Source of the DNA: Myxococcota bacterium
GTDB taxonomy: Bacteria; Myxococcota_A; Polyangia; Polyangiales; Polyangiaceae
DNA length: 42,777 bases
Direction: 5' to 3'
NCBI GenBank assembly: GCA_963169165.1
Contig: CAUJFL010000287.1
Location: forward strand, 1-42,777
Part shown: piece after piece, positions 1 to 42,777 of the stretch
How the letters are laid out: each line of letters starts with the position of its first letter
Position numbering within the stretch: position 1 is the stretch's first letter
Program-made: the position numbers and the translations under genes
Notes under the pieces: model-generated
What the model was told of the DNA's origin: nothing
Database searches by the model: none
Seen by the model: the letters and a program-made list of their open reading frames with translations, nothing else

Positions 1-1
1 C

Positions 2-1294
2 GCCGCCGCCGCCGCCGCGCTGTTCGGATCGACTCCCCCCGCTCCACTCCCTCGGACGGCGATCGTCGCTGCGCTCGGCGTCGCGCCGCCGAGGCAGAAG
101 ACCCCCGAGCTTGACGTGGTCCGGCGCGACGCCGCGGCGGCGCTGTCGAAGGAGCTCGCGCGGACCGAGGTGGCGTCGTCGGGGCTCGAGGTGCGCGTCG
201 CGGTCGAGCCGGGTCGGCACGAGGCCTGGGTCGCGCTCGGCTCGACCTGCCCGGCGAGCGATCCCGACGCGGACGACGGGCTCACGGCGGCGATCGTGAC
301 GGCGCTCGCCTCGCGCGAGCTCGACGGCGTCGCGCTCGAGCCATGGGTCTCGGCCACGGGGGCCGGCCTCGTCGCGCACGCGCCGCCTCGTGACGGCGAG
401 GGCCCCGCCGCTCACACGCGCCGCGTCGCGCGCGCGGCCGCGACGGCCCTGCTCTCGGGGCCACCGCGCCTCGACGCCGTGGAGCGCGCGCGGCGCAGCC
501 TGCTGACCCGCCTCGACGAGCCCGCCGAGCGGGCCCGAGAGCTCCCCGTCGCGGCGATGGCGCGCGGACGGATCGCGCATTTTCTCCCGTGGGGCACGAC
601 GTCCGGGCTCGCGCGGATCGAGCCGTCGTCCCCGTCGTCCACGTGGGCGTCGCTCGCGAGCGGTCCGCTGCGCGTGGTGATAATCTCACCGTCGACCCAG
701 GAGCACGCGGTCCGCGCCGCCGAAGAGCTCGAGAGGCTCACCTGGGGCACCGAGCCGCGGCGGTGTCAGGCGGTGGGCGCGTGGGACCGGCCAGCCGCGG
801 CGACGCGCGCGGTGCAGCCCCCAGCGGGCCTCGGACCGCGCGCGTATGTCGTCGCGCCGGTCGACGCCCGACGCCGCGAGCTCGCGACGGCGGTCATGGA
901 GTGGGCTCGAGACCCCGAGGCCGCGTCGACCAGCGCAGTTCGCGCGCGCGGCGTGTCCCTCAGCGGGTACCTGCTCGGCGACGGAGACGCGACGATGCTC
1001 GTGCTCGAGCTGGCGGGTCCGGCCGGTGCGCTCGAGGCGACCGCGACCGAGCTGTCGGCGGCGCTTCGGTCGGCTGCCAGGGCGCCCGCGGACGGGCGCG
1101 CCGAGAGGGCCCGCGCCGCCGCTGCGTCCGAAGACTGGAGAGCGCGCGCCTCGCCGCGCCAGCGGGCCCTCGAGCTCTTCCGGGGGCCCACGCGGACCCC
1201 AGCCGTCAGCGCGCCCGAGATCGTCGAGCTCGCCAAGCAGGTCTTCGCCGAGGGCGCGACCTCGGTGATCATCGCCGCGTCGAAGGCGCCCTGA
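2..1294 (+). CDS. C-terminal part of a possible M16-like (insulinase family) protein; 5' end outside window
   Basis: The frame is open from base 2 with no stop before the first possible start (GTG at 116), so the gene almost certainly begins upstream and only its last 430 or so codons are visible. The protein is rich in Ala and Arg. It shows the alternating alpha/beta pattern and late 'FRGPTRTPAVSAPEIVELA' and 'GATSVIIAA' segments that recall the C-terminal half of M16 peptidase-like proteins. No HxxEH zinc motif lies in the visible part, so if it is M16-like this is the non-catalytic domain or a catalytically dead partner. It is followed after 47 bases by the amidohydrolase gene on the same strand. 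The family assignment is a weak inference from overall pattern; the coding call is firm. Confidence 0.55.
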   Translation, partial: AAAAAALFGSTPPAPLPRTAIVAALGVAPPRQKTPELDVVRRDAAAALSKELARTEVASSGLEVRVAVEPGRHEAWVALGSTCPASDPDADDGLTAAIVTALASRELDGVALEPWVSATGAGLVAHAPPRDGEGPAAHTRRVARAAATALLSGPPRLDAVERARRSLLTRLDEPAERARELPVAAMARGRIAHFLPWGTTSGLARIEPSSPSSTWASLASGPLRVVIISPSTQEHAVRAAEELERLTWGTEPRRCQAVGAWDRPAAATRAVQPPAGLGPRAYVVAPVDARRRELATAVMEWARDPEAASTSAVRARGVSLSGYLLGDGDATMLVLELAGPAGALEATATELSAALRSAARAPADGRAERARAAAASEDWRARASPRQRALELFRGPTRTPAVSAPEIVELAKQVFAEGATSVIIAASKAP

Positions 1295-1341
1295 CGCCAC
1301 AATCCGCAGCGAAGGCAGCGCAAAGACGGTAGATCTCGGCC

Positions 1342-3246
1342 ATGTCCTCCAACCTTGCCCTCACCTCGATCTCGTTGGTCTGCGCCCTCGCCGTCGCCTG
1401 CGGAGGCGAGGAAGAAGCCAGCGAACAGCTCGGTGGAACGTCGAGGGCAGGGTCGAGCGGCGCGAGCGCGGGCCGCGCGGGGGCGGGACAGGCAGGCGCG
1501 GGACAAGCGGGCGCGAGCGCGGGGCAAGCGGGCGCCAGCGCGGGACAGGCGGGCGCCAGCGCGGGACAAGCAGGCGCGAGCGCGGGACAAGCTGGCGCCA
1601 GCGCAGGACAAGCGGGCGCGAGCGCGGGACAAGCAGGCGCCAGCGCAGGACAAGCGGGCGCCAGCGCGGGACAAGCAGGCGCCAGCGCAGGCCAGGCGGG
1701 CGCCAGCGCGGGACAAGCAGGCGCCAGCGCAGGTCAGGCCGGGAGCGCGGGCGCGAGCGCGGGACAAGCAGGCGCGGGGCAAGGCGGGAGCCCGTCGACG
1801 CCGCCCCCTACCGTGGTGCTCGGCGCCGCCGATCGAACACTGTTGCTCGGCGCGGTGGTAACCCCCGACGAGGCGTTCGACGGAGAGGTGCTCGTGGTCG
1901 GCGACAAGCTCGCGTGCGTGGGCGTGATCGGCGCGTGCGCGGGGCTGCCGGAGGCGAGCGGCGCCACCGTGATCACCACCCACGGCGTCATCGCGCCCGG
2001 CCTGATCGACACACACAATCACATCCTGTTCGATGTGTTCGACGACGATGACTGGCTGCCGTTGCAGGCCTATGACGATCACACCGACTGGCCCAAGGAG
2101 CCGCGCTACGGCGCGATGCTCGACGTGAAACAATGCCTCGAGGACGCGTCCCAGGGCAAGCCGGCCTGGTGCCCCGCCAAGTGGGACGGCTCGGCCAACA
2201 GCCTGAAGTGCGAGCTCGACAAGTGGGGCGAGCTGAAGGGGATGATCGCGGGCACGACGTCGATCGTCGGGCTGCCCGGCACCTCGTCGGCGTGCTTCGG
2301 GTCGCTCTCGCGCAGCGTCGACGTCTCGCAGAACGATCTCGGCGTCGACCACGTGCAGACGAGCGCGCTGTTCCCGCCCTCCGGGTCGTCCGCCAACGCG
2401 GTCTGCGCCAACTTCGCGGACAAGGACACGAAAGCGTACCTCATCCACTGCGGCGAGGGCATCGCGGGCGGCGCCGCGGACGGAGAGTTCGCGACGCTCA
2501 ACAGCGTGACCGACCCCGACGGATGCCTCCTCGCGCCGCAGACCGCCGTCACTCATGGCACGGTCTTCACCAAGGATGACTTTCAGGTCATGGTCGACAA
2601 GGGGATGAAGCTCACCTGGTCCCCGCGCTCGAACTGGGCGCTCTACGGCAAGACCGCCGACATCCCCTCGGCGCTGTCCGTGAAGGACGCGATGGGCAAC
2701 GGCCTCGTCATCAGCCTCGGCCCCGACTGGTCGATGGGCGGCAGCGTAAACATGCTCGATGAGATGCGCTTCGCCGCGAGGTGGGACGACGATCACTTCG
2801 GCGACCTGCTCTCCTCGAAGGACATCGTGAAGATGGCCACCGTCAACGGCGCGAAGGTGCTCGCGTACGACGATCGCCTCGGTCAACTGAAGGCCGGCTA
2901 CATGGCCGACCTCTTCGTCGTGCCCGGCTCGCTCGCGACCGCCTACGACGACATCCTGGCGGCGCGCCCCAAGGACGTCCGCGCGGTGATGGTCGGCGGC
3001 AAGCTCCTCTACGGAGACCCGGCGCTCGAGGGCGCGGCGCCCGCCAACCCGGGCTGCGAGAAGCTGGACGTCTGCGGCACGAGCCGCTTCGTCTGCGTCG
3101 CCGAGGCGTCGGGCTCGGACAAGCTCGGCCAGACGCACGCCGACATCAAGGCCGCGCTCGAGGCCGCGATGGTCGAGGTCGATCAGGTGTCGGGCGCTCA
3201 GTGGAAGTTCGCGCCGCTCGCGCCGCTCGTGAACTGCTCGCGGTGA
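1342..3246 (+). CDS. Secreted lipoprotein of the metal-dependent amidohydrolase family with a tandem-repeat linker
   Basis: The protein has 634 residues. The first 20 form a lipoprotein signal ending in AVAC, with Cys20 as the likely lipidated residue. Residues about 35-150 are a Gly/Ala/Ser/Gln linker made of AGASAGQ repeats. The rest is an amidohydrolase fold: the beta-sandwich start (about 155-215), the HNH metal motif at 225-227, His369, His405 in THGT and Asp462 in GPDWSMGG. This set of ligands matches the mononuclear deaminase/chlorohydrolase branch (guanine deaminase, AtzA/TrzN-like), which hydrolyses C-N or C-Cl bonds on ring compounds. The substrate cannot be read from sequence. Family members are usually cytoplasmic, so lipid anchoring outside the inner membrane is unusual. 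The stop lies nine bases before the next gene, so the two are probably co-transcribed. Confidence 0.88.
   Translation: MSSNLALTSISLVCALAVACGGEEEASEQLGGTSRAGSSGASAGRAGAGQAGAGQAGASAGQAGASAGQAGASAGQAGASAGQAGASAGQAGASAGQAGASAGQAGASAGQAGASAGQAGASAGQAGASAGQAGSAGASAGQAGAGQGGSPSTPPPTVVLGAADRTLLLGAVVTPDEAFDGEVLVVGDKLACVGVIGACAGLPEASGATVITTHGVIAPGLIDTHNHILFDVFDDDDWLPLQAYDDHTDWPKEPRYGAMLDVKQCLEDASQGKPAWCPAKWDGSANSLKCELDKWGELKGMIAGTTSIVGLPGTSSACFGSLSRSVDVSQNDLGVDHVQTSALFPPSGSSANAVCANFADKDTKAYLIHCGEGIAGGAADGEFATLNSVTDPDGCLLAPQTAVTHGTVFTKDDFQVMVDKGMKLTWSPRSNWALYGKTADIPSALSVKDAMGNGLVISLGPDWSMGGSVNMLDEMRFAARWDDDHFGDLLSSKDIVKMATVNGAKVLAYDDRLGQLKAGYMADLFVVPGSLATAYDDILAARPKDVRAVMVGGKLLYGDPALEGAAPANPGCEKLDVCGTSRFVCVAEASGSDKLGQTHADIKAALEAAMVEVDQVSGAQWKFAPLAPLVNCSR
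1501..1790 (+). repeat. 21-bp in-frame tandem repeat encoding AGASAGQ
   Basis: About eleven near-identical 21-bp units, each encoding AGASAGQ, plus one diverged unit with extra residues, lie between the lipoprotein anchor and the amidohydrolase domain. The units vary mainly at synonymous positions (gcgcc/gcgcg, ggg/gga, caa/cag), which suggests expansion by slippage or unequal crossing-over with some later drift. Every unit keeps the frame. The repeat also gives a long stop-free frame on the opposite strand, which should not be taken for a gene. Confidence 0.95.
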
Positions 3247-3255
3247 GTCGTCGTC

Positions 3256-4038
3256 ATGTGTGAGCTGCTTGGGATGGAGTGCAACGTCCCGACCGACATC
3301 GTCTTCAGCTTCTCCGCGCTGTCGCTGCGTGGCGGCCTGAGGGGCCCGCACGCCGACGGATGGGGCCTCGCGCTCTACGAGGGCAAGGCCGCGAGGGTGT
3401 TCCTCGAGCCGTCCGCGGCGGCGCGCTCGCCGCTCGCGAGGTTCGTGCGTGACAACCCTATGAAGACGCTGCTCGCGGTCGCCCATGTGCGCAAGAAGAC
3501 CCGCGGCAAGGTCAGCCTCGCGAACACCCACCCGTTCGTGCGCGAGCTGTGGGGTCGCCAGTGGGTCTTCGCGCACAACGGCACCGTCAAGGACGCGCGC
3601 GCGCGGCGGCTCGGACGCTTCACGCCCATCGGAGACACAGACAGCGAGCACGCGTTCTGCGCGCTGCTCGACGGCCTCGATCGCCGCTTCCCTTCGTACC
3701 CTCGGCGACGAACCGAGCTGTGGCAGGCCGTCGCCGAGCTGGGCGGCGAGCTCGGGCGCGACGGCACGTTCAACTTCTTGCTCGGCGACGGTGCCCACCT
3801 GTTCGCGCGGTGCGCGACGCGGCTCTGTCACATCATCCGCAAGGCGCCGTTCCAGCAGGCGACCCTCGCCGACGAGGACCTCTCGGTCGACTTCGCCGAG
3901 GTGACGACGCCGCGCGATCGCGTGGCGGTGGTCGCGACCGCGCCGCTCACGCGCGACGAGGCGTGGATCATCGGCGAGCCCGGCACGATGTGGGTCTTCG
4001 ACGGCGGCGCGTGCCGCGCCACCCTGCCGAGCCGTTGA
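3256..4038 (+). CDS. Class II glutamine amidotransferase, YafJ type
   Basis: The protein has 260 residues and begins [14 protein letters not shown], giving Cys2 as the N-terminal nucleophile once Met is removed, as in all class II (Ntn) glutaminases. The block [17 protein letters not shown], the [19 protein letters not shown] region and the FAHNGTVKD motif are the substrate-binding and oxyanion parts of the YafJ/COG0121 family, and the length fits that stand-alone family. It would hydrolyse glutamine or a glutamine-like amide; no synthase domain is attached and the acceptor is unknown. It lies nine bases after the amidohydrolase and 31 bases before asnS, so it is probably in the same transcript. 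The ATG is fixed by the need for Cys at position 2. Confidence 0.93.
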
Positions 4039-4069
4039 CGCACGCAAAAAAAGAGCACACCTGCGGCGC

Positions 4070-5368
4070 ATGTCGACCTTGGTCTCGGTGGCCGAGCTGC
4101 CCGCCCACGTCGGAGAGTCCGTCACGCTGCGCGGCTGGCTCTACAACAAGCGCTCTGGCAAGAACGTTCACTTCCTCGAGGTGCGCGACGGCTCGGGCAC
4201 GACGCAGGTGGTCGTGGGCGCGAGCGACGTGTCGGCCGAGGCGTTCGCCGAGTGCGACGGCCTCACCCAGGAGACGTCGCTGTCGATCACCGGCACCGTC
4301 CACGCGCACCCGAAGCGCCCTGGCGTCGTCGAGGTGCACGGCACCGGCGTGACCGTCATCGGCAGGCCCAGCGGCGAGTTTCCCATCTCGCCGAAGGAGC
4401 ACGGCACCGATTTCTTGATGGACCACCGACACCTCTGGCTCCGCTCGAAGCGCCAGCACGCGATCTTGCGCGTGCGACACACCATCATCAAGGCGGTCCG
4501 CGACTTCTTCGACGGCCGCGGCTTCACGCTGGTCGACGCGCCCATCTTCACGCCCAACGCCTGCGAGGGCACGAGCACGCTGTTCGAGACCGACTACCAC
4601 GGAGATCCCGCGTTCCTCACCCAGTCGGGGCAGCTCTACATGGAGGCCGCGGCGGCCGCGGTCGGCAAGGCGTACTGCTTCGGCCCCACGTTCCGCGCCG
4701 AAAAATCGAAGACGCGCCGCCACCTCGCCGAGTTCTGGATGGTCGAGCCCGAGGTCGCGTTCTTGGACCTCGCGGGCGACATGGAGCTCGCCGAGGACAT
4801 GCTGGTGTTCATCGTCGAACGCGTGCTCGCCGAGCGCCGAGCCGAATTGGCCGTCCTCGAGCGCGACGTCTCCAAGCTCGAGTCCGTGAAGAAGCCGTTC
4901 CCCCGCATCACCTACGAAGAGGCGATCGGAGTGCTCGCGAAGGCCGGGAACCCCGCCAAGTACGGCGACGACATCGGCGGCGACGAGGAGACGCTGATCT
5001 CCAGCGCGTACGATCGACCGGTGATGGTCCACCGCTACCCGCGCGAGATCAAAGCCTTCTACATGAAGGGCGATCCCGACGATCCGCGCGCGGCCCTGTG
5101 CGTCGACGTGCTCGCGCCCGAGGGCTACGGCGAGATCATCGGCGGCGGCCAGCGCGAGGACGATCTCGAAATCCTCACGCGGAAGATCCAGGAGCACCGC
5201 CTTCCGCTGGAGGCCTTCCAGTGGTACTTCGATCTGAGGCGCTACGGGAGCTTCCCTCACGCCGGCTTCGGGATGGGGATCGAGCGCTGCGTCGCGTGGA
5301 TCTGCAAGCTCCCCCACGTCCGCGAGACCATCCCCTTCCCCCGCATGCTGAACAGGCTGTCCCCATGA
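4070..5368 (+). CDS. asnS: Asparagine--tRNA ligase
   Basis: The protein has 432 residues and charges tRNA-Asn with asparagine in the cytoplasm. It has an N-terminal OB-fold anticodon-binding domain (about 10-100, starting [19 protein letters not shown]) and a class II catalytic core. The core carries motif 2 ([21 protein letters not shown] region, about 205-225), the AsnRS signature [10 protein letters not shown] and motif 3 GFGMGIER near the C-terminus. It ends in [12 protein letters not shown], close to Thermus-type AsnRS as I recall it. [10 protein letters not shown] and the motif spacing separate it from AspRS. Its presence suggests direct Asn-tRNA formation rather than only the GatCAB route. 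The stop overlaps the next start as ATGA. Confidence 0.96.
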
Positions 5369-6126
5369 CCACCGCGACCTTCTCCGCCGCCGAGCCCCTC
5401 CCCACCCGCATCGAGGGCCCCGTCTTCGGCGCGCTGCGCTTCGTGCGCTTGACCTCCGAGTTCTTGTGGGGCGTGGCCAACATCGAGGTCGCGGGGAGAC
5501 GTCACGGCGAGCTCGCCGCAAAGAAGGAGTTCGCGCTCGCGGTCGGCCGCCTCGCGCGGACCCTCGGCGTCGAGATCATCGTCGACGGCGAGCTCGATCC
5601 CGACGCCGACGAGATCCGCGTCGCGAACCACACGAGCTACCTCGACATCTTCGTGCTCGGGAGCCTCCGCACCGGGCGGTTCCTGTCGCGGCACGACGTC
5701 GGCGACTGGCCGCTCGTCGGCCGCGTCGCGAAGAACATCGGGACCCTGTTCGTCGATCGTGACTCGAAGGAGAGCCGCGCCGACGCGCTCGGCGCGCTCG
5801 GGAAGGCCGCCCGCCACGGCGCCCTGCTCGTGTTCCCCGAGGGCAAGACCTACAAGAAGCCCGGCGCGTTCAAGCTCGGCGCGTTCGTCGTCGCGCGCGC
5901 GGCCAAGCGGCCGGTGCGCCCCATCGCGTTGCACTGGAGCGACGTCGACGCGGCCGCGTGGATCGACGACATGACCCTGCCGCCGCACCTGTTCCAGCGG
6001 CTCTCGGGGGGCTTCATCCGCGTGCGCGTGCAGCCGCTCGCGACGCTCGATCCCGCGGGGCGGCCGGCGGCGCAGGTCGCGAGAGAGGCGCGCACCGCGA
6101 TCCTCGCGGCGCTCGCGGCAGGCTGA
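5365..6126 (+). CDS. PlsC-type 1-acylglycerol-3-phosphate O-acyltransferase family protein
   Basis: The protein has 253 residues and starts at the ATG that overlaps the asnS stop (ATGA), implying translational coupling. It carries the two hallmark motifs of the PlsC/LPLAT family: NHTSYLD (catalytic His89 and Asp94) and FPEGKT (residues 157-162, acyl acceptor phosphate binding). A moderately hydrophobic segment at the N-terminus may associate with the inner membrane. The family moves an acyl group from acyl-ACP or acyl-CoA to lysophosphatidic acid or a similar acceptor. Whether this is the housekeeping PlsC or a paralogue acting on another lipid (for example an ornithine-lipid type acceptor) cannot be decided here. 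Pairing with asnS is probably positional rather than functional. Confidence 0.9.
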
Positions 6127-6178
6127 GCGTGGCGGCGCCGCGTTGACGCGCGCGCGCCCAGCGTGCACGTCGCGCGAC

Positions 6179-7381
6179 ATGACCCCCAAGGCGCGCGTGC
6201 AGCGCGAGTTCGGCCGCTCACGTGAGGTTCACCCGACCGCGATCACCGGCAAGCAGTCGGCGCGCGAGGTGCTGGCCAACGCCTTCCCCGCGTACGTCGG
6301 GCGACAGGAGCGCACCGCGTTCGAGCTGATGAAGCAGAGCGTCGAGTCGAACGCCGCGATCTTCCTGACGCTCAGCGGCGCGATGACGCCGGCCGGTCTC
6401 CATCAGTCGTGCCTGATCCCGCTGCTCGAGCGCGGCATCATCGACTGCATCACGACGACGGGCGCCAACCTGTACCACGACGCGCACCGCATCATCGGCT
6501 ACCGCATCCGCGAGATCGATCCCAACGCGGGCGACGTGCGGCTCCGCCTCGCGCGCATCATCCGCATCTACGATCTCGGCTTCCCCGAGGAGACGCTGCT
6601 CGAGACCGACAAGCTGTTCTCGGCGCTGCTGCAGAAGCCCGCGTTCCAGCGGCGCATGACGACGCCCGAGCTGCACTACCTGCTCGGCCGCGAGATGGCG
6701 GCGATCGAGGACGCGCTCGGCGTCACGCAGCCGTCGCTGCTGTCGACCGCGTACAGGATGGGCGTGCCGATCTTCGTCGGCGCGGTGCAAGACGGTTCCA
6801 TCTTTCTCAACATCGTCAAGCTGAAGCGCCTGCTCGGCGACGCGTTCAAGCTCGAGCTCGACGTCGCCGACGACGTGTTCGCGATGGCCGCCGCGCAGTT
6901 CCACTGCTTCGGCACGCTGAAGAAGAAGATGGCCATCTGGATCCTCGGCGGCGGAGTCCCCAAGAACTACACGCTGCAGGGCGAGCCGCTGCTCGACCAG
7001 ATCCTCGGCGTGCCCACCGACGGCTTCGACATCGACGTGCAGTTCTGCGTCGACCCGGTCGACAACGGCGCCCTGTCGAGCTGCCCCGCGGGAGAGGGAC
7101 ACACCTGGGGCAAGGTCAGCGCCGAGAGCGTCGCGCGCGGCAGCGTCTACGTTCACGCCGACGTGACCGCCGTCTTCCCGTGGCTCACGCACGCGCTGCT
7201 CGAGGATCCGAAGGCCAAGAAGAAGCCGCTGCGCCTCGTCGACGATCTCGGCAGCGCGGTCACCGAGCTGGGGCGTCAGGTCGACAAGCGCCGCAAGCAG
7301 CTCGCCTCCACGCTGACGTACCCGGTCACCGAGGGCCGCTCGAAGCCGCGGGCCGCGAAGCGCCCCAAGCGTCGCGCCTGA
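6179..7381 (+). CDS. Deoxyhypusine synthase family protein (bacterial DHS homologue, possible homospermidine-type synthase)
   Basis: The protein has 400 residues from the ATG at 6179; a TTG 36 bases upstream would add 12 residues that look unlike the family. DHS-family blocks seen are FLTLSGAMTPAGL, the GGVPKNYTLQ strand and EGHTWGKV followed by VYVHADVTAVFPWL. The lysine of WGK (Lys312) corresponds to the catalytic lysine of eukaryotic DHS that carries the aminobutyl group from spermidine. Bacteria lack eIF5A, so a true hypusine role is unlikely; bacterial homologues have been linked to polyamine chemistry such as homospermidine formation. A lysine/arginine-rich C-terminal tail (about 380-400) is extra to the core. 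It ends two bases before the convergent lepB stop, leaving no room for a separate terminator. Confidence 0.9.
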   Translation: MTPKARVQREFGRSREVHPTAITGKQSAREVLANAFPAYVGRQERTAFELMKQSVESNAAIFLTLSGAMTPAGLHQSCLIPLLERGIIDCITTTGANLYHDAHRIIGYRIREIDPNAGDVRLRLARIIRIYDLGFPEETLLETDKLFSALLQKPAFQRRMTTPELHYLLGREMAAIEDALGVTQPSLLSTAYRMGVPIFVGAVQDGSIFLNIVKLKRLLGDAFKLELDVADDVFAMAAAQFHCFGTLKKKMAIWILGGGVPKNYTLQGEPLLDQILGVPTDGFDIDVQFCVDPVDNGALSSCPAGEGHTWGKVSAESVARGSVYVHADVTAVFPWLTHALLEDPKAKKKPLRLVDDLGSAVTELGRQVDKRRKQLASTLTYPVTEGRSKPRAAKRPKRRA

Positions 7382-7383
7382 GA

Positions 7384-7983
7384 CTACAGCGCGAGGTAGG
7401 TCGGTCGGCCGTCTCGCGCGACGACGGCGATCGCCCTGCCGAGCAGCCGCTCGCGCGGCACCCACCCGAACACCCGACCGTCGCGGCTGTTGCCCCTGTT
7501 GTCTCCGAGCACGAGGTAGCTGTCCTTCGGCACCACGACGGGGCCGAGCTCGGGTCCGCCGCCGTCGTCGAGCTCGACGCCGTGCGCGCCGCGGTCGAGC
7601 ACCTCTTCGCCGTGGTCCAGGGGTACCTGCCTGCCGTTCAGCGTGATCGCGCCGCCGCGCACCGACACCTCGTCTCCTGGCAGCGCCACGACGCGCTTCA
7701 GCAGCGTCGCGCCCGTCTCGGCGTCGACCAGCACCACCACGTCGCCGCGCGCGGGCCCCGTGCGGTGTCGCAGCGAGATCTCCGAGAACGGCAGGCGCGC
7801 GTCGTAGGCCGCCTTGTTGACCACGATGTGATCCCCGGCGTGCACGGTCGGGAGCATCGACTCGGTCGGCACGAAATAGTGATCGGCGAGCGAGGACCTC
7901 CCGGTGGCGACGACCGCGATGACCGCGAGCAGCGGCGCGAGACGCGGCCCTCTGCTCGAGCGCGGCGGGCATCGCGGGGCCAT
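7384..7983 (-). CDS. lepB: Signal peptidase I
   Basis: The protein has 199 residues with one short N-terminal membrane anchor (about 15-29), so the catalytic domain faces the periplasm. The catalytic dyad is visible: Ser42 in PTESMLPT and Lys96 in LLKRVVALPGDEV. The third box, LGDNRGNSRDGRVFGWVP, matches S26 family box E. It removes signal peptides from Sec and Tat substrates that are not lipoproteins. The enzyme is short, with one anchor, like Gram-positive-type SPases, whereas E. coli LepB has two. The start was chosen at the ATG just before the anchor; the frame stays open upstream but that part is over the divergent gene and looks non-coding. More than one SPase I is common in myxobacteria, so this may be a paralogue. 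Confidence 0.93.
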   Translation of the reverse strand: MAPRCPPRSSRGPRLAPLLAVIAVVATGRSSLADHYFVPTESMLPTVHAGDHIVVNKAAYDARLPFSEISLRHRTGPARGDVVVLVDAETGATLLKRVVALPGDEVSVRGGAITLNGRQVPLDHGEEVLDRGAHGVELDDGGGPELGPVVVPKDSYLVLGDNRGNSRDGRVFGWVPRERLLGRAIAVVARDGRPTYLAL

Positions 7984-8018
7984 GTCGCGCCCAACACTCC
8001 CAGGGCCCCGGTTGTTCC

Positions 8019-8048
8019 CGTAGATCGATCCGGCGAGGCGCGCGTCAA
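8019..8048 (-). promoter_or_regulatory. Candidate sigma70-type promoter for lepB
   Basis: On the minus strand TTGACG (8048-8043) is followed after 18 bases by TCTACG (8024-8019), about 36 bases before the lepB ATG. The -35 box is good and the -10 box is poor, as is common in this GC range. This is a motif match only, in the 76-bp gap between two divergent genes. Confidence 0.3.
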
Positions 8049-8059
8049 GGTCCAGCACG

Positions 8060-8929
8060 ATGCGCAAGCTCACCGCCGCCGCCCTCGCCGCCTCCGCCCT
8101 CGCCGCCGCCGCGCTGCTCGCGGGGGCCTGCGCCCACGCCGACGCCTCCGAGCCGACGGCTGGCGACGGAGAGCGCGCGGGGGCGCGACGTCCCGCGCCG
8201 ACGCCCACCACGCGCCGACCGTTGGCGACCGCGCGGGTCGAGCTGACGTCGGCCTCCGGCTCACGCCTGCCCACGTTCTCGCAGGAAGGCCGGACGTTCG
8301 TCCTCGGGAGCAAGGGTGAGCGCTACAAGATCCGCGTGCGCAACCCGTCGAGCGAGCGCGTCGAGGCGGTCGTGTCGGTCGACGGCCTCGACGCGATCGA
8401 CGGGCGCCCGGCGAGCCGTGAGAAGCGCGGCTACGTGATCGCGCCGTTCGGCTCGATCGAGATCGAAGGGTTTCGTACGTCGATGGACGAGGTCGCGGCG
8501 TTCCGCTTCTCGTCGGTGCGCGGCTCGTACGCCGCCAGGAAGGGCCAGGCCGAGAACGTCGGCGTCGTCGGAGTCGCTCTCTTCCACGAGCGCCCGCGCC
8601 CCGTGGTGGTCGCGCCGCGGAGCGACGAGGGTGGCTCGGGCCGACGCCGAGCCGAGGCCGCGCCCGCCCCCGCGGCCCGCGGCGCCGGCGAGGACAGATC
8701 GGGGCTCGGCACCGGCTTCGGCGAGCGTCGCACGTCGCTCGTGACCAACACCTCCTTCGAGCGCGAGTCGAGCGCGCCGTTCAGCGTGGTCTCGCTGCGC
8801 TACGACGATCGCGAGGGGCTGGTCGCCGCCGGCGTGATCGTCGAGCCGCCGCCCGACGTCGAAGCGGAGGTGCGCCGCCGCGCCGAGCCGTTCCCCGCAG
8901 ACCGCCGCTTCGCCGAGCCGCCACGCTGA
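8060..8929 (+). CDS. Conserved exported protein of unknown function
   Basis: The protein has 289 residues and begins with an Ala-rich hydrophobic signal (about 1-22) ending near LAGAC, which may be a degenerate lipobox. After a low-complexity stretch, residues about 75-185 form a conserved-looking domain. It includes YKIRVRNPSSERVEAVVSVD, a RGYVIAPFGSIEIEGFR strand and the SYAARKG and NVGVVGVALF segments. A second short block near the end has GLGTGFGERRTS, SFERESSAP and LVAAGVI. I recognise this layout from widespread conserved hypothetical proteins with a beta-rich domain but can name no function. It faces lepB divergently and precedes the GH92 gene by 51 bases. Confidence 0.8.
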   Translation: MRKLTAAALAASALAAAALLAGACAHADASEPTAGDGERAGARRPAPTPTTRRPLATARVELTSASGSRLPTFSQEGRTFVLGSKGERYKIRVRNPSSERVEAVVSVDGLDAIDGRPASREKRGYVIAPFGSIEIEGFRTSMDEVAAFRFSSVRGSYAARKGQAENVGVVGVALFHERPRPVVVAPRSDEGGSGRRRAEAAPAPAARGAGEDRSGLGTGFGERRTSLVTNTSFERESSAPFSVVSLRYDDREGLVAAGVIVEPPPDVEAEVRRRAEPFPADRRFAEPPR

Positions 8930-8980
8930 GCGCCGCGTTCACCGCGCGAGGAGGCGGAGCGCTGCGCTAGTCTCCCGGCG

Positions 8981-11266
8981 ATGCGCGCTCGATCGCTGCT
9001 CGCCCTCACGCTCGCGTCGCTCGGCGCTTGCGCTTCGTCAGATGAAGCCGCCGCGCCGACTCCGTCGCCGACGCTCGACACGAGCGCGAGGGTGGACCCG
9101 TTCGTCGGCACCGGGGGCTTCGGATACTCGTTCGGCAGCGCGTTCGTCGGCGCGCTCGCGCCGAACGGCCTGGTCAAGCTCGGGCCTGACACGAGCGGCC
9201 CCGCCGGCACGCTGCTCAGCCAGCACTACTCGGGATACTGGCACAAGGACGACGAGCTGCTGGCGATCTCGCATCTGCACCTGCACGGCACCGGCGCGAC
9301 CGACTACGGCGTGCTCGGCGTGATGCCGCTCGTCGCGCGCGATCCCAAGAAGGCGCGCGTCGTCGACTACGGCGAGAAGATGGACAAGGCGACCGAGCAG
9401 GCGTCCCCCGGTCGCTACGCCGTCTCGCTGACGAACGGCGTCGGGATCGAGCTCACCGCGACCACGCGCGTCGGTGTGCACAGGTACACATTCCCGGCGG
9501 GCGCCGATCCGTGGCTATTCGTCGACCTCGCGCACCACCTCTCGGGCGGCACGGTCAAGGACGCCGCGTTGTCGGTCGACCCGGCCTCGCGGCGAATCAC
9601 GGGCAAATTCCGCAGCGTCGGCGGGATGAGCGGCGGCTTCGGCGGCTACGATGTGTTCTTCGACCTGCGCCCGCGCGCGCCGTTCAGCGAGCACATCATC
9701 GGCTCGAAGGGCGGCGAGCTCGGCGGCGCGCCCTCCGCGAAGGGCGACGAGCTGTCGGTCGCGCTGCATTTTCCTGGGGTGACCGAGCTCGAGGTCGCGG
9801 TGGGTCTGTCGCTCGTGGACGCCGAGGGCGCGACGAAGAACCTCGAGACCGAGGTCGCCGACGCGTCGCTCTCCCAGATCGAGGCGCGCACCGCGGCCGA
9901 CTGGAGCTCGCTGACCCAGAAGGTCCGCGTCTACGGCGGCGACGAGCACGATCGCAACATGGTCAAGACCGGCGCCTACCACGCGTACATGATGCCGACC
10001 GTCATCAGCGACGTGGACGGTCGCTTCATGGGACCCGACGGCGCGATCCACGCGGCTGACGGCTACCGGCAGGTGAGCGATCTCTCGCTGTGGGACACCT
10101 ACCGCACGCTGCACCCGTTTTACGATCTCGTGTCGCACGACGTCGCGCGGGACGCCGCGCGCAGCCTGATGACGTTCTCGAAGCTCGCGGGGTACTTCCC
10201 GCGCTGGCCCATCGCGACCGGCGAGGCAGGCACGATGCTCGGCGCGAGCGCCGAGATCGCGATCGCCGACGCGGTGATCAAGGGCGTGCCTGGCGTCGAC
10301 GGCGCCGAGGCCTACTCGCTGCTCCGCCCCGCCGCGATGGACCCGACGCCTCCCCCCGGCGGCCGCGGGGGTCGCAGCGGCGTGCAGGACTACCTCACGC
10401 TCGGCTTCGTCCCGTCGACCGAGGGCCGCAGCGTGTCGCTGACGGTCGAGTTCGCGCACGACGATTTCGCGCTGTCGAACCTCGCGGCGCTCGTCGGTCG
10501 CGCCGACGACCACGCGACGCTCGAGGCGAGGCGCGTCGGATACAAGGCGCTGTTCGATCCGAGCTCGGGCACGCTGCGCTCACGCACGAGAGAGGGCGCG
10601 CTCGCGAAGCCCGACACCTCACCGACCGATTTTTCCAGCGAATTCGCCGAGGCGAACGCGATCCAGACAGTGTGGGGCGCCCCCCACGACGCGCTCGGAC
10701 TCGCGGCGCTCTTCGGCGGTCCCGACGCGATGGCGCAGAGACTCGACGCGCTGTTCGAGTCGTCCAAGGCCGCATGGGAGGACATCGATCCCTCCGACGA
10801 GCTGCGGCGTGGCCTCGTGCAGAAGGGCTTCTGGCCCGCGAACGAGCCGTGCCTCCACATGCCCTACCTCTTCGCGCAGATCGGCCGACCCACGCTCACG
10901 CAGAGGTGGGCGAGGTGGGTGCTGTCGACCTACTTCAGCGACCGCGCCGACGGGCTGCCGGGCAACGACGACGGCGGCACGATGAGCACGTTCGCGGTGT
11001 TCACGGCGCTCGGCCTCTACCCGCTCGCGGGCAGCGATCGCTACACCCTCGGCTCCCCGGTGTTTCCGCGCGCCGAGCTCGACGTCCCGGGCGGCACCTT
11101 CACGATCGTCGCCGACGGCGCGTCGCGCGAGGCGATCTATGTGCAGTCGGTCACGCTCGACGGCGCGCCGGTCGACCGCCCCGAGCTGCGCCACTCCGAC
11201 CTCGCGCCGGGCCGCGTCCTGCGCTTCGTGATGGGCACCGAGCCGTCTGCGTGGGGCGCGTTCTGA
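8981..11266 (+). CDS. Glycoside hydrolase family 92 lipoprotein (exo-acting alpha-mannosidase)
   Basis: The protein has 761 residues. The signal sequence ends at Cys17 in SLGAC, predicting a lipid-anchored envelope or surface enzyme. GH92 landmarks run the whole length: VDPFVGTGG at the start of the mature N-domain, ISHLHLHGTGATDYG, YHAYMMPTVISDVDG, VSDLSLWDTYRTLHPFYD, GEAGTMLGA, NEPCLHMPYLF and LPGNDDGGTMS, where Asp663/Asp664 match the conserved acidic pair of the family's inverting, calcium-dependent active site. GH92 enzymes remove terminal alpha-linked mannose from glycans such as yeast mannan or N-glycans. In a predatory or scavenging myxobacterium it would degrade mannose polymers. The linkage specificity is not readable. 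The NEPCLH block departs from the NEPSHH I remember in characterised members, which may alter subsite contacts. Confidence 0.93.
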   Translation: MRARSLLALTLASLGACASSDEAAAPTPSPTLDTSARVDPFVGTGGFGYSFGSAFVGALAPNGLVKLGPDTSGPAGTLLSQHYSGYWHKDDELLAISHLHLHGTGATDYGVLGVMPLVARDPKKARVVDYGEKMDKATEQASPGRYAVSLTNGVGIELTATTRVGVHRYTFPAGADPWLFVDLAHHLSGGTVKDAALSVDPASRRITGKFRSVGGMSGGFGGYDVFFDLRPRAPFSEHIIGSKGGELGGAPSAKGDELSVALHFPGVTELEVAVGLSLVDAEGATKNLETEVADASLSQIEARTAADWSSLTQKVRVYGGDEHDRNMVKTGAYHAYMMPTVISDVDGRFMGPDGAIHAADGYRQVSDLSLWDTYRTLHPFYDLVSHDVARDAARSLMTFSKLAGYFPRWPIATGEAGTMLGASAEIAIADAVIKGVPGVDGAEAYSLLRPAAMDPTPPPGGRGGRSGVQDYLTLGFVPSTEGRSVSLTVEFAHDDFALSNLAALVGRADDHATLEARRVGYKALFDPSSGTLRSRTREGALAKPDTSPTDFSSEFAEANAIQTVWGAPHDALGLAALFGGPDAMAQRLDALFESSKAAWEDIDPSDELRRGLVQKGFWPANEPCLHMPYLFAQIGRPTLTQRWARWVLSTYFSDRADGLPGNDDGGTMSTFAVFTALGLYPLAGSDRYTLGSPVFPRAELDVPGGTFTIVADGASREAIYVQSVTLDGAPVDRPELRHSDLAPGRVLRFVMGTEPSAWGAF

Positions 11267-11278
11267 CCCACAAAAAGC

Positions 11279-11303
11279 GAGAGGCCGACGTCGGTCGGCC
11301 TCT
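11279..11303 (-). terminator. Hairpin terminator of the exbBD operon, possibly bidirectional
   Basis: A perfect 9-bp stem (11281-11289 with 11294-11302, extended by one A-T pair) closes a four-base loop. On the minus strand it is followed by TCGCTTTTTG, a typical U-tract, and it lies 27 bases past the last exbD stop. On the plus strand it lies just after the GH92 stop but is followed only by TTCGTCG, so it should work mainly for the minus-strand operon. Confidence 0.8.
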
Positions 11304-11329
11304 TCGTCGCGACCCCGCTCGCGGTCAGC

Positions 11330-11881
11330 TCACTTCTTCGAGTCGGCGATCTTCCCGACCATGAAGCTCACGTTCGGATAGCCGGCCGACGCGGCGGTCT
11401 GGAACACGCTCTTGACCACGAGCGCGGGGACCTCCTTGTCGACCTGGAGGATGACGACACCGGGGAAGTCCTTCTTCGCCGGGTTCAGCTTCTTCCAGTC
11501 ATCCTTCAGCGACTTCAACGAGTTGTAGAGCTCGTCGATGCGAGGCATCACACGACCGGCCTCCTCGACCGCGCGGGTCGAGCCGACCGGGTGCTCGTTG
11601 ACCAGGATCTGGCTGCCGTTGATGGCCACCATGGGGGCGGTGACCATGTCCATCGTGTTCTCCGCCATCGGCAGGGTGATAGATTTGTTGATCGGCGTCT
11701 CGCCGGAGGACGAGAAGCTCATCAGCAGGAAGATGACGACCGTGACGAGGTAGTCGATCATGCTGGTGAGGTTGAGCGAGGCGGCCACGCCGCGGTGCCC
11801 TCCGCCAGTCACCTTTTTCTTGACGAAGGCGAGCTGGACACCGTGCATCAAGCGCCGACCAGGTTTCGCGATAGCGGGCAT
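11330..11881 (-). CDS. exbD: Biopolymer transporter ExbD/TolR family protein (second of two)
   Basis: The protein has 183 residues. A positively charged N-terminus is followed by LNLTSMIDYLVTVVIFLLMSF, a single transmembrane helix at about 41-56 that includes the conserved Asp43 used for proton flow in ExbD/TolR. The remaining 125 residues are the periplasmic domain. It contains an extra charged segment (about 110-135, SLKSLKDDWKKLNPAKKDF) before the conserved strand VVILQVDKEVPALVVKSVFQTA. Together with ExbB and the first ExbD it forms a proton-driven motor that powers TonB- or Tol-type envelope processes. The start has an AGGGAG ribosome site eight bases upstream. It is the last gene of the operon, before the hairpin terminator. 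Confidence 0.92.
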   Translation of the reverse strand: MPAIAKPGRRLMHGVQLAFVKKKVTGGGHRGVAASLNLTSMIDYLVTVVIFLLMSFSSSGETPINKSITLPMAENTMDMVTAPMVAINGSQILVNEHPVGSTRAVEEAGRVMPRIDELYNSLKSLKDDWKKLNPAKKDFPGVVILQVDKEVPALVVKSVFQTAASAGYPNVSFMVGKIADSKK

Positions 11882-12467
11882 CTGTCGGTCTCCCTAAGTT
11901 CGAGGTCATCGAGAACGTGACGTTCATCGCGGGGTAGACCTTGTCTCCACCACCGGGGAACGGCCGCTTCGTGCTGTAGACGGCGTCGATCACCGCGATG
12001 ATCTCCTTGTAGGGAGTCTTGTTGTCGCAGTGGAGCACCGCCTGGTCCATCTTCTTGTCCGACGGATCGCGGTGGGCGCCGTTGGCCTTCCACTCGTCGG
12101 TGATCTTGGTCGCCAGATCGGGGAAACGGGTCTGCGCGTTGCGCCCCTCGCCGATCGTGACCGGCTTGCGCGGCACGTCGACGCTGCTGACCACCGCGTT
12201 GCCCTTGCGCCACGACAGGACGAACTTCTCGTCGCTGGCGATCGTCAGGTGCAGCATCGGCTGCGGCTCCTGCGGGGTCGTCTCGGTGTCGCGAGGCGGG
12301 CCCGGAACCTGGGCGTCCGCGTTGAGCCGCGACATGGTCGACCACACCGCCGTGATCAGGAGGAAACAGATCAGACACATCAACAAATCGATCATCGGGA
12401 TCATGTTGATCTCCGAGTCGAGCGACCTTCGGCCTCCGCCTCCGCCCTCTACGCTTACACCGCCCAT
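11499..12467 (-). CDS. exbD: Biopolymer transporter ExbD/TolR family protein (first of two) with frame-shifted read-through end
   Basis: It starts at 12467 with an AGGAGG site eight bases upstream. A Gly-rich N-terminus precedes NMIPMIDLLMCLICFLLITA, the single helix with conserved Asp27. The periplasmic domain runs to YPAMNVTFSMTSN at about residue 190. From there the frame stays open to 11499 and overlaps the second exbD by about 380 bases, but the added residues are Arg/His/Gly/Pro-rich and look like an out-of-frame translation of the neighbour. If one T of AACTTAG is skipped, a TAG at 11896-11894 ends the protein after MTSN. That TAG would also touch the ribosome site of the next gene. 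A single-base insertion, a sequencing error or frameshifting would all explain this. Treat 11894-12467 as the reliable part. Confidence 0.8.
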   Translation of the reverse strand: MGGVSVEGGGGGRRSLDSEINMIPMIDLLMCLICFLLITAVWSTMSRLNADAQVPGPPRDTETTPQEPQPMLHLTIASDEKFVLSWRKGNAVVSSVDVPRKPVTIGEGRNAQTRFPDLATKITDEWKANGAHRDPSDKKMDQAVLHCDNKTPYKEIIAVIDAVYSTKRPFPGGGDKVYPAMNVTFSMTSNLGRPTDARYRETWSALDARCPARLRQEKGDWRRAPRRGRLAQPHQHDRLPRHGRHLPADELLVLRRDADQQIYHPADGGEHDGHGHRPHGGHQRQPDPGQRAPGRLDPRGRGGRSCDASHRRALQLVEVAEG

Positions 12468-13213
12468 CGACGTGTCCTCCTGGATACCAAAGAGATGAAC
12501 TGGGAGGGCCTCCGCGGTCGCACCGCACCGCGGAGGCTCTGGGTGAACATCGGCTGTAAGCCGCCCTCGATGCCGGTCATGTTGACCTTCTGGCGGTTCT
12601 GGACGACGAGGTTGAGCACCTGCACGCTCGCCTCGTTGATGTCGTCCTCGAGCGCCTGGGTCTTGCCGTTGAGGATGGCGTACCCGATGAGGCCGATGAT
12701 GGCGACGATCAGGCCGAAGGCGGTGCAGTTCATGGCCTCGGAGATCCCCTGCGCGAGGATGCGCGCCTTCTGGCTCGGATCGACCGACTCGCCGGAGACG
12801 GCGCCGAAGGCCATGATGAGGCCGGTCACGGTGCCGAGCAGACCGGAGAGCATCGCGAGGTTCGCGAGCAGCGCGAGGTAGCCGGTGCGGTGGGCGATCT
12901 TCGGGATCTCGCGGAGCGCCGCCTCGTCCATCGCCGCCTGGACCTCTTCGTCGGGACGATTGACCTTCACGAGGCCGGCCTGGACGATGCGGGCCAGCGG
13001 CGCGTTGGCCGCCGAGCACATCTTCACGGCCTTGGCGATGTCACCCGCCAGGATGCACTTCTGCATCGTCGCGAGGAACACCTCTTTGTTGATGCCCGAC
13101 CCGAAGAGGTAGAGCGCGCGCTCGATGATGATGCCGATCGTAACGATGTTCCAGAACAGGATGGGCCACATGCCCCAGCCGCCTTCTTGGAAATGGTGCC
13201 ACAGCTTAGCCAT
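12455..13213 (-). CDS. exbB: MotA/TolQ/ExbB proton channel family protein
   Basis: The protein has 252 residues and starts at 13213 behind a GGGAGGA ribosome site. It has the three-helix plan of ExbB/TolQ: a first helix at GMWPILFWNIVTIGIIIERA, a cytoplasmic loop with a DEEVQAAMDEAA helix, then LALLANLAMLSGLLGTVTGL and CTAFGLIVAIIGLIGYAIL. The GLLGTVTG and AFG segments are the conserved pore helices. ExbB forms a pentamer around the ExbD helices and lets protons through. The tail after about residue 225 is basic and overlaps the exbD start by 13 bases, so translation is likely coupled. No tonB gene or receptor lies nearby, so the system it powers (TonB, Tol or adventurous gliding motility, all known in myxobacteria) is open. 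Confidence 0.93.
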   Translation of the reverse strand: MAKLWHHFQEGGWGMWPILFWNIVTIGIIIERALYLFGSGINKEVFLATMQKCILAGDIAKAVKMCSAANAPLARIVQAGLVKVNRPDEEVQAAMDEAALREIPKIAHRTGYLALLANLAMLSGLLGTVTGLIMAFGAVSGESVDPSQKARILAQGISEAMNCTAFGLIVAIIGLIGYAILNGKTQALEDDINEASVQVLNLVVQNRQKVNMTGIEGGLQPMFTQSLRGAVRPRRPSQFISLVSRRTRRWAV

Positions 13214-13506
13214 TTGCGATGTTCCTCCCGATGTTCGGGTGTGGGCGGGTTGTCACCCAACCCGGTGTTTGGGCGCATCTTGGGAAACCGGGGCGCGCTC
13301 CGTCAAGTGAGAAGAGAATTCGACGTGATGTTCGCGTCGTGCCGAAAAAATACAGATGGCACGACGATTGGAATCTTCTGTTGGCACGCTAAGGTCACGG
13401 CTGTTTGATCAGTGTGTGTGTGAATTTACAACGGCAGCGCCCGAGATTCTGCTTGGGGCGATTTCCGCTTCCACCGGACACGGAAATCGGCTTCGCCCGT
13501 CGCGGC
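13214..13506. promoter_or_regulatory. Upstream region of the exbB operon with a 9-bp inverted repeat
   Basis: These 293 bases hold no gene I can support and are less GC-rich than their surroundings. A perfect 9-bp inverted repeat (CGTCGTGCC at 13335-13343 and GGCACGACG at 13358-13366) is separated by a 14-base AT-rich spacer. It lies about 120 bases upstream of the exbB start and could be a regulator site or a transcript hairpin. A TTGACG at 13306-13301 on the minus strand could be a -35 box but has no convincing -10 partner. Confidence 0.4.
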
Positions 13507-14469
13507 TCAGCCGCCCCGCAGCGCGCGGTCGTGAAAGAGCAGCATCTCGAGCGCGCCGGGGCCTCGGTTCCACGGGTAGTCGTGGGGCCCGGGCAGCACC
13601 TCGTGCTCGTGCGCGAGCCCCGCTCTCTCGAGCGCCGCGTGGTACGCGCCGATCTCGTCCTTGTAGAAATCGCGGTCGCTCGTGACGACGCGCAGCGCGA
13701 GGCCGGGGTTCTGCTCGCGCGCGCGCGCCGTGCGCCGCGCGAGCTCGCGCGCCTCGGAGAGCTGGAGCGCGGCCTGCAGCGCGCCGACCGCGCGGAACTC
13801 CCGTGGGTGCGCGAGGCCGACCAGCAGCGACAGGCGGCCTCCGAGGCTGACGCCGTCGATGCCGACGCGCGTGAGGTCGACCTCGGGCTCGCGTCCCAGC
13901 CTCGGGAGCGCGTGCTCGACGACGAACCGCCCGAACGCGCGCGCGTTGTCGAGCGAGCGGGGAGAGAGCAGATCGGGCGTGTAGAGGCACGCGACCACGA
14001 GGCCGCCGTATGGCGCCGAGGCGAGGCGGGCGTTGTGGCGCTCGAGCTGTCGCGGCCGCACGAAGCCCTGAAAATCCTGTGCGACGAGCGGGGGCGCCGC
14101 GACCCGCCGCATCGCCTTGTCGAGCCAGTAGTCGCGCACCCACCCCCACGCTCCGCCCTCGAGGCCCTTCCTCGCCTCGCCGAGCCCGTGCAGCGCGACC
14201 AGGAGCGGCAGGCGTCTCCCCTCGGGGACACGAGGCGCCACGAGCACGCACCGCTGCGGACCTCCGTCGGCCTCGGTGAACGTGAGCTCGCGCGTCCAGA
14301 TCTCGGGCGGTGCGGGCGGGACGTCCGACGCGCTCGGCGCGGCCTCGGGCGTCGGCGCGGAGGCCGAGGGCCCAGACGACGTCGAGCGCGGCGCGACGCC
14401 TCGCGAGGGACGGTCGCACCCGACCAGCGCGGCGCCGAGGCCGACGACGGCGGCGCGCCGCGAGATCAA
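13507..14469 (-). CDS. Lipoprotein alpha/beta hydrolase (esterase/PHB-depolymerase type)
   Basis: The chosen start is a TTG at 14469 that overlaps the Nudix stop (TTGA). It gives a 320-residue protein beginning with a twin-arginine-like ISRRAAVVGLGAALVGC signal, with Cys18 as the lipid attachment site. After a Ser/Pro/Ala linker (about 25-60) comes an alpha/beta hydrolase: the oxyanion strand LLVALHGLGE, the nucleophile elbow GIDGVSLGG with Ser at its centre, and late catalytic Asp and His candidates in VVTSDRDFY and LPGPHDYPWNRG. This order matches serine esterases related to feruloyl esterase/PHB depolymerase and EsterD families. Substrate unknown; the location should be periplasmic or outer membrane. 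It is the last gene of a three-gene overlapping operon. Confidence 0.85.
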   Translation of the reverse strand: MISRRAAVVGLGAALVGCDRPSRGVAPRSTSSGPSASAPTPEAAPSASDVPPAPPEIWTRELTFTEADGGPQRCVLVAPRVPEGRRLPLLVALHGLGEARKGLEGGAWGWVRDYWLDKAMRRVAAPPLVAQDFQGFVRPRQLERHNARLASAPYGGLVVACLYTPDLLSPRSLDNARAFGRFVVEHALPRLGREPEVDLTRVGIDGVSLGGRLSLLVGLAHPREFRAVGALQAALQLSEARELARRTARAREQNPGLALRVVTSDRDFYKDEIGAYHAALERAGLAHEHEVLPGPHDYPWNRGPGALEMLLFHDRALRGG

Positions 14470-15110
14470 CCGCCGCCTCGCGGATAGCGCGCGCCCCAGG
14501 GCGCGTCCTCCGACTCGACGAGGCAGAGCGTCGTACGGGCGGCGCGCGACAGTCGGCGGAGGAGATCGACCACGATCGCCGCGGTCGCGCCGTAAGGCAC
14601 CTCGCCAGACGGCAGCCGAAAGAAGGGCGTCGGGACCACGCGCCCGCGCCACGGCTCGAGCTTGAAGAAGATCGGCGCCAGCCCCGCGAGGTACGGCTGG
14701 AGGTCCATCGCGACCAGCCGCTCGATCTCGCGAGACGCGGCGCGCGCCGGCGCGTGCGTCAGGCCGACGAACGGGTGGATCAGGTACTTCCCGGTCACGA
14801 CGGGCATCGCGAACAGCTCGCCCACGCACTCGATCTCGGACGCCTCGACCCCGTACTCTTCGCGCGTCTCGCGCAGCGCGGTCGCGAGCAGCGAGCCGTC
14901 ACCAGGGTCGGGGCGTCCTCCCGGGAGCGCGAGCTCGCCCCCGTGCTCGCGCAGCGACGCCGCCCGCACGTGGAGCACCGCGCGCAACGGCGCCTCGTGG
15001 AGCAGGACGAGCACCGCGGCGCGCTCGTCCCCCGTGAGGTCGGGGAACCCCTCCGGCAGGCAGGCGGGATCGCCGAGCGCGCGGCGGACCAGGTCGAAAT
15101 CGAAGGTCAT
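14466..15110 (-). CDS. Nudix hydrolase of the coenzyme A diphosphatase type
   Basis: The protein has 214 residues. The segment SLREHGGELALPGG is the extra signature (LLxxRxxxLRxHxGxxxxPGG) of CoA-specific Nudix enzymes such as E. coli NudL and yeast PCD1. It leads directly into a Nudix helix, GDGSLLATALRETREEYGV, where the metal-binding REtREE glutamates are all present. Such enzymes cleave CoA and acyl-CoA to 4'-phosphopantetheine and 3',5'-ADP. The start ATG overlaps the upstream L,D-transpeptidase stop (ATGA) and its stop overlaps the downstream hydrolase start. It has no signal peptide, so it is the only cytoplasmic protein in an operon of two envelope lipoproteins. Confidence 0.9.
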   Translation of the reverse strand: MTFDFDLVRRALGDPACLPEGFPDLTGDERAAVLVLLHEAPLRAVLHVRAASLREHGGELALPGGRPDPGDGSLLATALRETREEYGVEASEIECVGELFAMPVVTGKYLIHPFVGLTHAPARAASREIERLVAMDLQPYLAGLAPIFFKLEPWRGRVVPTPFFRLPSGEVPYGATAAIVVDLLRRLSRAARTTLCLVESEDAPWGARYPRGGG

Positions 15111-16651
15111 GGGTGGACGAACACCACGCTGCCGGTGAGGGCGCGACGCGCAGAGTGAAACCCGGGAGGCACCTTCGGCTCGGTGAAATCGAACAGGAAG
15201 CGCGCGTCCTCGGGCGCGAGGTTGATGCAGCCGTGGCTGCGCGGCGTGCCGAAGTCGTCGTGCCAGTACGCCGCGTGCAGCGCGTAGCCGCCCTCGAAGT
15301 ACTGCACGTACGGGATGTCGCGCAGCTCGAACTCCTCGCCGACGATCTCCGAGTCCATCGTCGCCGCGACGTGCTTCGTGTGGACGCGGAAGATGCCGCG
15401 CTTCGTCGACTTGCTCTTCTCGGGGTCGCCGAGGCCGGCCTCGCCCGTCGACACGAGCGTCGCGTAGACCGCCCTGGTGCCGTCGTAGGCGACGAGGGTC
15501 TGCTTCGTGATGTTGACGTCGAGCCAGCGCTCGCCCTTCTTGCCCCATTTCGGCATCTTCTTGGCGGGGTCGAGGCGCGACGCGAACTGGTCGCTGATCC
15601 ACAGGCCATCTTCTGTCTGGAAGTGGAGCACCTTGTGGAAGAACTTCTGCTTGCCCGTGAGCTTGATGGCGGCGCGGCGCGGGAGCTCGGCGACCTTGAC
15701 GAGCTTCTTGCCGTCTTCCTTGAACGACGCGCCGCCCGCGCGGCGGACGAGCGCGAACGGAAAGTCGATGTCCTTCGGGAGCTCGACGCCGCGGAACGAC
15801 GAGCCCTCGACCGGGCGCAGGCGATCCACCGGCACGACGAGGAGGTTGGTGGTGATGCCGTAGCGGCGCCCGTCGACGACGGCGGTGTCCACGAACGCGA
15901 GCCCGTTGTGGCGCTTCGTGCGGCCGACGACGAGCGCGGACGGATCCTTCGCGAGGCCCGACAGGTTGCCCCAGAACGCCTTGTCGCCCGCGAACGCGGG
16001 CGGCACGTCGGTCGCCTGCGCGTCCCAGAGCTCGCGCGCCGTCCGCGGATCCCGCGACCAGTGCTCTGGGCGAAACTGCGCGCCCGCCTCGCCCGGCGCG
16101 TCGAGCCACTCGCGCATCCTCGCGTCGAGATCGCCCTCCTCGCGCTCGGCCTCCTTTCGGGTCGGGAGGCGCGAGTAGATGGGCCCCTGCTTGCGGACGA
16201 TCCCGTACGTGTACGGCATGCCTCGCGAGCGATCGGGCCCGCGCGCGAGCAGCCTCGTGAGCTCGTGCGAGGTGTCGAGCGTCGCCGACGAGGGCTCGAC
16301 GCAGACGTAGCCGTCTCCGACCGCGTACCAGCCGCCGGCGCACCCCGCGCGACCCACGGGTTCGGCCCCGCGCGCGACGAGGCTCCCCGCGCGCAGCCCG
16401 CCGATCAGCCGCGCGACGTCGGTCGGCCGCTCGCGCACCGGCGTCTCCCACGCGAGCGCGAGCAGCCGGGGCGAGTCGGCGGACGCCGCCGACGACGACG
16501 ACGGAGCCGCGGCCGTCGACGCGCTCGGCGCGACCAGCGGCGACGCGGACGCCGACGTGGACGGCGACGGCGACGGGCTCGGGCGTCGGCACCCGACGCA
16601 CAAAGTCAACACCGCGGGCGCGAGCACCCAGGAACGTGGTAGACGGGCCAA
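15107..16651 (-). CDS. Lipoprotein L,D-transpeptidase (YkuD domain)
   Basis: The protein has 514 residues from a TTG start; a GTG eight codons later is an alternative. The signal ends near VLTLCVGC (Cys21 likely lipidated), followed by a Ser/Pro/Ala linker (about 22-60). The long middle part (about 60-350) has SH3-like beta-rich segments and is not recognised further. The C-terminal YkuD domain has the HDDFGTPRSHGCINL signature with His464, His473 and nucleophile Cys475. L,D-transpeptidases make 3-3 cross-links in peptidoglycan or attach proteins to it. Many delta-type proteobacteria carry similar large lipoprotein forms. It leads the operon with the Nudix and esterase genes. Confidence 0.92.
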   Translation of the reverse strand: MARLPRSWVLAPAVLTLCVGCRRPSPSPSPSTSASASPLVAPSASTAAAPSSSSAASADSPRLLALAWETPVRERPTDVARLIGGLRAGSLVARGAEPVGRAGCAGGWYAVGDGYVCVEPSSATLDTSHELTRLLARGPDRSRGMPYTYGIVRKQGPIYSRLPTRKEAEREEGDLDARMREWLDAPGEAGAQFRPEHWSRDPRTARELWDAQATDVPPAFAGDKAFWGNLSGLAKDPSALVVGRTKRHNGLAFVDTAVVDGRRYGITTNLLVVPVDRLRPVEGSSFRGVELPKDIDFPFALVRRAGGASFKEDGKKLVKVAELPRRAAIKLTGKQKFFHKVLHFQTEDGLWISDQFASRLDPAKKMPKWGKKGERWLDVNITKQTLVAYDGTRAVYATLVSTGEAGLGDPEKSKSTKRGIFRVHTKHVAATMDSEIVGEEFELRDIPYVQYFEGGYALHAAYWHDDFGTPRSHGCINLAPEDARFLFDFTEPKVPPGFHSARRALTGSVVFVHP

Positions 16652-16718
16652 CCGCGCGCGTTCTTAGCGACGCTCTCGCGACCCACGCAAGCCCCTTGGC
16701 GCGCTACTGAGGCCCTCC

Positions 16719-17327
16719 ATGAAGAACACCTCCCGCATCCAGATCGCCCTCCTCGTCGCCACCGCCGCGTACGTCGGCTGCAAGAGCGACAAGCCCGCCG
16801 AGGTACCGCAGGGCGGTCAGAGCGGCTTCGCGAACGCGCCGGCCACCGCGACCACGACGGCGCCGCCTCCCACCGCGTCCACGACCGCGCCGCCGCCCGC
16901 CACGACGACGACCGCGCCCCCGCCGCCGTTCGATCCCACGGCGCTCGGCGTGATGCTCTCGCCGCTGATGACGCCGCTCGCTCAGAAATACGCGCCAGGG
17001 ATGCAGCCGGACGGTCAGCCGATCGTCGGGCTCGCGCAGCAGGGGGTGCCGCTCGAGCGGCAGGTCACGCTGCAGCCGGGCAAGTGCTACACGGCGATCG
17101 CGGGCGCGCTGCCGCCGATCGCCGACGTCTCGATCGAGCTGGTGCTCAACGCGCCTCCGGCGCCGCAGCAGATCCTGTCGCAGTCGTCCGGGGGTGGGCT
17201 GCAGCCGGTGATGGCGCCGATGCCCAACTGCTTCAAGAACCCCACGCCGTTCCCCGGCCCGGCGATCCTGCGCGTGACGTCGCGTCAGGGGTCCGGCGGC
17301 GTGATGGCTCAGCTCTACGTGAAATGA
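16719..17327 (+). CDS. Small lipoprotein with Thr/Pro/Ala linker, function unknown
   Basis: The protein has 202 residues: a signal ending YVGC (Cys21), a low-complexity Thr/Pro/Ala linker (about 40-70) of the kind that crosses the periplasm, and a compact C-terminal domain. That domain has two cysteines (in PGKCYTAIAG and MPNCFKNP) that could form a disulfide, and it ends in a GVMAQLYVK strand. A similar 'GKCYT...' domain occurs in other myxobacterial lipoproteins, but I know of no function. It lies 18 bases before the phosphodiester glycosidase gene on the same strand. Confidence 0.8.
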   Translation: MKNTSRIQIALLVATAAYVGCKSDKPAEVPQGGQSGFANAPATATTTAPPPTASTTAPPPATTTTAPPPPFDPTALGVMLSPLMTPLAQKYAPGMQPDGQPIVGLAQQGVPLERQVTLQPGKCYTAIAGALPPIADVSIELVLNAPPAPQQILSQSSGGGLQPVMAPMPNCFKNPTPFPGPAILRVTSRQGSGGVMAQLYVK

Positions 17328-17345
17328 ATTTGCTAGCGTGAGCGC

Positions 17346-18959
17346 ATGCGCTCGTACGCGTGGCTCGCGCTCTCGCTCCTCACCTCGTTCGCGACGTCGG
17401 CCGAGGCCAAGGACACCTGGACGACGCCGTTCGACGGCGTGCGGCACCTGCACCGCACGACGTCGTCTCCGGTGTGGAACGTCCACGCGCTCGAGATCGA
17501 CCTGGACGCGCCCGGCGTGTCGCTGCGCGCGACCAAGTCGTCCGAGCGCAAGCAGCGGCCGTCTTCGTTCGGCAAGGCGGTGGGCGCGCAGGCGGCGATC
17601 AACGGCGACTTCTTCTCGTACAGCGACTACTCGGTGTCGGGGCTCGCGGTCGGCGACGGCGCGGCGTGGTCCGACAGCCCCGACACGACCGGCGCGGGCA
17701 ACCTCCTGTTCGACGCGAAGCTCACGCGGGTCGAGCTCCACAAGGAGTCGGAGCTCGTGAAGTTCGACGGCTCGTGGATGCGCGGGGCCGTCTCGGGCAA
17801 GCCGCTGCTCGTCAGCGCGGGCGTCGCCATCCACAGCTATCCGAGCCACTCGAGCCTCTGCGTCCGCAACCCGCGCACGGCCGTCGGTCTCACGAAGGAC
17901 AAGCGAAAGCTCGTGCTCGCGGTCGTCGACGGTCGCCAGAGCATCAGCGTCGGGATGACCTGCGCCGAGCTCGCCGATCTGATGAAGGGCCTCGGCTGCG
18001 ACACCGCGCTCAACTTCGACGGCGGCGGCTCGAGCGCGATGTACCTCGCCGGCGCCGGCGTCGTGAACTCGCCCTCCGACGGCTCCGAGCGCGTGGTCGG
18101 CAACCACCTCGCCGTCCTCGCCCCCAAGTCGGGCTCCGTCGGGACCTTCGTCGGGGTCGCGTATACGTCGCCCGACAAGACCAAGCTGCTGCCAGGCGTC
18201 ACTGTCACCATCACCGGCAGCTCTGACACGACCGACGCGAAGGGCGCCTACTCGCTCGACGCGCTGCCGGGGACCTACACGATCAAGGCCGTGCTCTCCG
18301 GGTACGATCCGCTGACCCTCTCGAAGGCCCTGACCGCCGGTAAGACCGTCACGGTCGACCTGCCGATGGTCCCGGCGAAGGGCGCGACCGATCTCGACGG
18401 CGACGGCGTGGCCGACACGAAGGATGTGTGCCCGTCGATCCCCGATCCGGCGCAGCTCGACACCGACGGCGACGGCCAGGGCGACGCGTGCGACGGCGAC
18501 GACGACGGGGATGGCAAGTTCGACGAGGATGACAACTGTCCGCTCGTCGCCAACCCCACCCAGAAGGACTCGGACGGAGACGGCCAGGGCGACGCGTGCG
18601 AGGGCATGACCGGCGGCGCGGGCGCGGGCGGCGCGGGCGCGGGCGGCGCGGCCGGGGCACCGGCGAAATCAGGCGCAGGTGGCACGTCAGGAACGTTCGG
18701 ATCTGGTGGAACGTCAGGAAAGTCGGGTTCGTCCGGGGTGTCTGGTCCTGGCGGGGGTCCGACCTCGGGGGCCGCGGGCGCGGCGGGGCCGGTCGCCGTG
18801 ACGATCGGCGAGGGCGGCGAGGAGGGCGGCTGCGCGTGCGGTGTCGCCCCGGGGCGCGGTGGTTGGCTCGGCGTCGCGCTGGGCGCCCTGGGGCTCGTGG
18901 CGCGGCGGCGCCGCCTGCGTCACGGCCACGAACGATCGTCACGAACCTCACCGCGGTAG
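17346..18959 (+). CDS. Phosphodiester glycosidase (NAGPA-like) protein with TSP3 repeats and MYXO-CTERM
   Basis: The protein has 537 residues: a signal peptide (about 1-21, ending SAEA), then a NAGPA-type domain (about 30-260). The domain has INGDFF, the conserved RTAVGLTKD region and [13 protein letters not shown]. This family hydrolyses sugar-phosphodiesters, as in the mammalian mannose-6-phosphate uncovering enzyme. A carboxypeptidase-regulatory-like beta-domain follows (about 268-345). Calcium-binding thrombospondin type 3 repeats come next (about 349-419, [14 protein letters not shown] and similar), then a Gly/Ser linker. The C-terminus (from about 496) has a Cys-Ala-Cys, a hydrophobic helix and RRRR, which is a MYXO-CTERM for surface sorting by a myxosortase. 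A 12-residue tail follows the arginines. The gene's last 40 bases overlap the convergent glycosyltransferase. Confidence 0.9.
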
Positions 18960-20131
18960 ATCGCGTCGTAGGCGTCGACGGCGCGCGCGAGCGAGAACCA
19001 CCGCTCGGCCTGCGCGCGCGTGCGCGCCCGGACCTCGGCCTGCTCGGAGAGGCGCGCGAGCCGCCGGGCCGCGTCGTCGAGCGCCTCGTCGTCCATCGCC
19101 TCGAGGACCACGCCGACCCTCGGGTCGCCGAGCACGTCGCGCACGTCGCCGATCACGTTGGCCGCGATCGGCACGCCGCAGCCGAGGAGCTCGCCCACCT
19201 TCGTCGCGGCCGAGCCGCGCTTCGAGTAGGTCGGTCGAACGAAGCACACCGACGCGTGCGACGCGCGGATGCGCGAGGCGACCTCTGTCCGCGACGACGG
19301 TCGGTGGACGAGCTCGTCCGCCGCGTCATGGTCGGCGAGCACCCGCCGCATCGGCGACGGGTCGTCGCGCGAGATGACCAGCAGCCGCGCGCGCGGCACG
19401 TGGCGGCGCCACGCGAGGTAGAAGCGCGCCATCTCGTCGGCCATGTACCAGGTGCCAAATGAACCCACGTACGAGAGCACTCGCGCGTCGCCCAGCTCGG
19501 CCGCGAGCGGCGCGTCGACGGGCGCGTCGGGCGAGAACACGTCGAGGTCGGCGCACGTCGGGATGACCGAGATTGGCGCGCGGATCTCGTCGCGGTGCGC
19601 GTGCTCGTGGCGCAGCAGGCGCTGCAGGTCATTGGTGAGCACAGTGATCGTGTCCGCGCCCGCGAGCAGCCGCCGCTCGACCGCCTTCGCGCCTCGGTAC
19701 AGGCGCCCGTCGCGCGGCCAGTGACCGGCGTCGACCTTCTCGTCGGCCCAGAGCCCGCGCATGTCGAACAGGAGCGGCACCCCCGCCGCGCGCGCGAGCG
19801 GCAGCGCCATCGTCGCGGCGACGTACGACCGGACGTGCAACAGATCGGCCCCGCGCAGCCGCGCGACGGCGGCGGCGATCGTCAGCCCCTGCAGCATGTC
19901 GAAGGCCGTCGCGGGCACCGTCGGCGTCTTGTGATAGCGCGTGGCCGTCCACGCGACCCGAGGACCGCGGAGGGTGCGCCACGTCAGCGGGTTGCCAGGC
20001 TTCTCGAAGCTCAACAGGTGAAAGTGATGGCCCCTCGCGGCGAGGCCGTCGACGTACGGGAGCACCTGGCTCTGCCCGAGCGGATCGGACAGGCCGTCGT
20101 ACGTGATGTAGACGACGCGTCGACCCGTCAC
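18920..20131 (-). CDS. Glycosyltransferase family 4, last gene of the polysaccharide operon
   Basis: The protein has 403 residues and starts at a GTG that overlaps the WecA-like stop (GTGA). The N-terminal Rossmann domain opens [20 protein letters not shown], typical of GT4 enzymes in capsule and exopolysaccharide clusters. The second domain has YVGSFGTWY and the donor-binding [15 protein letters not shown] loop with the conserved Glu. It should be a retaining cytoplasmic enzyme adding a sugar from a nucleotide donor to the lipid-linked glycan; the sugar is unknown. Its 3' end overlaps the convergent MYXO-CTERM gene by 40 bases. Confidence 0.88.
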
Positions 20132-21615
20132 GGCACCGCGCGGAGCATCTGCGTCGGCTGCGCCACGTGGACGCGGGTGATCGCCCGCTCGACCGCGTCG
20201 ACGCCGACCTGCAGCAGCACCTCGATCTGCGGGGGCAGCTCGGCCTGATCGATCAGGCAGCCGATCTTGACGAGGCCGGGCTCTTGCCCGGGGAAATGCC
20301 GCACCTGGAAGTCGACCTCCTGGAGCTTGCCCTCGCGCGGCGGGTTGCGGTCGGAGGCCTCCCAGCGCCACACGGGCGCGGCCTCGCCGCGCGGGGTGTA
20401 CTCGGCGTAGGCGAACCAGCCGGCGTCGAGCGCGCGCTCGAACGACGTCCAGACGGCGGCCTCGGACGTCGCGTGTTCGGTCTCGACGATCAACCCGGGC
20501 AGCGCCTTGCGGAGCGCCTCGGTCGACGGAGACAGCAACAGCGTCCGCTGCTGCCTGCGAAGGACGGCGATCTCGAAGTATCCGGCGAACTTCGCGACGC
20601 CAACCAGCGTCAGCAGCGCCGCGACCAGGGCCGCGCCGACCTGCCAGTCCTTGCCGAAGGCGGCGCCCATCGCGGCCGTGCACAAGAGGACGGTGCAAGC
20701 GTAGAGCGTGAGCACCGCGCGCCGGTGCGTGAGGCCGAGATCGAGGAGCCTGTGGTGGATGTGCCCGCGGTCGGCGGAGAAGATGGGTCGCCGCGCGAGG
20801 AAGCGGCGGATCATCGCGAACAGCGTGTCGGAGATCGGCAGCCCGAGCGCGATGATCGGCACGAGCAGCGACACCAGGGTGCTCTCCTTTTGACGACCTG
20901 ACATCAGCGCCGTCGCGCCGAGCACGTAGCCGAGGAACATGCTCCCCGTGTCCCCGAGGAACACCGTCGCGGGGTTGAAATTGTAGAACAAGAACCCGAG
21001 CACCGCGCACGCGAGCGACGCGTTCAGCACCGCCGCCAGCGCGTTGCTGGTCAGCACCGCGATGGCCGTGTTGGTCACCGCGGCGAAGAACACGACCCCG
21101 CTCGCGAGGCCGTCGAGGCCGTCGATCAGGTTGATCGCGTTGATGAAGGAGACGATCCAGACGACCGTGAGCGCCCAGCTGACGACCGGCGCGAAGTGGA
21201 GCTGACCGAGCAGCGGCAGATCGAGCGTCTGGATCCTCGCGCCGCCAGCGAACGCGACGCTCGCCGCGGCGATCTGCGCGACGAGCTTCTTCTTCGCGCC
21301 GAGGTCGCGGACGTCGTCGAACGCGCCCACCGTGACGATCAAGAGCGCGCCCACGCCGAACAGGCCGAGGCCCGCGGGCGAGATGCCCGTCTTCGACCAC
21401 GGGAAGAGCGACGTGGCGACCACCACGGCGAGCCCCGCGCCGTAGCCGAGGGCGACCGCGAGCCCGCCCATCCGCGGCGTCACGCGCGCGTGTACCCGCC
21501 GACCCCCAGGAGCGTCGACGGCGCCGACCGCGCGCGCCATCCGACGCACGGGGGGCACGAGCGCGGCTGACATCAGCAGCGCGACGATACCGGCGACGAG
21601 GCAGACGAGCGACAT
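20128..21615 (-). CDS. WecA/MraY-family undecaprenyl-phosphate sugar-1-phosphate transferase with soluble C-terminal extension
   Basis: The protein has 495 residues. The first 345 or so form a multi-helix membrane protein with all family motifs: GRRVHARVTPRMGG, GAFDDVRDL (catalytic acidic cluster), NAINLIDGLDGLASG, FLGDTGSMFLG and DRGHIHHRLLDLG. The last is typical of WecA-type rather than MraY enzymes. It would transfer a HexNAc-1-phosphate from UDP-sugar to undecaprenyl phosphate and so start the glycan made by this operon. An extra soluble region of about 145 residues follows, in which LPGLIVETEHATSEAAVW and the FERALDAGWFAYAEYT segments suggest a small regulatory or sensor-like fold, not identified. 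The start at 21615 lies within the 3' end of the preceding gene. Confidence 0.9.
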   Translation of the reverse strand: MSLVCLVAGIVALLMSAALVPPVRRMARAVGAVDAPGGRRVHARVTPRMGGLAVALGYGAGLAVVVATSLFPWSKTGISPAGLGLFGVGALLIVTVGAFDDVRDLGAKKKLVAQIAAASVAFAGGARIQTLDLPLLGQLHFAPVVSWALTVVWIVSFINAINLIDGLDGLASGVVFFAAVTNTAIAVLTSNALAAVLNASLACAVLGFLFYNFNPATVFLGDTGSMFLGYVLGATALMSGRQKESTLVSLLVPIIALGLPISDTLFAMIRRFLARRPIFSADRGHIHHRLLDLGLTHRRAVLTLYACTVLLCTAAMGAAFGKDWQVGAALVAALLTLVGVAKFAGYFEIAVLRRQQRTLLLSPSTEALRKALPGLIVETEHATSEAAVWTSFERALDAGWFAYAEYTPRGEAAPVWRWEASDRNPPREGKLQEVDFQVRHFPGQEPGLVKIGCLIDQAELPPQIEVLLQVGVDAVERAITRVHVAQPTQMLRAVP

Positions 21616-22310
21616 GGCTTCGAGACTTGGTGTTGCGCAGGCGAACGCGGGCGTTCATCCCGTCCCCGCGGCCGCTCCCCTGTAGCACGCCGCGCGCGCG
21701 ATAAGTACCAGAGGCTCCAGCCCGCGTTGATATGAAAGTAGAGAAGCACCGGGCCCGCCTTGTCGACGCTCGCTGGCGTGTACGTCGGGCGGTGCACCAT
21801 GAACTCGGCGCCGCCGAGGAACTCGAACGTGAGGTAGTCGTGGGCTATCGCCTTGAAGCCGACGACGGGCGCGACGCCGACGCCCTCGGCCGCGCTCGAG
21901 ATGACGTTGTCGAGGAGCTCGTCGCTGCCGAAATGGGTGTAGCGCCCGTGCAGCGCGACGACCGGCCCGCTGCGGAAGGTGCCGAGCACGTACCAGCGCG
22001 CCTGCGCGCCGACCTCGTAGAACGTGTGGCGCGACTTGTCGCCCGACGGGTTCGTCACGTTGACCGAGCCCAGCGCGCCGACCAGCGCGACGCCGCCGCG
22101 CTCTCCGGGCAGCGCGTGCTCGGCCGTCAGCCGGAAGATCGGCTTCACGAAGAGCACGGGCGACGCCATGAGCGAGAGCTTCGGCGTGATCGATGACTCG
22201 GCGTCGACCTCGGCGGAGTCGTCGTCGACGGGCGGCGGCTCCTCCGCGCGCGCCGACGACGCGTACGACAGCGCGAGCAGCGACAAGAGCACGCGTGGGG
22301 AGCGAAGCAC
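21573..22310 (-). CDS. Exported envelope protein, probable outer-membrane beta-barrel, unknown function
   Basis: The protein has 245 residues from a GTG start, nine bases after the preceding glycosyltransferase stop. A signal peptide ends at SSARA (about 22). The mature part alternates polar and hydrophobic residues in short strands (KLSLMASPVLFVKPIFRLTA, HTFYEVGAQARWYVLG, GPVVALHGRYTHFG, FKAIAHDYLTFEFLGGAEF), as in small outer-membrane barrels. The strand pattern ends at INAGWSLWYL; the remaining 40 residues are Arg/Ser-rich and may be a read-through tail caused by loss of an earlier stop. The ORF overlaps the WecA start by 43 bases. No known Wza/Wzi signature was recognised. Confidence 0.7.
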   Translation of the reverse strand: MLRSPRVLLSLLALSYASSARAEEPPPVDDDSAEVDAESSITPKLSLMASPVLFVKPIFRLTAEHALPGERGGVALVGALGSVNVTNPSGDKSRHTFYEVGAQARWYVLGTFRSGPVVALHGRYTHFGSDELLDNVISSAAEGVGVAPVVGFKAIAHDYLTFEFLGGAEFMVHRPTYTPASVDKAGPVLLYFHINAGWSLWYLSRARRATGERPRGRDERPRSPAQHQVSKPCRSSASSPVSSRC

Positions 22311-22319
22311 GTCCCGCGC

Positions 22320-23462
22320 CTAGCCTGGGAGCCTGCCGCCGAGAAGCTCGCGGTACACGTCGAGGGTCTGCGAAACGACTGCGTCGATCGACAGCTCTCG
22401 CTCGGCGAGCCTCCGCGACGCCGCGGCGCGCCGGTCGAGCTCGACCTCGTCGGACAGCGCCTCCGCGATCGCGCGGGCGAGCGGCGCCGACTCGCGCGGC
22501 GGCACGAGCCAGCCCGTCTCGCCGTGACGCACCACCTCGCGGCACCCCGGCACGTCCGTCGTCACGATCGCCCTGCCCGACGCGGCCGCCTCGGCGAGCG
22601 CGAGCGGCAGGCCCTCTCGGTACGACGGCAGCACGACGAGCGACGCCTGCCGCAGCACCTCGGGCATGTCTCGTCGGTGCCCCCACCACTCGACCACACC
22701 CTCACGAACCCAACCCTCCAGCTCGGCGGTCGAGATCGTCGCCGGGTTCTCGCTGTCGTTCCCGCCGACCAGCGCGAAGCGCACGTCGGGGCGCGCACGC
22801 CTCACCAGCCTCGCGGCCTCGACCAGCTCGACGATCCCCTTGTCGCGCAGCATCCGCGCCGGCAGGACGACGAGCGGCGGCCCCTCGGGGCGCGGTGACG
22901 GCGCGAACCTCGACAGCTCGACCCCGGAGCCCTTGATCAGCCGCGTGCGCGCGGCCGCGACGTAGCCGCCGTCGATGAAGCGCGCTCGGTCATCCGGGTT
23001 CTGAAAGATGACGCGCGTCCGCGCGCCCGAGAGCGCGGCGCGGTACGCGAGCTCGACGCCACCACGCAGGGCCCGGTGCGCGAGCGGCGCGCCAGGCTGG
23101 GGGATGAACACGTAGCCGAGGCCGCTGATGGCGTTGATCACCGGGATCGACAGCGCGCGCGCGGCGAGCGAGCCGTACAGCACCGGCTTGATCGTCACGT
23201 GGTGCACGACGTCCGGCCGCTCCCTTCGATACAGCGCCACGAGCGCCGCGACGACGCGCGCCTCGTTCGCGGGTGAGCGCCCCGCGGGCGACAGCGGCAG
23301 CGGCGAGAAGCGGAGGCCGTCGGCCTCGAGCTCGCGCGCCGCGCCGTCGGAGGGCGCCGCCGCGACCGCCACGTCGACCCCGGCGTCGCGCAGCGCGCGC
23401 CCGATCGGTCGGCGATGTGACAGATAGAACGTCGCCGTGTTGACGACGATGAGCGCCCTCAC
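22320..23462 (-). CDS. Glycosyltransferase family 4
   Basis: The protein has 380 residues and starts at a GTG overlapping the upstream SDR stop (GTGA). It resembles the PglA/WcaL group: MRALIVVNTATFYLSHRRPI at the N-terminus, the VVHHVTIKPVLYGSLAAR block and NAISGLGYVF in the acceptor domain. The donor domain has VVLPARMLRDKGI and the EX7E motif EGLPLALAE. Members of this group add the second sugar to an undecaprenyl-diphosphate-linked HexNAc, so it may act directly after the WecA-like enzyme. Donor sugar unknown; a dTDP-deoxysugar from the same operon is possible for one of the two transferases. Confidence 0.9.
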   Translation of the reverse strand: MRALIVVNTATFYLSHRRPIGRALRDAGVDVAVAAAPSDGAARELEADGLRFSPLPLSPAGRSPANEARVVAALVALYRRERPDVVHHVTIKPVLYGSLAARALSIPVINAISGLGYVFIPQPGAPLAHRALRGGVELAYRAALSGARTRVIFQNPDDRARFIDGGYVAAARTRLIKGSGVELSRFAPSPRPEGPPLVVLPARMLRDKGIVELVEAARLVRRARPDVRFALVGGNDSENPATISTAELEGWVREGVVEWWGHRRDMPEVLRQASLVVLPSYREGLPLALAEAAASGRAIVTTDVPGCREVVRHGETGWLVPPRESAPLARAIAEALSDEVELDRRAAASRRLAERELSIDAVVSQTLDVYRELLGGRLPG

Positions 23463-24295
23463 GCGCGGGCCGCGCGCGCGTACCTCTCCATCGCGTCGCG
23501 GAGGGCGACCGCGATCGGGCGCATCGTCACGCCAGCCTGCGCGAGCCGCTCGGACGACAGGATGCAGTTCGATCGCGCCTTCGCCGCGAGGCCGCGCGAC
23601 ACGAGATCCTCGGCGGTGATCAGCTCGTAGCGGTGCCCGGGATCGACCAGCTCGGTGTAGAGCGCGAGCAGGTCTCGGTGCCGCATCGTGCCCGGGTTGG
23701 TCACGTGAAACACGCCCGTCGCGCGGCGTTCGCAGAGGCCCGCCACGGCGGCGACCAGATCGGCGACGACCGTCACCGAGTTCTCGACGTCGACCACCGA
23801 CGGGTACGCGGCGAGCTTGGTGATGAGGTTCCGCGCCGACGGCGCGTCGTCGATCGGCATCCGCAGCCGCGCGACGCCCACGTTGGGCAGGCGCGACAGC
23901 ACGAGATCGGCGGCGTACTTGGTGCGCGAGTAGAACGCCGATGGGTTCGCAAAGTCATCCTCGCGCCACCCGCCGGGCGAAGGCGAGTCTCCGTAGAAGA
24001 TGCAGCCCGAGCCGAGGTGGAGCAGGTACACGCCGCGCTCGCCGCACGCGTCGGCGAGCGTCAGCGCGCCGTTGACGTTGGAGCGGTAGGTCTCGTGCTG
24101 GTGCGTCTCGCACCAGTCGACGTTGGGCTTGCCCGTCTTGCCCGCCGCGTTGACGACGACGTCGGGCGCGTGCTTCGCCAGCTCGGCCGCGACGGCGGCG
24201 CGGTCGGTGATGTCTGCGCGCGACAGGGTCGCGCCCGAGAGGTCGCGCGCGAGGCGCGTACCGACGAAACCAGCGCCAAACACGAGGGTCTTCAT
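23459..24295 (-). CDS. NAD(P)-dependent SDR resembling bifunctional 3,5-epimerase/4-reductase (NRS/ER) and RmlD
   Basis: The protein has 278 residues from the ATG at 24295, which has AAGGA six bases upstream; an ATG six bases earlier overlaps the rmlA stop and is an alternative. It has an extended SDR fold: LVFGAGFVGTRLA (nucleotide binding), VVNAAGKTGKPNVDWCETHQ, SGCIFYGD, YSRTKYA (catalytic Tyr/Lys) and RARSNCILSSERLAQAG-like C-terminal sequence. These blocks, especially GKPNVDWCETH, RMPI and the ITKLAAYPSVVDVENSVTV region, look closer to plant/viral NRS/ER than to a classic RmlD as I recall them. NRS/ER both epimerises and reduces NDP-4-keto-6-deoxyglucose to NDP-L-rhamnose. The operon has no rmlC, which fits, but rmlC could lie elsewhere. 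Confidence 0.85.
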   Translation of the reverse strand: MKTLVFGAGFVGTRLARDLSGATLSRADITDRAAVAAELAKHAPDVVVNAAGKTGKPNVDWCETHQHETYRSNVNGALTLADACGERGVYLLHLGSGCIFYGDSPSPGGWREDDFANPSAFYSRTKYAADLVLSRLPNVGVARLRMPIDDAPSARNLITKLAAYPSVVDVENSVTVVADLVAAVAGLCERRATGVFHVTNPGTMRHRDLLALYTELVDPGHRYELITAEDLVSRGLAAKARSNCILSSERLAQAGVTMRPIAVALRDAMERYARAARA

Positions 24296-24297
24296 GG

Positions 24298-25380
24298 TCA
24301 TCCTTTCTTTCCGAGCTCGACCTTGCAGTCGTCGCCGACGAGCAGGCTAAGCGTCCCGAGGTGCGCGGCGCCGGGGCTCACGTGGACGCGGCGGCCGATC
24401 AGCGAGTCCTCGAGGCGCGGGATGTCCTCGACGCGGCTGCCCTCCATCACGACGCTGGGCTCGACGCTGGAGCGCTCGACGTGGACGCCGTCTCCGAGGC
24501 TGGTGAAGGGTCCGACGCGCGAGTCGACGATGGTGGCGCCCTTGCCGATGACGACCGGGCCGCGGATCGACGAGCGCACGACGGTGGCCCCCTCGTCGAC
24601 GAACACGCGCCCCGACAGCTTGCTGTCGGCGTCGACCGCGCCCCTCACGCCCGTGACGGCCCAGTCGTCGAGCACGGTGTCGTTGGCGAGCAAGAGATCA
24701 TCCTTCTTTCCGGTGTCGAGCCACCACGAGGTCACGCGCTCGAAGCGGACCTTGTGACCGAGCTCGATGAGCTTCGCGATGGCGTCGGTGATCTCGAGCT
24801 CGCCGCGCGCCGACGGGCGGATCGCCGCGATCGCGTCGAAGATGCTGGGGCGAAACAGGTAGATCCCGACGAGCGCGAGGTTGCTCTTCGGCTCCTTCGG
24901 CTTCTCGACGAGGCGCGTGACGTTGCCCTCGGCGTCGACCTCGGCCACGCCGAACGACGACGGGTTCGGCACCTCCTTCAGCATCACCGACGCGCCGAAC
25001 TCGGGCGCGCGCGAGAAGGTCTCGACGGCGGCCTTGATCTTCGTGCCGATCAGGTTGTCCCCGAGGAACATGCAGAAGTCGTCGCCCGCGAGCTCGTGCT
25101 TGGCCGTCAGCACCGCGTGCGCGAGCCCGGCGGGCTTGTCCTGCAGGACATAGGTGATCCTGGCGCCCCAGCGCGCGCCGTCGCCGACGGTGCTCTTCAC
25201 CTCGGCGCCGGTCTCGGGCGAGATGATCATCGCGATCTCGGTGATCCCGGCGTCGACGAGGTTGTCGACGACATAGAACAGCACCGGGCGGTTCGCGACC
25301 GGGACGAGCTGCTTCGCGCCGGTGTAGGTGAGCGGCCGCAGGCGGGTGCCGGCGCCGCCGGCGAGGACGAGTCCCTTCAT
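24298..25380 (-). CDS. rmlA: Glucose-1-phosphate thymidylyltransferase, long form
   Basis: The protein has 360 residues. The nucleotidyltransferase domain begins MKGLVLAGGAGTRLRPLT and has the pyrophosphorylase Lys in GAKQLVPVANRP, the LGDN metal motif, LVEKPKEPKSN and SWWLDTGKKDDLL. The extra C-terminal 110 residues form a left-handed beta-helix with hexapeptide repeats (VFVDEGATVVRSSIRGPVVI and on), as in the long RmlA forms of actinobacterial and archaeal type; short E. coli-type enzymes lack it. It makes dTDP-glucose from dTTP and glucose-1-phosphate, though UTP use cannot be excluded. The start overlaps the rmlB stop as ATGA. Confidence 0.93.
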   Translation of the reverse strand: MKGLVLAGGAGTRLRPLTYTGAKQLVPVANRPVLFYVVDNLVDAGITEIAMIISPETGAEVKSTVGDGARWGARITYVLQDKPAGLAHAVLTAKHELAGDDFCMFLGDNLIGTKIKAAVETFSRAPEFGASVMLKEVPNPSSFGVAEVDAEGNVTRLVEKPKEPKSNLALVGIYLFRPSIFDAIAAIRPSARGELEITDAIAKLIELGHKVRFERVTSWWLDTGKKDDLLLANDTVLDDWAVTGVRGAVDADSKLSGRVFVDEGATVVRSSIRGPVVIGKGATIVDSRVGPFTSLGDGVHVERSSVEPSVVMEGSRVEDIPRLEDSLIGRRVHVSPGAAHLGTLSLLVGDDCKVELGKKG

Positions 25381-26444
25381 GAGTTGTTCTCCAGGCCGAG
25401 GCGCTCGCGACGGTACACGCCCGAGGTGATCCGCTCGCACCAGGCGCGGTGCTCGAGGTACCACGCGACCGTGCGCTCGATGTTCTCCTCGAAGCCGCGG
25501 CGCGCCTTCCATCCGAGCTCGCGCTCGATCCTGGTCGCGTCGATCGCGTACCTGCGATCGTGGCCGGGCCGGTCGGCGACGTGCGTGATGAGCGCGCCGT
25601 AGGGGCGGCCGTCCTTCGCGGGCGCGAGGCGATCGAGGATCGAGCAGAGCGTCTTGACGATGTGCAGGTTGGTGCGCTCGTTGCGCCCGCCGACGTTGTA
25701 CGTCTCGCCCGAGCGCCCCCGCGCGAGCGCGAGCAGGATCGCGTCGACGTGATCCTCGACGTAGAGCCAGTCGCGCACGTTGAGCCCGTCGCCGTACACG
25801 GGCAGCGGCTTCTGCTCGAGCGCGTTGAGGATCACGAGCGGGATCAGCTTCTCGGGGAACTGCAGCGGCCCGTAGTTGTTGGAGCAGTTGGTCGTGACGG
25901 TGTCGAGGCCGTATGTGTGGTGGTACGCGCGCACGAGGTGATCGGCGGCGGCCTTCGAGGCGGCGTACGGCGAGTTGGGCGCGTACGGCGTGTCCTCGGT
26001 GAAGAGCCCCGTCGCGCCGAGCGAGCCGTACACCTCGTCGGTCGAGACGTGCGCGAACCGCAGCGGCCCCGCGCCGGCCTCCTTCACCCGGGCGCGCGCG
26101 GCCTCGAGCAGCTCGAACGTGCCGTTGACGTTGGTGCGGACGAACTCGCCCGGGCCGTCGATGCTGCGGTCGACGTGCGACTCGGCGGCGAAGTTGACGA
26201 TCGCCGTCACCGCGTGCTCGCGCAGCAAGCGCGACACGAGCGCGCGATCGTTGATGTCGCCCTCCACGAGGACGTGATCGTCGCGCCCGCGCAGGGAGGC
26301 GAGGTTCTCGGGGTTTCCGGCGTAGGTGAGCTTGTCGAGCGTGACGACGCGGGCGAGCTTCTGCTCGACCACCGCCAGGACGAAGTTCGAGCCGATGAAC
26401 CCGGCGCCGCCGGTCACGAGCAACGTGCTGTCGGGAGGCAACAT
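25377..26444 (-). CDS. rmlB: dTDP-glucose 4,6-dehydratase
   Basis: The protein has 355 residues and is the first gene of the seven-gene operon. Seen are the NAD-binding LLVTGGAGFIGSNFV, VNFAAESHVDRSI, the catalytic VSTDEVYGSL with Thr-Asp-Glu, the PYAASKA Tyr/Lys pair, TTNCSNNYGPLQFPEKLIP and the late RPGHDRRYAIDATRIERELGW. All are RmlB hallmarks that separate it from UDP-galactose epimerases. It converts dTDP-glucose to dTDP-4-keto-6-deoxyglucose, the shared precursor of L-rhamnose, fucosamine and other deoxysugars. The 63-bp gap upstream, shared with a divergent small gene, must hold its promoter. Confidence 0.95.
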   Translation of the reverse strand: MLPPDSTLLVTGGAGFIGSNFVLAVVEQKLARVVTLDKLTYAGNPENLASLRGRDDHVLVEGDINDRALVSRLLREHAVTAIVNFAAESHVDRSIDGPGEFVRTNVNGTFELLEAARARVKEAGAGPLRFAHVSTDEVYGSLGATGLFTEDTPYAPNSPYAASKAAADHLVRAYHHTYGLDTVTTNCSNNYGPLQFPEKLIPLVILNALEQKPLPVYGDGLNVRDWLYVEDHVDAILLALARGRSGETYNVGGRNERTNLHIVKTLCSILDRLAPAKDGRPYGALITHVADRPGHDRRYAIDATRIERELGWKARRGFEENIERTVAWYLEHRAWCERITSGVYRRERLGLENNS

Positions 26445-26507
26445 GCGCGCCCGCCCTTAGCACGCCCGGGCCTTGCGGTGTCGCGCGGCGTGTCTACCGA
26501 TGAGCGC

Positions 26508-26729
26508 ATGTCGATGTCGAAGGAGGGGGTCGCCGGCGTGCTGTCGCTCGTCGTGCCGGGCGTCGGGCAGATCTACAACGGGGCCTTCCTTCGCGGCATC
26601 TTCTGGCTGATCGTGACGCCGGGCTTCTGGCTGGGCAGCGGCGGGACGCTCGGGTGGATCTGCCACCTGGTCTCGGCTTACACCGCGTATCGCTACGCCG
26701 AGCGGCGCCTCGGCCGACTCACGGCGTGA
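26508..26729 (+). CDS. Small TM2-like membrane protein
   Basis: The protein has 73 residues and two hydrophobic helices (about 8-22 and 28-60, interrupted by Gly). The pattern VPGVGQIYNGAFLRGIFWLI is typical of TM2-domain and related small membrane proteins, in which a short PG-GQ-YNG turn follows helix one. Function unknown. It lies alone, divergent from rmlB, and its last 11 bases overlap the end of the convergent lipoprotein gene. Confidence 0.78.
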   Translation: MSMSKEGVAGVLSLVVPGVGQIYNGAFLRGIFWLIVTPGFWLGSGGTLGWICHLVSAYTAYRYAERRLGRLTA

Positions 26730-27849
26730 CGACGGACCAGTAGCTCTTCGCGCGCGCGCCGTCCGCGACGAAGCCCTTCGCGTCGAACAGCAGGCTGACG
26801 GTGCGGTGCCCCTTGACCTGCGCGGGGTGCCTGCGACCTTGGTCGAAGTAGACGCGGAGGATCTTTCCGTCCGTGGCCCACGGCAGCGCGGAGACGTTGC
26901 GCACCCACGCGGTCCAGGTCTTCGGCGACTCCATCAGGTACTGCTCGACGTTGGAGGTGTAGAGCAGCGACACCGAGAGGCGGCGGCGCGACAGCTCGGC
27001 GGCGAGCCTCGGCATCGCGCCCGCGCCCGCGAGATCGCCGACGACGGGGATCACGCGGTTCTCTCGCTGGAGCCTGCGCACGCGGCGGTAGCCCTCCTCG
27101 GACGAGAGGAAGCCGCGGGCGCGCCCCGAGAGATCGCCGGCCTCGAGCAGCTCGCCGAGCGACGGGTACGCGCGCGCCGAGCCCTTCATCGAGTAGCGCT
27201 GCTCGAGCCCCTTGGTCGCGAACCCGCGCACGATGGCGTCGAGGTGCGCCAGATCACGCCCCTCGAGATCGAGGCCGAGCGCCGCCGAGCGCTCGACGAC
27301 CGCGTCGCGCAGCACCTTCGGATCGTCCTTGGGCAGCGAGCGCGCCGCGCCGAGCACCTCGGCGACCGTGGCCGACTCTGGCAGGCCGCCGTCGCCGAGC
27401 TTGCGTGACAGGAGCGCCGCGACGAACGCCAGGCGCGACGGCGCGCGCTCGAAGGCCGTCTTGTACACGAGGTGCAGCGTCCGGTTGTCACCGCGGATAT
27501 CGATGATCCACGCGAGCTCGGGCTCGATCACCGCGAGGTACGCGAAGCTCTGCTCGGGCCCGACCCCGATGTACGCGCCGCCGCGCGGCAAGGCGTCGAT
27601 GGGGTGCAGGTACGACGTCTCGTTGGACACGAGGTTGTCGCTCGGAAACTCTCCGCCGGGCTCGGACACCTCGCGCGACAGCCTCCCGAGCTCGCGGTCG
27701 GAGAGCGCGGTCGACGGCGACGGCGCGGCGGGCACCGGGAGCTCGGCTCTTGCCTGCGCGACGGAGGCCGACGGCGCGAGGGTGGGCGCGGGCGCGGGCT
27801 TGCAGCCGAGGACCGAGAGCGCGAGCAGCGCGGGCGCGAGCCTCTGCAT
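26719..27849 (-). CDS. Lipoprotein of an uncharacterised conserved family
   Basis: The protein has 376 residues. The signal ends LSVLGC, with Cys16 lipidated, followed by a Pro/Ala linker. The conserved body includes FPSDNLVSNETSYLHPIDAL, GGAYIGVGPEQSFAYLAVI and a WIIDIRGDNRTLHLVYK segment. Further on it has RVIPVVGDLAGAGAMPRLA and SVSLLYTSNVEQYL. I recognise this block order from a widespread family of unknown function found in spirochaetes and delta-type proteobacteria. The VGVGPEQ and VVGDLAG segments resemble the Gly-rich and acidic positions of class I methyltransferase folds, but the protein is predicted to be extracytoplasmic, where S-adenosylmethionine is absent. The start at 27849 was chosen because it gives a clean lipoprotein signal. 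Confidence 0.82.
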   Translation of the reverse strand: MQRLAPALLALSVLGCKPAPAPTLAPSASVAQARAELPVPAAPSPSTALSDRELGRLSREVSEPGGEFPSDNLVSNETSYLHPIDALPRGGAYIGVGPEQSFAYLAVIEPELAWIIDIRGDNRTLHLVYKTAFERAPSRLAFVAALLSRKLGDGGLPESATVAEVLGAARSLPKDDPKVLRDAVVERSAALGLDLEGRDLAHLDAIVRGFATKGLEQRYSMKGSARAYPSLGELLEAGDLSGRARGFLSSEEGYRRVRRLQRENRVIPVVGDLAGAGAMPRLAAELSRRRLSVSLLYTSNVEQYLMESPKTWTAWVRNVSALPWATDGKILRVYFDQGRRHPAQVKGHRTVSLLFDAKGFVADGARAKSYWSVVTP

Positions 27850-28082
27850 GGGCACGGGACGGTGCGGGCGACGAAGGTCAGCGACACGCGGGGGAGAGCT
27901 CGGCACGGGCGCGCGCATGTTGCACGCGCGGGCGGCGGCGGTCGAATCGGGGTTGGGCCGAGCCCGAGCGAGCCCTCCCCGCCACTCGCCTCGAATTTCC
28001 GCCTCGAGCCTCACCCCGCGCGCCTCGAGCCCCGAAACCCACGTTGAAGCCACCTGCCCCGGCTGGTAGACGCGCGCGGGAC

Positions 28083-29495
28083 ATGGCGAAGACCTACGAC
28101 GCGATCGTTCTCGGTGGTGGACCTGGCGGCTATCCGGCGGCCATCCGGCTCGGACAGCTGAAGCAGAAGGTCGTCTGCATCGAGATGGACGAGGTTGGCG
28201 GCGTGTGCCTCAACTGGGGCTGCATCCCGTCCAAGGCGCTGATCAGCGCGTCGCACGTCTTCGAGCACTCGAAGGGCTCCGCGGCCATCGGGGTCAAGGC
28301 GACCGGCGTGGAGGTCGACCCCGTGCAGCTCCAGTCGTGGAAGGACGGCATCGTGAAGAAGCTCACCGTCGGCGTGCGCGGGCTCTTGCGCGCCAACGGC
28401 GCGGAGCTCGTCGCGGGCCGCGGCGTGCTCGTCGCGCCGAACAAGGTCGAGGTGACGGCCAAGGACGGCTCCAAGGAGATCTACGAGGCGACGAAGGGCA
28501 TCGTCGTGGCGACGGGCTCGTCGACGATCGAGATCCCCACGTTCAAGTTCGACGGCAAGCAGATCATCGGCGCCAAGGAGGCCGTGAGCCTGCGCGAGAT
28601 CCCGAAGCGCCTGCTCGTCATCGGCGGCGGCGTGATCGGGATGGAGCTCGGCATGGTCTACCAGAAGTTCGGCGCGCAGCTGACCGTCGTCGAGGCGATG
28701 GGCCAGCTCTTGCCGGGCGTCGATCCCGACGCGGCGATGGTCATCGAGAAGCGCGTCACCAAGCACGGCGGCCGCGTCCTGAAGAGCGCGAAGGCGCTCG
28801 GCTACGACAAGAAGCCCGACGGCAGCCTCGCGGTGAAGATCGATCTCGGCGGCGGCAAGACCGAGGTCATCGACACCGACGTCGTGCTGGTCGCGGTCGG
28901 CATGCGCCCCAACTCGAAGAACATCGGCGCCGAGGCGATCGGCCTGAAGGTCGACGAGCGCGGGTTCATCCCCAGCGACGCCGGCTGCCGCACCAACGTG
29001 CCCGGCGTGTACTCGGTCGGCGACGTCTCGGGCGCGCCGCTGCTCGCGCACAAGGCCACCAAGGAGGGCGAGATCGCCGCCGAGGTGATCGCCGGACACA
29101 AGGCCGCGAAGGACTGGGTGACGATCCCCGGAGCCATCTTCACCGATCCCGAGGTCGGCACCGCGGGGCTGTCCGAGCCCGAGGCCCGCGCGAGGGGCAT
29201 CGACGTGCTCATCGGCAAGATGCCGTTCGCCGCCAGCGGGCGCGCGATGGCGGTGCGCGACACGGACGGCTTCGTGAAGGTCGTCGCGGACAAGAAGACA
29301 CACCAGATCCTCGGCTGGACGATCGTCGGCCCCTCGGCGACCGACATGATCAGCGAGTGCGTGCTGTCGCTCGAGATGGCCGCGGTGCTCGAGGACGTCG
29401 CGTTGACAGTCCACCCGCACCCGACCCTCGGCGAGGCCGTGATGGTCGCGGCGCAGCACGCGCTCGGACACGCGATCGACATCCTGAACCGCTGA
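28083..29495 (+). CDS. lpdA: Dihydrolipoyl dehydrogenase
   Basis: The protein has 470 residues, the usual length. It has the FAD dinucleotide motif at AIVLGGGPGGYPAAI, the redox disulfide in GGVCLNWGCIPSK (Cys42 and Cys47), the NAD-binding LVIGGGVIGMELG, the GVYSVGDV FAD motif and the C-terminal VHPHPTLGEAV with the catalytic His-Glu pair. It reoxidises dihydrolipoamide in pyruvate, 2-oxoglutarate, branched-chain or glycine cleavage complexes. No E1, E2 or lipoyl-domain gene lies in the window, so which complex it serves is unknown. A 233-bp gap upstream, shared with the divergent lipoprotein, should hold its promoter. Confidence 0.95.
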   Translation: MAKTYDAIVLGGGPGGYPAAIRLGQLKQKVVCIEMDEVGGVCLNWGCIPSKALISASHVFEHSKGSAAIGVKATGVEVDPVQLQSWKDGIVKKLTVGVRGLLRANGAELVAGRGVLVAPNKVEVTAKDGSKEIYEATKGIVVATGSSTIEIPTFKFDGKQIIGAKEAVSLREIPKRLLVIGGGVIGMELGMVYQKFGAQLTVVEAMGQLLPGVDPDAAMVIEKRVTKHGGRVLKSAKALGYDKKPDGSLAVKIDLGGGKTEVIDTDVVLVAVGMRPNSKNIGAEAIGLKVDERGFIPSDAGCRTNVPGVYSVGDVSGAPLLAHKATKEGEIAAEVIAGHKAAKDWVTIPGAIFTDPEVGTAGLSEPEARARGIDVLIGKMPFAASGRAMAVRDTDGFVKVVADKKTHQILGWTIVGPSATDMISECVLSLEMAAVLEDVALTVHPHPTLGEAVMVAAQHALGHAIDILNR

Positions 29496-29532
29496 GGTCG
29501 GCGCGGCGCGCCGCCGTGATAGGCTCGCGGGC

Positions 29533-31107
29533 ATGAGCCGTTCGAGCCTTCGCGTCGCCGTGTCTTCCCTGTCCCTCGTGTGGGCGTTCGTCGCTTGCGG
29601 CGGCCGCAGCGACGTCCCCGGCTCGGGGTACGACGAGCCCAACCCGCTGCTCGCCGGCGCCGCCGGCAGCACCCCGGGCAAGGCCGGCAGCTCGGCGACG
29701 GCGGGGACGGGCGGGGGTTCGGCGGGCGTCGGCGCGGCGGGGGCGGGCGGCGTCGGCGCGAGCGGCGGCGTCGGCCCGGGCGGCGCGGGCGGGTTCGGCG
29801 CGGGCGGCGGCGGTCCTGGCGGGGCGCCGGGCTCGTGCAGCTCGTGCTTCTCGACGACGGGCGCCGCGCAGTGTCCGTCCACCGTCCAGGCTTGCAAGTC
29901 GAGCACGACCTGCGCTCAGTTCGACGCCTGCGTGAAGCAGAAGGGTTGCCTCGAGCTCGGGTTCGGCGGCTTCACCAAGTGCATCGCCCAGTGCGGCCCC
30001 ACCTCCTCCCAGAAGCTTTGGCTCAACTTCGCGTCTTGCCAGCTGTGCGACAGCTCGTGCGCCTTCGGAGCGTGCCCGGGCGCGTCGGGCGAGGTGTGCG
30101 GGAGCGGCGGCGCGGGCGGCGGCCCGCAAGGCTGCGTAGAGGGCGCCAAATGCAACGGGAACGACAGCTGCGGCTCCATCGACCCCAGCAATCCCAATTG
30201 CACGACCAGCTGCACCTGCTTCAACGGGACGTACCAGTGTTCGACCTCGTGCGGCCCTGACGACTGCAACAGCTGCGTCGCGTCGTCCGCCAAGGCCGTG
30301 TGTCCCAAGGAGGCGCAGCAGTGCGCGCAGTTCCCAGGGTGCATGGGCCTGTTCGAGTGCATGACCAAGGCGGGCTGCCACGCCTCGCCGAACCCCATCG
30401 CCTGCGCGTCGCAGAGCGGTTGCACCCTGCCCGCTGGCCCCGCGACCAAGGTCGCCGCCGACCTCGGCGAGTGCAGCAAGTGCAACGGCTGCGGTCAGTG
30501 CCCCATCAACCCCGGCGAGTGCGGCAGCGGCGGCGGCGGCTCCGGCGGCTTCGGCGGCAACCCCGGCAAGACCTGCGGAGACTGCTCGCTCGGCGCCATC
30601 CAGACCGGCAAGTGTCCCAAGGAGGTCTCCCTGTGCGAGAAGACGCCGGGGTGCCTCTCGGTCGCGCAGTGCGCGAAGACCAGCGGTTGCATGGAGACCG
30701 CCAATCCTGTCACGTGCGCCCAGCAGTCCTGCAAGGGGAGCGCCGAGGCGTTCGAGCTCTTCGGCCAGCTCTTCCAGTGCGTCGGCTGCGGCGCCTGCCA
30801 GCCCCAGTGCCTCGCGTGCGGCGGCGGGGGGGGCGGCGGCACCGGCGGGGGCCCGCAGCAGTCGTGTGACGAGTGCGTCGAGGAGAACCAGTTCAAGTGT
30901 CAGGCCGACATCAACGCCTGCTTCGCGGACCCCGAGTGCAGCAAATTCCTCGATTGCATGCAGAACGAGGACCCTGACAAGTGCCAGCAGAAGTTCCCCG
31001 GCGGCGTCCCCGGCTACATGAAGATCATCGACTGCCTCGTCTGCACCGCCTGCGGAGACGCGTGCTCGAACGAGGTCCCGCCCGACTTCTGCGCGTCGGA
31101 TTTGTGA
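29533..31107 (+). CDS. Lipoprotein with four cysteine-rich modules and Gly-rich linkers
   Basis: The protein has 524 residues. The signal ends FVAC (Cys22), followed by a long Gly/Ala/Ser linker (about 41-98). Four related modules of about 75-85 residues follow. They share CxxC, a CP(K/S)xxxxC-like segment, short Cys-to-Cys spacings of 4-6, and a late CxxC-xx-C cluster (for example CGDCSLGAIQTGKCPKEVSL). They start near residues 98, 238, 348 and 450 and are joined by Gly-rich stretches. Between modules one and two is a separate cysteine knot-like insert (CTTSCTCFNGTYQCSTSC). The even, regular cysteine pattern implies many disulfides formed outside the cytoplasm. No named domain was recognised. 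Its stop faces, 25 bases away, the end of an operon encoding disulfide enzymes. Confidence 0.85.
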   Translation: MSRSSLRVAVSSLSLVWAFVACGGRSDVPGSGYDEPNPLLAGAAGSTPGKAGSSATAGTGGGSAGVGAAGAGGVGASGGVGPGGAGGFGAGGGGPGGAPGSCSSCFSTTGAAQCPSTVQACKSSTTCAQFDACVKQKGCLELGFGGFTKCIAQCGPTSSQKLWLNFASCQLCDSSCAFGACPGASGEVCGSGGAGGGPQGCVEGAKCNGNDSCGSIDPSNPNCTTSCTCFNGTYQCSTSCGPDDCNSCVASSAKAVCPKEAQQCAQFPGCMGLFECMTKAGCHASPNPIACASQSGCTLPAGPATKVAADLGECSKCNGCGQCPINPGECGSGGGGSGGFGGNPGKTCGDCSLGAIQTGKCPKEVSLCEKTPGCLSVAQCAKTSGCMETANPVTCAQQSCKGSAEAFELFGQLFQCVGCGACQPQCLACGGGGGGGTGGGPQQSCDECVEENQFKCQADINACFADPECSKFLDCMQNEDPDKCQQKFPGGVPGYMKIIDCLVCTACGDACSNEVPPDFCASDL

Positions 31108-31132
31108 GCTAGACCGCCTGCGGGCGACGCGG

Positions 31133-31807
31133 CTACCTGCGCGAGAACACCGCGCGCAGCTGCTCGTAGTCGCCCGCGTCGACGGCGCCGTCGATCACGC
31201 AGCGCAGGGCGCCCGACGGATCGAAGAGGAGCTGCTGCGGCAGCTGCATGTCTGTCTTCAGCCTGAGCTCGGCGAGCCACCCCTCGCGCATCTTGCCGTC
31301 CTTCAGCCAGAAGCTGGCGCGGAGGCCGCCCGGGGGTTGGGAGTCGAGCAGCTTGATGGCCTGCCGCTCGTCGTCGTCGAGGCTGACGAACGCGAGGTGA
31401 ACCGGCGCGCCGGCCGCGGCGAGGCGCTGCTCGAAGCTGCGCAAGAGAGGGAGCTCTTCCTTGCAGGGGCCGCACCACGCCGCCCAGAGGTTCACCCACG
31501 TCCAGCGCCCACCGGTCGGGATGCGATCCCCGACGCTCGCGCCGCCGGTCGCCTCGAGGTGGTCGACCTTCATCCTCGGGAGCTGGACGCCGGCCGCCGC
31601 GGGCGCCGTCGCGCAGAGGCGCTTCGGGGCCTTGGGCGCCACCGGGTGCGCGGTCGCGGGCGGCTGCGCGGTCGTCCTCGCGCCGGTCGCGACGACCGCC
31701 TCGCTGCGGGAGGTAGGGGTCGGCGCCGCGCCGCGCTCGGATGATTTGTCACAGCCCACGGCCCCGACCGCGAGCGCGAGCAGCCCCGACGCGAGCCGCG
31801 CCCTCAC
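31133..31807 (-). CDS. TlpA-type thioredoxin-like lipoprotein
   Basis: The protein has 224 residues from a GTG that overlaps the upstream stop (GTGA). The signal ends GAVGC (Cys19). A Thr/Pro/Ala linker is followed by a thioredoxin fold with the active site WCGPC at Cys112 and Cys115 in VNLWAAWCGPCKEELPLL, then VHLAFVSLDDDE and the cis-Pro region LPQQLLFDPSG. TlpA/ResA proteins act as disulfide reductants, for cytochrome c maturation or for repair of wrong disulfides, and so would oppose the oxidase encoded first in the operon. It has about 80 residues of linker before the fold, longer than usual for the family. Confidence 0.92.
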   Translation of the reverse strand: MRARLASGLLALAVGAVGCDKSSERGAAPTPTSRSEAVVATGARTTAQPPATAHPVAPKAPKRLCATAPAAAGVQLPRMKVDHLEATGGASVGDRIPTGGRWTWVNLWAAWCGPCKEELPLLRSFEQRLAAAGAPVHLAFVSLDDDERQAIKLLDSQPPGGLRASFWLKDGKMREGWLAELRLKTDMQLPQQLLFDPSGALRCVIDGAVDAGDYEQLRAVFSRR

Positions 31808-32502
31808 AGGCGACAGTCGACCCACGAGATGAACGCGCTGCGGTTGATGGCGTCGGCGTTGCAGGGCTTGCCGGGGCGTGAGTTGGTCCATTTGTCGCAG
31901 TAATCCTTGGGGAGCTGGGCGAACTCTTCTCCGAGCCAGAGCATCCCGACCTTCTTGTCGAGATCGGGATCCTTCGACTGGTCGGCGAGCCAGAAATTCA
32001 CCGAGTTGGCGCGCTTGTGGGAGAGCGCCTTGTTCATCCCCGCGGCGCCGCTCTTCGACGCTCGGGAGACGATGAAGAAGTAGCGGGCGAGGCGGCGGTC
32101 CTCCCACTTTTCCATGATCAGCTTCTTGGCGCCGTCGTCGAGCTTGTCGCCGGCGTCGTCGAACAGGATGATCGCGCCGCGCTGCTCGAGCGGGGCGAAG
32201 AGCGCGTTGAAGTCCTCGTCGGAGATGGTGGCGAACTGCTTCACGTCGACCGGCTGGCAGCCGCGGCGCGACTCCTCGCCGACGAGGCCGCAGGCGTTGA
32301 CCACGCGCTGCAGGACGCTCTTGAACTGCGGCGTGCAGTAGGGAGCCTCGGTGTGGTCGGCCGTCGCCGCGACCGGCGCGTCTGCCTTCTTGGGGGCGGT
32401 CAGGCGCTTCTCGGCGGCCTTGACCTCGACGCTGACGAAGCTGACGACGCCGACCAGGAGGCCGACGCCGGCGAGGAGACTGAGGACGTGGGCGAGCTTC
32501 AT
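31804..32502 (-). CDS. Membrane-anchored OmpA-like domain protein
   Basis: The protein has 232 residues. An N-terminal hydrophobic segment (about 5-24) with no clear cleavage site probably anchors it in the inner membrane. Residues about 100-190 look like an OmpA-type peptidoglycan-binding fold: AIILFDDAGDKLDDGAKKLI, a RYFFIVSRASKSG strand and LSHKRANSVNFWL, which corresponds to the 'RA..V..yL' helix. Six or so cysteines (in YCTPQF, NACGLVG, RRGCQP, YCDKW, KPCNA and WVDCRL) are spaced so that disulfides are likely. It is the middle gene of the redox operon, 12 bases after the VKOR-DsbA gene. Confidence 0.78.
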   Translation of the reverse strand: MKLAHVLSLLAGVGLLVGVVSFVSVEVKAAEKRLTAPKKADAPVAATADHTEAPYCTPQFKSVLQRVVNACGLVGEESRRGCQPVDVKQFATISDEDFNALFAPLEQRGAIILFDDAGDKLDDGAKKLIMEKWEDRRLARYFFIVSRASKSGAAGMNKALSHKRANSVNFWLADQSKDPDLDKKVGMLWLGEEFAQLPKDYCDKWTNSRPGKPCNADAINRSAFISWVDCRL

Positions 32503-32514
32503 CGTGTCGACTCC

Positions 32515-33849
32515 TTACGGCTGGAACACCTGCGGCGCGAGCTGCCCCATCACGTAGCGCAGGCCGAGATCGGTGTCCTCCTCGCAGAGGCGCGTCTCGC
32601 CGAGGAACATCTGCGGCGTCGAGATGGGGATCTTGTTGGTGACGGCGAACTGCAGCACCCGGTCGAGGCGCTTCTTCGTCTCCTTGTCGTCGATGCAGGC
32701 GTCGACGTCGGGGAATTTCTCGCGGATCTTGGCGCGAATGATCTCCTTGCCCGCCTTGCCCGCGTCGCGCAGCTCGTCCTGGTTGTCGTAGGACCAGTCG
32801 AGGATCTCGCGCGCCTTGCCGATTTTGTCACCACACAAAAACGCCTTGGCGAGCTGGCACGAGCCGGGGTGGAACGGCCGGTCGAGCATGGGGTTGCACT
32901 CGCTGTCGAGCGGGAAGATCGCCACGGTCAGGTCCAGTCGGTCGAAGATCTCCTCGGTCTGCAGGCGCTTGTGGAACGCCTTGCACGTCGGGCACAGCGG
33001 GTCCTCGAACGTGAGCGCGGGCTGCACGGGCCTCAGCGTCTTCAGCTTGACGAGCGCGCCCGTCTTCTCGTTCAGGTCGACGATCTTGCCGCACGACAGC
33101 AGCATCGGCCGGTAGTCGGGCAGCGACGACGTGTAGACGAGGGCGGGCGCCACCGCGAACACGCCGAGCATGGGGAACAGCGACAGCGGCGCGAGCCAGC
33201 TGCCTGTCGGCACGAGCGACGACGGGCCGAGCGGCGAGCGGGCGGGCTCGGGCATCGCGTAGGCGTGCAGCGGGTAGCCCGCGGGCACCGGCGGCCCCGC
33301 GTCGGGGATCGTGTCGGTCGCCGAGCCTCCGACCGCGCCGGCGCCCCGCTTGCCGCCCGCCGCGACGAGCGCCCAGACGCCCGACGCCGCGAGGATGCCC
33401 GACGCGACGTAGAGCCCGACGCACAGCTTGCAGAACTGCCCGAGCTTGGTCACCGAGATCGTGAACATCACCGCCGACGCGATGATCGGCGTGAGCGAGG
33501 CCAGGCCATACGCCTGCCAGCTCCGCTTCGACGCCGAGTTGCCGGCCGTCAGCAGGTAGACCGCCAGGGCGAGGAAGAACGCGTACGCGCCCATCGCGAA
33601 CAGGCTGATCGGCACGCCACCCCAGTATTTGTCGCGGAAGATCGCCGAGTACGAGCTGTACATCGCGGCCTTGCACGCGTTGTCGCCGCTCTCGGGGCCG
33701 GTGAGCCCGGGCACGAACGAGCAGTTGGTCGCGTGCAGCTGGCGATCGAGGTGCAGCGCGTAGTCGTGGGTCGAGAAGGCCGAGAAAAATAGCCCCATCG
33801 TGGCCGCGATCACGCCCAGGACCCCAGGCAACCGGGAGCGGGACGACAT
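32515..33849 (-). CDS. VKOR-DsbA fusion: disulfide-forming membrane enzyme
   Basis: The protein has 444 residues. The N-terminal half is a VKOR-type quinone-coupled disulfide carrier with four or five helices: loop cysteines Cys43 and Cys59 (in NCSFVPG and NACKAAMYSSYS), the WGGVPISLFAMGAYAFF region and the active-site pair Cys140-Lys-Leu-Cys143 in FCKLC. After another helix near 240-255 comes a DsbA/DsbG-like thioredoxin fold with Cys286-Pro-Thr-Cys289 in FEDPLCPTCKAFHKRL and a late cis-Pro region (ISTPQMFLGE). The fold has a helical insert with further cysteines. Such fusions pass electrons from folding proteins through the thioredoxin domain to the VKOR part and then to quinone, replacing DsbB plus DsbA. 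It starts a three-gene operon. Confidence 0.93.
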   Translation of the reverse strand: MSSRSRLPGVLGVIAATMGLFFSAFSTHDYALHLDRQLHATNCSFVPGLTGPESGDNACKAAMYSSYSAIFRDKYWGGVPISLFAMGAYAFFLALAVYLLTAGNSASKRSWQAYGLASLTPIIASAVMFTISVTKLGQFCKLCVGLYVASGILAASGVWALVAAGGKRGAGAVGGSATDTIPDAGPPVPAGYPLHAYAMPEPARSPLGPSSLVPTGSWLAPLSLFPMLGVFAVAPALVYTSSLPDYRPMLLSCGKIVDLNEKTGALVKLKTLRPVQPALTFEDPLCPTCKAFHKRLQTEEIFDRLDLTVAIFPLDSECNPMLDRPFHPGSCQLAKAFLCGDKIGKAREILDWSYDNQDELRDAGKAGKEIIRAKIREKFPDVDACIDDKETKKRLDRVLQFAVTNKIPISTPQMFLGETRLCEEDTDLGLRYVMGQLAPQVFQP

Positions 33850-33859
33850 GTGGGGGCGA

Positions 33860-33936
33860 GGGCTAGCGTTCGGGCCCGTCGGAGTCAAACACACGAGGCT
33901 CTCACGCTTGACGGCCCGCGCCCAGCCGGTTGAAGT
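33860..33936. promoter_or_regulatory. Candidate divergent promoters between the VKOR-DsbA operon and the acyl-CoA dehydrogenase gene
   Basis: In the 93-bp divergent gap the minus strand has TTGACT (33888-33883), 17 bases, then TAGCCC (33865-33860). The plus strand has TTGACG (33908-33913), 17 bases, then TGAAGT (33931-33936). Both -35 boxes are good, both -10 boxes poor. The plus-strand match would start transcription very near the ATG at 33943. Confidence 0.3.
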
Positions 33937-33942
33937 CGCGCC

Positions 33943-35154
33943 ATGGATCTCACGCCCACGGCGCGCGTCGTCGAGCTGCTGCCCAAGGTCCGCGCGTTCC
34001 TCGAGGAGCACGCCGTCCCCCTCGAGCCCGACGTCGCGCGGCTCGGCTTCTCGGCGTGCGTCGCGCGCCTGAAGGAGAAGCGCGAGCTGGTGAAGCGCCT
34101 CGGCCTGTTCACGCCGCACGTCCACGCGCACGACGGCGGCGTGGGGCTGACGTTCCTCGAGCACGCGCGGCTGTCCGAGGCGCTCGGGTGGAGCTTCGTC
34201 GGTCACTATCTCTTCAACTGTCAGGCGCCCGACGCCGGCAACATGGAGCTGCTGTCCCGGTGGGGCAGCCCCGCGCAGAAGGCGACGTTCCTCGCGCCGC
34301 TCGTCCGCGGCGAGAGCCGCAGCTGCTTCTCGATGACCGAGCCGGACCGCGCGGGCTCGAACCCGACGTGGCTCGACACGACGGCGACGCGCGAAGGCGA
34401 CAGCTACGTGATCAACGGCCGCAAGTGGTTCACGACCGGCGCCGACGGCGCGGCCTTCGCGATCGTGATGGCGGTGACGAACCCCGACGCGCCGCCGCAC
34501 CTCCGCGCGAGCCAGATCATCGTGCCCACGGACACGCCGGGCTTCACGCTGGTGCGCAACGTCTCGGTGATGGGGCACGCGGGGTCCGACTGGGACAGCC
34601 ACAGCGAGCTCTCCTATGAACACGTGCGCGTGCCGGTGGAGAACCGCATCGGCGACGAGGGCGCGGGGTTCTTGCTCGCGCAGGAGCGCCTCGGGCCGGG
34701 CCGCATCCAGCACGCGATGCGCTGGATCGGCATCGCCGAGCGCAGCTTCGATCTCCTCTGCAAGCGGGCGGTGTCGCGCGAGCTCTCGCCGGGCAAGCCG
34801 CTCGGCACGCGGCAGATGGTGCAGGACATGATCGCCGAGAGCCGCGCCGAGATCGACGCCGCGCGGCTGATGGTCCTGTCGACCGCGTGGAAGATCGATC
34901 GAGACGGCTCGCACGCGGCGCGCGAGCAGATCGCGGCGGTGAAGTTCTTCGCGGCGGGCGTGCTGCAGCGGGTGGTCGACCGCGCGATCCAGGCGCACGG
35001 CGCGCTCGGGCTCACCGACGATCTGCCGCTCGCGATGTTCTATCGGGCGGAGCGCGCCGCCCGCGTGTACGACGGGCCCGACGAGGTGCACAAGGCGATG
35101 CTCGCGAAGCAGATCCTCAAGCGCTACGGCCTCGTCGTCGGGAGGGACGGGTGA
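33943..35154 (+). CDS. Acyl-CoA dehydrogenase, ACAD10/ACAD11-like
   Basis: The protein has 403 residues with the three-part ACAD fold. Seen are CFSMTEPDRAGSNPT (FAD-binding CFxMTEP), INGRKWFTTGADG, ERLGPGRIQHAMRWIGIAER and RAIQAHGALGLTDDLPLAMF. The C-terminal block is YDGPDEVHKAMLAKQIL, where the usual Glu of YEG is Asp. DGPDEVH is a mark of the ACAD10/11 branch. In this branch the enzyme acts on 4-phosphoacyl-CoA made by a partner kinase, rather than doing plain beta-oxidation. The kinase is the next gene, whose GTG start overlaps this stop (GTGA). In animals the two domains are one polypeptide. Confidence 0.9.
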   Translation: MDLTPTARVVELLPKVRAFLEEHAVPLEPDVARLGFSACVARLKEKRELVKRLGLFTPHVHAHDGGVGLTFLEHARLSEALGWSFVGHYLFNCQAPDAGNMELLSRWGSPAQKATFLAPLVRGESRSCFSMTEPDRAGSNPTWLDTTATREGDSYVINGRKWFTTGADGAAFAIVMAVTNPDAPPHLRASQIIVPTDTPGFTLVRNVSVMGHAGSDWDSHSELSYEHVRVPVENRIGDEGAGFLLAQERLGPGRIQHAMRWIGIAERSFDLLCKRAVSRELSPGKPLGTRQMVQDMIAESRAEIDAARLMVLSTAWKIDRDGSHAAREQIAAVKFFAAGVLQRVVDRAIQAHGALGLTDDLPLAMFYRAERAARVYDGPDEVHKAMLAKQILKRYGLVVGRDG

Positions 35155-36209
35155 CCGCGGCGCTCGACGAGCCCGTCACGCCCCGCGACGGCGAGCAGCT
35201 CGACGCGGCGGCGCTCGCGGCCTTCCTGCGAGAGCGCGCGGGCCTCGAGGGGACGCTCGAGATCTCCCAGTTTCCGAAGGGCCACTCGAATCTAACTTAC
35301 TTGATCCGTGTGGGTGACCGCGAGCTCGTGCTTCGCAGGCCGCCGTTCGGCAGCAAGGTGAAGAGCGCGCACGACATGGGGCGCGAGCACCGCATCCTGT
35401 CCGCGCTCCACGGCCACTTTCCGGTGCCGCGGCCCATCGCGATGTGTGACGACGAGGGCGTGCTCGGGGCGAGGTTCTACGTGATGGAGCGGCTCCGTGG
35501 CGTCATCGTCCGCAAGGACTTCGTCGGCGATCCACCCGCGCCCGAGGTCGTCCGACGCGTCCACGCGTCGCTCATCGAGCGGCTCGCGGCGCTGCACACG
35601 CTCCCGCCCGGCGAGGTCGGCCTCGGCGAGCTCGGCAAGCCCGACGGCTACGTCGAGCGCCAGATCTCGGGCTGGACGCGGCGCTACCTGGCGTCGCAGA
35701 CCGACGAGATCGCGGTCGTCGACGAGGTCGCGCGGCACCTCGCGAGCCACCCGCCGAAGGGGACGCGCGCCGCGTTGATCCACAACGACTACAAGCTCGA
35801 CAACGTGGTGCTCGCGCTCGATGACTTGTCAACGATCGTGGGCGTGCTCGACTGGGAGATGAGCACGGTCGGGGATCCGTGGATGGACCTCGGCACCTCG
35901 CTCGGTTACTGGATGGAACCGGGCGACGACGCCGCGATGCAACAGATCCGCTGGGCGCCGACCACCCTGCCCGGCAGCCTGTCGCGCCGCGAAATCGTCG
36001 CGCTGTACGAGGAGCGGACCGGACGCGCGGTGGTCGACCCCGCGTATTTCTATGCGTTTGGGCTGTGGAAGACGGCGATCGTCTTGCAGCAGAACTACTA
36101 CCGCTGGAAGCAGGGCCTCACGAAGGACGCCCGGTTCGCGCCGCTCATCTTCGCCGTGAAGGTGCTGTCGGACCAGGCGGCGCGGGCGCTCGAGCGCGGC
36201 GCGGTGTAG
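35151..36209 (+). CDS. Phosphotransferase (APH fold), ACAD10/11 kinase-domain or LvaA-like
   Basis: The protein has 352 residues from a GTG overlapping the dehydrogenase stop, with GGGAGGGAC upstream. It has the aminoglycoside-phosphotransferase kinase fold: FPKGHSNLTYLIRVGDRELVL (nucleotide loop), LRRPPFGSK, the ERLRGVIVRK hinge, the catalytic LIHNDYKLDNVVL and the metal-binding GVLDWEMSTVGDPWMDLG. Among APH-fold families the RRPP and DWEM-TVGDP-DLG blocks are those of the ACAD10/11 and LvaA group. LvaA phosphorylates 4-hydroxyvaleryl-CoA, and its partner dehydrogenase then removes the phosphate. In the catalytic loop HND replaces the common HGD, but the Asp is kept. An antibiotic kinase is unlikely given the pairing. 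Confidence 0.9.
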   Translation: MTAALDEPVTPRDGEQLDAAALAAFLRERAGLEGTLEISQFPKGHSNLTYLIRVGDRELVLRRPPFGSKVKSAHDMGREHRILSALHGHFPVPRPIAMCDDEGVLGARFYVMERLRGVIVRKDFVGDPPAPEVVRRVHASLIERLAALHTLPPGEVGLGELGKPDGYVERQISGWTRRYLASQTDEIAVVDEVARHLASHPPKGTRAALIHNDYKLDNVVLALDDLSTIVGVLDWEMSTVGDPWMDLGTSLGYWMEPGDDAAMQQIRWAPTTLPGSLSRREIVALYEERTGRAVVDPAYFYAFGLWKTAIVLQQNYYRWKQGLTKDARFAPLIFAVKVLSDQAARALERGAV

Positions 36210-36242
36210 GCGCGCGGCGACAGCAGAAAGTTCCGCGCACAT

Positions 36243-36263
36243 CGCGGGACAATCGTCCCCGCG
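36243..36263. other. Imperfect GC-rich hairpin downstream of the kinase gene
   Basis: CGCGGGAC and GTCCCCGCG pair around AATC with one bulged C, 34 bases after the kinase stop and 97 bases before the next gene. No T-tract follows, so terminator function is doubtful; a processing or attenuator role is equally unproven. Confidence 0.3.
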
Positions 36264-36347
36264 CGCCCAGAACGATCTCGCGCCTGACGCGCGGCTCGCG
36301 CGACACTGTCGGCGCCGGCCGGATCGCCTGGATCCGCTGTCGCCCAC

Positions 36348-36355
36348 GAGGAGGA
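36348..36355 (+). promoter_or_regulatory. Strong ribosome binding site for the DUF4215 lipoprotein
   Basis: GAGGAGGA lies five bases before the ATG at 36360. It is one of the best Shine-Dalgarno matches in the window, suggests high expression of the downstream protein, and fixes its start. Confidence 0.8.
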
Positions 36356-36359
36356 TCCC

Positions 36360-38840
36360 ATGCGCCACATCCGACTGACCGCCGCCCTGGTTCTGCCGCT
36401 CACCCTCTCTGCCTTCGCCGCGTGTGGAGGGTCCGAGGACGCGGACGTCGCGCCTGGAGCGCCCGCGGGCGGCGCCGCCGGCGCCGGCGGCGCGAAGGGA
36501 GGCGCCAGCGGGCAGTCGGCGGGCTCCGCGGGCAAGCCTGTCGGCGGCGCCTCCGGCGCGGCGGGCGCGGGCGGCGCCGGCAAGGGCACCTGCGGCAACG
36601 CCAAGGTCGAGAAGGAGAACAACGAGGACTGCGACGACGGCAACAAGACCCCCGGCGACGGGTGCGAGTCCGACTGCACCTACACCTGCAACCCCGAGAC
36701 GACCGGCGACGCCAAGTGCGACGACAAGAACCCCTGCAACGGCGCCGAGAAGTGTACGGGGGTGAAGGGCTCCGCGGTGTGCAAGCCCGGAGCGCCGCTC
36801 GCCGAGGGCTCGACCTGCGCCACCGGCAAGGTGTGCCTGGCCGGCGCCTGCACGTCCCCGTCGTGCGGCGACGGCAAGGCGCAGCCCGGCGAGGAGTGCG
36901 ACGACGGCAACGCCAAGGCGGGCGACGGCTGCGAGGGGAGCTGTCAGTTCACTTGCAAGACCGGCGATCCCAAGCGCGGCTGCGCGTCGACCAACCCGTG
37001 CGTCGCCGACGGCCAGTGCGACGACGCCGCCACGCACACCTGCAAGGCGGGCGCCCCGAAGCCCGACGGCACCGCGTGTGGCGCGGGTCAGCTCTGCGCC
37101 GGCGGCGCCTGCAAAGCGGCGGCGTGCGGAGACGGCGTCTTGAACGCCGCGGCCTCGGAGGTCTGCGACGACGGCAACGGCACCGCCGGAGACGGCTGCG
37201 AGGCTGACTGCAAGTTCACTTGCAACGATCCCGCGGCCGACTGCCCTGCCCCGCCCGCGTGCCAGGTGGCGGTCTGCGCCGACGTGATGGCGGCCGGCGT
37301 GAAGGTCGGTCAGAAGTGTGGGACCCAGCCCGACGCGGCGGCCGAAGGACTGAGCCCCCCAGGCTGCGACGCCCCCAGCACTTGCGCCGCTGGCGCGTGC
37401 AACGCCCCCGGCGCGAGCTGCGGCAACGGCGTCGTCGAGAGCGGCGAGGCGTGCGATTTTGGCGCGCAGAACGGCCCTGGCGTCGGCTGCGAGACCAGCT
37501 GCACGCCGTCCTGCGCGACCGCGCCGGACTCGTGCCCCGATCAGAACCCGTGCAACGGCGTCGAGGTCTGCGGTGACGTCACCGTGGGCCCGAGCACAGG
37601 CCAGGCGTGCGGCGCGGGGACACAGGCGCCAGACGGCACCTCGTGCGGGGGCTCGAACATCTGCCTCGCCGGACAGTGTACGCTGTCGACCTGCGGAGAC
37701 GGCTACGTCGACCCAGCGGCGAACGAGCAGTGTGAACCGCCGGGCACCGGCGCGTGCGACGCCGGCTGCAAGACCGTGCAAGCGGCGATCTGCGGCGACG
37801 ACAAGGTCGATCCCGGCGAAGAGTGTGACGACGGCAACGTCGCGAACCTCGACGGCTGTGACTCGTCGTGCAGGTACGAGATGGCCGTCCGCCTGACCTC
37901 TGCGGTCGTCAGCAACGCGATGGCGCCGAGCGGCTGCTCTCCGACGACCAACGCCTTCGGTCGCAACGTGCTCGCTGGCGCTGGCCGGAGCACCGTGAAC
38001 GACTCCCTGAAGGCCGCGATCGACGACGGCAGCACCAACGTCGTCGTCCCCTTGCTCGGCCTCGACGATCTGACGGGCGTCGCCGACGCGGACCTGAAGC
38101 TGGGCCTCATCGCGGCGTCGCCCGATCCGGCCAAGGGCGCGTGGCCCGGCGCCGCCCCCCTCGACTGGTGGTTCCTCGCGTCCTCCTCGAACGTGGACGC
38201 GAGCGGCCTGCCGACGTCGTTCGTGCAGCCCGCGTCCGTGTCGGCGCGCAACCTGCGCGCGGGGCCGTCCGACACGACGATCACGCTGCTCATCGCGGGG
38301 ACGCCCGCGCCCCTCGCGATGCGCGACGCGAACATCTTCGCGCGGCTCGACGGCACGCCCGCCCCCAGCAAGCCCGGCGCGCCTCCGACCAACCTGGCGG
38401 CGGGGCTCGTGACGTTCCAGACGGTGACGGCCGACGCCAGCGGCACGCAGGGCCTGTGCGGCAACATCACGGTCGAGTCGCTGGCGCAGATCCCGATCCC
38501 CGAGGCGCTCACGACCGGCACCACCGCCTGCAACTCCGGCTGCAGCGGGAGCAACGCCTACAGTTACTGCGGCAAGGGCATGCCTGTCAGCGCGACGTGC
38601 AACTCGCTGCTCGACGCGGTGGTCGGCGGCTGCAAGGCCACGTTCCTGTGCGTCGGCGCCATCAACGCGAGCCAGCCCGACGTGGCCGGCGCCGGGTTCG
38701 CGGGCACGCTCACGGTGGTCAGCGGGGGCGCGGGCCAGCCCAAGAAGGTGCCCGAGGCGCAGTGGTCGGGCAACACGCGCGCGTACTCGTCCTACATCGC
38801 CTTCAAGGCGAACCGAACACACCTGACTGGCAAGAACTGA
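36360..38840 (+). CDS. Large lipoprotein with DUF4215-type cysteine-rich repeats
   Basis: The protein has 826 residues. The signal ends FAAC (Cys22), followed by a Gly/Ala linker (about 28-77). Residues 77-505 hold six modules of the myxobacterial cysteine-rich repeat, of the form CGxGxxxxGEECDDGNxxxGDGC; the core is canonical CDDGN in four (first, second, third and sixth) and altered in the fourth (CDFGA) and fifth (CEPPG). Between them are CNG/CTG-type segments with more cysteines. The C-terminal 320 residues are beta-rich with no cysteines until a cluster near 700-770 (CGNITVES, CNSGCSGSNAYSYCGKG) and end in a strand-rich region. Such proteins are probably surface-exposed and held rigid by disulfides and possibly metal ions; no function is established. 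It converges on an ACAD gene 26 bases on. Confidence 0.88.
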   Translation: MRHIRLTAALVLPLTLSAFAACGGSEDADVAPGAPAGGAAGAGGAKGGASGQSAGSAGKPVGGASGAAGAGGAGKGTCGNAKVEKENNEDCDDGNKTPGDGCESDCTYTCNPETTGDAKCDDKNPCNGAEKCTGVKGSAVCKPGAPLAEGSTCATGKVCLAGACTSPSCGDGKAQPGEECDDGNAKAGDGCEGSCQFTCKTGDPKRGCASTNPCVADGQCDDAATHTCKAGAPKPDGTACGAGQLCAGGACKAAACGDGVLNAAASEVCDDGNGTAGDGCEADCKFTCNDPAADCPAPPACQVAVCADVMAAGVKVGQKCGTQPDAAAEGLSPPGCDAPSTCAAGACNAPGASCGNGVVESGEACDFGAQNGPGVGCETSCTPSCATAPDSCPDQNPCNGVEVCGDVTVGPSTGQACGAGTQAPDGTSCGGSNICLAGQCTLSTCGDGYVDPAANEQCEPPGTGACDAGCKTVQAAICGDDKVDPGEECDDGNVANLDGCDSSCRYEMAVRLTSAVVSNAMAPSGCSPTTNAFGRNVLAGAGRSTVNDSLKAAIDDGSTNVVVPLLGLDDLTGVADADLKLGLIAASPDPAKGAWPGAAPLDWWFLASSSNVDASGLPTSFVQPASVSARNLRAGPSDTTITLLIAGTPAPLAMRDANIFARLDGTPAPSKPGAPPTNLAAGLVTFQTVTADASGTQGLCGNITVESLAQIPIPEALTTGTTACNSGCSGSNAYSYCGKGMPVSATCNSLLDAVVGGCKATFLCVGAINASQPDVAGAGFAGTLTVVSGGAGQPKKVPEAQWSGNTRAYSSYIAFKANRTHLTGKN

Positions 38841-38866
38841 CCCACGACCTCACCGCCGCGGCGGGC

Positions 38867-40027
38867 TCACCTCGGCAGGCCGAGGGCCCGCTCGGCGATG
38901 ATGTTGCGCTGGATCTCGTTCGAGCCCGCGTAGATGGTGTCGGATCTCGAGAAGAGGAACAGCTGCTGCAGCCTCGTCAGCCGCTCGTGATCGCCGACCA
39001 TCCCCTCGGGGCCGAGCACATCCATCGCCAGCTTGCCGAGCTCCCGGTGCCACGACGCCCAGTGGAGCTTGCTCACCGACGAGGCGCGGGTGAGCCCGGT
39101 CGTCTCGGCGGAGAACGTGCGCAGCGCGTGGAGGCGCATCACCCGCAGGCCCATCCAGGCCTCGGCGAGGCGCTGGCGGAGGACGGCGTCGCCGAGCTTG
39201 CCAAGTGAACGCGCCCGCTCGGTGATCTCGCGGAGCTCCCCCTCGAAATGCGCCTGTTGCCCCAGCGTCGAGACCCCGCGCTCGAACCCCAGGGTCGCCA
39301 TCGCGACCTTCCACCCGCCGCCCACGGGGCCTATCACCTCGGCCTCGCCCGCGCGGGCTTCGTCGAAGAACACCTCGTTGAACTCGGAGCTGCCGGTCAT
39401 CTGCTTGATGGGGACGATGCGCACGCCGGGCTGACGCATCGGGACGAGCAGGTACGACAGCCCCTCGTGGCGGCGCGACCCCGGCGTGGTCCTGCACAGC
39501 ACGAAACAGTGATCCGCGAACTGCGCGAGCGAGGTCCAGACCTTCTGGCCCGTGACGCGCCACTCGCCTTCTACCAGCGTCGCCTTCGTCTCGACGCCGG
39601 CGAGATCGCTGCCGGCGTTCGGCTCCGAGTAGCCCTGGCACCAGAGCTCCTCGCCGCGCGCGATCGGCGGCAGATATCGCCGCTTCTGCGCGTCGGAGCC
39701 GAACGCGAGCACCGTGGGGCCGAGCAGCTGCGCGCCGATGTGCCCGACGCGACCGGGCGCGCGGGCGCGGGCGTACTCCTCGTTCCAGAGCACCTCTTCC
39801 CAGAAGGTGGCGCCGCGCCCGCCGTGCTCCTCGGGCCATGACAGGCAGGCGTAGCCGTGGCGGCCGAGGTGCTGCTCCCATGCCTTGCGCTCGGCGAACA
39901 GCGCGTCCTCGTCGCCCGGCCCTCCGCGGCCCAGCAGCTGCGCGAACTCGCCAGTCAACGACGAGGCGAGGAAGGCGCGGGCCTCGGCGCGAAACGACTC
40001 TTCTTGCTCGGTGAAAGTGAGATCCAT
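38867..40027 (-). CDS. Acyl-CoA dehydrogenase
   Basis: The protein has 386 residues. Its start overlaps the acyl-CoA synthetase stop by one base (TGATG). Domains: the helical N-terminal LTFTEQEESFRAEARAFL, the FAD-binding CQGYSEPNAGSDLAG and KVWTSLAQFADH block, and the C-terminal IYAGSNEIQRNIIAERALGL. The glutamate usually found as YEG is Ala here (YAG). In the isovaleryl-CoA and long-chain types the base lies on another helix instead, and GFERG around residue 270 offers such a Glu. It should oxidise an acyl-CoA made by the upstream ligase, with electrons passing to ETF. The chain length or side-chain is unknown. Confidence 0.92.
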   Translation of the reverse strand: MDLTFTEQEESFRAEARAFLASSLTGEFAQLLGRGGPGDEDALFAERKAWEQHLGRHGYACLSWPEEHGGRGATFWEEVLWNEEYARARAPGRVGHIGAQLLGPTVLAFGSDAQKRRYLPPIARGEELWCQGYSEPNAGSDLAGVETKATLVEGEWRVTGQKVWTSLAQFADHCFVLCRTTPGSRRHEGLSYLLVPMRQPGVRIVPIKQMTGSSEFNEVFFDEARAGEAEVIGPVGGGWKVAMATLGFERGVSTLGQQAHFEGELREITERARSLGKLGDAVLRQRLAEAWMGLRVMRLHALRTFSAETTGLTRASSVSKLHWASWHRELGKLAMDVLGPEGMVGDHERLTRLQQLFLFSRSDTIYAGSNEIQRNIIAERALGLPR

Positions 40028-41703
40028 CAGTCCTCGACGAGCGGGCTGTCTGCCCCGCTCTGCAGCAGGTACTTCATCACCTTGCCGCTGGCGTTGCGCG
40101 GCAGCGGGCTGTCCCTCGTCTCCCAGTGCGTGGGTACCTTGAAGTACGCGAGGGCGTCGGCGACCCACGCGCGCAAGGCCTCGAGGTCGATCGGCCCGCC
40201 GTCGCGCGGCACGACGATGGCCTTGACCTCCTGGCCCAGCTCGACCGAGTCGACGCCGATCACGGCGGCCTCTGCGACGCTCGGGTGCGCCATCAGCCGC
40301 GCCTCGATCTCGGACGGCGAGACGTTGACGGCGCCGCGCAGGATGAGATCTCTCTTGCGCGTGGCGATCGTGAGGCGCCCCTCGACGAGGCGGCCGACGT
40401 CACCCGTCCTCAGCCAGCGCCCCGCGTGGAACATCGCGGCCGTCTCCTCCGGGCGCTGCCAGTACCCGAGCATGACGAGCGGCCCGCGCAGCGTGATCTC
40501 TCCCTCGTCTCCGTCGGTGAGCGGGCGCCCCTCGGGATCACGGATCGCCAGCTCGACAGTGGGCAGCGGCTTGCCAACCGAGGTGGGGTGCGCGACGAGC
40601 TGGTCGCCGTAGTTGAGCGTCGCGAGCGCGGTCGCCTCGGTGAGCCCATAGCCGACGCCCATGGCCGCGGTCACGGAGGTGAACGCTCCACGCAGCGCGC
40701 GCTGGAGGTCGGCCGGCACGGGCGCGCCGCCGCTGCCGAGGCTCTTGACCGACGAGAGGTCGTAGCGCGCGAGGTCGGGATGAGTGAGCACCCTGTGCGC
40801 CATGGATCCATGCGGCGCCCAGCCCGTCACGCGCTCCCTCTCGATGAGCCGCAGCGTCTGCTCCGGGTCGAACTTGCCCTGCAACCAGACCGATCGGGCG
40901 CCCCACGCGAGGTGCGGGATGACGCCGGCCGCGAGCCCCGAGACATGAAACAGAGGGTTGGCCGACAAGAGCACCGGCGGGGGCGGGACGAACCCGGGCG
41001 GCGCGCCCATCATCCGCGCGAGCCGCGCCCCCTGAAAGGACTGGACGCCCACCAGCCCGAGCAGGTTGCGATGGCTGAGCACGGCGCCCTTGGCGCGGCC
41101 CGTCGTCCCGCTCGTGTAGAGGATCACCGCGGGATCGTCCTCGGCGATCGGCGGCTCGGGAGCGCCCGTCGCCCGCGCCGCGTCGTCGAGGAGCGCCTCG
41201 AGGCGTCGGACGCGCACGAGCGCGGGCGCCTCTCCCAGCCGCGCCGCGCGCTTTTCGTCGACGAGCAGCACCTTCGGCGTCGAGTCGGCGAGCCCGAAGC
41301 GCAGCTCGTCGCGCGCCCACCACGCGTTCATCGCGACCGCGACGGCGCCGAGGCTCGTCGTCGCGAAGAAGGCGACGATCCAGGCGAGCGAGTTCTCCCC
41401 CAGGATCGCGACGCGATCGCCCTTCGTGACGCCGTCGGACGCGAGCAACGCCGCCACCAGGGCGACCCGGTCCGCGTGCTCGGCGAACGTCATCCGCGCC
41501 GCGCCCTGCACGAGAAAGTCGCGCGCGCCATGCTCGCGCACCGAGCGCTGCAGCAGCTCCCGGAGCGCGCGAGGGCGGTGGCGAAAGACCTTCATCGACT
41601 CGCCGAGGACCATCTCCTCGACCAGCTCGAACGGCGCGCCCGCGCGGGTGAGCTCGGCGTCGATCTCGGCCTCGGTCATCGGTCCGACTGTAACGTGTTC
41701 CAT
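40027..41703 (-). CDS. AMP-forming acyl-CoA synthetase
   Basis: The protein has 558 residues from the ATG at 41703 with GGAG just upstream; an ATG at 41679 is a possible later start. It shows the adenylate-forming order: the phosphate loop ILYTSGTTGRAKGAVLSHRN, GYGLTEATAL, the ATP/AMP-binding LRTGDVGRL, the hinge RKRDLILRGAVNVSP and the catalytic Lys in NASGKVMKYLL. It links a carboxylic acid to CoA through an acyl-AMP. The specificity cannot be read from the core motifs; the coupled acyl-CoA dehydrogenase points to fatty or branched acids destined for degradation. It leads a two-gene operon. Confidence 0.92.
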   Translation of the reverse strand: MEHVTVGPMTEAEIDAELTRAGAPFELVEEMVLGESMKVFRHRPRALRELLQRSVREHGARDFLVQGAARMTFAEHADRVALVAALLASDGVTKGDRVAILGENSLAWIVAFFATTSLGAVAVAMNAWWARDELRFGLADSTPKVLLVDEKRAARLGEAPALVRVRRLEALLDDAARATGAPEPPIAEDDPAVILYTSGTTGRAKGAVLSHRNLLGLVGVQSFQGARLARMMGAPPGFVPPPPVLLSANPLFHVSGLAAGVIPHLAWGARSVWLQGKFDPEQTLRLIERERVTGWAPHGSMAHRVLTHPDLARYDLSSVKSLGSGGAPVPADLQRALRGAFTSVTAAMGVGYGLTEATALATLNYGDQLVAHPTSVGKPLPTVELAIRDPEGRPLTDGDEGEITLRGPLVMLGYWQRPEETAAMFHAGRWLRTGDVGRLVEGRLTIATRKRDLILRGAVNVSPSEIEARLMAHPSVAEAAVIGVDSVELGQEVKAIVVPRDGGPIDLEALRAWVADALAYFKVPTHWETRDSPLPRNASGKVMKYLLQSGADSPLVED

Positions 41704-41821
41704 TTCTCCGAGGGGGCGAAAACCGGTCACGCGCTGCGCATGCGGCGCGGGGAGCCCGCGGCGGCGTGCGGGCACTCGCGGCTCGAGATCGAGGTCGGAA
41801 CGGCGTGATCGCGAGCGCGCC

Positions 41822-41864
41822 CATCGACGTCGATGTGAATCGGTGACCGTCCCCGGAACGTTCC
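41822..41864. promoter_or_regulatory. Two palindromes upstream of the acyl-CoA synthetase gene
   Basis: CATCGACGTCGATG (41822-41835) and GGAACGTTCC (41855-41864) are perfect palindromes in the 281-bp gap between the synthetase start and the next gene. Nothing coding is supported in this gap. They could be operator half-sites of a TetR/FadR-like regulator; in DNA of this composition a palindrome of this length can also arise by chance. Confidence 0.3.
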
Positions 41865-41984
41865 ACAGCGGCGCCGTGGTGTGACGGCGCGAGGCGCGCC
41901 CCGGCAAAGGGCGACGCCAAGGTCGACCTTCCGACCGCTGTCGCACCTCGACGCCACCGGGCGCAAGAGTGTAGTAATGCCATT

Positions 41985-42473
41985 TCACTGAAGCGTCAGG
42001 CTCACAGCAACCAGGGCTCCGCCTCGAATAGGAGTCGCTGACGGCTGGACCGTCACCGACGGCGCGTGAACCTTCCACGCCAACAGTGACGCGTCGAGCA
42101 AGGCCGCTGCGAAGCCGGCGATCAGAAATTTCTGCTCGGAGCTGGTCTGCGTACCCGCGACCAGGAAGTGAATCCCGAAGCTTCCGGCGGAGCGTCCCGG
42201 CTGCCCATGCGCGAGGTGCACCACCGGCGCTCCCACCAGCAGTGCCCACGCCCCCTCGAAGCGATGATTTCCTGCGGCTGTCGCTCCGAGCACGATCGCG
42301 GTGTCGACCGCGAGGACTTCGAACCCGTACCAGCTCACCTTCTTCGTGGCCTTCACCGGCGCAGGGGGCGACGCTGGCTGACCCATGCGATCCAACACGT
42401 CGTCCATGGCATGCGCATCCACTGGAGGCAGCAGGACCAAGAGCAGGGCGGGGGCGAACCAGGGACGGCGCAA
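41985..42473 (-). CDS. Small exported membrane protein, unknown function
   Basis: The protein has 162 residues from a TTG start (the only plausible one in frame near the signal). A signal peptide MRRPWFAPALLLVLLPPVDA is followed by three or so hydrophobic segments (VLAVDTAIVLGATAAG, WALLVGAPVVHLAHG, FLIAGFAAALLDASLLAW). A short proline linker lies before the first. The protein ends in a strand-like GGALVAVSLTLQ. Similar small 'HLAHG' proteins occur in Sorangium-type genomes, but no function is known. It has a transposase remnant directly upstream. Confidence 0.7.
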   Translation of the reverse strand: MRRPWFAPALLLVLLPPVDAHAMDDVLDRMGQPASPPAPVKATKKVSWYGFEVLAVDTAIVLGATAAGNHRFEGAWALLVGAPVVHLAHGQPGRSAGSFGIHFLVAGTQTSSEQKFLIAGFAAALLDASLLAWKVHAPSVTVQPSATPIRGGALVAVSLTLQ

Positions 42474-42486
42474 GATGCCCGTGTCT

Positions 42487-42777
42487 TCATAGCGGACCTT
42501 GCTCAGACACTCTCGGATTTTCGATGAAATTTGCGGCCCCGGAACGGGTCAACGATTTTGAGACAGGCAGCGTGAGAAGTCGATGGGCCTGGGCAACAAT
42601 TACGGAAATCTTGTGATCTCTCTGACGTGGCCTGATAGTGTAGTTCCACTCACCGTGAAATGCGTTGGGGGTCATGGCGAGCGAGTCGAGCTCAGCGTTG
42701 GAGACCTTGATGCCGGGCTGGTAGCGCTTGTGGTTCGCGCGGGCCTTGATGCGAAGTCCAGTCTTGGTCGTCGCGCT
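42487..42777 (-). mobile_element. C-terminal part of an ISAzo13-type transposase; 5' end outside window
   Basis: The minus-strand frame is open to the window edge and gives 96 residues. The sequence TGLRIKARANHKRYQPGIKV, then NAELDSL and AFHGEWNYTIRP, matches the end of ISAzo13-family transposases, which finish around a FHGxWNYTI motif. Another 45 residues follow that motif before the stop, longer than usual. The DNA here, especially 42487-42650, is clearly more AT-rich than the rest of the window, as expected for acquired DNA. No terminal inverted repeat could be identified with one end missing. Confidence 0.8.

Follow-up and report, generated by a model that had tools for sequence, protein, structure and literature searches.

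A three-gene unit encoding a VKOR-DsbA fusion, an OmpA-fold protein and a TlpA-like protein recurs in fixed order across many myxobacteria-like genomes, and on balance we think it probable that this trio constitutes a dedicated envelope redox module, in which VKOR-DsbA would oxidise the OmpA-fold protein and TlpA would act on the same disulfides. Three groups of observations led us to this reading: a fixed gene order, together with co-occurrence and the lack of any other conserved neighbour; invariant cysteines, concordant distance matrices and an extra VKOR gene in most trio genomes of the order; and the rarity of an OmpA-like gene beside other VKOR-DsbA loci (1/20), set alongside an OmpA-TlpA pairing in a second protein family.

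Layout of the three genes

The window, by which we mean the whole 42,777-nt stretch of DNA analysed here, belongs to a 5.8-Mb draft assembly of 479 contigs, which its nearest named relatives place close to Polyangiaceae. Within it, the genes for VKOR-DsbA, the OmpA-like protein and TlpA lie head to tail on the minus strand and fill the interval 33849-31133 exactly, just where the initial annotation had placed them (Table 1). The VKOR-DsbA and OmpA-like genes are separated by a 12-bp gap and the OmpA-like and TlpA genes overlap by 4 bp, a spacing that, read from the DNA, is consistent with a single transcript for the trio. No leader RNA structure was detected 5′ of the VKOR gene (z-score -0.17), a promoter scan returned 0 promoter-like sites, and a terminator scan found 2 terminator-like sites where 1.2 were expected, the two lying on the plus strand.

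Table 1. Coordinates of the three genes, of their domains and motifs, and of the two neighbouring cysteine-rich genes in the window
Feature	Position	Strand	Basis or remark
VKOR-DsbA fusion, 444 aa	33849-32515	-	window gene read from sequence
VKOR domain	33388-33813	-	PF07884
DsbA-fold domain	about 32530-33099	-	predicted model
CPTC of DsbA domain, residues 286-289	32983-32994	-	C286 and C289 invariant
OmpA-fold protein, 232 aa	32502-31804	-	putative signal-anchor helix at N-terminus
Arg147-x-Ser149...Asn157...Arg164 stretch	32011..32064	-	alignment and invariance
TlpA-like protein, 224 aa, GTG start	31807-31133	-	putative lipoprotein
CxxC of WCGPC	31463-31474	-	TlpA-like protein
Cysteine-rich lipoprotein, 63 Cys of 524 aa, outside module	29533-31107	+	convergent with trio
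Cysteine-rich lipoprotein, TIGR02232 repeats, 65 Cys of 826 aa, outside module	36360-38840	+	

Linkage and co-occurrence across the phylum

We searched the window together with 40 loci with profiles for VKOR-DsbA, OmpA-like and TlpA; L081 and L084 duplicate the contigs of L049 and L052, which leaves 39 distinct loci, the window included. A further 20 brought the set to 59 distinct loci, from genomes chosen non-randomly, for spread, from the match lists. In this set the OmpA-like gene was immediately preceded by a same-strand VKOR-DsbA gene at 59/59 loci and followed by a TlpA gene at 56/59, the misses being L041 and L107, without TlpA, and L114, which stops at a contig end. The initial annotation had called the three genes an envelope redox operon and had proposed a neighbourhood survey of their linkage in relatives; they proved to be linked there, rather than unlinked, and in conserved order. 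Absence of TlpA from L041 and L107 was counted against a dedicated module, and at L113 the VKOR frame is split in two. Beyond the three genes we found no conserved neighbours except in near relatives, protein-kinase matches being promiscuous.

Across 377 phylum genomes, at thresholds of E up to 1e-50 for OmpA-like and up to 1e-40 for VKOR-DsbA, the two were found together in 87, OmpA-like alone in 0 and VKOR-DsbA alone in 2, both of them genomes in which the trio is cut by a contig end; these counts exclude 30 genomes with weaker OmpA-like matches (117 minus 87), among them ordinary OmpA domains, a second family described below and a 33-residue contig-end fragment in G086, as well as 37 genomes with weaker VKOR-DsbA matches (126 minus 89). 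Within the order, a threshold of E up to 0.001 gave a match to the OmpA-like protein in 90/183 genomes, and for the order counts that follow a trio genome is one with a match at E up to 1e-20 (89/183, G086 being scored as without). At least two VKOR genes were present in 71/89 trio genomes versus 7/94 trio-less genomes, which leaves most trio genomes of the order with another VKOR that could form disulfides in general; the window's own genome encodes elsewhere a shorter and more ordinary VKOR-DsbA with a CPFC motif (L101). Among 20 control VKOR-DsbA loci, hand-picked among the weaker VKOR-DsbA matches, only one (L178) had an Arg-x-Ser, cysteine-rich OmpA neighbour.

In a tree of OmpA-like plus VKOR-DsbA, L037, whose genome belongs to family f5, was nested within the f1 clade (support 1.0); L102, carried by an f1 genome, grouped with f4, f7 and f12 (0.999); and L103, again from f5, grouped with f15 and f22 (0.985). 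Single-gene trees placed L037 and L102 alike and L103 partly. Built without TlpA, and from draft genomes in which misbinning is possible, these trees suggest that the trio may have moved between lineages as a unit.

Conserved features of the VKOR-DsbA fusion

Residue conservation was scored on 37 of the 39 distinct loci, excluding L035, where VKOR is cut by a contig end, and L041, which has no TlpA; the 37 include close relatives, namely four Sorangium loci and the pair formed by the window and L033. The fusion protein of the window matches PF07884 (E 7.9e-16, 58.9 bits versus a cut-off of 27.5), as do 22/22 relatives, and its DsbA part is weak in Pfam (E 0.17-0.2, with the thioredoxin match below cut-off). 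In the predicted model (mean pLDDT 86.5), DsbA-type 1z6m is the best match of the C-terminal domain (Z 16.7, rmsd 2.9, 164 aligned), while VKOR-like 6wvb matches the VKOR domain (Z 13.2, rmsd 3.0, 151 aligned). Twelve cysteines of the fusion are invariant in 37/37 aligned loci, and the VKOR-domain residues C43, C59, C140 and C143, which we take to be the four VKOR cysteines, are kept in 37/37.

Architectures of this kind have precedents, as VKOR with a C-terminal thioredoxin or DsbA domain is known from the proteobacterial and spirochete fusions described in PMC4555120. Like bacterial VKOR fusions such as Synechococcus VKOR (4nv2), the trio protein has a four-cysteine VKOR core, an extra helix before the redox domain and a C-terminal CPxC DsbA-fold domain; it differs from the known fusions in that its DsbA domain carries six additional invariant cysteines and its gene always sits in an operon with an OmpA-fold gene.

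An OmpA fold with an altered binding pocket

Taken alone, the OmpA-like protein of the window scores 14.2 bits against PF00691, below the gathering score of 27.2, and PF00691 is matched by 25/25 aligned relatives at E up to 1 (best 4.1e-7). The predicted model (mean pLDDT 77.7) aligns with the OmpA C-terminal domain 3td5 (Z 10.9, rmsd 3.2, 114 aligned). Neither the OmpA-fold nor the VKOR-DsbA protein of the window reached the cut-off of any NCBIfam model, and both families are poorly covered. The initial annotation had singled out the OmpA-like member as the novel part of the operon, and our results support this.

Two residues of Acinetobacter baumannii OmpA, Asp271 (D271) and Arg286 (R286), bind DAP (PMC5974059). 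In the trio protein, Ser149 aligns opposite the DAP-binding Asp (4b5c, 7bba; D271 of A. baumannii OmpA) and Arg164, fifteen residues further on, occupies the R286 position. Both Ser149 and Arg164 are invariant in 37/37 loci, such that the DAP-binding Asp is absent and the Arg present throughout, whereas the Asp is kept in 14/14 ordinary OmpA domains of the window's genome, nine of them scored by pattern match and five by eye. Because the DAP-binding residue pair is broken by this change from Asp to an invariant Ser, the pocket most likely binds another ligand, or binds the wall under redox control. In addition, six cysteines (C56, C71, C82, C202, C214 and C230) are invariant in 37/37 aligned loci. 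The protein resembles the OmpA C-terminal, Pal, YfiB and PorE domains in its fold and in keeping the binding-loop Asn and Arg, and differs from them in the Ser that replaces the Asp, in its six cysteines and in a helical, cysteine-bearing N-terminal extension.

The OmpA-fold protein is the best conserved of the three, with a mean pairwise identity of 0.52 versus 0.43 (VKOR-DsbA) and 0.35 (TlpA). The distance matrices of the three proteins are concordant (Mantel r 0.84-0.91, versus at most 0.24 in 999 permutations). Were it a passive client, its standing as the best conserved member would lack an obvious reason, a point that was counted against such a role. High conservation is expected of a binding hub, and this speaks for a serious rival to the dedicated module, a scaffold, in which the OmpA-fold protein would anchor TlpA, and with it VKOR-DsbA, at an envelope site while other exported proteins serve as the clients. 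We regard this as possible, with a clearly smaller share of our confidence: the loss of the wall-binding Asp in 37/37 loci makes a plain wall anchor unlikely, and a scaffold leaves the invariant cysteines of the OmpA-fold protein itself unexplained.

The TlpA-like protein

The third gene encodes a protein with a lipobox (AVGC19) and a Thioredoxin_8 match of 30.0 bits (cut-off 27), in which W111, C112, P114 and C115 are invariant in 37/37 loci. Its score against the NCBIfam TlpA equivalog, 41.3 bits, lies far below the cut-off of 230, and we therefore call it TlpA-like rather than a rhizobial TlpA. As in TlpA, ResA and CcmG, it has a WCxPC motif and an apparent anchor (lipobox or N-terminal helix); unlike them, it has two further cysteines (C65 in 32/37 loci, C203 in 37/37) and an operon partner. 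DsbD/CcdA (PF02683), considered as an electron supply that might discriminate between roles for TlpA, is present in 178/183 genomes of the order, and being near-universal it is uninformative.

Bradyrhizobium TlpA acts in CuA assembly, and structures of that protein are among the nearest solved relatives of the trio family profile (1jfu, E 3.2e-16; 4txo). For the DsbA domain, the top structural matches include ScsC, a copper-tolerance protein, at Z about 15. These likenesses raise the idea of a cofactor role, in which TlpA and VKOR-DsbA would act for a metal or heme centre and the OmpA-fold protein would carry the metal or sense it; we consider this very improbable given that no conserved cofactor-assembly or oxidase gene lies beside the trio and that the structural matches are common to ordinary DsbA proteins.

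Cysteine-rich lipoprotein genes beside the trio

The initial annotation had further described two cysteine-rich lipoproteins as flanking the operon, and had read the whole as a maturation unit for disulfide-rich surface proteins. Both genes are indeed present, although they lie on the opposite strand and the one at 36360-38840 sits about 2.5 kb upstream of the trio, with other genes between. The proximity did not extend to relatives: among 39 loci searched, a set that includes L101, which is no trio locus, homologues of either cysteine-rich gene were found near the trio at L033 only, a locus of the same genus. Linkage accordingly excludes the flanking lipoproteins as members of the module.

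The myxobacterial cysteine-rich repeat TIGR02232 occurs in 79/87 trio genomes versus 238/290 others, with median counts, among the matches listed (at most about 19 per genome), of 11 versus 6 (Mann-Whitney p=0.20), and 29/87 trio genomes have two or fewer repeats. The two genes beside the trio in the window and at L033 speak for a general role in maturing cysteine-rich surface lipoproteins. Given that the linkage is limited to one genus and that abundance among the matches listed does not differ clearly between genomes with and without the trio, we consider general maturation improbable. A dedicated role fits the data better.

A second Arg-x-Ser family paired with TlpA

A second, distant family came to light through weak matches to the OmpA-like profile. 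Its members, present in 16/292 phylum genomes, are lipoproteins in which 'GRAS' replaces 'GHTD'. This GRAS family and the trio OmpA-fold protein have in common C56, C71, C82, C230, the Arg-x-Ser motif, Asn157 and Arg164. A TlpA-like gene directly follows the GRAS gene at 15/15 testable loci; the sixteenth stops about 100 bp past the gene and is too short to be scored. With only 6 to 18 TlpA-profile matches per genome in the four genomes tested, this adjacency is not attributable to chance. No VKOR was found in the short GRAS-family loci as fetched, which implies that the oxidase is not obligatory. Because OmpA and TlpA stay paired in these VKOR-less loci, TlpA would seem to be the closest partner of the OmpA-fold protein. 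The same VKOR-less pair can be cited for a scaffold.

Divergent sets of VKOR-DsbA, cysteine-rich Arg-x-Ser OmpA and TlpA on the same strand occur at L128, L167 and L178, the TlpA domain of L167 lying 2.2 kb further on, within a longer open frame. An orphan TlpA in genome G273 (L166) had no OmpA-like partner that we could find.

Viewed together with the trio, these proteins raise a broader and more tentative idea, to which we give limited credence: that OmpA-fold Arg-x-Ser proteins with a cysteine core may form a new class of envelope sensors or effectors, disulfide-switched by a dedicated TlpA and usually by a dedicated VKOR-DsbA too, transferred as a unit and binding a ligand other than the usual peptidoglycan DAP.

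Discussion

On the best reading of these results, the disulfide-bearing OmpA-fold member would serve TlpA and a second VKOR-DsbA as their partner or client, a function that we infer. Under the dedicated module that we favour, VKOR-DsbA would be an inner-membrane, quinone-linked oxidase equipped with its own DsbA domain, and it would insert disulfides into an OmpA-fold protein that is itself presumably membrane-anchored. A membrane-anchored TlpA may then reduce, proofread or switch these disulfides, in whichever direction electrons flow. The OmpA-fold protein would be the effector, the module's putative working end.

An OmpA-fold protein also takes part in periplasmic signalling in Pseudomonas, where YfiB acts with YfiR, a disulfide-bearing partner. 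The two systems have the OmpA fold in common, as judged from fold matches only, and differ in the partner gene. More generally, the component families of the trio are known, and what appears to be new is their fixed combination, together with the OmpA subfamily; within our literature searches, to which this absence is confined, we found no paper describing the trio. To our knowledge, the oxidase in bacterial disulfide systems described so far serves general clients.

Collectively, a cysteine-bearing OmpA-fold protein without the wall-binding residue, encoded together with two disulfide enzymes, points to a dedicated and previously undescribed envelope redox system in many myxobacteria-like bacteria. 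The named strains Sorangium cellulosum So ce26 (L042) and So0157-2 (L040) carry the trio and make the module testable. Members of the OmpA subfamily, in which a residue used for predicting peptidoglycan binding is replaced, may be mistaken in genomes for plain wall anchors. If the reading is true, the trio would represent a phylum-wide, client-dedicated redox system, with one VKOR-DsbA and one TlpA for each OmpA-fold protein, and that protein would offer an assayable target.

Relatives of the trio and its neighbours

Divergent sets of VKOR-DsbA, OmpA-like and TlpA-like genes were identified at three loci (see table). Their OmpA-like proteins retain the Arg-Ala-Ser motif and are higher in cysteine content, with an additional cysteine-rich N-terminal segment in two of them (L128 and L167). 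A distant family of OmpA-fold lipoproteins, first met in loci L129-L134 and represented by L150-L165, likewise carries GRAS in place of GHTD; a TlpA-like gene lies directly 3′ of the lipoprotein gene in all 15 testable loci, and no VKOR was present within the locus stretches as fetched. One TlpA gene similar in sequence to the trio type, at L166 in genome G273, had neither an OmpA-like nor a VKOR partner.

Features at and beyond the trio locus
Feature	Position	Strand	Details
Second, shorter VKOR-DsbA fusion	L101:5712-6791 (contig C171, window's genome)	+	359 aa, CPFC
Divergent three-gene set	L128:4538-8560	-	
Divergent three-gene set	L167:4583-9348	+	
Divergent three-gene set	L178:6888-10366	+	
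Lone TlpA gene	L166:6276-6911	+	E 6e-41 to trio type
Cysteine-rich lipoprotein	window 29533-31107	+	524 aa, 12% cysteine

The second VKOR-DsbA of the window's genome, which had no OmpA-like partner in its neighbourhood on the contig, is probably that genome's ordinary disulfide enzyme. Separately, the cysteine-rich lipoprotein encoded beside the trio appears to consist of roughly four divergent repeats containing CxxC stretches, and matched nothing in Pfam and NCBIfam searches.

Finally, three trio copies (L037, L102 and L103) occupy positions in the OmpA-like and VKOR-DsbA tree that conflict with the families of their host genomes, a disagreement that suggests either transfer of the trio as a unit or wrong binning.
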